Positions 1 to 64,000 of a stretch of DNA of 64,000 nucleotides are shown here, in pieces. The number at the start of each line of letters is the position of its first letter. The stretch's first letter is position 1. Origin of the DNA: Pseudomonas nunensis (lineage in GTDB: Bacteria > Pseudomonadota > Gammaproteobacteria > Pseudomonadales > Pseudomonadaceae); assembly GCF_024296925.1 (NCBI RefSeq), contig NZ_CP101125.1, positions 7,264,927-7,328,926 of the forward strand, written 5' to 3'. The notes under the pieces are model-generated. The model was not told the DNA's origin and searched no databases. It saw only the letters and a list, made by a program, of their open reading frames with translations. The translations under genes were made by a program, and so were the position numbers.

Positions 1-1235
1 AGGATCAGTTTGCGTTCGACGTTCTCCAGATAATCTTCCAGATTGTCGATCCGCGTCAGGTCTGGCACACCCGCTTCAGCGGCGCAGTTGCCTTCGGCCA
101 GGCGCAAGTCCCCGGCTTCGATCTGTTTGTTCTCGCACAAGGTGTGAGCACGTTCGAGCATGTTCTCCAGCTCCCGCACATTGCCCGGGAAACGGTAGCT
201 TTTCAGTGCTTCAAGGGCTTGCGGATGCAGTTTGGCGGCGGGATATCCGGTGCCGGCGGCCAGGCGCTTGAGCACATGGTTGGCCAGTGTCTCGATGTCG
301 TCCCGGCGTTCGCGCAAGGGCGGGACGCGCAACTCGATCACGTTCAAACGGTAATACAAATCCTGGCGAAAACGTTCGGCGCTGACTTCGGCGTCGAGGT
401 CTTTGTGAGTGGCGCAGAGGATACGTACATCGACCACGGTTTCCTGCTGGCCGCCGACGGCGCGCACGGCTTTCTCCTGGATCGCCCGCAGCAGCTTGAC
501 CTGCATCGCCAACGGCAAATCCGCCACTTCGTCGAGGAACAGAGTGCCGCCATGGGCCGCCTGGAACAGTCCGGGATTATCTTCAATGGCGCCACTGAAG
601 CTGCCTTTGCGGTGGCCGAAGAATTCGCTTTCCATCAGTTCTGACGGGATTGCCCCGCAGTTGACCGGGATAAAGGGCCGGCCGGCCCGTGGACCTTGTT
701 CGTGGATCAGGCGCGCGACCAACTCCTTGCCGCTGCCGGATTCGCCGCTGATGTACACCGGGGCCTGGCTGCGGGCCAGTTTGTCGATTTGTTTACGCAG
801 GTTGCGCATCGGCAATGATTCGCCCAGCAACCGACGATCGATGGCGGTGCTGGCGCCACCCGGAGCAGGCAGACGCAGGGCGCTGGTGACCAGTTCCCGC
901 AATCGGGTGAGGTCCACCGGTTTGGTCAGGAAGTCAAAGGCACCGGCCTTGAGGGCGTTGATCGCGGTTTCGAGGCTACCGTAAGCGGTGATCATCGCCA
1001 CCGGCACTTGGGGATAACGTTGCTGGATGTGTTGCACCAGTTCCAGGCCCGTGCCGTCGGGCAGGCGCATGTCGGTCAGGCACAGATCGAATGTTTCCCG
1101 GCCCAGCAGCGCCTGGGCTTCGCCAAGGTTGCGGGCACTGAAGGTATCGAGTTTCATCCGTCCCAGGGTGATTTCCAGGAGTTCGCGGATATCCGGTTCG
1201 TCGTCGACGATCAGGACTTTTTGCCGTGGGCTCAT
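1..1235 (-). CDS. pilR: PilR, sigma-54 response regulator (3' end cut off by window edge)
   Basis: This is an NtrC-type response regulator that activates pilA with RpoN after phosphorylation by PilS. About 411 codons are visible. They run through the receiver domain (phospho-acceptor in LCLTDMRLPD), the AAA+ domain with Walker A GESGSGKE and Walker B GGTLFLDE, and into the region after [10 protein letters not shown]. The C-terminal helix-turn-helix lies beyond base 1. The sigma-54 contact loop reads GSFSGA rather than GAFTGA. The ATG at 1233-1235 sits 2 nt after the pilS stop, so the two genes are cotranscribed and probably translationally coupled. Identity as PilR rests on close agreement with the family and on the PilS neighbour. 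Confidence 0.95.
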   Translation of the reverse strand, partial: MSPRQKVLIVDDEPDIRELLEITLGRMKLDTFSARNLGEAQALLGRETFDLCLTDMRLPDGTGLELVQHIQQRYPQVPVAMITAYGSLETAINALKAGAFDFLTKPVDLTRLRELVTSALRLPAPGGASTAIDRRLLGESLPMRNLRKQIDKLARSQAPVYISGESGSGKELVARLIHEQGPRAGRPFIPVNCGAIPSELMESEFFGHRKGSFSGAIEDNPGLFQAAHGGTLFLDEVADLPLAMQVKLLRAIQEKAVRAVGGQQETVVDVRILCATHKDLDAEVSAERFRQDLYYRLNVIELRVPPLRERRDDIETLANHVLKRLAAGTGYPAAKLHPQALEALKSYRFPGNVRELENMLERAHTLCENKQIEAGDLRLAEGNCAAEAGVPDLTRIDNLEDYLENVERKLI

Positions 1236-1237
1236 GT

Positions 1238-2827
1238 TCAACTTTGTTTCCGTCCGTGTGCAAAGGTGATGCGAAAGCAGCCGCCGCCTTGGCGTGGTTT
1301 GAAGTCTAGGCGGGCCTGGTTGCTTTCGCACAGCTCACGGGACAGATAAAGCCCCAGGCCAGTGCCCTGGCTACTGGTGGTGAAGAAGGGTTCGAACAAG
1401 TGCGCCTGCTGGTCCGGCGCCACACCGGGGCCGTTGTCCAGTACTTCGAGGACTGGCAGTTGGCTGTCGGCGTCGACAAACAGCTCCAGCCAGACCTCGG
1501 CCGTTTCATGGATCAAGCTGCTGTGACGCCAGGCATTGCGCAATAAATTGTCGAGAATCTGCGTCAGCTGATTCGGGTCCATCAACGTTTTGAAGTGGCC
1601 CATGCCGATGCGCAGGTGAATTTGCTGGCCTTCGGTCGCGGCCTCGCGGGTTTCAGCGACGTATTGCTCGAGCCACGGCTTCAGATCGAGCCGTTGCGGT
1701 GCGGTTTGCTGGCGGCGGGACAGTTGCAGGACGTTTTCGATAACCCGATTCATTCGCTGAGAGTGGTCTTGGATAATCTGGGTCAGACGCCGATCCGCGC
1801 CGTTCAGTTCCTCGGACTCCAGCAGCAACTGCGCGGCATGACTAACGGCGCCCAGCGGATTACGGATCTCGTGGGCGATCCCGGCGGTCAGGCGACCCAG
1901 GGCAGCGAGTTTCAATTGCTGTGCCTGCTGGGCGATCTGGGCGAGGTCTTCGAGAAAGATCAGGGTCTGATGGTGCGGGCTCTGGTCCAGGGCGATGAAG
2001 CTCGGCTGCAGTTCCAGGCCGGAGCGGGCGATCTTCAAGCTCTGAGGGCGCAAGGTCGGGTTGTTGAGCCACAGTTGCAGGCGCTCGACCAGGATCGGCG
2101 AGTATTCATCGATCAGCTGGCCTTCGAGGCGCTCCTGACCCAGCAGTGACAGGGCGCTGTGGTTGGCCAGTTGTACCCGCCGCTGCTCATCGAGCACCAG
2201 AATCCCGGTGCGCATGCGCTGCAGGATCAGGGCGTTGAGGGCTTCGAGGCTGACGACCTCACTGGCGCGCTGCTCGGCGAGGTGTTCGCTGACTTCCAGG
2301 CGTCGAATCAAACCTTGCACCAGCAACGCGGCGGCAAAGCACAGGGCGCCGAGGGTGCCGGCTTGCAGGTAGTCACTGGGGCTGGTGGGGCGGGTGAAGC
2401 TGAGCAGGAAGCTCAAGCCGACAATGCCAAGGGCCGCGACCGCCGCAATCAACAGGCCGATACGCCCGCGCAACAGGGTGTTGCCGATGGCCACCGACAC
2501 AATCAGCAAGTTGCCAATGGCGCTGGCCACACCGCCGGCGGCATAGAACAGGCCGCACAGCAGCAAGACGTCGACCAGCGTCAGGCTGAACAACTGCGCC
2601 GGGCGCCGGGTGTTCTCCAGGAACACCACCAGCAGGATGTTCAGCACCAGGTACAACCAGCTGCCACTGCGCAGCAGATCGTTATTGGCGAACGTCAGCA
2701 ACTGGTTGTCCATGTTGCTGGAGATCAACAGCACCAGGGTGATACCGACGCTTAAACGGTAAAAATGATAAAGGCGCAGCAGTCGCTGGGCCTGTTTGCT
2801 GCCGGGGCTGGAGGCCTCAGCGATCAC
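1238..2827 (-). CDS. pilS: PilS, sensor histidine kinase of type IV pilus
   Basis: This 529-residue inner-membrane kinase controls PilR and hence pilin transcription. The N-terminal third holds about six hydrophobic segments. A PAS-like stretch follows, then a HisKA domain with the phospho-acceptor in AHEIRNPLGAVSHAAQ, then HATPase_c with DNGPGV and GTGLGLYLSREL. The start is GTG at 2825-2827, which gives the N-terminus expected for the family (RLLRLYHFYRLSVG near residue 15). The start overlaps the upstream 77-residue gene by 11 nt. It is followed 2 nt later by pilR. Confidence 0.95.
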   Translation of the reverse strand: MIAEASSPGSKQAQRLLRLYHFYRLSVGITLVLLISSNMDNQLLTFANNDLLRSGSWLYLVLNILLVVFLENTRRPAQLFSLTLVDVLLLCGLFYAAGGVASAIGNLLIVSVAIGNTLLRGRIGLLIAAVAALGIVGLSFLLSFTRPTSPSDYLQAGTLGALCFAAALLVQGLIRRLEVSEHLAEQRASEVVSLEALNALILQRMRTGILVLDEQRRVQLANHSALSLLGQERLEGQLIDEYSPILVERLQLWLNNPTLRPQSLKIARSGLELQPSFIALDQSPHHQTLIFLEDLAQIAQQAQQLKLAALGRLTAGIAHEIRNPLGAVSHAAQLLLESEELNGADRRLTQIIQDHSQRMNRVIENVLQLSRRQQTAPQRLDLKPWLEQYVAETREAATEGQQIHLRIGMGHFKTLMDPNQLTQILDNLLRNAWRHSSLIHETAEVWLELFVDADSQLPVLEVLDNGPGVAPDQQAHLFEPFFTTSSQGTGLGLYLSRELCESNQARLDFKPRQGGGCFRITFAHGRKQS

Positions 2828-3050
2828 TTGAGCCCGGGCCTTGCTCGAGGTGAGCCTGGCTGCAATACCACTGTTGTTGGAGGTTCAGCGCACGGTCGCG
2901 CGGCAGGTGCACGCCACAGTGGGCGCAGCGCACCATCGGCGCCGCATCCAGCTCGGCATTGGGGCGAGGCGTGGAAGCGGATCCCTTGAACTTGCGCCAA
3001 AACCATACCGCTGCGGCAATCAGGGCGATCCAGAACAGTAAACGAACCAT
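2817..3050 (-). CDS. Small PP0621-family protein
   Basis: This is a 77-residue protein with one N-terminal hydrophobic segment (LLFWIALIAAAVWFW) and a C-terminal zinc-ribbon-like pattern: CAHCG, then a Cys and a His near the end (YCSQAH). It matches the small conserved Pseudomonas family annotated as PP0621-like, whose function is unknown. It lies immediately upstream of pilS on the same strand and overlaps it, so it is probably the first gene of the pilSR transcript. Any link to pilus control is inference from position only. Confidence 0.8.
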   Translation of the reverse strand: MVRLLFWIALIAAAVWFWRKFKGSASTPRPNAELDAAPMVRCAHCGVHLPRDRALNLQQQWYCSQAHLEQGPGSSDR

Positions 3051-3128
3051 GGCGGGCTGCTTTTCGAATGATGATCAGGCAGTTTAGCCAAGGACATGTC
3101 AGGCGCACAGCGTAATAAATCGCGGCAA

Positions 3129-3160
3129 TAAAAAAGGGAGACTCAAGAGTCTCCCTTTTT
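3129..3160. terminator. Bidirectional intrinsic terminator after bamD
   Basis: The stem GGGAGACTC / GAGTCTCCC is flanked by an A run on the left and a T run on the right, so it can end transcription in both directions. It lies just past the bamD stop on the minus strand. Confidence 0.85.
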
Positions 3161-3175
3161 GCACAGCCTGTGGGG

Positions 3176-4198
3176 TTAGTCGAACACACCAAAGGTCATG
3201 TAGCTGAACCACGAACGGTCGCCGTTGTTGCCTTCCGCTTCGTGTTGCTCTTCCTCGATCACGTCGCCGTTTTCGTCTCTAGGCTTGAGATCGTTCGGAA
3301 TCGCGTCTTTCGCGTCCTGGAACTGCTTCTGCACGTCCTGGTTGGCGCGGGTTTCACCCGGTGGCAGCGGCGGACTGGATTCGATCAGGCCCAGGGTGGC
3401 CTTGCTCAGCCACGAACGGTTATCCGCTTCGTCGACCGATGGTCTGAACTGACCGTCCACCAGGCTTGGGTGGTTCGGGTAGTTGAGCTTCAGGGTTTCG
3501 AGGCTGGTTTCGGCCAATTCGTCCAGGTGCAGACGCTGGTAGGACTCGACCATCACCGCCAGGCCGTCACCGACCGATGGGGTTTCCTGGAAGTTTTCCA
3601 CCACATAACGACCACGGTTCGCGGCGGCGACGTAAGCCTGACGGGTCAGGTAGTAGTCGGCGACGTGAATCTCGTAGGAGGCCAGCAGGTTGCGCAGATA
3701 AATCATGCGCTGTTTGGCATCCGGAGAGTAGCGGCTGTTCGGGTAGCGGCTGGTCAGCTGGGCGAACTCGTTGTACGAGTCGCGGGCAGCGCCCGGGTCA
3801 CGCTTGGTCATATCCAGCGGCAGGAAGCGCGCCAGCAGGCCGACGTCCTGGTCGAAGGAGGTCAGACCCTTGAGGTAATACGCGTAATCCACGTTCGGAT
3901 GCTGTGGGTGCAAACGAATGAAACGCTCAGCGGCAGACTTGGCAGCCTCAGGCTCGGCGTTCTTGTAGTTGGCGTAGATGAGCTCGAGTTGAGCCTGATC
4001 AGCATAGCGCCCGAACGGATAACGCGACTCCAGCGCCTTCAGCTTGGCTGTGGCGGCGGTGTAGCTATTGTTGTCCAGATCGGTCTGAGCCTGCTGGTAC
4101 AGCTCGACCTCGCTCAGGTTTTCGTCGACGACTTCCTTCGATGAGCAAGCAGCGGTCAATGCGAGGATGGCGATCAGCAGCAGGTGTTTCACTTGCAT
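3176..4198 (-). CDS. bamD: BamD (ComL), outer-membrane assembly lipoprotein
   Basis: This is a 340-residue lipoprotein of the BAM complex, which folds beta-barrel proteins into the outer membrane. The ATG at 4196-4198 gives a lipoprotein signal with lipobox LTAAC and Cys18 as the acylated residue; the open frame continues upstream but without a signal sequence. TPR-like repeats follow ([49 protein letters not shown]). The C-terminal extension is rich in acidic residues. The gene is divergent from rluD, as is common in Pseudomonas. Confidence 0.95.
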
Positions 4199-4349
4199 GG
4201 CGGCTTGCGTCCCTATGACGGCCGCTGTCTTGGGCGGGGCCGTCCTGTTATGATGAGCGCCCCGTTGAATAGCCTCGGGGCAAAAGACGCCGTATTTAAC
4301 CACAAGCGCGCAGCCGAAACCAAAGGCTGTGCCGACGCCTAGTCTGAGC

Positions 4350-5312
4350 ATGTCCGATAAAATTGAACTTCGCGCAGAGGTGCCGTCCGAATTGGGCGGC
4401 CAACGCCTCGATCAAGTCGCCGCACAATTATTCGCTGAGCACTCGCGCTCGCGCCTTTCCGCCTGGATCAAAGACGGCCGCCTGACTGTGGATGGGGCGG
4501 TTATCCGCCCGCGAGACATCGTTCATGGTGGTGCCATTCTTGAACTCACTGCCGAGCAGGAAGCTCAGGGCGAATGGATCGCTCAGGACATCGAGCTGGA
4601 CATCGTCTACGAAGACGACGACATCCTGGTGATCAACAAGCCTGCGGGCCTGGTGGTGCATCCGGCTGCGGGCCACGCTGATGGGACCTTGCTCAACGCC
4701 TTGCTGCACCATGTGCCGGACATCGTCAATGTGCCCCGCGCCGGTATCGTGCATCGCCTGGACAAGGACACCACCGGTCTGATGGTGGTGGCCAAGACCA
4801 TTCAAGCGCAGACGCAACTGGTTACACAGTTGCAGAGCCGCAGCGTCAGCCGGATCTACGAGTGCATCGTGATCGGCGTAGTGACGGCCGGTGGCAAGAT
4901 CAACGCGCCGATCGGTCGTCACGGCCAGCAACGCCAGCGCATGGCGGTGATGGAAGGTGGCAAGCAAGCCGTCAGCCACTATCGCGTGCTCGAGCGTTTC
5001 CGCTCCCACACCCACGTGCGGGTGAAGCTGGAAACCGGTCGTACGCACCAGATTCGCGTGCACATGGCCCACATCAACTACCCGTTGGTCGGAGATCCTG
5101 CCTACGGCGGTCGTTTCCGCATTCCGCCGGCAGCCAGTGTGACCATGGTCGAATCGTTGAAGGCGTTTCCGCGTCAGGCACTGCACGCGCGGTTCCTGGA
5201 GCTGGATCATCCGACCACCGGTAAGCGCATGAGCTGGGAATCGCCACTGCCAGACGATTTCGTCTGGTTGCTGACCCTGCTCAAGCAAGACCGTGAGGCG
5301 TTCATCGGATGA
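4350..5312 (+). CDS. rluD: RluD, 23S rRNA pseudouridine synthase
   Basis: This 320-residue enzyme makes pseudouridines in helix 69 of 23S rRNA. An N-terminal S4 RNA-binding domain ([11 protein letters not shown]...[17 protein letters not shown]) is followed by the synthase domain with [12 protein letters not shown], catalytic Asp138, and [11 protein letters not shown] chose ATG 4350 ([11 protein letters not shown]) over a GTG 21 nt upstream because it gives the family N-terminus. The stop overlaps the start of pgeF by 4 nt, indicating coupling. Confidence 0.95.
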
Positions 5313-6034
5313 GTGACTGGCTGATTCCCGACTGGCCTGCGCCTGCCGGGGTGAAAGCCTGCGTTACCACCCGTGCGGGCGGCGTCAGTCTGGCGCCGTT
5401 CGACAGCCTCAACCTCGGCGATCACGTCGATGACAGCCCCGAAGCCGTGGCCGAAAATCGCCGCCGCCTCACCGATCATTTCGCTATTCAACCGGCCTGG
5501 CTGCAACAGGTTCACGGCATTGTCGTGGCTCATGCAGACCCGAGTCAGGTCGTCACGGCCGACGCCAGTTGGACGCAAACCCCCGGCATCGCCTGTGCGG
5601 CGATGACTGCCGACTGCCTGCCCGCATTATTTTGCGACCGTGCCGGCACTCGTGTTGCGGCGGCCCATGCCGGTTGGCGTGGATTGGCTGCAGGTGTGCT
5701 GGAGGCGACTCTCGACACTTTGGCCGTGGCGCCGGAAGACGTATTGGTCTGGCTCGGCCCGGCCATCGGTCCGCAAGCCTTTGAAGTCGGCCCGGAAGTC
5801 CGGGAAGTCTTCATTCAGCAACTGCCTGAAGCGGCCAAAGCCTTCGTCCCGAGCCAGAACGCCGGCAAGTTCATGGCCGACATCTATGAGCTGGCGCGTT
5901 TACGCCTTGCGGCCCGTGGTGTCACCGCTGTTTATGGTGGCGGTTTCTGCACCGTGACCGATCCTCGCTTCTTTTCTTACCGCCGCAGTCCACGCACTGG
6001 TCGGTTTGCCTCCCTGATCTGGCTCGAACGCTAG
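5309..6034 (+). CDS. pgeF: PgeF (YfiH), peptidoglycan editing factor
   Basis: This 241-residue protein belongs to the laccase-domain DUF152/YfiH family. Members have been described as polyphenol oxidases, as purine nucleoside-processing enzymes and, in E. coli, as an editing factor that removes wrongly incorporated residues from peptidoglycan precursors. The family signatures CAAMTADCLPALFCD, AAAHAGWRGLAAGV and WLGPAIGPQAFEVG, with the metal-binding His/Cys residues, are present. It overlaps rluD by 4 nt, the usual arrangement with rluD and bamD. Confidence 0.9.
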   Translation: MSDWLIPDWPAPAGVKACVTTRAGGVSLAPFDSLNLGDHVDDSPEAVAENRRRLTDHFAIQPAWLQQVHGIVVAHADPSQVVTADASWTQTPGIACAAMTADCLPALFCDRAGTRVAAAHAGWRGLAAGVLEATLDTLAVAPEDVLVWLGPAIGPQAFEVGPEVREVFIQQLPEAAKAFVPSQNAGKFMADIYELARLRLAARGVTAVYGGGFCTVTDPRFFSYRRSPRTGRFASLIWLER

Positions 6035-6064
6035 ACTTCCCTGATCTACATCAACTGTACGACG

Positions 6065-6093
6065 CTTGAAACTCCCAGAATCGACCGCATCTA
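6065..6093 (+). promoter_or_regulatory. Sigma-32 heat-shock promoter of clpB
   Basis: A perfect -35 CTTGAAA (6065-6071) is followed after 13 nt by CCGCATCTA (6085-6093), close to the sigma-32 -10 consensus CCCCATNTA. It lies 73 nt upstream of the clpB ATG. Confidence 0.85.
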
Positions 6094-6165
6094 TAACGGT
6101 ATCTGGCAGGTTTCTTCATTCAGGATGGTTTCTTAGGTCCGGCCTGCTCAAAAGGAAGGTGACCC

Positions 6166-8730
6166 ATGCGTATAGACCGTTTAACCAGTAAATTGCAGTT
6201 AGCCCTCTCCGACGCCCAATCCCTGGCCGTCGGCCTCGATCATCCGGGCATTGAACCGGCGCACTTGATGCAAGCGATGCTTGAACAACAGGGTGGTTCG
6301 ATCAAACCTCTGTTGATGCAAGTGGGCTTTGACGTCAACAGCCTGCGCAAAGAGCTGACCAAAGAGCTCGATCAACTGCCGAAAATCCAGAACCCGACCG
6401 GCGACGTCAATATGTCGCAGGATCTGGCGCGTCTGCTCAATCAGGCCGATCGCCTGGCCCAGCAGAAGGGTGATCAATTTATCTCCAGCGAGCTGGTGTT
6501 GCTCGCCGCCATGGATGACAACAGCAAGCTTGGCAAGCTGTTGCTCGGCCAGGGCGTGAGCAAGAAAGCCCTGGAAAACGCGATCAACAACCTGCGTGGC
6601 GGCGAAGCGGTCAACGACGCCAACCACGAAGAGTCGCGTCAGGCGCTGGATAAATACACCGTCGACCTGACCAAGCGCGCCGAAGAAGGCAAGCTCGATC
6701 CGGTGATCGGCCGTGACGATGAAATTCGCCGGACCATTCAGGTCCTGCAACGCCGTACCAAGAACAACCCGGTGCTGATCGGTGAGCCTGGCGTGGGTAA
6801 AACCGCCATCGCCGAAGGCCTGGCCCAGCGCATCATCAACGGCGAAGTGCCGGATGGCCTCAAGGGCAAACGCCTGTTGTCCCTGGACATGGGCTCGCTG
6901 ATTGCCGGTGCCAAGTATCGCGGTGAGTTTGAAGAGCGCCTTAAATCCCTGCTCAATGAACTGTCGAAGCAGGAAGGGCAGATCATTCTGTTTATCGACG
7001 AACTGCACACCATGGTCGGCGCCGGCAAAGGCGAAGGCTCGATGGACGCCGGCAATATGCTCAAGCCGGCATTGGCACGCGGCGAACTGCACTGCGTTGG
7101 CGCAACCACGCTCAACGAGTACCGCCAATATATAGAGAAGGACGCGGCCCTCGAGCGGCGATTCCAGAAAGTGCTGGTGGAAGAGCCGAGCGAAGAAGAC
7201 ACCATCGCGATCCTGCGTGGCCTCAAAGAGCGTTATGAGGTTCACCACAAAGTAGCGATCACCGACGGCGCGATCATTGCGGCGGCCAAACTCAGCCATC
7301 GCTACATCACCGACCGTCAGTTGCCGGACAAGGCCATCGACCTGATCGACGAAGCCGCCAGCCGCATCCGCATGGAGATCGACTCCAAGCCGGAAGTGCT
7401 CGATCGTCTGGAGCGTCGCCTGATCCAGTTGAAGGTGGAATCCCAGGCGCTGAAGAAAGAAAGTGACGACGCGGCGAAGAAACGCCTGGAAAAACTCCAG
7501 GAAGAAATCGTTCGCCTAGAACGTGAGTATTCGGACCTCGAGGAAATCTGGAATTCGGAGAAAGCCGAAGTCCAGGGGTCGGCGCAGATCCAGCAGAAAA
7601 TCGAACAGTCCCGTCAGGAACTGGAAGCCGCCCGCCGCAAAGGCGACCTGAACCGCATGGCCGAGCTGCAATACGGGATCATCCCGGACCTGGAGCGCAG
7701 CCTGCAAATGGTCGACCAGCACGGCAAAAGCGAGAACCAGTTGCTGCGCAGCAAGGTGACTGAAGAAGAGATCGCGGAAGTCGTGTCGAAATGGACCGGC
7801 ATCCCTGTGTCGAAAATGCTCGAAGGCGAGCGCGACAAGCTGATGAAGATGGAAAGCCTGTTGCACCAGCGTGTAATCGGCCAGAACGAAGCGGTGATCG
7901 CGGTTTCCAACGCGGTGCGGCGTTCGCGGGCCGGGTTGTCCGACCCGAACCGTCCGAGCGGTTCGTTCATGTTCCTCGGCCCGACCGGCGTCGGTAAAAC
8001 CGAGCTGTGCAAGGCGCTAGCCGAATTCCTCTTTGATACTGAGGAGGCGATGATTCGCATCGACATGTCCGAGTTCATGGAGAAACATTCCGTGGCCCGA
8101 CTGATCGGCGCACCACCAGGCTACGTAGGCTATGAAGAGGGCGGTTACCTGACCGAGGCGGTGCGTCGCAAGCCTTATTCGGTGATCCTCCTGGACGAGG
8201 TCGAGAAGGCCCACCCGGACGTGTTCAACATCTTGCTGCAAGTGCTGGAAGATGGCCGATTGACCGACAGCCATGGCCGCACGGTGGATTTCAAGAACAC
8301 CGTGATTGTCATGACCTCCAACCTCGGTTCGGTGCAGATCCAGGAACTGGTGGGTGATCGTGAAGCGCAACGTGCAGCGGTGATGGATGCGATTTCCACG
8401 CACTTCCGGCCGGAGTTCATCAACCGGGTCGACGAAGTGGTGATCTTCGAGCCGCTGGCCCGGGATCAGATCGCCGGCATCACCGAGATCCAGTTGGGTC
8501 GCCTGCGCAGTCGCCTGACCGAGCGCGAGCTGAAACTGGAGCTCAGCCCTGAGGCGATGGATAAGTTGATCGCCGTCGGCTACGACCCGGTGTATGGCGC
8601 ACGGCCGCTCAAACGAGCGATCCAGCGCTGGATCGAGAACCCGCTGGCACAGCTGATTCTGTCCGGGCGATTCATGCCAGGCGAGACCGCTGTCGGCCGT
8701 GTGGAAAACGACGAAATCGTTTTCGACTGA
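6166..8730 (+). CDS. clpB: ClpB, protein disaggregase
   Basis: This 854-residue Hsp100 ATPase rescues aggregated proteins in the cytoplasm together with DnaK. Features in order: the N-terminal Clp repeat domain; nucleotide-binding domain 1 with Walker [10 protein letters not shown] near residue 205 and Walker B ILFIDELH; a long middle coiled coil (about residues 410-520, rich in Lys, Glu and Arg); and nucleotide-binding domain 2 with Walker [10 protein letters not shown] near residue 604 and [10 protein letters not shown]. The ATG is preceded by AAGGAAGGTGA, a strong ribosome-binding site. It is a single-gene unit between a sigma-32 promoter and an intrinsic terminator. Confidence 0.97.
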
Positions 8731-8754
8731 GGCGTAATGCCAGTGAAATAAAGA

Positions 8755-8781
8755 AGGCCTCGCATTGCGAGGCCTTTTTTT
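8755..8781 (+). terminator. Intrinsic terminator of clpB
   Basis: The stem AGGCCTCGC / GCGAGGCCT with a 3-nt loop is followed by a run of T residues. Confidence 0.9.
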
Positions 8782-8914
8782 CGCCAGGCTGTTGAACTCA
8801 AAGGAAAAGGCTTGTAAAGTGCGCCCCGCAGTAAGTCACCCGGAAGGGTTTCTGCTCCCCAAGCGGAAATCTGAAATAAGTTGCAAATCATTAACTTGAA
8901 TGCAATTTAGGGGG

Positions 8915-8942
8915 TTGACAGAGGTGCTTAAGATTGTAGAAT
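8915..8942 (+). promoter_or_regulatory. Sigma-70 promoter of the tRNA cluster
   Basis: TTGACA (8915-8920), a 16-nt spacer and TAGAAT (8937-8942) are followed by a GC-rich discriminator (GCGCGCC), typical of stringently controlled stable-RNA promoters. The first tRNA begins 86 nt further on. Confidence 0.85.
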
Positions 8943-9028
8943 AGCGCGCCTCAGACACACGAACGCAGCGATGCGAACGGGTCGAAGAGACGCAGTAAGC
9001 TTCACCGTTGTAAATTGAAATATGTAGT

Positions 9029-9104
9029 TCCGTGATAGCTCAGTCGGTAGAGCAAATGACTGTTAATCATTGGGTCCCAGGTTCGAGTCCTGGTCACGGA
9101 GCCA
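9029..9104 (+). tRNA. tRNA-Asn (GTT)
   Basis: This 76-nt cloverleaf has acceptor stem TCCGTGA / TCACGGA, D-loop AGCTCAGTCGGTAGAGC and T-loop GGTTCGAGTCC. The anticodon GTT is at 9062-9064 and the CCA end is encoded. Confidence 0.97.
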
Positions 9105-9113
9105 ATTTCAAAC

Positions 9114-9190
9114 CGGGGTATAGCGCAGTCCGGTAGCGCGCCTGCTTTGGGAGCAGGATGTCAGGAGTTCGAATCCCCTTACCCCGACCA
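9114..9190 (+). tRNA. tRNA-Pro (TGG), first copy
   Basis: This 77-nt cloverleaf has acceptor stem CGGGGTA / TACCCCG and anticodon stem CCTGC / GCAGG. The anticodon TGG is at 9148-9150 and CCA is encoded. It is identical over its length to the copy at 9368-9444. Confidence 0.97.
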
Positions 9191-9195
9191 TTTTT

Positions 9196-9271
9196 GGGTC
9201 GTTAGCTCAGTTGGTAGAGCAGTTGGCTTTTAACCAATTGGTCGTAGGTTCGAATCCCACACGACCCACCA
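9196..9271 (+). tRNA. tRNA-Lys (TTT)
   Basis: This 76-nt cloverleaf has acceptor stem GGGTCGT / ACGACCC. The anticodon TTT is at 9229-9231, the T-arm is GGTTCGAATCC and CCA is encoded. Confidence 0.97.
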
Positions 9272-9335
9272 TTTTTGAAACCAGTTAACGCTGGGGTCAG
9301 ATCTTAAGATCAGAGGCCAAAAGCGCTGATCGAAG

Positions 9336-9365
9336 AAGGCGACTTGTGAAGGTCGCCTTTTTTTT
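9336..9365 (+). terminator. Terminator between tRNA-Lys and second tRNA-Pro
   Basis: The stem AAGGCGAC / GTCGCCTT is followed by a long T run. It closes the Asn-Pro-Lys unit, so the second tRNA-Pro may be read only by read-through or from a promoter I cannot see. Confidence 0.85.
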
Positions 9366-9367
9366 AC

Positions 9368-9444
9368 CGGGGTATAGCGCAGTCCGGTAGCGCGCCTGCT
9401 TTGGGAGCAGGATGTCAGGAGTTCGAATCCCCTTACCCCGACCA
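9368..9444 (+). tRNA. tRNA-Pro (TGG), second copy
   Basis: This is identical in sequence to the tRNA-Pro at 9114-9190, with the anticodon in the same TTTGGGA loop. The flanks differ from those of the first copy except for a few bases. It sits between two terminators. Confidence 0.97.
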
Positions 9445-9449
9445 TATTA

Positions 9450-9485
9450 AAAATCCTCGTATCGAAAGATACGGGGATTTTTTTG
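9450..9485 (+). terminator. Terminator after second tRNA-Pro
   Basis: The stem AAATCCTCGTATC / GATACGGGGATTT (one G-T pair, GAAA loop) is followed by T residues. Confidence 0.85.
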
Positions 9486-9509
9486 TCTTCGAAAAAGTGC
9501 AATCCCTCT

Positions 9510-9536
9510 TCAAGTCATCATACAACTTGCCGATAA
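9510..9536 (+). promoter_or_regulatory. FliA (sigma-28) promoter of the chemoreceptor gene
   Basis: A perfect -10 GCCGATAA (9529-9536) lies 19 nt after the first base of TCAAGT (9510). This is the spacing of the flagellar sigma-28 consensus TAAAG(TTT)-N11-GCCGATAA. It is 61 nt upstream of the chemoreceptor ATG. Confidence 0.75.
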
Positions 9537-9579
9537 CGAGCGAACGGGGCGCATACAGCGCGTCCATTTCCAGCCATAA

Positions 9580-11223
<1,644 letters not shown>

Positions 11224-11240
11224 ATCTGTCAGGCACAAAA

Positions 11241-11276
11241 AAGCCGCGCTTCCCGTCGAGGGATGCGCGGCTTGTT
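11241..11276. terminator. Terminator between convergent chemoreceptor and EF-hand genes
   Basis: The stem AAGCCGCGC / GCGCGGCTT also contains an inner TCCC/GGGA pairing. The A run on its left makes it strongest for the minus-strand gene; the plus side ends in TGTTTGTT. Confidence 0.75.
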
Positions 11277-11287
11277 TGTTCTGAGGC

Positions 11288-11686
11288 TTAGGCGCCGTCT
11301 TGGTCTTTCAGGTGTTCGAACAGGCCTTTTGGCATTTTCTTGCCGTTGGCTTCGAAGTTGGCTTTCACGTTGTTGTAAGCCTCTTGCTCGTCGATGAAAC
11401 CGTCATGGTTGGTGTCGATCTTGTCGAAGTTGGACTTCGGCGCGACGGCCTGGAATTCGGCACGGGATACTTTGCCGTCGCCATCGGTGTCGGTCTTGGC
11501 CATCGACGCATCGCCGCACTTGCCTTCGCCACACTTGCCTTCAGGGGTTTTCACCGTTTGCTCGGCCGATGCCAGCAGGTAGCCTTGGGTCAGTGGCTGG
11601 GCCGCGAATACGGAACCAGTCAACATCATGCCACCGGCTAAAACAGCGCCGAGCAGACCGATAGTGTTTTTAGTAGTACGGGACAT
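11288..11686 (-). CDS. Secreted EF-hand calcium-binding protein
   Basis: This 132-residue protein has an N-terminal signal sequence (LLGAVLAGGMMLTGSVFA) and two EF-hand loops, DTDGDGKVSRAE and DTNHDGFIDEQE, with calcium ligands at the expected positions. Between them lies a Cys-containing CGEGKCGD stretch. The ATG 11686 is chosen because AGGAG lies just upstream; a GTG 21 nt further up has no such site. It probably acts in the periplasm as a calcium-responsive protein, but no specific role is known to me. Confidence 0.85.
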   Translation of the reverse strand: MSRTTKNTIGLLGAVLAGGMMLTGSVFAAQPLTQGYLLASAEQTVKTPEGKCGEGKCGDASMAKTDTDGDGKVSRAEFQAVAPKSNFDKIDTNHDGFIDEQEAYNNVKANFEANGKKMPKGLFEHLKDQDGA

Positions 11687-11901
11687 TTGAAATCTCCTGG
11701 GTTGCACGACACAACCGCTCGATAAAGGATGCCGCGTAGTGCGGCGTTAACCGAAGCAGGCGGTGCCTTGCTCGGGTGTGGCCATTTAGCCGGGCGGGTG
11801 TATCGCTACTGTGTCGTGCAAGGGGGAGTTTGTAAGCGAAGGGGCAAAATCGTGGGGCGGGATACAGTGAGACACACATCCAAGAGTTGATGCAGAACAA
11901 A

Positions 11902-11991
11902 TGTGGGAGCGGGCTTGCTCGCGAAGGCGGTGTGTCATTCAACAGTGATGTCGACTGACACTCCCTCCTCGCGAGCAAGCCCGCTCCCACA
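11902..11991. repeat. REP doublet (REPIN-like), copy A, in 315-nt gap
   Basis: Two inverted arms (GTGGGAGCGGGCTTGCTCGC and its complement) flank a short, partly palindromic spacer. It is one of seven copies of this family in the window. The gap 11687-12002 otherwise holds only the upstream region of the EF-hand gene, in which I see no clear promoter. Confidence 0.9.
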
Positions 11992-12002
11992 GGGGGTTTG
12001 TG

Positions 12003-13301
12003 TTAATGCAATTTAAGGCGCGGCTCAGTCCCACGCCCAATTTTGCTACCCAGCATCAACATCGCCGTGCGAAACGCGCCATACAACGCCATCTGGTGCA
12101 TCCGGTACAGCGACACGTAAAACATCCGCGCCAGCCAGCCTTCCAGCATCACGCTGCCGGTGAGGTTGCCCATCAAGTTACCCACAGCCGAAAAACGCGA
12201 CAGCGAGATCAGCGAACCGTAGTCGGTGTATTTGTATTCCGGCAACGCCTTGCCTTCGATCCGCAGCTTCAGGGATTTGGCCAGCAACGACGCCTGTTGA
12301 TGCGCAGCCTGGGCGCGTGGCGGTACATTGCGGTCGGTGCCCGGTTGCGGGCAGGCGGCGCAGTCACCGAAGGCGAAGATGTTCTCGTCGCGGGTGGTTT
12401 GCAGGGTTGGCAGCACCTGCAGTTGATTGATGCGGTTGGTTTCCAGGCCATCGATGTCCTTGAGGAAACCCGGTGCACGAATCCCGGCGGCCCAGACTTT
12501 CAGGCTGGCGTTGATCACCTTGCCATCGGCGGTGATCAGGCTTTCGGCCGTGACTTCGCTGACCGCCGCGTTGGTCATCACGTTGACCCCGAGTTTCTCC
12601 AGGGTTTTATGCACAGGTCCGCCGATGCGTTCCGGCAGGGCTGGCAGCACCCGAGGCCCGGCTTCGATCAGGGTGATGTGCATGTTTTCCGGTTTGATCC
12701 GGTCCAGACCGTAAGCCGCCAGTTCATGCGCAGCGTTGTGCAGTTCTGCCGCCAGCTCAACGCCGGTAGCACCAGCGCCGACGATGGCCACGCTGATCTG
12801 TTCCACCACATCGGTTTGCCCGGCATGGGCGCGCAGATAGTGGTTGAGCAGTTGTTGATGGAAACGCTCGGCCTGTTTGCGGGTGTCGAGGAACAGGCAG
12901 TGTTGCGCCGCGCCCTGGGTGCCGAAATCGTTGGTGGTGCTGCCGACCGCGATCACCAGCGAGTCGTAGCCCACTTCGCGCGCCGGGACCAGTTCAATGC
13001 CGGCTTCGTCATACGTGGCGGCCAACTGGATTTTTTTCTGTGCGCGATCAAGCCCGCTCATGCGCCCCAGCTGGAACTCGAAGTGGTTCCATTTCGCCTG
13101 GGCAACATAGTTGAGTTCGTCTTCGGAAGAGTTGAGCGACCCGGCCGCCACTTCGTGCAACAGCGGTTTCCAGATGTGGGTAAGGTTCGCGTCGACCAGC
13201 ATCACACTGGCCGTGCCACGCTTGCCTAGAGTCTTACCCAGACGGGTAGCCAACTCCAGACCGCCGGCGCCGCCGCCAACGATGACAATACGATGAGTCA
13301 T
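12003..13301 (-). CDS. ndh: Type II NADH dehydrogenase
   Basis: This 432-residue FAD enzyme passes electrons from NADH to quinone without pumping protons, at the cytoplasmic face of the inner membrane. The N-terminal FAD motif is IVIVGGGAGGLELATRLG, the second nucleotide motif is VAIVGAGATGVELAAEL, and the family motif IFAFGDCAACPQ follows. The C-terminal region after residue 370 carries hydrophobic and basic patches suited to membrane attachment. ATG 13301 (MTHRIVIVGG) is preferred over an upstream start adding five residues. The small DUF3094 gene lies upstream on the same strand. Confidence 0.93.
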   Translation of the reverse strand: MTHRIVIVGGGAGGLELATRLGKTLGKRGTASVMLVDANLTHIWKPLLHEVAAGSLNSSEDELNYVAQAKWNHFEFQLGRMSGLDRAQKKIQLAATYDEAGIELVPAREVGYDSLVIAVGSTTNDFGTQGAAQHCLFLDTRKQAERFHQQLLNHYLRAHAGQTDVVEQISVAIVGAGATGVELAAELHNAAHELAAYGLDRIKPENMHITLIEAGPRVLPALPERIGGPVHKTLEKLGVNVMTNAAVSEVTAESLITADGKVINASLKVWAAGIRAPGFLKDIDGLETNRINQLQVLPTLQTTRDENIFAFGDCAACPQPGTDRNVPPRAQAAHQQASLLAKSLKLRIEGKALPEYKYTDYGSLISLSRFSAVGNLMGNLTGSVMLEGWLARMFYVSLYRMHQMALYGAFRTAMLMLGSKIGRGTEPRLKLH

Positions 13302-13361
13302 GGGGATATCTCGCAAGGCTAAAAGAAATCGGTGCGATTACCCGAGCGAGCGCGAGGCAGC

Positions 13362-13535
13362 TCATAGCGTCAGGTAACCGATAAGGCGGCTCAGCAAGCC
13401 CAAACCAATGGTCACTGCCAGCACCAGCACCAAGAGCATCCACGGCCGGAAAGGCCGGCGCTCGACTCGGTGTTGGGACAAGTGCAGGTACTCTTCGACA
13501 TGCTTCTGGTCGTCTGGGTTCAGGCGGCTGGTCAT
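13362..13535 (-). CDS. Small membrane protein, DUF3094 family
   Basis: This 57-residue protein starts with MTSRLNPDDQKHVEEYLHL and ends with one hydrophobic segment (PWMLLVLVLAVTIGLGLL). It fits the small Pseudomonas family DUF3094, of unknown function. The gene lies between ndh and the MOSC gene, all on the minus strand. The frame is intact from ATG 13535 to TGA at 13362-13364. Confidence 0.8.
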   Translation of the reverse strand: MTSRLNPDDQKHVEEYLHLSQHRVERRPFRPWMLLVLVLAVTIGLGLLSRLIGYLTL

Positions 13536-13589
13536 ATTGGGCCTCGTCAGGGGTAGACGTTGCTGAATGTGTAGAAGCTACAGGCTGAT

Positions 13590-14117
13590 TTAACGAACGT
13601 TGAACGGAGCATAGCCGCTGTCGGGGACAGGCTCGACGCTCACCGTGTCGTCCAGTCGAATGATTCCACTTTGTAACACCCGGGCAGTGATTCCGCCATG
13701 GCCGCGAACCGCTTGAAAAGTCCCGGGGCCGAGGTTGTTTTGCAGGCGTGCGCACGGTTGGCACCAGCCCGTGGTTTCGAAAATCGCCTGGCCAATCTTG
13801 AAGCGCCGGCCCTTGAGGCTGAACAAGTTGATCCCGCTGACGACGATGTTGCGCCGCAGGTCATTCGGCAGCACCGGTTGATCGTCCGGGCGACCCATGA
13901 GCGAACTGATCACCGCCAGGTGTTCCCACTGAATCAACGTCACCTGCCGGGCATTGCGCACGCCGGGGCGGGCCTTGTCGCCGGTCAAACCGGCTTCAAG
14001 TCGAGCTTCCACGACGTCCAGTTCAATCATCGGCACATGCGACGCCGGGCGCACGCCGATCCAACGCACACGGCCGACTTGCGGGACTTCGGCAATCAAC
14101 TCCTGCAATGGGCTCAC
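13590..14117 (-). CDS. MOSC domain protein
   Basis: This 175-residue protein is of the MOSC (molybdenum cofactor sulfurase C-terminal) type. The family binds sulfur or metal-sulfur groups through a conserved Cys, seen here in TTGWCQPCARL. It also shows the typical GDKARPGVRNARQVTLI stretch and a C-terminal beta-rich tail. The start is GTG 14117 (SPLQELIAEV), which overlaps the upstream gene by 4 nt (GTGA); the longer open frame upstream is not coding. The substrate is unknown. Confidence 0.85.
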   Translation of the reverse strand: MSPLQELIAEVPQVGRVRWIGVRPASHVPMIELDVVEARLEAGLTGDKARPGVRNARQVTLIQWEHLAVISSLMGRPDDQPVLPNDLRRNIVVSGINLFSLKGRRFKIGQAIFETTGWCQPCARLQNNLGPGTFQAVRGHGGITARVLQSGIIRLDDTVSVEPVPDSGYAPFNVR

Positions 14118-14740
14118 AGGCTGATCCCGACATCGAAGACGATGCTGCGTCCCAGGTTGCTGCGCAGGAAGTCCGGCGCGTCGGGATGAGCGAACAGCAC
14201 CCGGGCGAATGTCGGCCCGACCAGTGACAGCGAGCGCCAACCCTGGCGCAGGTATTCAGTGGGCGGAGGGAAGTGGCTGTTGAGGTCCAGCACTTCGCGC
14301 TTGAGGCTGGCGAAGGCAATGATGTCCAGTTCCCCCAGGTCCATGCCGCGTTCTTTGTAGTTGTGGGCTTTTTTGCGCAAAGTCGGCGCCAGTCTCAGCA
14401 GGAATTCATTGGCCGGAATGCGCCGGGGCTTGGCCTCGCGGCGCACCAGCGAACTGAGGGAAAACGCGCTGCGCCGGCGTTGTAGTTCGTCGCGCCATTC
14501 GTCGTTGAGGCGCCGGCCTTCGTCGAGCACGAAGAACACCTCGAAACTGGCATCGCGAAACAGCACGTCCGGCGGCTCGCCGGCAGGGGCGAATTCGTCG
14601 GCGCGATAGGGAATGTTCAGGCCTTGCAGCAGGCGCTGGCAGACCCAACGCTCACGCTCCCATTTGCGGGCATTGGACAGGAACGCGTTGGCTTGCTCGG
14701 CCGCGATGGTCAGCAGGCGTAAATAATCTGAGTCATCCAT
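14114..14740 (-). CDS. DUF1780 family protein
   Basis: This 208-residue soluble protein belongs to a family found mainly in Pseudomonas. It begins MDDSDYLRLLTIAAEQANAF and contains a conserved WERERWVCQRLLQ segment. Some family members have been described as endonuclease-like from structure, which I cannot confirm here. It is translationally coupled to the MOSC gene by a 4-nt overlap. ATG 14740 is preferred over a TTG 30 nt upstream. Confidence 0.82.
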   Translation of the reverse strand: MDDSDYLRLLTIAAEQANAFLSNARKWERERWVCQRLLQGLNIPYRADEFAPAGEPPDVLFRDASFEVFFVLDEGRRLNDEWRDELQRRRSAFSLSSLVRREAKPRRIPANEFLLRLAPTLRKKAHNYKERGMDLGELDIIAFASLKREVLDLNSHFPPPTEYLRQGWRSLSLVGPTFARVLFAHPDAPDFLRSNLGRSIVFDVGISL

Positions 14741-14874
14741 AGGCCCAAGCTTAGCGTTCAAATGCGACAAGCAGAAAGCTTTGCATCCACTGGAGGCACA
14801 TTTGCGCCGGTGTATGCTGGCATGGAGCCGTAATCCAACAAGGAGTGTGTCGTGGTGTTCAAGGGGATCGCGTC

Positions 14875-15564
14875 ATGATCGGCGCAGAGTTGCTGTCACC
14901 GCAAAGCCTGGCGGTCGGCTGGCTGATTTACGTACCCGTGGTGATCTGGGCGATTTGCCGCGCGCCGTGGGTCGAGTTATTCACCGACAGTCGCCGCCAG
15001 CATTTGCTGTTCGGCACGGTGTTCGCGCTGTTTATGTTGTGGCTGGTGCGACGGGATTTTGATACGGGCGTGTCGTATCACTTTATCGGCATGACTGCGG
15101 TGACGTTGCTGCTGGACTGGCCGCTGGCGATTCTCGGTGGGTTGATCGCGCAACTGGGCTTGGTGGCGCTCGGGCGCCAGGACCTGGCCGCCGTCGGGGT
15201 GAATGGCGCGTTGATTATTCTGCTGCCGGTGCTGGTCACCGAGTGCTGCGCGATCCTGGTCGAGCGTGCGCAACCGCGTAATCCATTTGTGTATATCTTC
15301 GTTTCCGGTTTCTTTGCAGCAGCGCTGTCGGCGTTGCTGTGCCTGCTGCTGGCGCTGACATGGCTGTGGTTCGACGAACGTTTCGCGATGCCGTACTGGC
15401 TGGAAGATTTTGTCGGCTATCTGTGGCTGCTGATTTTTCCCGAAGCGTTTATCAACGGCATGATCATCAGCGCGCTGGTGGTATTCAGTCCCGAGTGGCT
15501 GGAGACGTTCAACCGCACTCGCTACCTGTCGGCGCCGTGGAAGGACGACGATCCCAAGTCTTGA
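14875..15564 (+). CDS. CbiM-like integral membrane protein (energy-coupling factor permease type)
   Basis: This 229-residue protein consists almost entirely of hydrophobic helices, about six or seven. The layout resembles CbiM/NikM-type substrate-binding membrane components of energy-coupling factor transporters. The near-universal N-terminal His motif of CbiM is not present, and there is no partner ATPase nearby, so transport of cobalt or nickel should not be assumed. ATG 14875 follows an AAGGGG box; a frame-compatible upstream start is weaker. Confidence 0.65.
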   Translation: MIGAELLSPQSLAVGWLIYVPVVIWAICRAPWVELFTDSRRQHLLFGTVFALFMLWLVRRDFDTGVSYHFIGMTAVTLLLDWPLAILGGLIAQLGLVALGRQDLAAVGVNGALIILLPVLVTECCAILVERAQPRNPFVYIFVSGFFAAALSALLCLLLALTWLWFDERFAMPYWLEDFVGYLWLLIFPEAFINGMIISALVVFSPEWLETFNRTRYLSAPWKDDDPKS

Positions 15565-15574
15565 TCCACATCAA
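15561..15574 (+). promoter_or_regulatory. Perfect ANR/FNR box
   Basis: TTGATCCACATCAA is an exact match to the TTGAT-N4-ATCAA consensus for the oxygen-sensing regulators ANR/FNR (and Dnr). It overlaps the stop of the upstream gene. Its centre is 60 nt before the ATG at 15628, suitable for activating that gene. Confidence 0.7.
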
Positions 15575-15627
15575 ACCGGTTTGACGCTCGCCAACTCATG
15601 CTCGGCAAAACCTTCAGGAGCATCGAA

Positions 15628-15843
15628 ATGAGCGTCTACGAATGGGCAAGGCAGGAGTTGCGTCACAGTCTGGATGCGGCGCAGGAAGTGGGGTTTGATC
15701 CGGGGTTGAGCCTGCGCGCCTTGCTCAGTGCGGTGGTGCAACAGAGCAAGGCCGTGCGCAGTGTCGAGGATCTGGCGGATGAGTTGCAGTTTCTCGCCGA
15801 GAACCTCGATGACGGTCAGGACTACGGTTTTATGCGGCCCTGA
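15628..15843 (+). CDS. Conserved hypothetical 71-residue protein
   Basis: This small acidic soluble protein begins MSVYEWARQELRHSLDAAQE and is mostly helical in character. I recognise it only as a conserved Pseudomonas protein encoded next to yacG and coaE. A good ribosome-binding site (AGGAG) is 8 nt before the ATG, which excludes the longer start. A perfect ANR box upstream suggests low-oxygen control. Confidence 0.75.
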   Translation: MSVYEWARQELRHSLDAAQEVGFDPGLSLRALLSAVVQQSKAVRSVEDLADELQFLAENLDDGQDYGFMRP

Positions 15844-15865
15844 TGCCTGTGGATAAAGACGGAAG

Positions 15866-16066
15866 TCAGTGACGCGGTTCGAAGTCTTCGCTGAACAGGT
15901 CGTCCTCGGCATCCGGGCTCACCGGGATCTTGTGTTCTTCCGACGCCCAGGCACCCAGGTCGATCAGTTTGCAACGATCCGAACAGAAAGGCCGGTAGGT
16001 GTTGGTGGCGCTCCATTCGACAGGGGCGCCACAGGTTGGGCAATTGACGGTTGGGGTCTGGCTCAT
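15866..16066 (-). CDS. yacG: YacG, zinc-binding DNA gyrase inhibitor
   Basis: This 66-residue protein has the YacG zinc finger [11 protein letters not shown] followed by [14 protein letters not shown], giving four Cys ligands. In E. coli YacG binds GyrB and inhibits gyrase. Its start overlaps the coaE stop by 4 nt, the standard coaE-yacG arrangement. Confidence 0.92.
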
Positions 16067-16686
16067 GACTGGCCTCCACGCAAAGTTAAATAAAAGTGAT
16101 GCAGGCGCTCGACCTCGCTGTGCAGCCAGGCGAGGTCGCGGTCGTTGACCACCACATCGTCGGCATGGCTTACGCGGTCCTGGCGGCTGGACTGGGCCTT
16201 GAGGATCGCCTGGACCTGTTGCTCGCTGATCTGGTCGCGCTGCAGGGTGCGTTCGATCTGCAGTTGTTCCGGGACGTCGATCACCAGCACCCGTTGGGTC
16301 ATGGCGTATTGGCCGGACTCGATCAACAGCGGCGACACCAGAATCGCATACGGCGATTTTGCCTTGGCCAGATGCTCGACGATTTCCTCGGCGATCAGCG
16401 GATGCAGCAGCGCTTCGAGCCAGCGGCGTTCTTCCGGGACTTCGAAGATCAGTTTGCGCAACGCCGCACGATCGAGTTGCCCGTCGGATTGCAGCACGCC
16501 AGGGCCGAAGTGCTCGGCAATTTTCGCAAGCGCCGGGCGACCCGGTTCCACCACCCAGCGCGCCGCGTGATCAGCATCGACCACGTGCACACCGAGGTCG
16601 ATGAAGTGCTGGGCCGCCGCGCTTTTGCCGCTGCCGATGCCGCCGGTCAGGCCGAGAATCCAGGGTTTTTCCACAGGGGTATTCAT
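16063..16686 (-). CDS. coaE: Dephospho-CoA kinase
   Basis: This 207-residue kinase catalyses the last step of coenzyme A synthesis, phosphorylating the 3'-OH of dephospho-CoA. The P-loop [11 protein letters not shown] is near residue 12, and the [13 protein letters not shown] and HPLIAEEI motifs follow. ATG 16686 overlaps the pilD stop by 4 nt (ATGA), so the gene is the fourth in a pilB-pilC-pilD-coaE-yacG transcript. Confidence 0.95.
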
Positions 16687-17555
16687 TTCAAACCGACAAA
16701 CTGCCAATAGAAGTCGGTTATTTGACCACCCCAGAGCAACGCAATCCAGCCGGCAATTGCCAGATAGGGCCCGAAAGGGATCGGCGTCGAAGTTTTCGCG
16801 TCACGCAAGCGCAGCAAAATCACCCCAAGGATGGCCCCCACCAGCGATGACAAGAGCAGGGTCAGCGGCAGCACTTGCCACCCACCCCAGGCCCCGAGCA
16901 TTGCCAGCAGCTTGAAGTCGCCGTGGCCGATGCCGTCCTTGCCGGTGATCAGTTTGAACAGCCAGAACACCGACCACAGCACCAGGTAACCGGCCACCGC
17001 ACCCCACAATGCATCGTGCAACGGCACGAACAGCTCGAAGCTGTTGACGATCAGCCCCAGCCACAACAACGGCAGCACCAGGACATCGGGCAACAGTTGA
17101 TGCTCGGCATCAATCAGGCTCATCGCCAACAGGCCCCACGTCAGCACCAGCAGCAGGCCGGCAGGCCAACCGAAGCCGAACTGCCAGGCAATGAATGCCG
17201 AAAGCAGACCGCAGGCCAGTTCGGTCAGCGGATAACGCTTGCTGATCGGTGCCGCGCAGTTCGAGCAGCGCCCGCGCAGCAACACGTAACTGAGCACCGG
17301 GATGTTTTCCCAGGCGCGGATCTTCTGGGCGCAGTGCGGGCACTGGGAATGGGGCAGCATCAGGTTGTAGGTCGGCGGAGGTGTTTCGATGGGCAGGCCG
17401 AGGACGTCGTGAGCCTGCGTTCGCCATTCCCGTTCGAGCATTTTCGGCAGGCGCCAGATCACTACGTTGAGGAAGCTGCCGACCACCAGGCCGAGCACCA
17501 GCGCCGTGATGACAAAGGCCAGCGGATACAGGGTCAGGTATTCATTCAAGGGCAT
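16683..17555 (-). CDS. pilD: PilD, prepilin peptidase and N-methyltransferase
   Basis: This 290-residue inner-membrane aspartic protease cleaves type IV prepilins and type II secretion pseudopilins after Gly and methylates the new N-terminus. The cytoplasmic Cys pairs CPHC and CSNC lie between the first and second helices. The two catalytic Asp are in [12 protein letters not shown] and in [12 protein letters not shown] (GxGD). The start is 1 nt after the pilC stop. PilA at 20703 is the evident substrate. Confidence 0.95.
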
Positions 17556-17556
17556 G

Positions 17557-18774
17557 TCAGATCGCTGAGCCGAGTTGGAAAATAGGCAGGTACATCGCAA
17601 CTACCAGCCCGCCAACGACAACGCCGAGCACTACCATAATGAACGGCTCCATCAGGCTGGTGAGGTTGTCGACCATGTTGTCCACTTCGTCCTCGTAGAA
17701 ACTCGCGACTTTGTCGAGCATGTCGTCGAGTGCGCCGGACTCTTCGCCAATGGCGGCCATCTGGATCGCCATGTTCGGGAAGACACCGGAGGTGCGCATG
17801 GCGAAATTCAGCTGCATGCCGGTCGAGACGTCCTGCTTGATGCGCAGTACCGCGCGTTTGAACACGATGTTGCCGGTGGCGCCGGCCACTGATTCGAGTG
17901 CGTCCACCAACGGCACCCCGGCGGCGAACGTGGTCGACAGCGTGCGCGCGTAACGCGCCACGGCAGACTTGTACATCAGTGCGCCCACCAGCGGCAGTTT
18001 CAGCAGCCAGGTGTCCATCCGGTCGCGAAAGGGTTGCGACTTTTTCATTGCACGACGAAAACCGAAGATCGCGGCGATCAGCGCGCCGAGCATCACCCAC
18101 CACCACTCCTGCATGAACTCCGACAAGTCGATCACCATCAAGGTAAAGGACGGCAACTCGGCGCCAAACCCGGAGAACACAGTCTTGAATTGCGGCACCA
18201 CTTTGACCAGCAGAATCCCCGTCACGATGATCGCGACGAACACCACGGCCAACGGATACGTCATGGCCTTCTTGATCTTGGCCTTGAGCTGCTCGCTCTT
18301 TTCTTTATAGGTGGCCACCCGATCCAGCAGGGTATCGAGTGCGCCGGCCTGTTCACCGGCATCCACCAGGTTGCAGTACAACTCGTCGAAATACTGCGGC
18401 TTCTTGCGCAGGGATGCGGCGAAGCTGTTGCCCGCGGCGACTTCCTGTTTCACCTCGTCCACCAGTTTGCGCATGGCCGGGTTGTCGAAGCCTTCGCCGA
18501 TGATGTCGAACGACTGCAACAGCGGCACACCGGCCTTCATCATGGTCGCCATCTGCCGGGTGAACAGGGAAATGTCCTGGGCCTTGATGCGTTTGCCGAA
18601 GCTGAAAATCGACGCGGATTTCTTGCGCACCTTGCCCGGATTGATCCCTTGCTTGCGCAATTGGGCCTTGATCAGCGCCGGGTTCTGACCGCTCAACTCG
18701 CCGTTCATTTTCGTGCCTTTCTTGTCCGTGCCTTCCCAGGCGTACACGCTGATTTTTGCTGCCTTGACCGCCAT
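17557..18774 (-). CDS. pilC: PilC, type IV pilus inner-membrane platform protein
   Basis: This 405-residue platform protein couples the PilB motor to pilin insertion. It has two T2SF (GspF-type) domains, seen as QMATMMKAGVPLLQSFDI and ARYARTLSTTFAAGVPLVDALE. Transmembrane helices lie near residues 170, 225 and 380. It is spaced 2 nt from pilB and 1 nt from pilD. Confidence 0.95.
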   Translation of the reverse strand: MAVKAAKISVYAWEGTDKKGTKMNGELSGQNPALIKAQLRKQGINPGKVRKKSASIFSFGKRIKAQDISLFTRQMATMMKAGVPLLQSFDIIGEGFDNPAMRKLVDEVKQEVAAGNSFAASLRKKPQYFDELYCNLVDAGEQAGALDTLLDRVATYKEKSEQLKAKIKKAMTYPLAVVFVAIIVTGILLVKVVPQFKTVFSGFGAELPSFTLMVIDLSEFMQEWWWVMLGALIAAIFGFRRAMKKSQPFRDRMDTWLLKLPLVGALMYKSAVARYARTLSTTFAAGVPLVDALESVAGATGNIVFKRAVLRIKQDVSTGMQLNFAMRTSGVFPNMAIQMAAIGEESGALDDMLDKVASFYEDEVDNMVDNLTSLMEPFIMVVLGVVVGGLVVAMYLPIFQLGSAI

Positions 18775-18776
18775 GT

Positions 18777-20477
18777 TCAGTCCTTGGTGACCCGGTTGAT
18801 TTCTTCAAGGCTGGTAATGCCTTGCATGGCCTTGATCAGCCCGGAAGTGCGCAGGTCGTTGAAGCCGTCCTTGCGCATCTGGATCTCGATTTCCAGGGAA
18901 TTGCCTTCGGCCATGATCAGCCGTTGCAGGTCTGGCGTGTTCTTCACCACTTCATAAATCCCGATTCGCCCTTTGTAACCGTGGTTGCAGTGATCGCAAC
19001 CGACGGGCTCATAGATCGTGAAAGAGCCGATGCGTTCCTCGGGGAAGCCTTCCTTGATCAGCGCTTCACGGGGAATCTCGATCGGCGTCTTGCAGTGGCT
19101 GCACAGCTTGCGCGCCAGGCGCTGGGCGATGATCAGGGTGATCGAGGTGGCGATGTTGAACCCCGGGATGCCCATGTTATGCAGGCGGGTCAGGGTTTCC
19201 GCGGCGCTGTTGGTGTGCAGGGTCGACAACACCAAGTGCCCGGTCTGGGCGGCCTTGATCGCGATTTCCGCGGTTTCAAGGTCGCGGATCTCGCCGACCA
19301 TGATCACGTCCGGGTCCTGGCGCAGGAATGAGCGCAGGGCCTGGGAAAAATCCAGCCCTTGCTTGGGATTGACGTTGACCTGGTTGATGCCTTCCATGTT
19401 GATCTCCACCGGGTCTTCGGCGGTGGAAATGTTGATGTCCACGGTATTGAGAATATTCAGCCCGGTGTAGAGCGACACGGTTTTGCCCGAGCCGGTGGGG
19501 CCGGTGACCAGGATCATGCCTTGTGGCTGCTTGAGGGCGGCCATGAACAAGGCTTTCTGGTCGGGCTCGTAACCGAGGGCGTCGATGCCCATCTGGGCGC
19601 TGGACGGGTCGAGGATCCGGATCACCACTTTCTCGCCCCACAGCGTCGGCAAGGTGTTGACCCGAAAGTCGATGGACTTGCTCTTGGACAGGCGCATCTT
19701 GATCCGCCCGTCCTGAGGTTTGCGTCTTTCGGAAATGTCGAGGCTGGCCATAACCTTAAGCCGGGCTGCAATTCGCCCAGCCAGTTGAATCGGCGGTTTG
19801 GCAACTTCGCGCAGGATGCCGTCGGTGCGCATCCGTACCCGATAGGTTTTTTCGTAGGGTTCGAAGTGCAAGTCGGAAGAGCCGCTCTTGATCGCATCGA
19901 GCAGCATCTTGTGGACGAAGCGCACCACGGGCGCGTCATCGGCGTCTTGCCCGGCGATGGAGTCGTGGTTTTTATCGTCGACGGTTTCGATGTCCAGGCC
20001 ATCGAGGTCCACATCGGCCATCTCTTCCAGGCCGGTGGCGTGGCTGTCGAAGAACTTTTCGATGGCGTCGCTGAGCTTGTCGTCCTCTACCAGGATGGCT
20101 TCGGTGCTCAGGCCGGTGCTGAACTGGATGTCGTTGATTGCCTGATGATTGGTCGGGTCGGAAATCCCCACGAACAGTTTATTGCCACGTCGCCAGAGGG
20201 GCAGGGCGTGGTGCTGGCGGACCAGTTTTTCGCTGACCAGCCCCTTGGGTTGGGTTTCCTTGTCCAGACAGTGGAGGTCCAGCAGGGCCATGCCGAAATG
20301 TTCCGAGGCAATCTCCGCCACTTGCCGGCTCTTCACCAGTTTGTTCTGCACCAGGTAGCTGACCAGGGAAATACGATTGCGTTGGGCTTGCTGAAACGCC
20401 TGTTGCGCGCTTTTTTCAGTGAGCAGTTCGGCCAGCACCAATTGCTTGGCCAGACCGCTAAGAGCGATGTCATTCAT
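18777..20477 (-). CDS. pilB: PilB, pilus extension ATPase
   Basis: This 566-residue cytoplasmic hexameric ATPase drives pilus assembly. An N-terminal MshEN/T2SSE-N domain is followed by the ATPase core with Walker A GPTGSGKTVSLYTG, the Asp box (AEDPVEINMEG), Walker B RQDPDVIMVGEIRD and the His box. A zinc-binding set lies near residue 455 (CSHC and CDHC). The gene is divergent from pilA. Confidence 0.96.
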   Translation of the reverse strand: MNDIALSGLAKQLVLAELLTEKSAQQAFQQAQRNRISLVSYLVQNKLVKSRQVAEIASEHFGMALLDLHCLDKETQPKGLVSEKLVRQHHALPLWRRGNKLFVGISDPTNHQAINDIQFSTGLSTEAILVEDDKLSDAIEKFFDSHATGLEEMADVDLDGLDIETVDDKNHDSIAGQDADDAPVVRFVHKMLLDAIKSGSSDLHFEPYEKTYRVRMRTDGILREVAKPPIQLAGRIAARLKVMASLDISERRKPQDGRIKMRLSKSKSIDFRVNTLPTLWGEKVVIRILDPSSAQMGIDALGYEPDQKALFMAALKQPQGMILVTGPTGSGKTVSLYTGLNILNTVDINISTAEDPVEINMEGINQVNVNPKQGLDFSQALRSFLRQDPDVIMVGEIRDLETAEIAIKAAQTGHLVLSTLHTNSAAETLTRLHNMGIPGFNIATSITLIIAQRLARKLCSHCKTPIEIPREALIKEGFPEERIGSFTIYEPVGCDHCNHGYKGRIGIYEVVKNTPDLQRLIMAEGNSLEIEIQMRKDGFNDLRTSGLIKAMQGITSLEEINRVTKD

Positions 20478-20550
20478 GGGGATACCGGACGCAGACAGTT
20501 CATGACTTATAGCCTAGTCAAGGCGAGGAACCAAACCAGTGGGGTCGAGG

Positions 20551-20565
20551 TGACAAAAAGTGTCA
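20551..20565 (+). promoter_or_regulatory. Candidate PilR-binding palindrome
   Basis: The inverted repeat TGACA-N5-TGTCA lies about 90 nt upstream of the pilA -24/-12 elements. PilR in P. aeruginosa binds TGTC-containing sites upstream of pilA, so this is a good candidate. The assignment is inference. Confidence 0.5.
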
Positions 20566-20638
20566 GATAGTGCGGTTACAGGGGGTAGGAAAAGGCGCTT
20601 TCGATACTTCGCGCCCCACAGCCAGGGCAGCGAAGGCC

Positions 20639-20654
20639 TGGCACGGAGTATGCT
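20639..20654 (+). promoter_or_regulatory. Sigma-54 promoter of pilA
   Basis: TGGCACGGAGTATGCT matches the -24/-12 consensus TGGCACG-N4-TTGCW in all but one consensus position, with the required 10 nt between GG and GC. It lies 48 nt before the pilA ATG. Confidence 0.85.
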
Positions 20655-20702
20655 GAGGCTTAATCAGATCATGAGATTTCGACTCATGCATGGAGCTTGT
20701 CT

Positions 20703-21125
20703 ATGAATACTCAGAAAGGTTTTACGCTGATCGAGCTGTTGATCGTGGTGGCGATCATCGGGATTCTGGCGACGTTTGCGTTGCCGCAATACTCCAAGTA
20801 TCAGGCGCGGGCGAAAGTGACGGCTGGTATTGCTGAAGTGTCGGCTCTCAAAGTGCCGTATGAAGATGTGATTAATGCGGGTTCGGCTGATCCGACGTTG
20901 ACCAACGTCAACGCCGGTGTGGCTGCGACTCAGAACTGTACTCTTTCGATGACAGGGACTGTAGCCGCCGGTACGGGCACACTTGTTTGTACACTGATCA
21001 ATGCCCCGGCGCCTGTATTGGGCAAGACCATCACGCTTTCGCGCAGTGCGACTGCCGGCTGGACTTGCGCAACTACTGTAGCCCCGACTTATGCGCCAAC
21101 CGGTTGCGCCGCCAGCGGGACTTGA
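20703..21125 (+). CDS. pilA: PilA, type IV major pilin
   Basis: This 140-residue class IVa prepilin has a short leader MNTQKG cut by PilD before Phe. The methylated mature N-terminus is FTLIELLIVVAIIGILATFA with the essential Glu5. Four Cys occur in the C-terminal half (TQNC, LVC, GWTC, TGC), so one or two disulfides may close the D-region. ATG 20703 is used; a TTG two codons upstream is unlikely. A sigma-54 promoter precedes it and a terminator follows, so pilA is monocistronic. Confidence 0.95.
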   Translation: MNTQKGFTLIELLIVVAIIGILATFALPQYSKYQARAKVTAGIAEVSALKVPYEDVINAGSADPTLTNVNAGVAATQNCTLSMTGTVAAGTGTLVCTLINAPAPVLGKTITLSRSATAGWTCATTVAPTYAPTGCAASGT

Positions 21126-21142
21126 TTTTTACCTGAGTCCGA

Positions 21143-21175
21143 ATGCCCTGTCTGTCAAAGACGGGGCATTTTTTT
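21143..21175 (+). terminator. Terminator of pilA
   Basis: The stem ATGCCCTGTCT / AGACGGGGCAT is followed by seven T residues. Confidence 0.9.
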
Positions 21176-21400
21176 GCCCGGTGAAAAACCTCAAGGGTGA
21201 AAAACCGCAGGTTGTTTAGAAAAAAAGGTGCCTACAAAGGTATGCACGATGAAATTCCTCAAAATTCATGGCCTTAGGCCAACGAGAAAACCGGCATCTT
21301 GCATGTACATAATTTGATGGTCATGCAATTTGCATGAATCCGGAATTTTAACTAATTCATAACTCGTTGTTTTATAAAGCATTAATGTCAGTCTCAAAGT

Positions 21401-21416
21401 TGGCACAGCGTTCGCA
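21401..21416 (+). promoter_or_regulatory. Candidate sigma-54 promoter of the BON-domain gene
   Basis: TGGCACAGCGTTCGCA keeps GG and GC 10 nt apart and matches the consensus except at two less strict positions. It lies 66 nt before the BON-domain ATG. The rest of the 355-nt gap between pilA and this gene shows no other clear element beyond the pilA terminator. Confidence 0.6.
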
Positions 21417-21481
21417 ATATACCCAGTAACCCTGCTGAGAAGACACGCAGCAGACTTTATAGAAAAACAGGAGTTACTCGT

Positions 21482-21832
21482 ATGAAGAAGTTCGCTATCG
21501 CTACTGCTGCCGCGCTGACCCTGACCATGGCCGGTGCTGCTTTTGCACAAACCACCACAACTACCCAAGCCCCGATGACTTTGGCGGCTGGTGAGATGAC
21601 CAAGGCTAAAGAAACCACTTCCGATACCTGGATCACTACCAAAGTGAAAAGCGATCTGGTTACCGAAAAAGGCATTCCAGGCACTGACATCAAAGTAGAA
21701 ACCAACAAAGGTGTTGTATCCCTGTCGTCGACTGTAGCAATCACCGACGCTCAGAAAGCCACCGCTGTTGCGATCACCAAGAAAATCAAAGGCGTCAAAG
21801 CAGTTTCTGCTGACGGCCTGAAAGCCGAGTAA
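21482..21832 (+). CDS. Periplasmic BON-domain protein (OsmY-like)
   Basis: This 116-residue protein has a clean signal peptide (ATAAALTLTMAGAAFA) and a single BON domain (SDTWITTKVKSDLVTEKG to the C-terminus). BON domains are thought to bind phospholipid or peptidoglycan-associated surfaces, and OsmY-like proteins act in envelope stress. A strong AGGAG lies upstream of the ATG. Codon use near the start is rich in AAA, ACC and GCT, as in highly expressed genes. It is preceded by a sigma-54-like promoter and followed by a chain of hairpins. Confidence 0.88.
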   Translation: MKKFAIATAAALTLTMAGAAFAQTTTTTQAPMTLAAGEMTKAKETTSDTWITTKVKSDLVTEKGIPGTDIKVETNKGVVSLSSTVAITDAQKATAVAITKKIKGVKAVSADGLKAE

Positions 21833-21839
21833 GGCAAGA

Positions 21840-21969
21840 CTTCTCCGCTTGAACCGGGAGAAGGCGTGGCAGACGGGCTAAGCAATACGTCTGCCGCCTC
21901 TGGAGAGTTCATGCGAAGGCCACAAGGACGTGGCCATTACAGGCCTCCGACATTCGTGTCGGGGGCCTG
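21840..21969 (+). other. Chain of four hairpins after BON gene, ending in a terminator-like stem
   Basis: The four stems are: CTTCTCC / GGAGAAG (21840-21863); GGCAGACG / CGTCTGCC (21868-21895); GGCCAC / GTGGCC with loop AAGGAC (21918-21935); and AGGCCTCCGACA / TGTCGGGGGCCT (21941-21969), followed by TTCT. The third loop matches the RsmA/CsrA binding motif. It may be a structured 3' UTR or a separate small RNA. Confidence 0.6.
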
Positions 21970-22021
21970 TTCTATTGTGGGCGCCGCAAAACCAAATGTA
22001 GATTTTGGATACACAAAAACG

Positions 22022-22115
22022 CCTGTGGGAGCGGGCTTGCTCGCGAAGGCGGTGTGTCAGTCAACTTCAATGCTGAATGACACACCGCCTTCGCGAGCAA
22101 GCCCGCTCCCACAGG
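22022..22115. repeat. REP doublet (REPIN-like), copy B
   Basis: Inverted arms of the GTGGGAGCGGGCTTGCTCGC family surround a palindromic spacer. It lies in the gap between convergent BON and DUF2845 genes. Confidence 0.9.
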
Positions 22116-22146
22116 GGTAGGTGTTTAAGTTGTCAGTTGTGGTGAG

Positions 22147-22446
22147 TCAGTTCCCACGCTTGCTGGTGATCTGCACCAGTCGGTTACCTTCAAACCGCAG
22201 GTACTGATACATCCCGCTATTAGGACCGTAAGTCCATTCCTCGACCGGGAACTCTTCGCGCCGGTTGGCACTGCGCTTATAGCCCAACGCATCCCGGGAC
22301 ACGGGTTGTCCACATTTCTGCAGCACTTCGCTGGACCGGTCGCCCACGCTGATCAACTGACTGCCGCAGCGCAGGGTATCGGCTGCGCTGGCCTGACTGG
22401 CGGCCATCGCCAGGGTCAGGCCGATCAGCAATTGTCTGATCATCAC
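22147..22446 (-). CDS. DUF2845 family secreted protein
   Basis: This 99-residue protein has a signal peptide (LLIGLTLAMAASQASA). The mature part has two Cys (LRCGS and QKCGQP) and the DUF2845 pattern SVGDRSSEVLQKCGQP...VEEWTYG. The function is unknown. The start overlaps the DUF748 stop by 4 nt, so it is the second gene of that transcript. An ATG one codon later is equally possible. Confidence 0.85.
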   Translation of the reverse strand: MMIRQLLIGLTLAMAASQASAADTLRCGSQLISVGDRSSEVLQKCGQPVSRDALGYKRSANRREEFPVEEWTYGPNSGMYQYLRFEGNRLVQITSKRGN

Positions 22447-25397
22447 TCGGCGTCCAGGTGCAGGGGTGTAATCACCCGACCATCACTTTGCGCTTCGCCC
22501 AGGCTGGCGTCGACAAAGTACACGCGGTCATCGGCCATCTGCGTTTTGTCCACCAGGAAGTCCTTGATGCTGCTGGCCCGTTCCTGACCCAGTTGGCGCA
22601 ACAGCACGTCGCTGGAACTCCAGAACTTGATCACGTCCGCGCGCATTTTGGCGGTGCGTTCTTCCTTGCCCAAGTCCTTCCATTCGGCGGGCGGCTGAGT
22701 CTTGAGACGGGTGCGGTAGATGCCTTCCAGCAGCGCACCTTTCTCGCCCTCCGGCACTTGCAGCAGAGACGCCTGAGCCGGAACCTTGTCGCCACGGCGC
22801 TGGAGCATTTTGTAGTAGTTGTACTGGTATTCACGCTCCAGACGTTGCTCGGCAATCAACGGCCCGTCGCTGTTTTGCGCGGCGGTGCCTTCGATTTCCA
22901 GGCGCAGGGCCGGACGTTCCTTGAGCGCGCTGGAGAGTTTGACCAGCGACGCCTCGGCTTCCTTGCTCAGGTCACTCGAACCCGGTGCAAACGACACGGT
23001 GCCGAGATCTTCCGAACCACCGCCGCTGATCAACCCGCCGATCATTTTGAACGGTGCTGCAGCCGCTTTGACGATCAGGTTGCGCAAGGTCTGCCAGACA
23101 ATCGGCATGATGCTGAACTGCGGGTTGTTCAGGTCGCCGGTCACCGGCAATTCGATGGAAATCTTGCCGTCGACGTCCTTGAGCAGGGCGATCGCCAGTT
23201 TCAGCGGCAGGCTGGTGGCGTCCGGGCTATCGACTTTCTCGCCCAGTTGCAGTTGCTCGACCACAACCTTGTTTTCAGCCTTGAGCTGGCCCTTGGTGAT
23301 CAGGTAATGCAGGTCGAGATTGAGCCGGCCCTTGCGGATGCGGTAGCCGGCGAACTTGCCGGAGTAAGGCGTCAGCGTCGTCAGTTCGACCCGTTTGAAA
23401 CTGGTGGCGATGTCGAGGCTGGCCATCGGGTCGAACGGGTTGACCGCGCCCTTGATGGTGACCGGCGCATAACGGTCGACCTTGCCCTTGATGTCGACCG
23501 TCGCGGGTTTCGCCTGGCGGCTGTCGATGGTGCCGATCGCACCGTTGAGCTGTTGCACCGCCGTCGCGAAGTTTGGCGTGAGGCTGAAGTCGGCGAAGTT
23601 CGCCGAACCGTCATTGATCGCAACGCCGCCGACATGGATGGCCAGTGGTTTGTCCTTGCTGGCCGCCGGTTTCGCTGCAGCAGTCTTGGCGCCGGAATCG
23701 GGCGGTTGCGGGACCAGCAAGTCATCGACGTTGGTGGTGCGGTCATCGTTGATCATGAAGCGCACGTAGGGCTGGAACAGGTTGACCTTGTCGATCGACA
23801 GGCTGTCGCCGTGCTGATAGTTCAGGCCTTCGAGCGTCAGTTGCTGCCACTTGAGGAAGTCGCGGGTTTTCAGGGTGTCGAGGGTGTGCAACTGATCGAC
23901 CTGGGCGCGGCCGGTTACGCTGAAGGCCAGCGGGTCGGTGCTTTTCAGGTCAACCGCCAGGTCACTGCCGAGCATGCCGCTGCGCAGTTCCAGGCGAATG
24001 AACGGGGTGATATAGGACTGGGCGACCCGCAGGTCGATGTCCTTGGTCTGCACTTTCAGCTTGGCACTGACCGGCGCCAGATTGACCTCGCCGTCCGCAG
24101 TGATTTTGCCTTGCTTGCCGATACCCGTGTCGAGCTTGAGGGCGAAAGGCGAGCCATTGAGGCTGTCGAAATTCTGCAGGTCTACATTCAATGGGCCCAC
24201 TTCCAACGCCACAGCCGGCTGCGCCTTGCGGTCGGCCAGATGAACCTGGTAATTGCGCAGTTGCACGTCTTTGAGCAGCACCTGCCAGGGTTTGCTTGGC
24301 GGAGTAGGTTCAGGTTTTGGTGAGTCGGCTGCTGCCGGAGTCGTCGCCGGTTCGGCTTTGGCTTTGACGGCTGCTTTGGACGGTTGGCTGGCGAAAAGTT
24401 TCTGCCAATCGAGTTGCCCGTCTGCTTCAAGGGCGGCCCAGGTTTCGAGTTTGTTGCTGCGGATCTTGCCGACGACGACTTGCTGCTTGGCCAGGTCGAT
24501 CGTGGTATCGCTGACGTCCAGGCGTTCGAGTTTCACCAGCGGACGGCCGTCCGGTGCATTGATAGCGAAGGGCGCGACACTGACCGCGACGTTGCTCAGC
24601 AGCAGTTCGGTTTCCTTGGCCAGGTTGAGCTTGTAGTCGGTGCTCAAGTTCAGCACGCCGTTTTCCAGGGCCAGAGGCAACGCATCACGCACGTACGGCC
24701 ACCAGACTTTCATCTGGCCGTCGGTGACTTTCAACTTACCTTCGGAGGCAATCGGTACCAGGCTGAAATTGCCGGTCCAGTCGATCTGCCCGCCTGCGGG
24801 GCCGGCCGCGACCAGGGTCATGTCGGCGTTGTCATCGGGCAGCGTGCTGAGGTTCTTCAGCTCGAAATCGAGTTTGTCGTAAAGGAATTCGATCGGCTCG
24901 CTGGGGCGCGAATCCTGGAAGTGCACATAACCGCCGGCCAGTCTGATTCGCTCCACGCGCAGCGGGAACGGCTTGGCGTTCGGGTCGGCCGGGGTCGGTT
25001 CGCTGGCGGGGATTTTGAACAGGCCGAGCAGGTTGAGTTTGCCGTCCTTGCCGAAAAGGATTTCAGTCTTGGGCTTGTCCAGTTCGATATCGGACAGGTG
25101 CAGCGCCTTGGTCCAGAGGCTGTCGATCTGCAGGTTGGCGTAAAGCCGTTCGAAGCCGACCTGTTCCTTGCCCGGCTCACCGATGATCAGGCCCCACAGG
25201 GTGACTTCAAGGCTGAAGGGGTTGAGTTCGATGCGCTGGATGTGCGCGGGCGTCGTGGCGTAATTGGCCAACTGCTGGTTGGCGATCCGCAAGGCGATGC
25301 CCGGCAAAATCAGAAACCCCAGCAGGCTGTAGAGAGCCAGAGCAGTCAGCAAGGCGCCGATAGCGCGAATCAATCCTTTGGGCATGTGCGGCTTCAT
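22443..25397 (-). CDS. Large DUF748 (AsmA-like) envelope protein
   Basis: This 984-residue protein has one N-terminal transmembrane segment (LLTALALYSLLGFLILPGIAL). A long beta-rich periplasmic region follows, with repeated DUF748/AsmA-type motifs, a Pro/Ala-rich linker near residue 345 and a second linker near residue 570. AsmA-like proteins of this build are thought to bridge the periplasm and affect outer-membrane lipid homeostasis; the role of this member is not established. The C-terminus has an OmpA-like stretch (VSFAPGSSDLSKEAEASLVKL). Confidence 0.85.
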   Translation of the reverse strand: MKPHMPKGLIRAIGALLTALALYSLLGFLILPGIALRIANQQLANYATTPAHIQRIELNPFSLEVTLWGLIIGEPGKEQVGFERLYANLQIDSLWTKALHLSDIELDKPKTEILFGKDGKLNLLGLFKIPASEPTPADPNAKPFPLRVERIRLAGGYVHFQDSRPSEPIEFLYDKLDFELKNLSTLPDDNADMTLVAAGPAGGQIDWTGNFSLVPIASEGKLKVTDGQMKVWWPYVRDALPLALENGVLNLSTDYKLNLAKETELLLSNVAVSVAPFAINAPDGRPLVKLERLDVSDTTIDLAKQQVVVGKIRSNKLETWAALEADGQLDWQKLFASQPSKAAVKAKAEPATTPAAADSPKPEPTPPSKPWQVLLKDVQLRNYQVHLADRKAQPAVALEVGPLNVDLQNFDSLNGSPFALKLDTGIGKQGKITADGEVNLAPVSAKLKVQTKDIDLRVAQSYITPFIRLELRSGMLGSDLAVDLKSTDPLAFSVTGRAQVDQLHTLDTLKTRDFLKWQQLTLEGLNYQHGDSLSIDKVNLFQPYVRFMINDDRTTNVDDLLVPQPPDSGAKTAAAKPAASKDKPLAIHVGGVAINDGSANFADFSLTPNFATAVQQLNGAIGTIDSRQAKPATVDIKGKVDRYAPVTIKGAVNPFDPMASLDIATSFKRVELTTLTPYSGKFAGYRIRKGRLNLDLHYLITKGQLKAENKVVVEQLQLGEKVDSPDATSLPLKLAIALLKDVDGKISIELPVTGDLNNPQFSIMPIVWQTLRNLIVKAAAAPFKMIGGLISGGGSEDLGTVSFAPGSSDLSKEAEASLVKLSSALKERPALRLEIEGTAAQNSDGPLIAEQRLEREYQYNYYKMLQRRGDKVPAQASLLQVPEGEKGALLEGIYRTRLKTQPPAEWKDLGKEERTAKMRADVIKFWSSSDVLLRQLGQERASSIKDFLVDKTQMADDRVYFVDASLGEAQSDGRVITPLHLDAE

Positions 25398-25501
25398 TTG
25401 TCTGATCGGAGTGCCTTGGAGTATGGCACGCGTTTTCGGTTCCGAAGTACTCGCCCTGTTCAGGATTGTTCAGAAAAAAGTGAATGAAACGTCCTCGCGA
25501 G

Positions 25502-26518
25502 TCAAAGCTGCAGGATCAGGGTTTTCAATGGTGGCTGCTGATCCATCGACGGGAAATCCGCGCCCGGGGTCATCACCGACCACTCGCGCACTGGCCGTCC
25601 GGCCTTCTCCGCACAGCGCAAAACCTGCTCGCGCCAGTCGTCCATGCTGACCTTCGCCAGGTTGTTGCAGCAGATCAGCACGCCATTCTCGGCGGTGGTC
25701 AGCAACGCGGGTTTGAGCAGGCTTTGATAGTCGCGCAGCAGGTCGACCGTGCCGAATGCGCTCTTGGCCCAGGCCGGCGGATCGAGCAGCACCAGATCGT
25801 ACTGACGCTGTTCCAGGCGTTGGTAGCTCGGCAGTTTCTGCCCGCGACGTTGACTGATCGGCAGGCCGGCCAGTTGGCGGATCGCCGGGAAGTAATCGGA
25901 CTGAATGAATTGCATGGCCGGCAACTGCGGGTTGAGCAGGCCGTTTTCGCGGCCAACGGCCAGGTTGCCTTCGGCGAAGTCGAGGTTGCAGACTTCGCGC
26001 GCACCACCGGCCGCCGCACTCAGGCCGACGCCGCAGGTGTAGGCGAACAGGTTCAACACACTTTTACCTTTGCTGTGATCCTTGACCCAGCCACGGGTGT
26101 TGCGCAGGTCGAGGAACAGCAGCGGGTCTTGCCCGGCGTGACGGCCGCGAACCCGGTAATTGAGGCCCCATTCGTGGCCGATCAGGTCTTGCAGCGCGGC
26201 TTCGTCGGCTTGGTAGACGGTGTCTTCGCGGTCGATACGCGAATTGCCCCGGGAGCGGTCGTTGTAGACCAGCAGGGTGTCGAGGCCCAGGTGTTGATTG
26301 ATGATGTCGTGCAGTTGCAGCAGCGCGTCGCGCTCCAGCGACTGGTGAAAGCTTTGCACCAGCAGTTGCGGGCCGTAACGGTCGATGGTCAGGCCGCCGG
26401 CGCCTTCCTGGCTGCCATGGAACAGGCGATAGCAATCGGTGCCCTGCTGATGCAGTTCGGCAAGCAGGTCCTGGCGATGATCGAGGGCGGCGCGCAGCGC
26501 CTGATTCAAGGAAGACAT
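25502..26518 (-). CDS. Class I SAM-dependent rRNA methyltransferase (RlmI-like)
   Basis: This 338-residue enzyme resembles the 23S rRNA 5-methylcytosine methyltransferases. The SAM-binding motif VLNLFAYTCGVGLSAAAGGA is followed by the catalytic motif DLVLLDPPAW near residue 240. The N-terminal PUA domain of RlmI appears reduced. ATG 26518 (MSSLNQALRAAL) is chosen because the open frame upstream runs through a repeat element and has no family similarity. The rRNA target is not certain. Confidence 0.85.
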   Translation of the reverse strand: MSSLNQALRAALDHRQDLLAELHQQGTDCYRLFHGSQEGAGGLTIDRYGPQLLVQSFHQSLERDALLQLHDIINQHLGLDTLLVYNDRSRGNSRIDREDTVYQADEAALQDLIGHEWGLNYRVRGRHAGQDPLLFLDLRNTRGWVKDHSKGKSVLNLFAYTCGVGLSAAAGGAREVCNLDFAEGNLAVGRENGLLNPQLPAMQFIQSDYFPAIRQLAGLPISQRRGQKLPSYQRLEQRQYDLVLLDPPAWAKSAFGTVDLLRDYQSLLKPALLTTAENGVLICCNNLAKVSMDDWREQVLRCAEKAGRPVREWSVMTPGADFPSMDQQPPLKTLILQL

Positions 26519-26588
26519 GCTGGGCGCCTTGCAGGAGGAGGGAATTTGGCGCGGGAGTTTAACAGCTTGGCATGGGACCGCGGTGTTC

Positions 26589-26720
26589 TGTGGCGAGGGG
26601 GCTTGCCTGTGGCGAGGGAGCTTGCTCCCGCTGGGCTGCGAAGCGGCCCCGAAATCTCGGCCCTTGTCGGGGATTTTTGCGAGCGCTTCGCGCTCGAGCG
26701 GGAGCAAGCTCCCTCGCCAC
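26589..26720. repeat. REP-like palindrome of a second family
   Basis: An arm TGTGGCGAGGGAGCTTGCTC near 26609 is complemented by an arm ending at 26720. Between them are two smaller palindromes (GCTGCGAAGCGGC and GAGCGCTTCGCGCTC). A partial copy of the left arm at 26589-26607 precedes it. It fills most of the gap between the methyltransferase and the MpaB-like gene. Confidence 0.8.
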
Positions 26721-26747
26721 GGGGTTATCGGCGTAAGGTGTGGAGCG

Positions 26748-27620
26748 TCAGGTCAGCAACCCCATCCGCCGCTTGGCCCGTTGCACCGAGCCATTCCTCA
26801 TCGCCCAGCGCAGCATCGGCGCACTGCGCTTGACGCTGGCGCGGATCAACTGACGTTGCAGCGGGTTCTGATTGACCCCAAGCATGTCACTCGCCCAGTC
26901 CGGCAGCAGGTCGATACCGGCCTGCATCATCAAGCCGCCAAACGGTTTGGCCATGCGGCTGGGGGAGGGCGCGTTCAGCAGCAGGCGCAACACCTCGCGA
27001 CTGCGGTCGTCGCACAGCAGCTGCGGGCGGATTCGCTCCAGATACTCGGCCATTTCCTTGCGGCTATGCGGCACATCGCGGGCGCCCAGGCGCTCGGCGA
27101 TCACCGCGATTTCGGCGTAGTAGCGGTCTTGATCAGCCAATGACAAATGCGGATTGCGATAACGCAGGTGCGCCGCGAGGAAGTTGCTGACCTCGGCCAC
27201 ATGCACCCAGGTCAGCAAGTCAGGATCACTGGCGGCGTACGGCCGGCCATCCGGCGCGGTGCCGACCACTTGCAGGTGGATGGTGCGCACTTTTTCGATC
27301 AGCCAGTCGGCGTCCTTGCGCGAACCGAACGTCGTCCCGGAGATGAACTGGCTGGTACGGCGCAAACGGCCGAGCATGTCTTCGCGAAAATTCGAATGAT
27401 CCCAGACCCCGGCCAACGCCAGTGGATGCAAGGCTTGCAGCATCAACGCACTGATGCCGCCGATCAGCATGCTGCTGAAATCACCATGCACTTGCCAACT
27501 CACCGACTCGGGCCCGAACAGGCCGGGGTCGCCCTTGGGGTTCTCCAGGTCGAGGTTGCCCAAGGACAGACCAGTCAGGCTCATAAGCTGGGTTTCGATG
27601 CGGGTGCGGATGAATTCCAT
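26748..27620 (-). CDS. MpaB-like (DUF2236) oxygenase family protein
   Basis: This 290-residue protein is of the DUF2236/oxygenase MpaB family, whose members use a His-ligated haem-type or metal centre. Candidate ligands here are in LMLQALHPLALAGV, WVHVAEV and the Arg/His-rich region that follows. Latex-clearing protein is a distant member. The substrate is unknown. It lies downstream of acsA on the same strand, but a strong terminator separates them. Confidence 0.78.
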   Translation of the reverse strand: MEFIRTRIETQLMSLTGLSLGNLDLENPKGDPGLFGPESVSWQVHGDFSSMLIGGISALMLQALHPLALAGVWDHSNFREDMLGRLRRTSQFISGTTFGSRKDADWLIEKVRTIHLQVVGTAPDGRPYAASDPDLLTWVHVAEVSNFLAAHLRYRNPHLSLADQDRYYAEIAVIAERLGARDVPHSRKEMAEYLERIRPQLLCDDRSREVLRLLLNAPSPSRMAKPFGGLMMQAGIDLLPDWASDMLGVNQNPLQRQLIRASVKRSAPMLRWAMRNGSVQRAKRRMGLLT

Positions 27621-27635
27621 GGCGACTCAGTGGCG

Positions 27636-27680
27636 AAAAAAAGACTGACCTGGAATGCCTCCTACAGGGCATTCCAGGTC
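27636..27680 (-). terminator. Terminator of acsA
   Basis: The perfect stem ACCTGGAATGCC / GGCATTCCAGGT with an 8-nt loop is followed on the minus strand by CAGTC and a run of seven T residues. Confidence 0.9.
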
Positions 27681-27686
27681 CGAGTG

Positions 27687-29624
<1,938 letters not shown>

Positions 29625-29706
29625 GACGGTTCCTTATTCTTGTTTTGGTAAACAAGTCATAAAGATGCGCCGAGTGCCCAGCGGGTTCAAGTCGTACACA
29701 AACCAA

Positions 29707-29811
29707 TGTGGGAGCGGGCTTGCTCGCGAATGCGGTGGATCAGTCAACTTATCTGTTGAATGACACTCCGCCTTCGCGAGCAAGTCGAATCGTCGCACCG
29801 CCGCTCCCACA
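29707..29811. repeat. REP doublet, copy C, with an interrupted right arm
   Basis: The left arm is standard. The right arm reads GCGAGCAAG, then about 17 extra bases (including TCGAATCGTCGCACCG), then CGCTCCCACAG. The element lies between acsA and pgi. Confidence 0.88.
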
Positions 29812-29834
29812 GGGTGTTGCAGTGTGGCGTCAGA

Positions 29835-31499
29835 TCAACCGCGGTGACGGCCGCGGAAGTAGTTGATCAGGCCTTGGGTTGAAGCATCGTCAGCCGGGGT
29901 TTCTTCGCTGCCGACCAGGCGGTTGTAGACGCCTTTGCCCAGTTCTTTACCCAGCTCCACGCCCCACTGGTCGAAGGCGTTGATGCCCCAGACCACGCTT
30001 TGCACGAAGACTTTGTGTTCGTACAACGCCACGAGTGCGCCGAGGCGGCGCGGGCTGATGCGCTCGACCACGATGGTGTTGCTCGGACGGTTGCCCGGGA
30101 TCACCTTGTGCGGCGCGAGTTTGTGTACTTCTTCTTCGCTCAGGCCTTTGTCGCGCAGCTCGGTTTCAGCTTCGGGAAGGGTCTTGCCGAGCATCAATGC
30201 CTGGCTTTGCGACAAGCAGTTGGCGTACAGCCACTGGTGGTGGTCAGACACCGGGTTGAAGCTGACGATCGGCACGATGAAGTCGGCCGGGATCAGCTGG
30301 GTGCCCTGGTGCAGCAACTGGTGGTAAGCGTGCTGACCGTTGCAGCCAACGCCACCCCAGATAACCGGGCCAGTGTCGGTGGACACAGGCGTGCCATCCT
30401 GACGCACGCTCTTGCCGTTGGATTCCATGTCCAGCTGTTGCAAGTGCTTGGTGATGTTACGCAGGTAGTGGTCGTACGGCAGGATCGCGTGGCTTTGCGC
30501 GCCCCAGAAGTTGCCGTACCAGACGCCAAGCAACGCCAGCAGCACCGGCATGTTCTGTTCGAACGGCGCGCTCTGGAAATGCTGGTCCATGGTGTAGGCA
30601 CCGGACAGCAGTTCCTTGAAGTTCGACATGCCGATGGCCAGGGCAATCGGCAGACCGATGGCCGACCACAGCGAGTAACGGCCGCCAACCCAGTCCCACA
30701 TCGGGAAGATGTTCTCTTCGCGGATACCGAAGGCCACTGCTGCGGCGTTGTTGCTCGAGACCGCGATGAAGTGACGATACAGCTCGGCTTCCGAACCGCC
30801 CTGGGCCAGGTACCAGGCGCGTGCGGCCTGAGCGTTCTTCAGGGTTTCGAGGGTGTTGAAGGATTTCGACGAGACGATGAACAGCGTGGTCTCGGCGCGC
30901 AGCTTCATGGTCAGTTCGTGGAACTCACTGCCATCGATGTTCGCCAGGTAATGGCAACGCACGCCTTTATGGGCGTAGGACAACAGCGCTTCGGACACCA
31001 GCTCGGGACCGAGGAACGAGCCACCGATGCCGATGTTCACCACGTCGGTGATCGGCTTCTCGGTGTAACCGCGCCACAGACCATCGTGGATACGGCCCAC
31101 GAGGTCGGTGATCTGGTTCAGCACTTTGTGCACTTCGGGCATCACGTTGACGCCGTTCACCGACAACTTGTCGCCCACCGGGCGGCGCAGTGCGGTGTGC
31201 AGCGCTGGACGGCCTTCGGAAGAGTTGACGATTTCGCCTTCGAACAACGACTTGATCGCGCCTTTGAGGTCGACTTCGTTGGCCAGGCCCACCAGCAGAT
31301 TGCGGGTCTCGGCGTTGATCAGGTTTTTCGAGTAATCGAGAAATAGACCGCAGCTGCTGAGGGTGAATTGAGTAAAGCGCTGCGGGTCGGCATTGAACGC
31401 TTCGCGCATGCTGAAATCCTGCATGGCTTGGCGGTGGTCTTTCAACGCTTGCCAGGCGGGCAGAGCGGTAACGTCATGAGGAGTGCGGTAGTACGCCAT
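29835..31499 (-). CDS. pgi: Glucose-6-phosphate isomerase
   Basis: This 554-residue cytoplasmic enzyme interconverts glucose-6-phosphate and fructose-6-phosphate. The family signatures are [19 protein letters not shown], the sugar-phosphate loop ([12 protein letters not shown]) and [17 protein letters not shown]. The catalytic Glu (in [17 protein letters not shown]) and the C-terminal Lys/His region ([12 protein letters not shown]) are in place. ATG 31499 has AAAAGGAAAA upstream. It lies downstream of panD on the same strand. Confidence 0.96.
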
Positions 31500-31690
31500 C
31501 GCTGCGATTTTCCTTTTTACTTGAACTGCCTTTAAGACACTGAAGATCCCGGAACGTCCCGACCGCTGGGTGGGTCATTGCGGGCAATCTGCTTGGAGAC
31601 GATTAAATAGCGCAGGGCGGTAACAGTAAACCTCGCGTGCGGATCTGTCTTCGCTTTGTATGACTCGTTTTCTGTACTTTTTTAACATTA

Positions 31691-31729
31691 AAACCAGAAA
31701 TGCCCCGACAAACGGGCGTTTGCCGGGGC
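31691..31729 (-). terminator. Terminator of panD
   Basis: On the minus strand GCCCCGGCAAACGCCCGTTTGTCGGGGC-type pairing (31702-31729, inner stem CAAACG / CGTTTG) is followed by ATTTCTGGTTTT. Confidence 0.8.
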
Positions 31730-31738
31730 AGGGTGCTA

Positions 31739-32119
31739 TCAGGCCACCTGGACCGGAATGGCATTACTGATGTGGCTCAGCTCATTGCCCGGCGCCATGT
31801 AGAGCATGCGCGGCTTGAAGTTCACCAACTCGGCTTCGCTGTAATGAGCGTAAGCGCAGATGATTACCCGATCACCGACCTTGGCCTTGTGCGCCGCAGC
31901 ACCGTTGACGGAAATCATGCGCGACCCTTCTTCGCCACGAATCGCGTAGGTAGTGAAGCGCTCGCCGTTGTCGACGTTGTAGATCTGGATCTGTTCGTAT
32001 TCACGGATGCCGGACAAGTCCAGCCACTCGCCGTCAATGGCGCAAGAACCTTCGTAATCGAGTACTGCGTGGGTGACTTCGGCGCGGTGCAGCTTGGCCT
32101 TGAGCATGATGGCGTGCAT
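31739..32119 (-). CDS. panD: Aspartate 1-decarboxylase
   Basis: This 126-residue pyruvoyl enzyme makes beta-alanine from aspartate for pantothenate. The self-cleavage site is Gly24-Ser25 in [10 protein letters not shown], where Ser25 becomes the pyruvoyl group. ATG 32119 ([17 protein letters not shown]) is the family start; the longer open frame runs into a REP element. panC and panB lie upstream on the same strand, with copy D of the REP family between panD and panC. Confidence 0.96.
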
Positions 32120-32210
32120 GAGTGTTTCCCCAGGTCGGAATCGAACGGCGGGCATATTGCACGAAGGCTTTGAGGGCGGCAATACGCTCTGGAAGTCACC
32201 ACAAAACCCA

Positions 32211-32295
32211 CTGTGGGAGCGAGCCTGCTCGCGAATGGGACATTCAACATCAATGCTGAATGTCCCATTCGCGAGCAGGCTCGCTCCCACAGGGG
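32211..32295. repeat. REP doublet, copy D (variant arms)
   Basis: The arms read GTGGGAGCGAGCCTGCTCGCGAATG and its complement, with A for G and C for T relative to the other copies. The central spacer is itself palindromic (GGGACATTCA / TGAATGTCCC). The element lies between panC and panD. Confidence 0.9.
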
Positions 32296-32306
32296 GATTG
32301 CGGTGT

Positions 32307-33167
32307 TTAGGCGGAAGCGTCGAGGTTCAGGTGCAGGTTGTCGATCAATCGCGTCGTCCCGAGGAACGCCGCCATCAGAATCACCAAATCCCGATCCTGC
32401 GCAGTGGCCGGACGCAAGGTCACGGCATGGCGGATTTCCAGGTAATCGGTGCGCAATCCAGCCGCTTCGAGCTGTTTGATTTGCGCCTCGATCAGCGCCG
32501 GATAGTCGCGATCACCCTGTTTAATCGCATCGGCTATCGACGACAGCGTGCGATACACCACGGGCGCAGTCGCTCGTTGTTCTTCGCTGAGGAAACCGTT
32601 GCGCGACGACAGCGCCAGGCCATCGGCGGCGCGGACGGTCGGTTCGCCGATGATCTGGATCGGCATGTTCAGGTCATGCACCAGGGCGCGAATCACTGCC
32701 AGTTGCTGGAAGTCTTTCTGACCGAAGATCGCCAGGTCCGGCTGGACCATGTTGAACAGTTTGCTGACCACCGTTGCCACACCTTCGAAATGCCCCGGAC
32801 GGCTGGCGCCACACAGGCCTTCGGACAGTTGCGGAACGCTGACGCGGGTCTGGCCGGCCATGCCGTCGGGGTACATTTCTTCGACGGTCGGGGCGAACAG
32901 CAGATGGCAGCCGCCCTGGAGCAGTTTTTCCTGATCCGCCGCCAACGTGCGCGGGTACTTGTCGAGGTCTTCGCCGGCGCCGAATTGCAGCGGGTTGACG
33001 AAAATACTCGCGACCACGAAATCCGCCCGTTGGGAGGCTTTGGCAATCAGCGCGATATGACCGCTGTGCAGGTTGCCCATGGTCGGGACGAAAGCAATGC
33101 GTTTGCCTTCACCGCGGGCACGGGCGATGGCAGCCCGCAGTTCGCGGACGGTTTTGACGGTGTTCAT
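32307..33167 (-). CDS. panC: Pantothenate synthetase
   Basis: This 286-residue ATP-dependent ligase joins pantoate and beta-alanine. The HIGH-like motif is in [16 protein letters not shown]. The FGQKDFQQL and [15 protein letters not shown] (KMSKS-equivalent) segments are present. Its start overlaps the panB stop by 4 nt. Together with panB and panD it encodes most of the pantothenate pathway. Confidence 0.96.
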
Positions 33168-33964
33168 GCAGAGAATCCGTGTTCGATACCTGGGAAAGTC
33201 GCCGCTTTGACTTCAGAGACGTAAGCGCCGAGTGCAGCCTGGATGCTGACTTGTCCGGCCATGAAGTTCTTCACGAACTTCGGCACGCGACCCGTGATCG
33301 ACAGGCCGAGCATGTCGTGCAGCACCAATACCTGGCCGTCGGTGCCGCTGCCGGCGCCGATGCCGATCACCGGAATACCCACGGCTTGGGTGATTTCTTC
33401 AGCCAATTCGCTCGGTACGCATTCGAGCAGCAACATCGACGCACCGGCCTGTTCCAGGGCGATGGCGTCAGCACGCATCTGCCGCGCCTGGTTCTCGCTG
33501 CGGCCCTGGACTTTGTAGCCGCCCAGAATGTTTACCGATTGCGGGGTCAGGCCCATGTGCGCGCACACCGGCACACCGCGTTCGGCCAGCAGGCGGATCG
33601 AGTCCGCCAGCCACAAGGCGCCTTCGACCTTGACCATGTGCGCACCGGCCTGCATCAGCAGGGCACTGTTGGTCATGGCTTGTTCGGTGGTGGCGTAGGC
33701 CATGAACGGCAGGTCGGCGAGGATCAAGGCGTCGGCATTGCCGCGTTTGACGGCGGCCACGTGGTAGGCCATCTCAGCGGTGGTGACGGGCAGGGTGCTG
33801 TCGTGACCTTGCAAAACCATGCCGAGGGAGTCGCCCACCAGCAGCACTTCGACACCGGCCTCATTGCAGGCGTGGGCGAAGGTCGCGTCATAGCAGGTCA
33901 GCATGGTGATTTTTTCACCTTTCTGCTTGAGGCTCTGGAGCGTGGTCAGGGTGATGGCTGGCAT
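33164..33964 (-). CDS. panB: 3-methyl-2-oxobutanoate hydroxymethyltransferase
   Basis: This 266-residue enzyme transfers a hydroxymethyl group from methylene-tetrahydrofolate to alpha-ketoisovalerate, the first step to pantothenate. Metal and substrate motifs are [25 protein letters not shown] and the catalytic Glu in [11 protein letters not shown]. It is coupled to panC. Its substrate alpha-ketoisovalerate comes from the branched-chain pathway encoded at 58014-61297. Confidence 0.96.
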
Positions 33965-34144
33965 GTAAAAAATCCTCGTTCAGGCGCTATGGAAACTACT
34001 GCGAGTAACGCGCGTGATTCTTCATTTACTCAGGCGCACGGTCTTTTGTCGTGCTTATAAGGCCTGGATTGCGCCCTTTAGCGCCGCGTTGGCGGCAGCG
34101 GGACGCCTATAGTCGTGAGGAGGACTCGGGAAGTCAATTGTGTG

Positions 34145-34184
34145 TGTTACCGCATTGTTACGTGTGGGGTGTTACCGGGGTAAC
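34145..34184. promoter_or_regulatory. Cluster of TGTTAC boxes upstream of panB
   Basis: Three TGTTAC hexamers start at 34145, 34156 and 34170, and the last forms the palindrome GTTACCGGGGTAAC (34171-34184). The hexamer equals the half-site of the CbrB-type activator sequence seen upstream of crcZ, but the spacing differs. No clear -10/-35 could be assigned in the 355-nt gap. Confidence 0.35.
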
Positions 34185-34224
34185 TGATGCGATTCAGCAG
34201 ATTTTTGTGACACTGCATAAACAA

Positions 34225-34319
34225 TGTGGGAGCGGGCTTGCTCGCGAATGCGGTGTGTCATTCAACAGAGATGTCGACTGATACACCGCATTCGCGAGCA
34301 AGCCCGCTCCCACAGGGGG
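34225..34319. repeat. REP doublet, copy E
   Basis: Standard arms of the GTGGGAGCGGGCTTGCTCGC family lie between panB and folK, ending at the folK stop codon. Confidence 0.9.
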
Positions 34320-34811
34320 TTAGCGTGAAGCTTGGGGGAGGCGTTCGAGGCCGACGAACGGACATGCCTCAAGCAATTCGTTGAGAGTCCGGCCATCCGC
34401 CAATCGCAAATCCGCCGGCGCCAGTTCAGCCAGTGGATACAGGACGAAGGCGCGTTCCTGCATATGGTAGTGCGGGACTTTGAGGCGGGGTTCGTCGATC
34501 AGGCGATCGCCGAACAGCACAATGTCGAGATCCAGCGTGCGTGGCCCCCAACGTTCAAGGCGCTCGCGACCATGGCCGTTTTCGATGGCTTGCAGCGCAT
34601 CGAGCAGGTCCAGCGGCGCGAGGCGGCTGTCGAGGGCGGCAACCGCGTTGGTGTAGCGCGGTTGGCCGGGCAGCAGCGAGTCGCTTTGATAAAACCCGGA
34701 AACCCCAACCAGTTCGGTTTGCGGCAACCGCGCCAGCGCCTCGACGGCGCTGCGCAACTGTTCAGCGGGGTCAGCCAGATTGCTGCCCATGCCGATGTAG
34801 ACGCGTTCCAT
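34320..34811 (-). CDS. folK: 2-amino-4-hydroxy-6-hydroxymethyldihydropteridine pyrophosphokinase
   Basis: This 163-residue enzyme of folate synthesis transfers pyrophosphate from ATP to the pterin. The signatures YIGMGSNLADP, NAVAALDS and GPRTLDLDIVLFG (the two metal-binding Asp) are present. It begins 3 nt after the pcnB stop, so the two genes are cotranscribed. Confidence 0.96.
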   Translation of the reverse strand: MERVYIGMGSNLADPAEQLRSAVEALARLPQTELVGVSGFYQSDSLLPGQPRYTNAVAALDSRLAPLDLLDALQAIENGHGRERLERWGPRTLDLDIVLFGDRLIDEPRLKVPHYHMQERAFVLYPLAELAPADLRLADGRTLNELLEACPFVGLERLPQASR

Positions 34812-34814
34812 GAC

Positions 34815-36215
34815 TTACTCGCCCGTGGTGCTCGGTGCGCCGGCGGCGCGTTTGCGCTTGGCGCCACCGCTGCGACGACGTTTGCGCGGAGCGCCAGTGC
34901 CGTCATCCTTGCCGCTGAGGTCGCGGATCATGTCGCGACGTTCGCTGTCGTTCGCGTCCTGATAATCCGTCCACCATTCGCCCAGCCCATCGGTCTGCTC
35001 GCCGGCGCTTTCGCGCAACAGCAAGAAGTCGTAACCGGCACGGAACCGCGGGTTGTCCAGCAATAGGTCGGCGCGCTTGCCGCTACGGCGTGGCAGGCGT
35101 TCCTGCATGTCCCAGATCTCGCGGATCGGCATGGTGAAGCGTTTCGGAATCGCAATGCGCTGGCACTGTTCGGCAATCAGCTCGTGCGCCGCTTCCTGCA
35201 TCGCCGGAATCGGTGGCATGCCGCGTTCTTGCAGGCGCAACACGCGGGCTGGGAGAGCCGGCCACAACAGTGCAGCAAACAGGAACGCCGGGGTCACCGG
35301 TTTGTTCTGCTTGATCCGCAGGTCGGTGTTGATCAGCGCTTCACTGATTAGCGTGTGGGTGTACGTCGGGTTGTATTCCAATGCCTCGGCACTGGCCGGG
35401 AACAGTGGATCGAACAACTGCAGGTCGACCAGCATCTCGAAGGTGTCCGCGGCGTGGCCGGAGAGGAACAGCTTGAGTACTTCTTCGAACAGACGTGCCG
35501 ACGGGATCTCGCGCAGCATCGGTGCCAGGTCGCGGATCGGCGCGGCGCTGTGTTTTTCGATACCGAAATTCAGCTTGGCGGCGAAACGCACGGCCCGCAG
35601 CATCCGTACCGGGTCTTCCTGGTAGCGTTGCTTCGGGTCGCCGATCAGGCGGATCAGGTGATTGCGGATGTCGTGTACGCCGTTGGCGTAATCGAGGATG
35701 CGCTCGCTGACCGGATCGTAATACAAGGCGTTGATGGTGAAGTCACGGCGTTGCGCGTCTTCTTCCAGGGTGCCATAGACGTTATCGCGCAGGATGCGCC
35801 CGCTCTCGTTGCGGGAAGACTGGTTGCTGTCTTCCTCTTCATCGTTTTGCGGGTGGTTAGCGCGGAAGGTCGCGACTTCAATGATTTCGCGACCAAAGTG
35901 AATGTGCACCAGTTTGAAACGACGGCCGATGATCCGCGCATTGCGAAATTCTGCCCGTACTTGTTCAGGGGTGGCGCTGGTGGCGACGTCGAAATCTTTC
36001 GGCGTGATGCCGAGCATCATGTCGCGCACACAACCGCCGACCAGGTAAGCCTGGTAACCGGCGTTCTGCAGGCGTTCGACGATATTCACCGCGTAGCGGC
36101 TGAATTGCCCCTTTTGCAGCGAATGTTGGCCGCTGTTGAGCACTTCAGGCGTGCTGCGGATGTGTTGCGTATGACGCTTGGGAGAACGGAATGACTGGAA
36201 CAACTTCTTCAGCAT
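34815..36215 (-). CDS. pcnB: Poly(A) polymerase I
   Basis: This 466-residue nucleotidyltransferase adds 3' poly(A) tails that speed RNA decay. The catalytic signature is YLVGGCVRDMMLG followed by PKDFDVATSATPEQ with the metal-binding Asp pair. The RNA-binding motif EEDAQRRDFTINALYYDP follows. The C-terminal tail is very basic (KRRRSGGAKRKRAAG). ATG 36215 is used; a GTG three codons upstream is possible. A possible -10 (TAGAAT, minus strand, 36277-36282) lies about 60 nt upstream. Confidence 0.95.
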   Translation of the reverse strand: MLKKLFQSFRSPKRHTQHIRSTPEVLNSGQHSLQKGQFSRYAVNIVERLQNAGYQAYLVGGCVRDMMLGITPKDFDVATSATPEQVRAEFRNARIIGRRFKLVHIHFGREIIEVATFRANHPQNDEEEDSNQSSRNESGRILRDNVYGTLEEDAQRRDFTINALYYDPVSERILDYANGVHDIRNHLIRLIGDPKQRYQEDPVRMLRAVRFAAKLNFGIEKHSAAPIRDLAPMLREIPSARLFEEVLKLFLSGHAADTFEMLVDLQLFDPLFPASAEALEYNPTYTHTLISEALINTDLRIKQNKPVTPAFLFAALLWPALPARVLRLQERGMPPIPAMQEAAHELIAEQCQRIAIPKRFTMPIREIWDMQERLPRRSGKRADLLLDNPRFRAGYDFLLLRESAGEQTDGLGEWWTDYQDANDSERRDMIRDLSGKDDGTGAPRKRRRSGGAKRKRAAGAPSTTGE

Positions 36216-36344
36216 GGGATGCACTGTTTGAAGGAATGTTCGGCCATAACGAAGAATGACCGCATGATGGGCCGGGATTCTAGCATTTAGTCGGGGGATG
36301 GTGTAGGAAGCTGCGAAACCGCGTGAAGGGCATATCTGGAAGGC

Positions 36345-36908
36345 ACCGTAGCAGCTGACGAGCAGCGCGAGGCAGCGTCCGGCGGCGAAGCCGTCGTAAA
36401 CCAGATATTGCGGTGGGTCAGGGGAAACGCGGTTGCTTATCTTGCGACGGCTTCGCCGCCGAACGCAGCCTCGCGCTGCTCGACAGCTGCTACGTGCGGT
36501 CGATACGCGGTTGGCGGCGAAGCCGTCGTAAACCAGAGATTGCGGTGGGTCAGGGGAAACGCGGTTGCTTATCTTGCGACGGCTTCGCCGCCGAACGCAG
36601 CCTCGCGCTGCTCGACAGCTGCTACGTGCGGTCGATACGCGGTTGGCGGCGAAGCCGTCGTAAACCAGAGATTGCGGTGGGTCAGGGGAAACGCGGTTGC
36701 TTATTTTGCGACGGCTTCGCCGCCGGACGCAGCCTCGCGCTGCTCGACAGCTGCTACGTGCGGTCGATACGCGGTTGGCGGCGAAGCCGTCGTAAACCAG
36801 AGATTGCGGTGGGTCAGGGGGAATGCGGTTGCTTATCTTGCGACGGCTTCGCCGCCGGACGCAGCCTCGCGGTGCTCGACAGCTGCTACGTGCGGGCGAG
36901 ATACGGAC
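36345..36908. repeat. Tandem array of four 132-bp units built from an inverted repeat
   Basis: The marker GGCGGCGAAGCCGTCG begins at 36381, 36513, 36645 and 36777, an exact 132-bp period. Each unit holds that arm and, about 45 bp later, its complement CGACGGCTTCGCCGCC, followed by a REP-like tail ending in GACAGCTGCTAC. The left edge (36345-36380) carries the complement of that tail. Units differ at only a few bases. The array lies between crcZ and pcnB and is not coding. Confidence 0.93.
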
Positions 36909-36959
36909 GATACGCGGGTTATATGCAGGCTGCGGGTTATGCGCGGGATCAAACGCCAG

Positions 36960-37330
36960 AAACTACAAGGGGAGCCGAAGCTCCCCAAGAAGTAGTTGCA
37001 TGCTCTATTTTTATTATTGGTTTCGGGCTTTTTGTTTTTGTTAAGTGCCCTCGCCATGAAGTTTTTCCTTCATGACCCTCCCAATCGGGAGCCAAGAGCA
37101 AACGGATTGCTTTGGTCGCTGTGTTGCAGTGATCTTACGATCCAACCAGTTCAGGCTCTGTCTTAGGACAGTTTTTGTTGTTCTCGGCCTGGTCGTGGGG
37201 CAAGCCCCAAATACAACGCCTCTCCAAAAGAATCAGTTAGCTGCGCCTCTCGCCGTCTTGTTTTTATTGTGCGTGAGTCGATTCGTCTTATTTTTATTGT
37301 CTTGTGCATTGCTTGTTATTGTTCTTGTAC
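36960..37330 (-). ncRNA. crcZ: CrcZ, Crc/Hfq-titrating small RNA
   Basis: The RNA is called from position between cbrB and pcnB (its place in P. aeruginosa and P. putida), from its own sigma-54 promoter at 37340-37355, from a terminal hairpin, and from at least five A-rich CA motifs on the minus strand. Examples are ACAAGAACAATAACAAG at the 5' end, AACAACAAAAAC in the middle and AACAAAAACAAAAAG near 37040. CrcZ binds Hfq/Crc through such motifs and relieves carbon catabolite repression. The predicted start is about 12 nt after the -12 element, giving about 370 nt; both ends are estimates. Confidence 0.88.
36961..36997 (-). terminator. Rho-independent terminator of CrcZ
   Basis: On the minus strand GGGGAGC-TTCG-GCTCCCC is enclosed by an outer pairing AACTAC / GTAGTT and ends in TTTCTGG. 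Confidence 0.8.
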
Positions 37331-37339
37331 TGAACATAT

Positions 37340-37355
37340 AGCAGGGTGCGTGCCA
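37340..37355 (-). promoter_or_regulatory. Sigma-54 promoter of crcZ
   Basis: On the minus strand TGGCACGCACCCTGCT gives -24 GG and -12 GC separated by 10 nt, almost the full consensus. Confidence 0.88.
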
Positions 37356-37415
37356 ACTTTTGCGAGGCCCAGCAAAACAAGGGGTTAGCCGGTCTGGCGA
37401 GGTTTTTCGAGGCCC

Positions 37416-37449
37416 AAAAAAACCGGGGCTTCGTTACCGTAAGCCCCGG
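37416..37449 (-). terminator. Terminator of cbrB
   Basis: The perfect stem CCGGGGCTT / AAGCCCCGG with loop CGTTACCGT is followed on the minus strand by seven T residues. Confidence 0.9.
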
Positions 37450-37504
37450 CTTCTGTTACGTGAAAAGACTGGGGTAACAGTTTTTTCACAGTGTCAGGTG
37501 TTAC
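37432..37504. promoter_or_regulatory. CbrB-type upstream activator sites of crcZ
   Basis: TGTTAC (37454-37459), 14 nt, GTAACA (37474-37479) is an inverted pair fitting the TGTTAC-N(12-14)-GTAACA pattern I recall for CbrB. A further TGTTAC is at 37499-37504 and a CGTTAC half-site at 37432-37437, inside the cbrB terminator loop. They lie about 80-150 nt upstream of the crcZ promoter. Confidence 0.7.
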
Positions 37505-37526
37505 CCGCACACCCTACAGGTGACGT

Positions 37527-38963
<1,437 letters not shown>

Positions 38964-38985
38964 TGATTCGATACTCTCGACGGTC

Positions 38986-41940
38986 TCAGTTCACAGCGGA
39001 CGTCGCTTCGACATGACGCGGTAATGTCACCCGGATACGGGTACCGCGTTGGCTTTGAACATCAGCCGGGCTGTCGATGGTGATTTGTCCATAATGCTCT
39101 TCAACGATGGAATAGACCAGTGCAAGGCCCAGACCGGTGCCTTCGCCAGGATCCTTGGTGGTGAAGAAAGGTTCGAACAATCTATCCATGATGTTCTTCG
39201 GAATACCGCTGCCTTCGTCTTCCACGATCAGATCGACCGTGTGTTCGCCGGCTTCGCTTTTGACCCGCACCGCACTGTGTGGCGGCGAGGCGTCGCGGGC
39301 GTTTGAAAGCAGATTGATCAAGACTTGGGCGAGCCGCTGGGGATCGCCTTCGACCCAGTGATCGGGGTCGCACAGGTTATAGAACTGTACTTCGAAATTG
39401 CGCCGGTTCAGGGCCAGCAAGCCGATGGCATCCTGGGCCACTTCGGCCAGACAGACGGGCTCGTCGCTGTGCTGGTGACTGCCGGCGTGGGCGAAGCTCA
39501 TTAATGACTGCACGATGCGCGACACACGTTTGGTCTGCTCGAGAATCTGCCCGCTGATTTCCGTCAGCTCGGCGTCTTCCTCGCGCTCTTCGCGCAGGTT
39601 CTGCGCCAGACAGGCGATGCCGGTGATCGGATTGCCGATTTCATGGGCCACGCCTGCCGCCAGTCGGCCAATGCTCGCCAGTCGTTCGGAGTGCACCAGT
39701 TTGTCTTCGAGCATCTGCGTTTCGGTCAGGTCTTCCACCAGCAGCACCAGGCCACTGTTGCCTGGCGCGAGCGGTTCATCGATGGCGGCTTTGTGCAGGT
39801 TCAGCCAGCGGGTCTGGCCATCGAGGGCCAGGTGCTGTTTGTGCAAGTGTTCGTCCGGCAGATTAATGAAGCCTTGGAGCAATTCTTTCCATGGATCGCC
39901 AATGGTGCTGAGGCGCGAACCGACCACGCGTTGCGCGGCGATCCCGGTCAGTTCTTCCATGGCTTTGTTCCACATCAGTATCTCTTGATCCTTGGCCAGG
40001 GAGCAGACGCCCATCGGCAGTTCCTGCAAGGTCTGGCGGTGGTAGCGGCGCAAGGCATCGAGCTCGGCGGCGAGGCCGGTGAGGCGCGAATGGTAGTCCT
40101 CGAGACGGCTCTCGATGAAGTGAATGTCCTCGGTCACATAGTTTTCGCCGCCGGCCTTATAAGGCAGAAAGGTTTCGACCATGTCCTGGGCGACGCTCGG
40201 CCCCATCAGGCCCGAAAGGTTGGCTTCGATGCGGTCACGCAAACGGCGCAACGCGTAAGGCCGGCGCTCGTCGAACGGCAGATAAAGATCGCGCAGGGCC
40301 TGCTCGACTTCTTTCTGCGCAGCCTTGGCGCCCAGCGGTTTGGCCAGTTGCGTGGCGAATTCCTGGGGCGAGGCAGCGTGCAATTCCCGGCGTTGCGGGC
40401 GGCGCACGTTGTCCACCGCGCAAGCTTCAGCGGCGCTGGCTTCTTCGGGGCTGGCGTTGGTGAACAGCGAGATCAGAGTGAACATCAGTACGTTGGCGGC
40501 CAGCGACGCAATCGCCGCCATGTGCCAACTGGTGTCGTCGAGCACGTAGATCATGTTCAACAGCGGAATGTAGAAACCCTGCAGATTGCCCACCAGCGGC
40601 ATCAGCATGGTCACCATCCACACCAGAATCCCTGCGAGCAGACCGGCAATAAAGCCGCGACGGTTGGCGGTCGGCCAATACAGGACCGACAGAACCCCCG
40701 GCAGGAACTGCAACGTGGCGACGAACGCGACGATGCCGAGGTTGGCCAGGTCTTGCTCCGCGCCCAGCAGCAGATAAAAACCGTAACCGGCCATGATGAT
40801 CGCGACGATCAGCGCCCGGCGGGTCCACTTCAGCCAGCGGTAGATGTTGCCTTCGGCGGGCGGTTGATACAGCGGCAGGACCAAATGGTTAAGCGCCATC
40901 CCGGACAGCGCCAGGGTGGTGACGATGATCAAACCGCTGGCCGCCGACAAACCACCGACGTAAGCCAATAGCGCCAAAGCCTTGCTGTTGGCGGCGATGC
41001 CGATGCCGAGGGTGAAGTATTCCGGATTGGTGGTCGCGCCGAGTTTCAACCCGGCCCACAGAATCAGCGGCACCGCCAGGCTCATCAGCAGCAGGAACAG
41101 CGGCAAGCCCCAACTCGCACTGACCAGCGAGCGCGGGTTGAGGTTTTCGGTAAAGGTCATGTGATACATGTGCGGCATCACAATCGCCGAGGCGAAGAAC
41201 ACCAGCAGCAGCGTACGCCACGGACCTTCCTGCAACGGCGTGTGCAAAGCGGCGAGGGCGGTCTGGTTTTGCAGCAGCCACAGTTCCAGCTGTTGCGGGC
41301 CGTCGAACACGCCGTACAACGCATACAGGCCAACGCCGCCGATGGCGATCAGCTTGATCACCGATTCAAAGGCAATCGCGAACACCAGGCCTTCGTGTTT
41401 CTCCCGCGTCGCAATGTGGCGCGAGCCGAAGAAAATCGTGAACAGGGTAATCAGTGCACAGAAGCTCAGGGCTACGCGATGCTGCACCGGTTCGCGGGTC
41501 AGGATGCCGATGGAGTCGGCCACGGCCTGAATCTGCAACGCCAGCAGCGGCAAAACGCCGATCAACATGAAGATCGTGGTCAGCGCGCCGGCCCAGGTGC
41601 TGCGGAAGCGGAAGGCGAACAAATCCGCCAGCGACGACAGTTGATAGGTGCGGGTGATTTTCAGGATCGGGTACAGCAACACCGGCGCCAACAGGAATGC
41701 GCCGGACACGCCTAAATAGCTGGACAGAAACCCGTAGCCGTACTGATAGGCCAGGCCGACCGTGCCATAAAACGCCCACGCACTGGCGTAGACCCCCAGC
41801 GACAGGGTGTAAGTCAGCGGGTGGCGAATGATCGCCCGGGGGATCATGCCCCGTTCGCTGATCCAGGCGACGCCGAACAGCACCGCCAGGTACGCGGCGC
41901 TGATCAGGATCATCTGGGTCAGGCTAAAGCTCATCGGCAT
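38986..41940 (-). CDS. cbrA: CbrA, transporter-like sensor histidine kinase
   Basis: This 984-residue protein has an N-terminal sodium/solute symporter-type (SLC5) domain of about 13 helices (residues 1-500). A STAC-type linker, a PAS domain near 620-730, a HisKA domain ([17 protein letters not shown]) and HATPase_c ([31 protein letters not shown]) follow. It phosphorylates CbrB; histidine has been reported as a transported substrate in some species. A second ATG at 41934 is an equally likely start. The start lies within the 3' end of cbrX, suggesting coupling. Confidence 0.95.
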
Positions 41941-42100
41941 CTTTTTGGCTCTGCAGGATGAAGGTCACGACGATCAGAATCAGCCAGAGCAGATAAGGGC
42001 GATACCAGGCGCCAGTAGCGTCGATCCACCAATCCATGATGGCCGGGGAGAACAGATAAATCCCCACTACCAAAAGCAGGACCAAGCGATAGATGTACAT
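41924..42100 (-). CDS. cbrX: CbrX-like small membrane protein overlapping cbrA
   Basis: This 58-residue protein begins MYIYRLVLLLVVGIYLFSPA and contains two hydrophobic helices, the second being PYLLWLILIVVTFIL. Its stop lies 11-17 nt inside cbrA, depending on which cbrA start is used. A small gene at this position, called cbrX in P. putida, is thought to be translationally coupled to cbrA. The symbol is used from memory of that work and position. The frame upstream of ATG 42100 is open but shows no coding character. Confidence 0.78.
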   Translation of the reverse strand: MYIYRLVLLLVVGIYLFSPAIMDWWIDATGAWYRPYLLWLILIVVTFILQSQKDADEL

Positions 42101-42175
42101 CCCGGCCTCTCTTTTATGCGCGTGCCCGAAAACGTGCGGCGATGGTAACGGATGGCGGCGCGACTGCAAGTGCCA

Positions 42176-43066
42176 TCACTGCAGTTGCGCCTCGGGCAGC
42201 GCCAGTGTGCGCGGGATCAGTGCGGCATCCCAGTGGGCGATGCCCCAATTCAGCACTTCCCGTGGCGTGGCATAAATCAGTTCGCTGCCGGGATTCTGCC
42301 CCAGCGCCCGCAGTGCCCGCAGCAACAGCGGCGTGGCCTGATCGTCTGCCAGCGGTGGCGAACGGTAGGATTTGCCGAGTTTGTTACCGTCCGGCTGGGT
42401 GATCAGCGGCACATGCAGGTAACGCGGTTGCGGCAGGCCGAGCAGTTCTTGCAGGTAGAGCTGTCGCGGCGTGGAGTCGAGCAGGTCAGCGCCGCGCACG
42501 ATATCGGTGATGCCTTGCCAGGCGTCATCCAGCACCACGGCCAGTTGATAAGCATAGAGCCCGTCGCGGCGGCGAATCACGAAATCCCCGACTTCCCGGC
42601 CCAAGTGCTGGCGGAACTCGCCTTGCACCCGGTCGATGAAGTGATATTCCAGCTCCGGCACACGCAGGCGAATCGCCGCGTCATCAGTGCCATGCCCGAC
42701 ATTGCGGCACAGGCCGGGATAAATGCCGTGATACGGCTCCAGTTGCTTGCGTGAACAGGTGCAAGCGTAGGCCAGGCCATGATTGAACAGGCGATTGAGC
42801 ACTTCGGCGTAGGCGTCGTGCCGGTCGCTCTGGCGAACCAGTTCTTCATCCCACTCGAAACCGTAGCTTTCCAGCGCTTTAAGAATCGCGGCCTGGGCGC
42901 CGGGTTCTTCACGGGGCGGGTCGAGGTCTTCCATGCGCATCAGCCAGCGACCACCCACCGAGCGCGCGTCGAGGTACGAGGCCAGGGCGGCGACCAGCGA
43001 ACCGAAGTGCAAGTGACCGCTGGGCGTAGGGGCGAAGCGGCCGATGTAGGGTGTAGTGGCAGTCAT
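42176..43066 (-). CDS. gluQ: Glutamyl-Q tRNA(Asp) synthetase
   Basis: This 296-residue paralogue of the glutamyl-tRNA synthetase catalytic core attaches glutamate to queuosine in tRNA-Asp. The HIGH-like motif is FAPTPSGHLHFGSLVAAL, the zinc site includes YACTCSRKQ and YPGLCRN, and the KMSKS equivalent is GNKLGKS. The anticodon-binding domain is absent, as expected. It sits between dksA and cbrX-cbrA, the usual Pseudomonas order. Confidence 0.94.
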   Translation of the reverse strand: MTATTPYIGRFAPTPSGHLHFGSLVAALASYLDARSVGGRWLMRMEDLDPPREEPGAQAAILKALESYGFEWDEELVRQSDRHDAYAEVLNRLFNHGLAYACTCSRKQLEPYHGIYPGLCRNVGHGTDDAAIRLRVPELEYHFIDRVQGEFRQHLGREVGDFVIRRRDGLYAYQLAVVLDDAWQGITDIVRGADLLDSTPRQLYLQELLGLPQPRYLHVPLITQPDGNKLGKSYRSPPLADDQATPLLLRALRALGQNPGSELIYATPREVLNWGIAHWDAALIPRTLALPEAQLQ

Positions 43067-43104
43067 GGAATGATGTTACGTCGTCGAGTCGTGCGCCGGC
43101 CACC

Positions 43105-43198
43105 CTGTGGGAGCGGGCTTGCTCGCGAATGCGGTGTATCAGTCAACATTTAAGCTGTATGACACACCGCTTTCGCGAGCAAGCCCGCTCCCACAGGG
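43105..43198. repeat. REP doublet, copy F
   Basis: Standard arms of the GTGGGAGCGGGCTTGCTCGC family lie between gluQ and the dksA terminator. Confidence 0.9.
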
Positions 43199-43235
43199 TT
43201 TCCACAGGATTTATGCTGGGGCGAATTGCGGAAAC

Positions 43236-43265
43236 AAAAACGGAGCGTTCGCACGCTCCGTTTTT
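43236..43265. terminator. Terminator of dksA
   Basis: The perfect stem CGGAGCGT / ACGCTCCG with A5 and T5 on its two sides is usable in both directions; it closes dksA on the minus strand. Confidence 0.92.
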
Positions 43266-43279
43266 CGTTCAAGTCGAGA

Positions 43280-43720
43280 TTACTTGCCGACTTGCTTTTC
43301 CTTGATTTCCGCCAGGGTCTTGCAGTCAACGCACATGTCGGCGGTAGGGCGGGCTTCCAGTCGCTTGACGCCGATCTCGACGCCGCAGGACTCGCACCAG
43401 CCATATTCTTCGTCTTCGATCAATTGCAGCGTCTTGTCGATCTTCTTGATCAACTTGCGCTCACGATCGCGGGCGCGCAATTCAAGGCTGAATTCTTCTT
43501 CCTGGCTGGCACGATCTGCCGGGTCAGGGAAATTGGCCGCTTCGTCTTTCATGTGATCAACCGTACGGTCGACTTCCTGCATCAAGTCCTGTTTCCACTT
43601 ATTCAGGATCTTGGTGAAGTGAGCGCGCATGGGCTTGCCCATGTACTCCTCGCCCTTAACTTCTTTGTAGGGTTCGAAGCCGCTGATCGACTGGTTTTGC
43701 TGCTTTGCTTGGGTGGGCAT
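43280..43720 (-). CDS. dksA: DksA, RNA polymerase-binding transcription factor
   Basis: This 146-residue factor enters the RNA polymerase secondary channel and works with ppGpp to control stable-RNA and biosynthetic promoters. A coiled coil (about residues 35-110) with the tip Asp/Ala motif (DPADRASQEEEFSLELR) is followed by a four-Cys zinc finger, CESC and CVDC. All four Cys are kept, so it is the zinc-type DksA. It is flanked by a strong terminator. Confidence 0.97.
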   Translation of the reverse strand: MPTQAKQQNQSISGFEPYKEVKGEEYMGKPMRAHFTKILNKWKQDLMQEVDRTVDHMKDEAANFPDPADRASQEEEFSLELRARDRERKLIKKIDKTLQLIEDEEYGWCESCGVEIGVKRLEARPTADMCVDCKTLAEIKEKQVGK

Positions 43721-44052
43721 GAAATGGACCGCCTCTACTCTTGTAATCCATTGCGCAGGATTGCTCCATCACCGACACCTGCCGGCCCTGCGGCTGCAAG
43801 CGGGCGAACTTACCAGATCAAAACGGACCGCGCTACTCCCGGATGTCGCGGTAGTGGCTCACGGTGCTTGCAAATGATTGCAAAGCCTTGTCTGGTGGTG
43901 CTGGAGACCTGATCAAATATTGATTTTAGTCAAACCTGAGACACTCGCTCGAGTCGTTTGCAGCCCCGGTTATACGGCTCTGACCGCTTTAGGTTCTCCC
44001 TCGTTCCAGTGGATAGGTAGAATCGATTCTTTTCCCCGTTGAAGGAAGGCTA
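43721..44052. other. Divergent intergenic region of dksA and the aminotransferase gene
   Basis: These 332 nt hold the 5' regions of two divergent genes. On the plus strand a -10-like TAGAAT is at 44018-44023 and a ribosome-binding site (GAAGGAAGG) lies before the start at 44053. No convincing -35 or operator could be assigned on either strand. Confidence 0.4.
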
Positions 44053-45225
44053 ATGGCTCAGCCCTACAGTGCGCGCAGTCGTGCGATCGAACCGTTCCAT
44101 GTCATGGCGCTGCTGGCGCGGGCCAATGAATTGCAAGCTGCCGGCCACGACGTGATCCATCTGGAAATCGGCGAGCCGGACTTCACCACTGCCGAACCGA
44201 TCATCCAGGCCGGCCAGGCCGCGCTGACTGCGGGCAAGACCCGTTACACCGCGGCTCGCGGCATTCCCGAACTGCGCGAGGCGATTTCGGGCTTCTATGA
44301 GCAGCGCTATGGGCTGAACATCGATCCGCAGCGGATTCTGGTGACACCGGGTGGTTCCGGCGCCTTGCTGCTGGCCAGCGCTTTGCTGGTCGATCCGGGC
44401 AAACACTGGCTGTTGGCGGACCCTGGCTACCCGTGCAACCGGCATTTCCTGCGTTTGGTCGAAGGCGCGGCGCAACTTGTGCCTGTTGGCCCCGACGTGC
44501 GCTATCAACTGACGCCTGATTTGGTGGCGCGGCATTGGGATCACGACAGCGTCGGCGCCCTGGTGGCTTCGCCGGCCAACCCGACCGGCACGATCCTGAC
44601 CCGCGATGAGCTGGCCGGATTATCGGCGGCGATCAAGCAGCGCCACGGCCATCTGGTGGTGGACGAGATCTACCACGGCCTGACTTACGGCACCGACGCA
44701 GCCAGTGTGCTGGAAGTCGATGACAGCGCCTTCGTCCTGAATAGTTTTTCAAAGTATTTCGGCATGACCGGTTGGCGCCTCGGGTGGCTGGTAGCACCGG
44801 AAGCGGCGGTCGGCGAGCTGGAAAAACTCGCCCAGAATCTCTACATCAGCGCCCCGAGCATGGCCCAGCACGCCGCGCTGGCTTGTTTCGAACCGGCAAC
44901 CATCAGAATTCTGGAAGAGCGTCGTGCCGAATTCGGGCGTCGTCGCGACTTCCTGTTGCCGGCCTTGCGTGAGCTCGGATTTGGCATCGCCGTCGAGCCG
45001 GAAGGCGCGTTCTATTTGTACGCTGATATCAGCAAGTTCGGCGGCGATGCCTTCGCGTTCTGCCGACACTTCCTCGAAACCGAGCACGTCGCAATCACCC
45101 CTGGTCTGGACTTCGGGCGTTATCAGGCCGGACATCACGTACGGTTTGCCTACACCCAAAGCCTGCCGCGCTTGCAGGAAGCGGTTGAACGGATCGCGCG
45201 CGGCTTGAAGAGCTGGCAAGGCTGA
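44053..45225 (+). CDS. PLP-dependent class I/II aminotransferase
   Basis: This 390-residue enzyme of the aspartate aminotransferase fold type I has the PLP-binding Lys in [17 protein letters not shown] near residue 236. The phosphate- and pyridine-binding motifs are [21 protein letters not shown] and VVDEIYHGL. The amino acid substrate cannot be told from sequence. It is coupled to sfsA by a 1-nt stop/start overlap. Confidence 0.9.
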
Positions 45226-45938
45226 TGCGCTTTCATCCTCCCCTCGAAGAAGGTCGTTTGATTCGTCGTTACAAGCGTTTTCTCGCTGATATCGAAACCG
45301 TTAGCGGCGAGTTACTGACCATTCACTGCCCGAACACCGGCTCGATGCTCAATTGCCAAGTCGAGGGCGGGCAAGTCTGGTTCAGCCGCTCCAACGACCC
45401 AAAGCGCAAATTGCCGGGCACCTGGGAAATTGGCGAAACCCCGCAAGGGCGCTTGTTCTGTGTGAACACCGGAAGGGCCAACGGCTTGATCGAAGAAGCA
45501 CTGCGCGCTGGTGTGATCACCGAGCTCAACGGCTTTACTGAGCTGAAGCGCGAAGTCGCTTATGGTCAGGAAAGCAGTCGCATCGATTTCCGCCTCGATT
45601 ACCCGAGCGGGCCGGCGTACGTGGAAGTCAAAAGTGTCACGTTGGGTTATGACGGCACGCCCGTGGCAGCGTTTCCCGATGCGGTGACCCAACGCGGGGC
45701 CAAGCATTTGCGTGAACTGGCGCATTTGGCCCGGGACGGAATCCGTGCTGTGCAGTTGTATTGCGTCAACCTGACTGGCATCGAGGCCGTACGTCCTGCA
45801 GAAGAAATCGATTCGGCCTACGCGGCTGCATTGCGCGAGGCGGTGGCGTGTGGCGTCGAGGTGTTGGCCTATGGCGTGCGCCTGAGTCACGAAGAGATGG
45901 TGGTGGAACGGCGCCTGGACGTGTTGCTCGGCGGTTAA
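45225..45938 (+). CDS. sfsA: SfsA, nuclease family protein
   Basis: This 237-residue SfsA-family protein was first named for sugar fermentation stimulation in E. coli and has nuclease-like conserved residues. The signatures [33 protein letters not shown] and [12 protein letters not shown] fit the family. The stop codon shares bases with the stop of the convergent Rieske gene (GTTAAAG). Confidence 0.93.
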
Positions 45939-46252
45939 AGGCTGACCCAGATTCCCTGCGCATCTTCGCGGCAGGGGATGGCGGTCAGGGATTGCCCGGC
46001 GCACGGCCCGGCGACGCATTCGCCGTCTTCGATCAGAAACAGTGCGCCGTGGGTGGCGCACTGGATCAGGCTGTTGCTAGGGTCGAGAAACTGGTCGGGT
46101 TTCCATTCAAGGCTTACGCCACGGTGCGGGCAGCGGTTGATATAGACATAAACCTGACCGCCCCGGCGCACGGCGAAGAGCTTCTGGCCGTCGATATCGA
46201 AACCGCGGCTGCTGGCATCGGCCAGCTCTGGGCCTGGGCAAAGAAACTTCAT
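45935..46252 (-). CDS. Rieske [2Fe-2S] domain protein
   Basis: This 105-residue single-domain ferredoxin has cluster ligands in CPHRG and CATHG separated by the usual loop. Such stand-alone Rieske proteins pass electrons to oxygenases or reductases; the partner is unknown. ATG 46252 ([10 protein letters not shown]) is chosen because the extra upstream residues have no family match. It is divergent from the Fur-controlled haem operon, and may share that control region. Confidence 0.88.
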
Positions 46253-46296
46253 GTCTATCCTCAAATGTCGACACGCGTCGTAGGAAACGTCTCTAC

Positions 46297-46324
46297 TTGA
46301 CGTGCAAATGCAAACAATTATCAA
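46297..46324 (+). promoter_or_regulatory. Fur-boxed sigma-70 promoter of the haem transport operon
   Basis: TTGACG (46297-46302), 16 nt, TATCAA (46319-46324) is overlapped by a Fur-box candidate GCAAATGCAAACAATTATC (46304-46322), which matches 13 of 19 consensus positions. It lies about 90 nt before phuT. Confidence 0.7.
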
Positions 46325-46414
46325 ATGGCCGCCCGCCCATGGGGCGCGTGCGGTCTGCCGAGGATACTTGGCCTGTCCGCCGGATGCCCGGGAAACCGTT
46401 TAAGGAAGCTGTTT

Positions 46415-47287
46415 ATGCGCCTGAGTCCCCGCGTTGTTGCGTTGTGTGTCGGACTGCTCGTCAGCCATCAGGCCGCAGCGGCCGAACTGCCGCAACGTTG
46501 GGTCAGCGCTGGTGGTGCTCTGTCCGAGTGGGTGAGTGCGCTGGGTGGCGAATCGAAACTGGTCGGCGTCGATACCACCAGCCAGCACCCGGAATCCCTC
46601 AAGGCGCTGCCGAGCATCGGTTATCAGCGGCAGTTGTCGGCGGAAGGCATCTTGAGCCTGCGCCCGCAGATTCTGGTCGGCACCGAAGAAATGGGTCCGC
46701 CGCCGGTGCTGGCGCAGATTCGCACCGCAGGCGTTCAAGTTGAACTGTTCTCGGCCCAGCCGGATTTGCCGGCGCTGCAAAGTAACCTGGAGCATCTGGG
46801 CAAGTTGCTTGGCGCTGAGGCGCAGGCGACCCAGGCCTTGCAGGCGTATCAACAGCAACTGGATCAGCAAAAGGCCCAGGTCACCCAGGCCCAGCTCAAG
46901 CAAAAAGCACCGGGTGTGCTGTTGTTGCTCGGTCATATGGGCGGCAAGCCGATGATCGCCGGCAAGGACACTGCCGCCGATTGGTTGCTGCAACAGGCCG
47001 GCGGCCACAATCTGGCGACGCACACCGGTTACAAACCGTTTTCCAACGAATCCCTGGCCAGCCTGAACCCTGAAGTGCTGGTATTTGCCGATCGCGCTCT
47101 GACGGGTGATGCGGCTCGAGCGGCGCTGTTCAAAGAGAATCCAATCCTGTCCTCGACCCGCGCGGCCAAAAATGGGCGAGTGATGGAGCTTGATCCGACC
47201 TTGTTGGTGGGCGGATTGGGACCACGTCTGCCCGAAGCTCTGAAAAAGCTGTCTGACGGTTTCTATCCTGGCGCGACCGGCCAATGA
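46415..47287 (+). CDS. phuT: Haem ABC transporter periplasmic binding protein
   Basis: This 290-residue periplasmic protein of the PhuT/HmuT family carries haem from the outer-membrane receptor to the permease. The signal peptide (ALCVGLLVSHQAAAA) is followed by SEWVSALGGESKLVGVDTTS with its family spacing. A central helix with many Gln residues (AYQQQLDQQKAQ) links the two lobes. ATG 46415 has TAAGGAAG upstream. It is the first gene of a tight operon. Confidence 0.92.
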   Translation: MRLSPRVVALCVGLLVSHQAAAAELPQRWVSAGGALSEWVSALGGESKLVGVDTTSQHPESLKALPSIGYQRQLSAEGILSLRPQILVGTEEMGPPPVLAQIRTAGVQVELFSAQPDLPALQSNLEHLGKLLGAEAQATQALQAYQQQLDQQKAQVTQAQLKQKAPGVLLLLGHMGGKPMIAGKDTAADWLLQQAGGHNLATHTGYKPFSNESLASLNPEVLVFADRALTGDAARAALFKENPILSSTRAAKNGRVMELDPTLLVGGLGPRLPEALKKLSDGFYPGATGQ

Positions 47288-48321
47288 CAACGCTGGTTAA
47301 ACCTCGCGCACTGTTTATTGGTTTGAGTGTGCTGTGTTTGCTGGCGATCTGGTTGTCGTTGGCTCTAGGCCCGGTGAGCTTGCCGCTGCTCGACACCTTG
47401 CGTGCGGCGCTGCGGCTGCTCGGTGTGCCGATTGCCCCCGATGGACTGGAGCAGGCTGAACTGATCCTTGGGCAAATTCGCCTACCGCGCACCTTGTTGG
47501 GTCTGGCGGTCGGTGGCGTGCTGGCGTTGTCTGGCGTGGCGATGCAGGGTTTGTTTCGCAATCCATTGGCCGACCCGGGGCTGGTGGGGGTTTCCAGCGG
47601 CGCGGCGTTGGGCGCGGCGATTGCGATTGTCGGTGGCTCGGCGTTTGGCGGTTTGCCTGAAGCCTTCGGGCCCTATCTTTTATCCTTGTGCGCCTTTCTG
47701 GGCGGGCTCGGGGTGACGGCGCTGGTGTATCGACTGGGCCGACGTAACGGTCAGACCAACGTCGCAACCATGTTGCTGGCGGGGATCGCGTTGACGGCAC
47801 TGGCCGGTTCGGCCGTGGGCTTGTTCACCTATCTGGCGGACGATGCGACTTTGCGCACGCTGACCTTCTGGAACCTGGGCAGCCTCAACGGCGCCAGCTA
47901 TTCGCGGCTCTGGCCGTTGTTGCTGGTGACGGCCGGCGTGGCGCTATGGTTGCCGCGTCGGGCCAAAGCGCTGAACGCGTTATTGCTGGGCGAATCCGAG
48001 GCCGGTCACTTGGGCATTGATGTCGAAGGGCTCAAGCGTGAGCTGGTGTTCTGCACCGCGCTGGGTGTCGGCGCGGCGGTGGCGGCGGCTGGCATGATCG
48101 GTTTTGTCGGGCTGGTGGTACCGCATCTGGTGCGACTGCTGGCCGGGCCGGATCACAAGGTGTTGTTGCCGGCCTCGGTGCTGGCGGGGGCGAGTCTGTT
48201 GTTGTTCGCCGATCTGGTGGCGCGCCTGGCCTTGGCGCCGGCCGAGTTGCCGATCGGCATCGTCACGGCGTTCATTGGTGCGCCGTTCTTCCTGTTTTTG
48301 CTGCTCAGGAGGCCTGTCTGA
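47284..48321 (+). CDS. phuU: Haem ABC transporter permease
   Basis: This 345-residue FecCD-type permease has about ten transmembrane helices. The motifs [41 protein letters not shown] and [20 protein letters not shown] (ATPase-coupling loop) are typical. It overlaps phuT by 4 nt and phuV by 1 nt. Confidence 0.94.
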
Positions 48322-49088
48322 TGCTGCGCACGGAAAACCTGTTGATCCGTCGCGGTAGCAAAACCGTGCTGACGGACATCACCCTCGAACTGAAACCGGG
48401 CGAAGTCCTCGGCGTGCTGGGACCCAACGGCGCCGGCAAAAGCACCTTGCTCGGCGCGTTGTGCGGTGAGCTGCACCCCGATGAGGGGCGCGTCTGGCTC
48501 GATCAGCAGGAGTTGCGGCATTGCACCGGCGCCCAACGTGCGCAACGGCTGGCCGTGTTACCGCAAGTGTCGACCCTGGACTTCGGCTTTCGTGTCGAGG
48601 AAGTGGTCGGCATGGGCCGCTTGCCTTATCAGACGGGCAGGGTTCGCGATGATGAAATTGTCGCCGCCGCTTTGGGCGCCGCGGATGCCGGGCATCTGAG
48701 CGGTCGCAGTTATTTGGCGCTGTCCGGTGGCGAACGTCAGCGGGTGCATCTGGCGCGGGTCTTGGCGCAACTCTGGCCGGGCGAAGCGGGGCAGACTTTA
48801 TTGCTGGATGAACCGACGTCGATGCTCGATCCCCTGCATCAGCACACCACACTGCAAGCGGTGCGCGAATTCGCTGATCGCGGTGCGGCGGTGTTGGTGA
48901 TCCTGCATGATCTGAATCTGGCAGCGCGTTATTGTGATCGCCTGTTGCTGCTCGAAGGCGGGCGTCCGGTAGCGCTGGATACGCCGCAGCAGGTATTGCG
49001 CCCGGAACCGCTCAAAGCGGTATTCGGCCTGGAAGTGCTGGTGCAACCGCACCCGGAGCGTGGGCATCCGCTGATCATCGCCCGCTGA
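48321..49088 (+). CDS. phuV: Haem ABC transporter ATPase
   Basis: This 255-residue ATPase has Walker [10 protein letters not shown], the signature [18 protein letters not shown], Walker B LLLDEPTS and the H-loop VILHDLNLA. It energises PhuU in the inner membrane. The start overlaps the permease stop by 1 nt. Confidence 0.95.
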
Positions 49089-49109
49089 GTCATTCATCGA
49101 GGTGGGAAC

Positions 49110-49961
49110 ATGCGAGGGATTTTGCTGCTGGCTGCGTTGCTACTGAGTGCTTGTCAGCATGTTTCAACGCCGCCACCGCTCACCGGCCAGATTCGCGATT
49201 TGCGCAGCGGTCAGTCACTGACGGCAACAGAACTGGTTGCGCGATTGGCCAAGCCTGCACGGCTGATCGTCGGCGAGCAGCACGACAACCGCGATCACCA
49301 TCAACTGCAATTGTGGTTGCTCCAGGAGTTAGGTCAGCGGCGAGCGCAAGGCAGCTTGTTGCTGGAAATGCTCACGCCGGATCAACAACCGCGCGTCGAT
49401 GACGTGCACCACGCTGCGTCGCTGCCAACAGATTTGCCCGGCGCATTGGCCTGGCAGTCGGGTTGGGACTGGGATTTGTATGGGCCAATTGTGCGTTTTG
49501 CCTTGGGTCAGTCTTATCCGCTGCTGTCGGCCAATCTGGATAACGCCGAAGTGCGTGCTTTCTATGCCCAGTCACCGACAGTGAGCGGTTTGCGCTCCAA
49601 TGCCCCGTCGGTCAAAAAAGAGTTGCTGGAACAAATCAGCGGTTCCCATTGCGGCCTGCTGCCCCAATCGCAAATGCCGGCCATGCTGGCGGTGCAACAA
49701 CAACGTGATCGACGCATGGCGCAGCGCCTGATTGCGGCGCCGACGCCGTCAATGCTGTTCGCCGGTGCCTACCATGCGCGCAAGGATGTCGGTGTGCCGC
49801 TGCATGTGCTGGATCTGGGCGAGCCCGAAGCCCCCATCGTGTTGATGTTGGCGGAGCAGGGCAGTGAGGTCACGCCGGCCATGGCCGATTACGTCTGGTA
49901 CACGCCCGCTACGCCGACGCAGGATTACTGTGCAGAGATGCGTAAGCAGATGGGCAAGTAG
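49110..49961 (+). CDS. ChaN-family haem-associated lipoprotein (PhuW-like)
   Basis: This 283-residue lipoprotein has lipobox LLSAC near residue 14 and the ChaN signatures LIVGEQHDNRDHHQLQLWLL and FAGAYHARKDVGVPLHVLDL. ChaN of Campylobacter binds two haem molecules, and in P. aeruginosa the gene at this place is phuW. It is the fourth gene of the haem operon, followed on the other strand by the PrrF RNA. Confidence 0.88.
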   Translation: MRGILLLAALLLSACQHVSTPPPLTGQIRDLRSGQSLTATELVARLAKPARLIVGEQHDNRDHHQLQLWLLQELGQRRAQGSLLLEMLTPDQQPRVDDVHHAASLPTDLPGALAWQSGWDWDLYGPIVRFALGQSYPLLSANLDNAEVRAFYAQSPTVSGLRSNAPSVKKELLEQISGSHCGLLPQSQMPAMLAVQQQRDRRMAQRLIAAPTPSMLFAGAYHARKDVGVPLHVLDLGEPEAPIVLMLAEQGSEVTPAMADYVWYTPATPTQDYCAEMRKQMGK

Positions 49962-49984
49962 GCGCAGGCGACTTTTCCACAGGC

Positions 49985-50011
49985 AAAAAAAGACCCGACA
50001 AGAGTCGGGTC
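49985..50011 (-). terminator. Terminator of the PrrF RNA
   Basis: The stem GACCCGAC / GTCGGGTC with loop AAGA is followed on the minus strand by seven T residues. It may also limit read-through from the haem operon. Confidence 0.9.
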
Positions 50012-50098
50012 AAATAACCGTGATTAGCCTGATGAGGAGATAATCTGAGAGTCCGAACCAAGGGCTTTTCAGAATATCGACCAGTCTCGCGACCAGTT
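49985..50098 (-). ncRNA. prrF: PrrF-type Fur-regulated small RNA
   Basis: On the minus strand the RNA begins AACTGGTCGCGAGACTGGTC. It contains the conserved pairing core CAGATTATCTCCTCATCAGG (about 50030-50050), then GCTAATCACGG, and ends in a GC-rich terminator, giving about 114 nt. This matches the PrrF RNAs of Pseudomonas, functional analogues of RyhB that turn down iron-using proteins when iron is scarce. Position also fits: in P. aeruginosa prrF1-prrF2 lie next to phuW and the cyclic-nucleotide-binding gene. Only one copy is present here. Confidence 0.93.
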
Positions 50099-50100
50099 GT

Positions 50101-50132
50101 GATAATCATAGCGATTCTCATTACCAAGTCAA
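50101..50132 (-). promoter_or_regulatory. Fur-controlled promoter of the PrrF RNA
   Basis: On the minus strand TTGACT (50127-50132), 16 nt, TATGAT (50105-50110). A Fur box overlaps the -10; on the plus strand GATAATCATAGCGATTCTC from 50101 matches 14 of 19 consensus positions. Confidence 0.85.
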
Positions 50133-50187
50133 CCGCTGTTTTCTGATTAATTTTGAATTCGTCTGCAAGCCCCGTATTCACTGGGCT

Positions 50188-50988
50188 TCAGCCTGAAGGC
50201 TTGGCTGCGCTCAGTTGGGTGATCTGCTTGTTCAGCAGCCCGATGCGCCGCGCCATACTCTCGATCAGGCTGTGAGCGATCTTCGGATTGTTTTGCGTCA
50301 GGCTCAGAAACTGATCCTTGGGGATCACTATCACCGTACTCGGTTCGCTGGTAATGACACTGGCATTGCGCTTCTCGCCAGTGAACACCGCCATGGCGCC
50401 GAAAATCTCATCCTTGGGCACATCGCCGACTTTATATCCGTCGACAAACGCTTCGGCGTGGCCTTCGATGATGACGAACACATGGTCCGCCTCATCGCCT
50501 TGTTGAATCAGCACTTCGCCTCTGGCTACGCGCTGGAAGCCGTGGGTACTGCGAAACTCGGGTGGTTTCAGGCGCGCGATGGCGTCGGACAACAGGGAGG
50601 ACTGGCCGGCCAAATACTGTAGGAACAACTCCGAACGGTGTGGATCGGCATAAATATGCTGGAACACTTCGGTGCGCAGGAAAGGAATCAGGGACAACGG
50701 GCCGTCGCTGCGCAAGCGGCAAGGGGGCAGTTCAGCGTCCTGACGCAGGCCGACCAAGTCACCTTCATGCAAATAGAACAACGCGCGCTCATCCACACAG
50801 CCATGCAGCAAGCCGCTGTCGAGCAAGAACAACTGATCGCCGGGCAATGCCTTCGCGAGGTCGTCAACGGCAGGCAACTCCAGGGGCGGGCCGCAGGGTG
50901 ATAACCCCTCCAGCAACCGGGCAGGCATATTTTGCAGGCGGTTGATCAGTGCGTCGGCGTAAGCCGGTTGTTCCCCGAGCAGGTACAT
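50188..50988 (-). CDS. Cyclic nucleotide-binding domain protein
   Basis: This 266-residue protein has a second-half cyclic nucleotide-binding fold (RGEVLIQQGDEADHVFVIIEG...EIFGAMAVFTGEKRNASV) and a more diverged N-terminal half. No helix-turn-helix or other output domain follows. In the phosphate-binding cassette the usual Glu of FGE is Ala (FGAMAV), so binding of cAMP is not assured. It corresponds in position to the gene beside prrF in P. aeruginosa (PA4704). Confidence 0.85.
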   Translation of the reverse strand: MYLLGEQPAYADALINRLQNMPARLLEGLSPCGPPLELPAVDDLAKALPGDQLFLLDSGLLHGCVDERALFYLHEGDLVGLRQDAELPPCRLRSDGPLSLIPFLRTEVFQHIYADPHRSELFLQYLAGQSSLLSDAIARLKPPEFRSTHGFQRVARGEVLIQQGDEADHVFVIIEGHAEAFVDGYKVGDVPKDEIFGAMAVFTGEKRNASVITSEPSTVIVIPKDQFLSLTQNNPKIAHSLIESMARRIGLLNKQITQLSAAKPSG

Positions 50989-51003
50989 GGCAATGGCGCC
51001 TGT

Positions 51004-51279
51004 TCAATTCTTGTGACGTGAAGAGATGGCTTCCAGTTGTTTGTTCAAGGCTTCCTTGCGTTCGGCGGGGATGTCGTTCCAGTGCACATCCATCAGCGCG
51101 CCTTCGATCGCATACAGCAACACCTTGGACGCCCGGAACCCGCGCGTGCGCACGGCCCGATAAGCGTCCACCGCCCCCAAGCGACGCAAGTCCGAGGCAC
51201 TGTGGATGCCCACGGCATGCAGCCACTGTGCAGACGTCTTGCCAAGATTCTTCAGGTGTTGCAGTTCATCATTCATCAA
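51004..51279 (-). CDS. TfoX C-terminal domain protein
   Basis: This 91-residue protein matches the TfoX/Sxy C-terminal helical domain (LKNLGKTSAQWLHAVGIHSASDLRRLGAV-type helix-hairpin). In Sxy proteins this part accompanies a competence-regulating N-terminal domain, which is absent here. ATG 51276, one codon later, is an alternative start. It is 15 nt upstream of the cyclic nucleotide-binding gene on the same strand and probably cotranscribed. Confidence 0.85.
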   Translation of the reverse strand: MMNDELQHLKNLGKTSAQWLHAVGIHSASDLRRLGAVDAYRAVRTRGFRASKVLLYAIEGALMDVHWNDIPAERKEALNKQLEAISSRHKN

Positions 51280-51436
51280 GCCTCCTTGCGACGGCCGAAC
51301 GGTGCGTGGGCGAGCCTTTGAGGAGTGTAGCCATCAGTAGGAAAAGCGTGATTGTTTGGTCGGTTTCGGCGCAAAAGCTTCTAAGAGCGGCGTTCGAACG
51401 GGCTGCGAATGCAGTAGAGGAGGGCGGTGCAAACCC

Positions 51437-51530
51437 TTGTGGGAGCGGGCTTGCTCGCGAAGGCGTAGTGTCAGTCGACAGGGATGTTGGAAGTTAAACC
51501 ACTTTCGCGAGCAAGCCCGCTCCCACAGGG
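51437..51530. repeat. REP doublet, copy G
   Basis: Standard arms with a longer, less palindromic spacer lie between the TfoX-like gene and the pentapeptide-repeat gene. Confidence 0.9.
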
Positions 51531-51549
51531 ATTGCGTCGTGTCAGGGGA

Positions 51550-51894
51550 TTAGCGAGTGCGATAACGCAGGCGCGTACCGAAATTCATCGACATCAGAAT
51601 CTCGTCGGCACTCAGCTCGGGCGGGAAATAGGCGCCGGAGATTTGCGCGTGGGCCAGGCTCGCGCCTTCCAGGGATGCATTGCGAAAGTCGATGCCGCGC
51701 AAGTCGGCGGAACGGAAATACGCGTCGGTGAAATCAACGCCATCGGCGTTCAGTTCGCGCAGGTCGAGACCACGGAAGTCGCCACCGACCATGTCGATCG
51801 GGCCGTCCGCAGGACGTTCCTTGTTAAAACCTGTGATGTCGTCTTTGTGCAGCAAGGCATAAAGCGGGGTGTCGAGAAGTTTCGGCTGGCTCAT
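51550..51894 (-). CDS. Pentapeptide-repeat protein
   Basis: This 114-residue protein carries a run of pentapeptide repeats of the A(D/N)LxX type from about residue 39 to 90 (FRGLDLRELNADGVDF, ADLRGIDFRNASLEGASL). These form a right-handed quadrilateral beta-helix. Some such proteins mimic DNA and bind gyrase, but this short form gives no hint of that. Its function is unknown. Confidence 0.85.
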   Translation of the reverse strand: MSQPKLLDTPLYALLHKDDITGFNKERPADGPIDMVGGDFRGLDLRELNADGVDFTDAYFRSADLRGIDFRNASLEGASLAHAQISGAYFPPELSADEILMSMNFGTRLRYRTR

Positions 51895-51943
51895 GTCACA
51901 TCACCTGTTGGTTTTATGACGCCAGTATAGTGCCACTATTTGA

Positions 51944-51975
51944 CAGCCGTGAAGCCGGCGAGGGCTCCACGGCTG
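51944..51975 (-). terminator. Possible terminator after the kinase/ATPase fusion gene
   Basis: The stem CAGCCGTG / CACGGCTG lies just past the stop at 51986 on the minus strand. The T tract is poor. Confidence 0.45.
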
Positions 51976-51985
51976 AAATAGTTTC

Positions 51986-53542
51986 TTACAGGCCAGGCAT
52001 GCGTTGGCGAATCTGCGCCACGACGGTGTCGAGGGTCCCGCTTTCATTGGTCTGCACGCGTTTGCTGCACAGAATCTCGGCAGGCGTCAGCGCTTCACGG
52101 CTGGCTTGCTGGGCGGCGATAACGGCCAGGTTGGCGTCGGACGGATCGGTTTTCTCTGCCTGACGCAGGGCCAGCCAGCCCTCGATCACGGCTTGCGGCG
52201 CGTTGCAGTCCAGGATCAGGAACGGTGCACCAGTGGCTTCGGCAATTTTTGCTGCGCCGTCACGCTGGTCACGCTTGAGGTAGGTGGCATCGATCACGAC
52301 CGGGAAACCGGCCCGCAGGATCACGCCGGCGATTTCATGCAGGCGGGTGTAGGTCGCAGCACTGGCGTCAGCACTGTAGATGCCGGCCTGTGGATCGTTC
52401 GGTACGGTTTGCTCGCCAAACAGACGCTTGCGTTCAACATCCGAGCGCAGACGAATTGCACCGAGCGCTTCCACCAGACGCATGGCCACGCGGCTTTTGC
52501 CGACAGCAGAAACGCCGTGGGTAATGGACAGGAAGCGCGAAGGGATGGTGCTGTAGCTTTCAGCCAGGTTCGCATAGTTGCGGTATTGGCGCAGGGTGGT
52601 GGCGCGCTGCACCGGATCGGCCTCGGCCGGCATGCTGAACAGGGCAACCTTGGCGCGAACCAGGGCGCGGTAGGCTTTATAGAAGTTCAGCACTTCAAGG
52701 CCTTGATAATCGCCGGTCAGTTCCAGGTACTGGCTGATGAAACGACGGGCCATGCTTTTCAGGCCACGGTCTTCCAAGTCCATCGCCAGGAAGCCGGTGT
52801 CGGCGTAGACGTCAGTGAAGCGGAACGGTTCGTTGAATTCGATGCAGTCGAAGATCACGACCTTGCCGTCGATCACGGTGGCGTTGCCGAGGTGAATGTC
52901 ACCGTGGCATTCGCGGGTGAACCCGTCTGCCTTGCGTTGGGCAAACAGCGGCTTGAGGCGTTCGAAGCTGCTTTCGGCCCAGGCTTGCAGGGCTTCCAGT
53001 TGCAGCAGATCAGCCTTGTCGCTGAGGAACGGGCGGATCTGCTCAAAGTTCTGGCGCACTGGCGCCATGACGCTGTCCGGGGTGCCGGCGTCGTGTTCAG
53101 CCGGTACTTTTGGTGCAGTGAGGTGGAACTGCGCGATTTGCTCGGCCATTTCGTCGATGTGCGCGGTGGTCAATTCACCGTTGGCTTGCAGCGTGCTGAG
53201 CAACTGGCTTTGTGGGAATTGACGCATCTTCAATGCGAATTCGATGGCCGGGCCATCGCCGCCAAATTGCGGGGCTTCGGCGCTGCCGGTAATCGGCAAC
53301 ACTTCAAGATACAAATCATTGGTCAGGCGCTGGTTCAGACGCAGCTCTTCAGCGCAGAAATGTTCGCGATCGTCGAGGCTGGTGAAGTCGAGGAAGCCGA
53401 AATTCATCGGCTTCTTCACTTTATAAGCAAAGGGACCCGTGAGGATGACCCAGGAGATATGGGTCTCGATGACCTGGAACCCGTCAACGGGATGCGGGTA
53501 GAGGGCCGGGTTTTGCAGGGCGGCGATCAGGGACTGGCTCAC
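51986..53542 (-). CDS. Phosphotransferase-like/AAA ATPase fusion protein
   Basis: This 518-residue protein joins an aminoglycoside-phosphotransferase-like kinase half to a P-loop kinase half. The first half is residues 1-330, with the catalytic loop CHGDIHLGNATVIDGKVVIFDCIEFNE. The second half has Walker A THGVSAVGKSRVA and a Zeta-toxin-like build. Fusions of this type are widespread in proteobacteria; the substrate is unknown and antibiotic resistance should not be inferred. It is divergent from mrcB. Confidence 0.85.
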   Translation of the reverse strand: MSQSLIAALQNPALYPHPVDGFQVIETHISWVILTGPFAYKVKKPMNFGFLDFTSLDDREHFCAEELRLNQRLTNDLYLEVLPITGSAEAPQFGGDGPAIEFALKMRQFPQSQLLSTLQANGELTTAHIDEMAEQIAQFHLTAPKVPAEHDAGTPDSVMAPVRQNFEQIRPFLSDKADLLQLEALQAWAESSFERLKPLFAQRKADGFTRECHGDIHLGNATVIDGKVVIFDCIEFNEPFRFTDVYADTGFLAMDLEDRGLKSMARRFISQYLELTGDYQGLEVLNFYKAYRALVRAKVALFSMPAEADPVQRATTLRQYRNYANLAESYSTIPSRFLSITHGVSAVGKSRVAMRLVEALGAIRLRSDVERKRLFGEQTVPNDPQAGIYSADASAATYTRLHEIAGVILRAGFPVVIDATYLKRDQRDGAAKIAEATGAPFLILDCNAPQAVIEGWLALRQAEKTDPSDANLAVIAAQQASREALTPAEILCSKRVQTNESGTLDTVVAQIRQRMPGL

Positions 53543-53631
53543 AGGCGATCCTTCAGAGTCGGAGAAAATTCAAGGTCGCCATTATGGCCGCAAGTCCGCC
53601 TGACGCAAACCTCGGCGGGCTCCTGTTGAGT

Positions 53632-55983
53632 ATGAATAAAGTGCGTATAATCCGCCGCCATGACTCGAACTCGATCCCCCCGCAGCAAAAAAAACCACCA
53701 TCCAAGGGCCTTAGCCCGTGGTTGAGCTGGGCCATTAAACTCAGCCTGGTCGGCCTCGTCGTGCTCGCCGGGTTCGCGGTTTACCTGGACGCCATCGTCC
53801 AGGAGAAATTCTCCGGCAAGCGCTGGACCATCCCGGCCAAGGTGTACGCGCGTCCGCTGGAGCTGTTTACCGGCCAGAAGCTGAGCAAGGAAGACTTCCT
53901 CACCGAGCTCGACGCCTTGGGCTACCGCCGCGAAGCTGTGAGCAACGGCCCCGGCGCTGCGGCGGTCAACGGCAATACCGTTGACCTGAATACCCGTGGC
54001 TTCCAGTTCTATGAAGGCCTGGAAAAAGCCCAGCCTGTGCGCGTGCGGTTCTCCGGCGACTATGTGGCCGAACTTTCGGCGACCAACGGTTCGAAGTTGT
54101 CCGTGGTGCGCCTGGAGCCGTTGATGATCGGCGGCATTTATCCGAAAAACCTTGAAGACCGGATCCTGATCAAAATCGATCAGGTCCCTCCGTATCTGCT
54201 GGAAACCCTGGTCGCCGTGGAAGACCGGGATTTCTATCACCACTGGGGCGTGTCGCCGAAGTCGATTGCCCGGGCCGTTTACGTCAACACCTCGGGCGGC
54301 AAGATGACCCAGGGTGGCAGTACGCTGACGCAACAATTGGTCAAGAACTTCTACCTGACCAGCGAACGCAGCCTGACCCGCAAACTCACCGAAGCCATGA
54401 TGGCGATGCTGCTTGAGCTGCATTACGACAAACGCGAGATTCTTGAGGCTTACCTCAATGAAGTGTTCGTCGGTCAGGACGGTCAGCGCGCGGTGCACGG
54501 TTTCGGCCTGGCCAGTCAGTTCTTCTTCGGCCAGCCGTTGTCCGAACTGAAACTGCATCAGGTCGCGTTGCTGGTGGGCATGGTCAAGGGCCCGTCCTAT
54601 TACAACCCGCGTCGCAACCCGGAGCGGGCGCTGGAGCGACGCAATCTGGTGCTCGACGTACTTGAGCAACAAGGCGTTGCCACAGCCGAACAGGTTGCGG
54701 CGGCCAAGGCCATGCCGCTGGGCGTGACCACGCGTGGCAAATTGGCCGACAGCTCGTTCCCGGGCTTTATCGACCTGGTCAAACGCCAACTGCGTGAAGA
54801 CTATCGCGACGAAGACTTGACCGAAGAAGGCCTGCGGATTTTCACCAGTTTCGATCCGATTCTGCAGATGAAAGCCGAAGCCTCGGTCAATGACACCTTT
54901 AAACGACTGGCCGGGCGCAAAGGTTCGGATGACGTTGAAGCGGCGATGGTCGTGACCAACCCGGAAACCGGTGAAGTCCAGGCCATGATCGGTAGTCGCC
55001 AGGCAAGCTTTGCCGGTTTCAACCGCGCGCTGGATGCGGTGCGACCAATCGGTTCGTTGATCAAGCCGGCGGTGTATCTGACTGCGCTTGAGAAACCCAG
55101 CCAGTACAGCTTGACCAGTTGGCTGTCCGACGATGCCTTCTCGGTGAAGGGCGCGGACGGTCAGGTCTGGAAACCACAGAACTACGATCGCCGCTCCCAC
55201 GGCACAGTGTTCCTGTATCAGGGGCTGGCGCATTCCTACAACCTGTCGACCGCGCGTCTCGGGCTGGAGCTGGGCGTGCCGAATGTCCTCAAGACTTTGG
55301 CACGACTGGGTGTGACTCGTGAATTCCCGGCGTTCCCATCGATGCTGTTGGGCGCAGGTGGCTTGACCCCGATGGAAGTCGCGACCATGTACCAGACCCT
55401 GGCCAACGGCGGTTTCAACACGCCGATGCGCGGGATCCGCAGCGTACTGACCGCCGAGGGCGAGCCGCTCAAGCGCTATCCGTTCCAGATCCAGCAGCGG
55501 TTTGATCCGGCGTCGATCTTCCTGATCCAGAGCGCCATGCAGCGGGTGATGCGTGAAGGCACCGGCAGTTCGGTTTATAACGTGCTGCCCAAGACCCTGA
55601 CGCTGGCGGGCAAGACCGGCACCAGTAACGATTCGCGGGACAGCTGGTTTGCCGGTTTCAGCCAGGATCTGCTGGCAGTGGTCTGGCTGGGGCGCGACGA
55701 TAACGGCAAGACGCCGTTCACCGGCGCCACCGGTGCGTTGCAGGTCTGGACCAGTTTCATGCGCAAGGCCGACCCGCTGCCGCTGGACATGCCGCAGCCG
55801 GACAACATCGTTCAGGCGTGGGTAGATTCGCGCACCGGGCAAGGCTCTGATGCCAACTGCCCAGGTGCGGTGCAGATGCCGTATATTCGCGGCAGCGAAC
55901 CGCCTCCCGGCGCCGCTTGTGGTGGGGAAACCCCTGCTTCCGGCGAAACGGTGATGGATTGGGTCAAGGGCTGGATGAATTAA
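53632..55983 (+). CDS. mrcB: Penicillin-binding protein 1B (mrcB), with a probable frameshift at the N-terminus
   Basis: This bifunctional peptidoglycan synthase has one transmembrane helix (LSLVGLVVLAGFAVYLDAIV) and a GT51 glycosyltransferase domain (AVEDRDFYHHWGV, GGSTLTQQLVKN). Its transpeptidase domain has SLIK (Ser nucleophile in RPIGSLIKPAVY), SYNLSTARL and KTGTSNDSRDSW. The frame given starts at ATG 53632 (783 residues). The usual family start (MTRTRSPRSKK) is at ATG 53660 in another frame and stops at 53725 because an A run (53687-53694) is one base short. One extra A would give 774 residues. See findings. Confidence 0.9.
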   Translation: MNKVRIIRRHDSNSIPPQQKKPPSKGLSPWLSWAIKLSLVGLVVLAGFAVYLDAIVQEKFSGKRWTIPAKVYARPLELFTGQKLSKEDFLTELDALGYRREAVSNGPGAAAVNGNTVDLNTRGFQFYEGLEKAQPVRVRFSGDYVAELSATNGSKLSVVRLEPLMIGGIYPKNLEDRILIKIDQVPPYLLETLVAVEDRDFYHHWGVSPKSIARAVYVNTSGGKMTQGGSTLTQQLVKNFYLTSERSLTRKLTEAMMAMLLELHYDKREILEAYLNEVFVGQDGQRAVHGFGLASQFFFGQPLSELKLHQVALLVGMVKGPSYYNPRRNPERALERRNLVLDVLEQQGVATAEQVAAAKAMPLGVTTRGKLADSSFPGFIDLVKRQLREDYRDEDLTEEGLRIFTSFDPILQMKAEASVNDTFKRLAGRKGSDDVEAAMVVTNPETGEVQAMIGSRQASFAGFNRALDAVRPIGSLIKPAVYLTALEKPSQYSLTSWLSDDAFSVKGADGQVWKPQNYDRRSHGTVFLYQGLAHSYNLSTARLGLELGVPNVLKTLARLGVTREFPAFPSMLLGAGGLTPMEVATMYQTLANGGFNTPMRGIRSVLTAEGEPLKRYPFQIQQRFDPASIFLIQSAMQRVMREGTGSSVYNVLPKTLTLAGKTGTSNDSRDSWFAGFSQDLLAVVWLGRDDNGKTPFTGATGALQVWTSFMRKADPLPLDMPQPDNIVQAWVDSRTGQGSDANCPGAVQMPYIRGSEPPPGAACGGETPASGETVMDWVKGWMN
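53646..53651 (+). promoter_or_regulatory. Candidate -10 element near mrcB start
   Basis: A perfect TATAAT lies between the two candidate starts. If it is used, transcription would begin near 53658 and only the ATG at 53660 would be on the mRNA. There is no good -35 at 16-18 nt. Confidence 0.35.
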
Positions 55984-55999
55984 GCAAAGAGGGTTTCAA

Positions 56000-56737
56000 G
56001 TGAACAAGTGGTTGATTCCAGCGGTTACCGCCGTGGCTTTGCTCAGCGGTTGCTCCAGCGTACAGCGCGGTTCGATCCCGGTTGTGGATTCCGGCAGCGC
56101 AGTGTCGAACAGTGAGCGGATTTCGGCGAATGGCGGTTTCCGTCAGACCACCGTGAAACGTCCTGCACAAGCCCAGACCCAGGCGATCCCGCAAGGCGAT
56201 ACCGGTGTGGTGGTGATGGTTCCAGGGGGTGGCGCGGTTTCCTCGGCACCGATCAGCACGTCGCCGATCACGCCGGGCCCGATTACCCCAGGTCCGATCG
56301 ATACGTCGCCGGTGCAGTCCGCGCCGGTCAATCAGGGCAGCTACAGCATGCCATCGACGCCGAGCGGGATTCCGTCGGCCAGTACCGGTGGCGGTTTGTC
56401 TGCCGATGAACAGCTCGATGGCCCAGTGTTGGCGCTGCTGACCACCGCTCAACAGCAACAGGCCACTGGCGACCTCAACGGCGCATCCTCCAGCCTGGAG
56501 CGCGCCCAGCGTGTGGCCCCGCGTGAGCCGCAAGTGCTTTATCGCCTGGCGCAAGTACGCATGGCCCAGGGCGATGCGCCGCAAGCCGAGCAGTTTGCTC
56601 GTCGTGGTCTGACATTTGCCAATGGCCGCCCGGATCTTCAAGCCAGCCTGTGGGAATTGATCGCTCAGGCGCGTGAGAAACAGGGCGATTCCGCGGGTGC
56701 TTCGCAGGCACGTCAGAAGGCCAAGGTTTCGCTGTGA
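56000..56737 (+). CDS. TPR-containing lipoprotein
   Basis: This 245-residue lipoprotein has lipobox LLSGC near residue 18. A low-complexity Pro/Ser/Gly linker (residues 60-130) follows, then a TPR-like helical domain (LTTAQQQQATGDLNGASSSLERAQRVAPREPQVLYRLAQV). It probably sits in the outer membrane facing the periplasm. It starts 16 nt after mrcB on the same strand and may help that synthase, as other TPR lipoproteins do for PBP1 enzymes; this is inference. Confidence 0.85.
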   Translation: MNKWLIPAVTAVALLSGCSSVQRGSIPVVDSGSAVSNSERISANGGFRQTTVKRPAQAQTQAIPQGDTGVVVMVPGGGAVSSAPISTSPITPGPITPGPIDTSPVQSAPVNQGSYSMPSTPSGIPSASTGGGLSADEQLDGPVLALLTTAQQQQATGDLNGASSSLERAQRVAPREPQVLYRLAQVRMAQGDAPQAEQFARRGLTFANGRPDLQASLWELIAQAREKQGDSAGASQARQKAKVSL

Positions 56738-57072
56738 TGGATGCACGTTTCCCAAAGATTGCCGAGCAGTTGCTGCTGATCGAGCGTGAGCTGCGGATTC
56801 AGGGCTGGTGGGACGAAGTCGCGCCGAGTGCTGAAGCGTTGTCGAGTGTCGAGCCGTTTTCGGTCGACACCCTGGACTTCGAGCAATGGCTGCAATGGAT
56901 CTTCCTGCCGCGCATGAAGGCGATTCTCGAACAGGATCTGCCGTTGCCCAATGCGTCGGGCATTCAGGAGATGGCCGAAATGGTCTTTGCCGCCCGCAAC
57001 GTTCAGGGCAAGGACCGGCAGCTTCAGGTTCTGCTCAAAGAGTTTGACCTGCTGATCACCGCATCTCGCTAA
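56737..57072 (+). CDS. YqcC family protein (DUF446)
   Basis: This 111-residue soluble helical protein matches YqcC (LLLIERELRIQGWWDE...FSVDTLDFEQWLQWIFLPRMKAILEQ). Its function is not established. The ATG overlaps the previous stop by 1 nt (TGATG), and a GTG 3 nt upstream is an alternative. It is the last gene of the mrcB group. Confidence 0.87.
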   Translation: MDARFPKIAEQLLLIERELRIQGWWDEVAPSAEALSSVEPFSVDTLDFEQWLQWIFLPRMKAILEQDLPLPNASGIQEMAEMVFAARNVQGKDRQLQVLLKEFDLLITASR

Positions 57073-57090
57073 CGCGCTGCGCAGGAGCAC

Positions 57091-57184
57091 GTAGGAGCTG
57101 TCGAGTGAAACGAGGCTGCGATCTTTTGACTTTGATTTTTTAAGATCAAAAGATCGCAGCCTCGTTTCACTCGACAGCTCCTAC
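57091..57184. repeat. Perfect 39-bp inverted repeat between convergent genes
   Basis: The arms 57091-57129 and 57146-57184 are exact complements, starting GTAGGAGCTGTCGAGTGAAA, with a 16-nt AT-rich loop. The sequence resembles a dispersed Pseudomonas palindrome and would form a very stable hairpin in transcripts from either side. Confidence 0.9.
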
Positions 57185-57192
57185 AGAGAGCG

Positions 57193-57612
57193 TTATTGGC
57201 AGTTATCTGCAATCTGTTTCTGTGCCTCGGTAATGCGCTCCTGACGTGTCTGGTCGTTCAGGCGGCGCATTTCCCCGTCAATCTCTTCCCGTAGTCGCGG
57301 ATTGTTCTGCAGTTGAGCAAGGTTCGTCCGCGCCTGCTCGCAGAACACCTTGAGCTGGGCTTGCTGCTCGGCCACCTGCTTTTTAACCGTCTTATCGATG
57401 GCCTGCTGATCGCCGAGCACATTGCTGCGCTCTGCGGGCGGTTTGCCGGCGGGCGAGGCGGGCGTGACCACCGTGGTGGTCTGCTGGCCTTGGGGCGGCT
57501 GGGCATCGAAGTGAGTCACGCCTTGGGCATCCACCCACTTGTAGATCTGCGCGGCCATGCACAAAGGGCTCAGGCTGATCAGCAGACCGGCGGTGAAGAA
57601 GAACGTACGCAT
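57193..57612 (-). CDS. DUF4124 domain protein
   Basis: This 139-residue secreted protein has a signal peptide (TAGLLISLSPLCMAA) and the DUF4124 motif QIYKWVDAQGVTHFDAQPP. A charged coiled-coil tail (ERSNVLGDQQAIDKTVKKQVAEQQ onward) follows. It is probably periplasmic, with unknown function. Confidence 0.85.
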   Translation of the reverse strand: MRTFFFTAGLLISLSPLCMAAQIYKWVDAQGVTHFDAQPPQGQQTTTVVTPASPAGKPPAERSNVLGDQQAIDKTVKKQVAEQQAQLKVFCEQARTNLAQLQNNPRLREEIDGEMRRLNDQTRQERITEAQKQIADNCQ

Positions 57613-57639
57613 GCCATTTCCTTGTCATAAGTTGCGCAA

Positions 57640-58013
57640 TTGAAGCTAACACACGCGCGGTTTACGGGTTTTTTCTTGCGTTCTCATGTGCTTACTCACA
57701 ATAAAGCACATAGACGACTTGACTTGGAGGGGACGAAACAGAAGAATCCAAAGTCCGCTGTAGAGGGACTGCCAGAAGCAGGCCCACTCGGCAGATCATG
57801 AGGCGCATACCCGCGCCGACCTGTAACACCCGCAACGCGTTACCTCGCGCTGGGTGGGAAAGCCCCGCAACACTTGGGACGATCCCAATACTTGCTCAGT
57901 CAGTGCTGACGTAGTCGGCGACCACCGTCGCTCATGCTCTGCCGAGAAGTAAACCTATTAAGACCCGTCCTCTTGTGAGTGGACGGTATTCTGGCGTTTT
58001 AGAGGTGAACAAC
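57640..58013 (+). other. Long structured leader of ilvI
   Basis: This gap of about 400 nt has many small stems, among them AGTCC / GGACT (near 57755), TTGGGA / TCCCAA (57873-57888), GTCAGTGCTGAC (57899-57910) and CCGTCC / GGACGG (57965-57986). I could not place a convincing promoter. The length and structure suggest a regulated 5' UTR of the branched-chain operon. I do not recognise a named riboswitch. Confidence 0.5.
57934..57978 (+). CDS. Candidate ilv leader peptide ([14 protein letters not shown])
   Basis: This 14-codon ORF ends 35 nt before the ilvI start. Seven of its 14 residues are Leu or Val, including the rare adjacent codons CTA TTA. A stem CCGTCC / GGACGG (57965-57986) spans its end. 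This is the arrangement expected for translation-coupled attenuation by branched-chain aminoacyl-tRNA supply. No good ribosome-binding site is visible and the T tract after the stem is poor, so it is a hypothesis. Confidence 0.4.
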
Positions 58014-59738
58014 GTGGAGCTTTTATCTGGCGGTGAGATGCTCGTCCGCTTTTTGCGTGACGAAGGCGTCAAATATATTTACGGGTACCCGGGTGGTGCT
58101 CTTCTTCATGTCTACGATGCCCTGTTCAAAGAACCGGAAGTGACCCACATCCTGGTTCGTCACGAACAAGCGGCTACCCATATGGCTGACGGCTATGCCC
58201 GTGCCACCGGTAAAGCCGGCGTGGTACTGGTGACTTCCGGTCCTGGCGCAACAAACGCCATCACCGGGATCGCCACCGCTTATATGGACTCCATTCCAAT
58301 GGTGGTCATTTCCGGCCAGGTGCCTAGCACCATGGTAGGTACCGACGCGTTCCAGGAAACCGACATGATCGGTATCTCCCGGCCGATCGTGAAGCACAGC
58401 TTCATGATCAAGCACGCCTCGGAAATCCCGGAAGTCATGAAGAAAGCGTTCTACCTGGCGCAATCCGGTCGTCCTGGTCCGGTCGTTGTTGATATTCCGA
58501 AAGACATGACCAACCCGGCCGAGAAGTTCGAATACATCTTCCCGAAAAAAGCCAAGCTGCGTTCCTACAGTCCGGCCGTTCGCGGTCACTCCGGGCAAAT
58601 CCGCAAGGCAGCAGAAATGCTCCTGGCGGCCAAGCGTCCTGTGATGTACGCAGGTGGCGGCGTGATCCTCGGTGGTGGCTCCGCGCCGCTGACCGAATTG
58701 GCGAAGATGCTCAACCTGCCAGTGACCAATACCCTGATGGGTCTGGGTGCCTACCCTGGCACCGACCGTCAGTTCATCGGCATGCTCGGCATGCACGGCA
58801 GCTACACCGCTAACCTGGCGATGCACCATGCCGACGTGATCCTGGCAGTCGGTGCGCGTTTCGATGACCGTGTGATCAATGGCCCGGCGAAGTTCTGCCC
58901 GAATGCCAAGATCATTCACATCGACATCGACCCGGCTTCGATCTCCAAGACCATCAAGGCTGACGTGCCTATCGTCGGTCCGGTCGAAAGTGTCCTGACC
59001 GAAATGGTCGCGATCCTCAAGGAAATCGGCGAGACCCCGAACAAGGAGTCCGTGGCTAGTTGGTGGAAGCAGGTTGATGAGTGGCGCGGTGATCGCGGCC
59101 TGTTCCCTTACGACAAGGGCGACGGCAGCGTCATCAAGCCGCAGACCGTGGTCGAAACCCTGTGCGAAGTGACCAAGGGCGATGCCTATGTGGCGTCCGA
59201 CGTGGGCCAGCACCAGATGTTCGCGGCGCAGTACTACAAGTTCAACAAGCCGAACCGCTGGATCAACTCCGGCGGCCTGGGCACCATGGGCTTCGGTTTC
59301 CCGGCGGCCATGGGCATCAAGTTGAGCTTTCCGGATGCCGACGTCGTCTGCGTGACGGGCGAGGGCAGCATCCAGATGAACATCCAGGAGCTGTCCACCT
59401 GTCTGCAATATGGCTTGCCGGTCAAAATCGTCATCCTGAACAACGGTGTTCTGGGTATGGTTCGCCAGTGGCAAGACATGAGTTACGGCAGCCGTCACTC
59501 GCACTCCTACATGGAATCGTTGCCTGACTTCGTCAAGCTGGCCGAGGCCTATGGTCACGTCGGCGTACGCATCACCGAATCGAAAGATTTGAAGTCGAAG
59601 ATGGAAGAAGCGTTTGCCATGAAGGATCGCCTGGTGATCATCGATGTTTCGGTCGACACCAGTGAGCACGTCTACCCGATGCAGATCAAAGACGGCTCCA
59701 TGCGCGATATGTGGCTGAGCAAGACGGAGCGTACTTAA
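58014..59738 (+). CDS. ilvI: Acetolactate synthase large subunit
   Basis: This 574-residue TPP- and FAD-dependent catalytic subunit makes acetolactate or acetohydroxybutyrate in valine, leucine and isoleucine synthesis. The catalytic Glu lies in [16 protein letters not shown], the FAD region around [15 protein letters not shown], and the TPP motif is [13 protein letters not shown]...ILNN. The start is GTG 58014 ([12 protein letters not shown]), with AGAGGTGA upstream and the standard length; the longer frame is leader. ilvN starts 2 nt after the stop. Confidence 0.96.
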
Positions 59739-59740
59739 TC

Positions 59741-60232
59741 ATGCGGCACATTATTTCCTTGCTTCTGGAAAACGAACCTGGCGCTCTGTCTCGTGTAGTC
59801 GGCCTGTTCTCGCAGCGCAACTACAACATCGAAAGCCTGACCGTGGCACCGACCGAAGACCCGACCCTGTCGCGCCTGACGTTGACCACTGTCGGCCATG
59901 ATGAAGTGATCGAGCAGATCACCAAGAACCTGAACAAGCTGATCGAAGTGGTCAAATTGGTCGACCTGTCGGAAAGTGCTCACATCGAGCGCGAACTGAT
60001 GCTGGTCAAGGTCAAGGCTACTGGCGCCCAGCGCGCCGAGATCAAGCGCACTACCGATATTTACCGTGGGCAGATCGTCGATGTCAGCGCCAGCGTGTAT
60101 ACCGTTCAACTGACCGGTACCAGCGACAAGCTCGACAGCTTCATTCAGTCCATCGGCACCGCCTCGATTCTGGAAACCGTCCGTAGCGGCGTAACCGGCA
60201 TTGCTCGCGGCGACAAAGTACTCAGCATCTAA
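59741..60232 (+). CDS. ilvN: Acetolactate synthase small subunit
   Basis: This 163-residue regulatory subunit (IlvH type) mediates valine feedback inhibition. An N-terminal ACT domain (LLENEPGALSRVVGLFSQRN, TLSRLTLTTVG) is followed by the second ACT-like domain. ATG 59741 is the family start. It is coupled to ilvI. Confidence 0.96.
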   Translation: MRHIISLLLENEPGALSRVVGLFSQRNYNIESLTVAPTEDPTLSRLTLTTVGHDEVIEQITKNLNKLIEVVKLVDLSESAHIERELMLVKVKATGAQRAEIKRTTDIYRGQIVDVSASVYTVQLTGTSDKLDSFIQSIGTASILETVRSGVTGIARGDKVLSI

Positions 60233-60271
60233 ACCAAATTAGCGAATGGCCTGAACGGCCTGGATATATAG

Positions 60272-61297
<1,026 letters not shown>

Positions 61298-61314
61298 GTC
61301 GCACGCTTGTACGG

Positions 61315-61340
61315 AAAACGCGGCCTAGGCCGCGTTTTTT
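61315..61340 (+). terminator. Terminator of the ilvINC operon
   Basis: The stem AACGCGGCC / GGCCGCGTT with a 2-nt loop is followed by T residues. Confidence 0.9.
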
Positions 61341-61441
61341 CGTTTGGATCGCCGGTTCTGGTATAAAGCTGCATCGTTTGCGGCCGAACCGTCGTCCCAG
61401 ACACCTGTCGAAACTTTCCATCCTGTTGCAAGGTAATGTCC

Positions 61442-62299
61442 ATGAGCGAACGTCCCGAAGAGCCAAACCAGGCTCCTGACGCCGAAAGTCTGCTGCCCAT
61501 CGATGAACACATCGAGGAAGGGCATGACGCTGAAGGTCGTAAAGTCCGGCATCGTGGTATCTATCTTCTGCCGAATCTCTTTACCACTGCGAATCTGTTC
61601 GCAGGGTTCTACTCCATAATCAATTCGATGAGCGCGCAGGCCGCCTTGAGCGCCGGTGACTCGGTGAATGCGAGCAAGTATTTTGCATTCGCCGCCATAG
61701 CGATTTTCGTCGCCATGGTGCTCGACGGCCTGGATGGCCGGGTTGCGCGCATGACCAATACCCAAAGCGCATTCGGTGCCGAGTACGACTCGCTGTCGGA
61801 CATGGTTGCCTTTGGTGTTGCGCCGGCGTTGCTGGCCTTCGGCTGGGCCCTGGGTGATATGGGCAAGGTCGGCTGGATGGTTGCCTTCATTTATGTGGCC
61901 GGCGCGGCGTTGCGTCTGGCTCGGTTCAACACTCAGGTTGGCACCGCAGACAAGCGCTACTTCATTGGCCTGGCCAGCCCGGCAGCCGCCGGTGTGGTGG
62001 CGGGGATTGTCTGGGCATTCAGTGATTACGGGATCCAGGGTTCCAAGATGTCATTCCTGGTGGCTTTGATGGTGGCGGCTGCCGGCATGCTGATGGTCAG
62101 TAACATCAAGTACAACAGCTTCAAGGAGCTGGACTTGAAGGGGCGGGTGCCTTTCGTAGCGATCCTTGCCGTAGTGCTGGTGTTTGCCGTGGTCTTCAGT
62201 GATCCGCCGCGCATTCTGCTGCTGGTATTCCTCGGGTATGCAGCCTCTGGCCCGGTTCAATATCTGCTACGTCTTCGTCGTCACAAAAACGCCGAATGA
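61442..62299 (+). CDS. pssA: CDP-diacylglycerol-serine O-phosphatidyltransferase
   Basis: This 285-residue inner-membrane enzyme makes phosphatidylserine, the precursor of phosphatidylethanolamine. The CDP-alcohol phosphotransferase motif is DGLDGRVARMTNTQSAFG, continuing with EYDSLSD, and about seven helices are visible. ATG 61442 (MSERPEEP) is favoured over an ATG 6 nt upstream by ribosome-binding-site spacing. It follows ilvC, but after a terminator. Confidence 0.94.
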   Translation: MSERPEEPNQAPDAESLLPIDEHIEEGHDAEGRKVRHRGIYLLPNLFTTANLFAGFYSIINSMSAQAALSAGDSVNASKYFAFAAIAIFVAMVLDGLDGRVARMTNTQSAFGAEYDSLSDMVAFGVAPALLAFGWALGDMGKVGWMVAFIYVAGAALRLARFNTQVGTADKRYFIGLASPAAAGVVAGIVWAFSDYGIQGSKMSFLVALMVAAAGMLMVSNIKYNSFKELDLKGRVPFVAILAVVLVFAVVFSDPPRILLLVFLGYAASGPVQYLLRLRRHKNAE

Positions 62300-62362
62300 T
62301 GTAATTTCCCTCATACTCCGCAGTCTATTGGTGCATCTGTCCTCCAATGCTGCGGAGTAGCC

Positions 62363-63376
62363 ATGCTGATCAAAGTCCCCAAAGCGTCCGACTGTCATGA
62401 GTCGGACGTCACGCCTGAATCCTTCTATCTATCTCGTCGTAAAGTGCTCGGTGCTGCCGTGGTCGGTTTGGCCGTGAGCAGTCTTCCTCGTTGGGCGAAT
62501 GCCGACGATGCTGCGCGTTATGCCGATGTCGAGCCTGGCAAGGCGCCTTCCTGGTTTGCCGAAAAGCTGCCTTCTACCAAATGGGGGGCGGTTAACGTCA
62601 AGGATGAGGCGATCACCCCGTTCAAGGACGCGACCCACTACAACAACTTCTACGAGTTCGGCACGGATAAAGGTGATCCGGCGGCCAATGCCGGTGTGCT
62701 GAAGACCGAGCCGTGGAGCGTGGTCGTGGACGGGGAGGTGGGCAAGCCGGGAAGGTATGCACTGGAAGACTTCATGAAGCCTTATCAGTTGGAGGAGCGG
62801 ATTTACCGTCTTCGCTGTGTGGAGGCGTGGTCGATGGTCATTCCCTGGATAGGCTTTCCCATCTCGGCGCTAATCAAGCAGGTCGAGCCTACTTCCAACG
62901 CCAAATACATTCGCTTCGAAACCCTGGAGGATCCCAAGGTCATGCCCGGGCAGCGCTCCGGTTTTGCCTTGATCGACTGGCCTTATGTGGAAGGGCTGCG
63001 CCTGGATGAGGCGATGAATCCGTTGGCGATTCTTGCGGTGGGCATGTATGGCCGGGAATTGCCGAATCAGAATGGCGCGCCACTGCGTTTGGTGGTGCCG
63101 TGGAAGTACGGCTTCAAGAGCGTTAAATCAATCGTGCGGATCAGTCTGGTCAGTGAGCAGCCGAAGACAACCTGGCAGAGCATTGCTGCGGACGAGTATG
63201 GGTTCTATGCGAACGTGAACCCTACGGTCGATCACCCGCGCTGGACCCAGGCGCGGGAGCGGCGTTTGCCGAGTGGTCTGTTCAAACCCAATGTGCGGGA
63301 CACGCAGATGTTCAATGGTTACTCGGATGAAGTCGCCTCTCTCTATACAGGGCTCGATTTGCGGAAGAACTACTGA
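62363..63376 (+). CDS. msrP: MsrP, periplasmic protein methionine sulfoxide reductase, catalytic subunit
   Basis: This 337-residue molybdopterin enzyme (YedY) repairs oxidised methionines in envelope proteins. A Tat signal with [17 protein letters not shown] directs folded export. The molybdenum-binding Cys is in [15 protein letters not shown]. The C-terminal half matches the sulfite oxidase-type fold. It overlaps msrQ by 1 nt. Confidence 0.95.
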
Positions 63377-63996
63377 TGCGTTTTCCGTTTTGGCGAATAG
63401 GCGTCTTTATAGCTGCAGCGGTATGGCCGTTGATTTGGTTGTATCAGGCTTGGGCGGATGTGCTGGGGCCTGATCCGGGCAAAGTGCTGGTTGATCGGCT
63501 GGGGTTCGGGACGCTTGTCCTTCTGCTTATTACATTGAGCATGACGCCCCTGCAGAAGTTGACCGGTTGGGCGGGGTGGGTGGCGGTTCGGCGGCAGCTA
63601 GGGCTGTGGTGCTTTGCCTATGTCGTCCTGCATATGAGTGGGTATACGGCGTTCATTCTTGGTTTTGACTGGTCGCAGCTGGGCGTCGAGTTGCGCAAGC
63701 GGCCTTACATTATTGTCGGGACGCTAGGGTTTCTTTGTTTGCTGGCGCTGGCCGTGACATCCAATCGTTACAGTCAGCGACGTTTGGGGGCTCGCTGGAA
63801 GAAGCTGCATCGACTGGTTTATGTGATTCTCGGTCTCGGGCTGCTGCATATGTTGTGGATCGTTCGTGCGGATCTGAAGGAGTGGGCTGTCTATGCTTCT
63901 ATAGGTGCGTTGCTGATAATGCTGCGTCTGCCTCCTGTAGCCCGTCGAATCCCGCGTTTAATGGCCAAAAAGACACCTTCTGCAAGAAAGGCGTAA
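63376..63996 (+). CDS. msrQ: MsrQ, haem-binding membrane subunit of MsrPQ
   Basis: This 206-residue inner-membrane b-type cytochrome passes quinol electrons to MsrP. Six or so helices are visible, with haem-ligand His candidates in [34 protein letters not shown] and the intervening helix. The start overlaps the msrP stop (TGATG). The gene is complete, ending 4 nt before the window edge. Confidence 0.93.
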
Positions 63997-64000
63997 TTAA

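Follow-up and report, generated by a model that had tools for sequence, protein, structure and literature searches.

The window analysed here, a stretch of 64,000 nucleotides of the Pseudomonas nunensis genome, carries mrcB (ponB), the gene of penicillin-binding protein 1b (PBP1b). All features of the mrcB region given below lie on the plus strand, with coordinates of the window. The longest open reading frame (ORF), hereafter the main frame, runs from ATG 53584 to 55983, corresponds to 799 amino acids and includes another ATG at 53632-53634. Within it, the translation of 53695-55980 matches the NCBIfam family TIGR02071 (penicillin-binding protein 1B) with 1011.8 bits for a curated cut-off of 717.75, and the UB2H, transglycosylase (Transgly) and Transpeptidase domains were all found. 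The start codon of the family is not in this frame. It is ATG 53660-53662, which, as an earlier note on this DNA had proposed, opens the MTRTRSPRSKKNHH frame (MTRTR frame); the same ATG opens MTR(T/S)R... in 56 other Pseudomonas loci. Reading from ATG 53660 gives MTRTRSPRSKKNHHPRALARG, i.e. 21 sense codons (53660-53725 with the stop) ended by TGA 53723-53725, so that no uninterrupted frame leads from the family start codon into PBP1b.

The point where the frame is lost is a run of eight A's (A8, 53687-53694) followed by C. Sequence and translation agree with the earlier note on the position of this run, on the continuation of PBP1b in the -1 frame relative to MTRTR, and on the heptamer A_AAA_AAC (53689-53695), which stands in the register of the MTRTR frame. 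The 774-residue product predicted there has a counterpart in the nearest relative, whose intact gene is a 774-residue ORF. The status of the main frame upstream of the A run is due solely to the one-base difference. The gene thus resembles mrcB/ponB of TIGR02071 by its set of three domains and by an N-terminus found genus-wide, and differs from it by an A run which is one base short in the P. nunensis assembly. Just 3' of mrcB, the ORF list contains a lipoprotein-like ORF (56000-56737), at what we take to be the position of lpoP, the partner and activator of Pseudomonas PBP1b.

A -10-like element close to the mrcB start

The region upstream of the start was compared in 57 mrcB loci: P. nunensis, its 29 best other matches and 27 further loci, which together are not a random sample. 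A TATAAT, readable as a -10-like element from its spacing and conservation, is present at 53646-53651, 8 nt before ATG 53660. This arrangement, with a spacing of exactly 8 nt between TATAAT and the ATG, is found in 56 of the 57 loci; L050 alone differs and has TATACT. The sequence from GTGCGTATAAT through ATGAC hardly varies among the 57 loci, and bases further upstream vary more; the near-invariant TATAAT-ATG block corresponds to 53640-53664. At the scale of the genus, the combination of -10 element, spacing and start was matched in 298 of 398 Pseudomonas genomes, these matches not being each placed at mrcB. None of the 57 loci has AGGA, GGAG or GAGG at -20 to -3. A scan with the sigma-70 consensus gave no scored promoter, and a standard -35 hexamer was not found; the argument for a -10 element is therefore one of conservation and spacing.

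With a -10 element 8 nt before the ATG, the 5' UTR would be very short or missing altogether. Transcription begins 6 to 9 nt downstream of a -10 element, and with the 8-nt spacing the mRNA would start at the ATG or within 3 nt of it. Leaderless genes are characterized by a -10 element no more than about 10 nt from the start codon and by the absence of a Shine-Dalgarno (SD) motif, and the sequence suggests that the mrcB mRNA is probably leaderless in much of the genus. In Pseudomonas aeruginosa, RNA-seq identified 43 mRNAs with 5' UTRs shorter than 10 nt, an amount called low for that species (PMC3272035); PA4700, ponB and mrcB are absent from the main text of that article. A literature search, judged by titles and the first lines of abstracts, found no description of a leaderless mrcB. 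Since most of the Pseudomonas genomes scanned have this promoter spacing, leaderless initiation in the genus might be studied with mrcB as a candidate.

The A run and the reading frame in other Pseudomonas genomes

The nearest relatives found were G327 (94% identical) and G053 (93% identical). Both have nine A's (A9) at the site, in frame and with near-identical flanks, as have G215 and G219. A pattern scan specific to the CC context showed at least eight A's before CC at the mrcB site in 6 of 398 Pseudomonas genomes. They are distributed as follows: A9, in frame, in five genomes of one species each (the four above and G055), and A8 in P. nunensis only. Tract length is thus invariant among the five A9 species, and the P. 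nunensis genome departs from it by one base. Eight A's are also present in G292, but in another context and in frame. Shorter runs are the rule among mrcB loci: six A's in 31 of 56 and seven in 13 of 56. We also scanned a contig collection, from which P. nunensis or very near records are possibly absent, for the A8 context with an exact CGCAGC prefix; it gave 29 loci, none titled Pseudomonas. The mrcB region had no match in a plasmid collection.

The frame is kept with PBP1b in 54 of the 56 TATAAT-bearing loci, the exceptions being P. nunensis and G034. A wider pattern, with the start at one end and the conserved Trp region at the other, was matched in 287 of 398 Pseudomonas genomes. After removal by eye of one match unrelated to mrcB from the 150 matches listed, 149 genomes were left; 147 of these have in-frame spacing, with the same two exceptions. 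No frame break at the A-run site common to relatives was seen in the other genomes examined. The break of G034 (locus L038) occurs elsewhere in the N-terminal stretch, at a C run with one C fewer than in its relative G033, and this gap is the sole one across 3,593 aligned columns. G034 is a single-contig genome of 95% estimated completeness. Its break may be another assembly error, or one tolerated in a short cytoplasmic tail; it could also mean that the share of real N-terminal breaks is higher than assumed. In P. nunensis, the first 200 residues of PBP1b past the A run have 98.5% identity to G327 and 99% to G053, and this stretch is therefore without decay.

One-base breaks in the assembly and explanations of the mrcB break

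To look for other one-base breaks, 400 kb of P. nunensis, window included, were aligned to the G327 contig over about 314 kb and to G005 over about 304 kb. A strict rule retained ORFs whose match was split over two frames, each of the two pieces having at least 94% protein identity and the second at least 30 residues; ORF totals include antisense ORFs. With G327 ORFs searched in P. nunensis, 5 of 296 were retained. Two were set aside: a minus-strand ORF which extends across the mrcB start region, and a match at window position 46393, upstream of the likely start of its gene. The other three, named by profile search, are rodA, obgE and a dctA-type transporter, and the same three were recovered with G005 ORFs (3 of 195). 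Each has one base more than its counterparts in G327 and G005. The insertions, likely assembly errors, lie at about 7120942 (rodA), 7247053 (obgE) and 7223665 (dctA-type) of contig C1, all outside the window. No break by the strict rule was read in G327 or G005 with ORFs of P. nunensis or of the other reference (0/285, 0/192, 0/195 and 0/183). The N-terminal piece of mrcB is too short for the rule, which therefore misses the break of this gene. Looser filters gave 18 candidates for G327 ORFs in P. nunensis, 17 in the reverse direction, and 10, 11, 6 and 5 in four further comparisons; on visual inspection, most were judged to be antisense ORFs or to precede likely starts and were discarded. No break was seen when another 400-kb stretch of P. 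nunensis was compared with G005 (0 of 179 ORFs; 0 of 177 in reverse), and the assembly is therefore not uniformly poor; its breaks are few and perhaps local. As a side observation, the one-base difference from G327 at 46393 falls shortly 5' of where a gene probably starts; this gene, we presume, resembles a haem-type ABC binding protein, and the difference probably lies in a non-coding leader.

The break in rodA is in the middle of the protein, and cells normally need RodA to be rod-shaped and usually also to grow. Obg is normally essential, but the break in obgE falls at residue 348 of 407, behind the GTPase core, where it might be tolerated; this one is weaker evidence than that of rodA. One 400-kb stretch of P. 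nunensis thus has an excess of one-base breaks in conserved genes compared with the references (rodA, obgE and dctA, plus mrcB). Such breaks, scattered, in conserved genes and confined to one assembly, are similar to residual single-base indel errors of assemblies. Since no break was seen at the site in the other genomes and since rodA, obgE and dctA have one-base breaks as well, an ordinary mrcB gene, with one base of its A run missed in the assembly, is very probably what lies at the locus. Sequencing error was among the alternatives listed by the earlier note, and it is the one favoured by the A9 relatives and by the other breaks of the assembly. PBP1b would then be read in the living strain from the MTRTR start at 53660 without a break, and the product would have the usual length of the family, as in the nearest relative with its 774 residues. 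Several observations count against an assembly error. Runs of nine A's mutate in cells too, and the type of error differs, the breaks of rodA, obgE and dctA being insertions outside long runs whereas that of mrcB is a loss in a long run; the clean second stretch, the position of the obgE break, the break of G034 and a loss of PBP1b that could be survivable point the same way. We infer that the DNA of the cell has no such break. Most likely the frame break at the A run is not a real feature, and only the unusual closeness of the promoter to the start codon then sets this mrcB apart. As an assembly error, it would affect annotation: PBP1b predicted from the longest ORF would begin wrongly at ATG 53584, and rodA, obgE and dctA of this assembly would also need checking. 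The authors of GeneTack expected BLASTp-validated frame-shifted singletons to be sequencing errors and not genuine indels (PMC3711429).

Assembly error ranks first among the explanations, real mutation of the strain second and transcriptional slippage third. The least probable of all is a programmed -1 ribosomal frameshift at A_AAA_AAC. This heptamer is in the zero-frame register and belongs to the consensus heptamers found in clusters of frame-shifted genes (PMC3711429), but the break is not common to relatives, G034 breaking at a C run instead, and no SD-like motif was found between the ATG and the heptamer. The next 90 nt have no special structure either: their fold has a z-score of -0.17, and 86 of 200 shuffled sequences fold at least equally well. 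The slippery heptamer which the earlier note had put forward is thus unlikely to be at work. Translation in the main frame from ATG 53632, another of its alternatives, or from ATG 53584, under an upstream promoter, has only a very slight probability. The frame is open from 53584, but the TATAAT of 53646-53651 is downstream of both ATGs. In particular, ATG 53632 begins 14 nt before this conserved element, is absent in L023, L024 and L032, and is out of frame in the A9 relatives, so that its use as a start is unlikely.

If A8 is real, RNA polymerase could slip on it and add an A to some mRNAs, from which full-length PBP1b would be made from the family start; we consider this highly unlikely. A runs longer than seven are listed among slippage sites (PMC3711429), and an A8 run in human apoB yields about a tenth of full-length product (PMC1088944). 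The run is also of the kind present in the transcriptional slippage genes dnaX of Thermus and mxiE of Shigella, with at least eight A's or T's (PMC1088944). Unlike for these two genes, however, the relatives of P. nunensis have no shared use of a shifted frame: a shifted-frame extension common to several homologues at the same run, expected of a slippage gene, was not found among them, and the other genomes examined do not depend on such slippage. Just as improbable is a broader scheme, also requiring a real A8, in which mrcB would be leaderless with its slippery tract 27 nt from the 5' end, RNA polymerase slippage setting the level of PBP1b and replication slippage switching the tract between A8 and A9. 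A real A8 would make mrcB a natural case of a cell-wall enzyme under tract-length control.

A real one-base deletion in the A tract of the strain is unlikely too, less so than the preceding readings. PBP1b would then be lost, reduced, or, if translation restarts at TTG 53722, made without its short cytoplasmic tail. Replication slippage likely makes long runs of A or T hypermutable (PMC1088944), and G034 has an N-terminal break as well. Against a real deletion, the breaks of rodA, obgE and dctA would need a separate explanation, and the stretch of PBP1b compared with relatives is without decay. Cells that have PBP1a can usually do without PBP1b, and the P. nunensis genome contains a second class A PBP candidate, an open frame of 848 codons; a real loss could therefore be survivable. 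The sequence also contains a TTGA overlap (53722-53725), in which a TTG of the main frame overlaps the TGA of the short frame and which would be a possible restart site if A8 is real.
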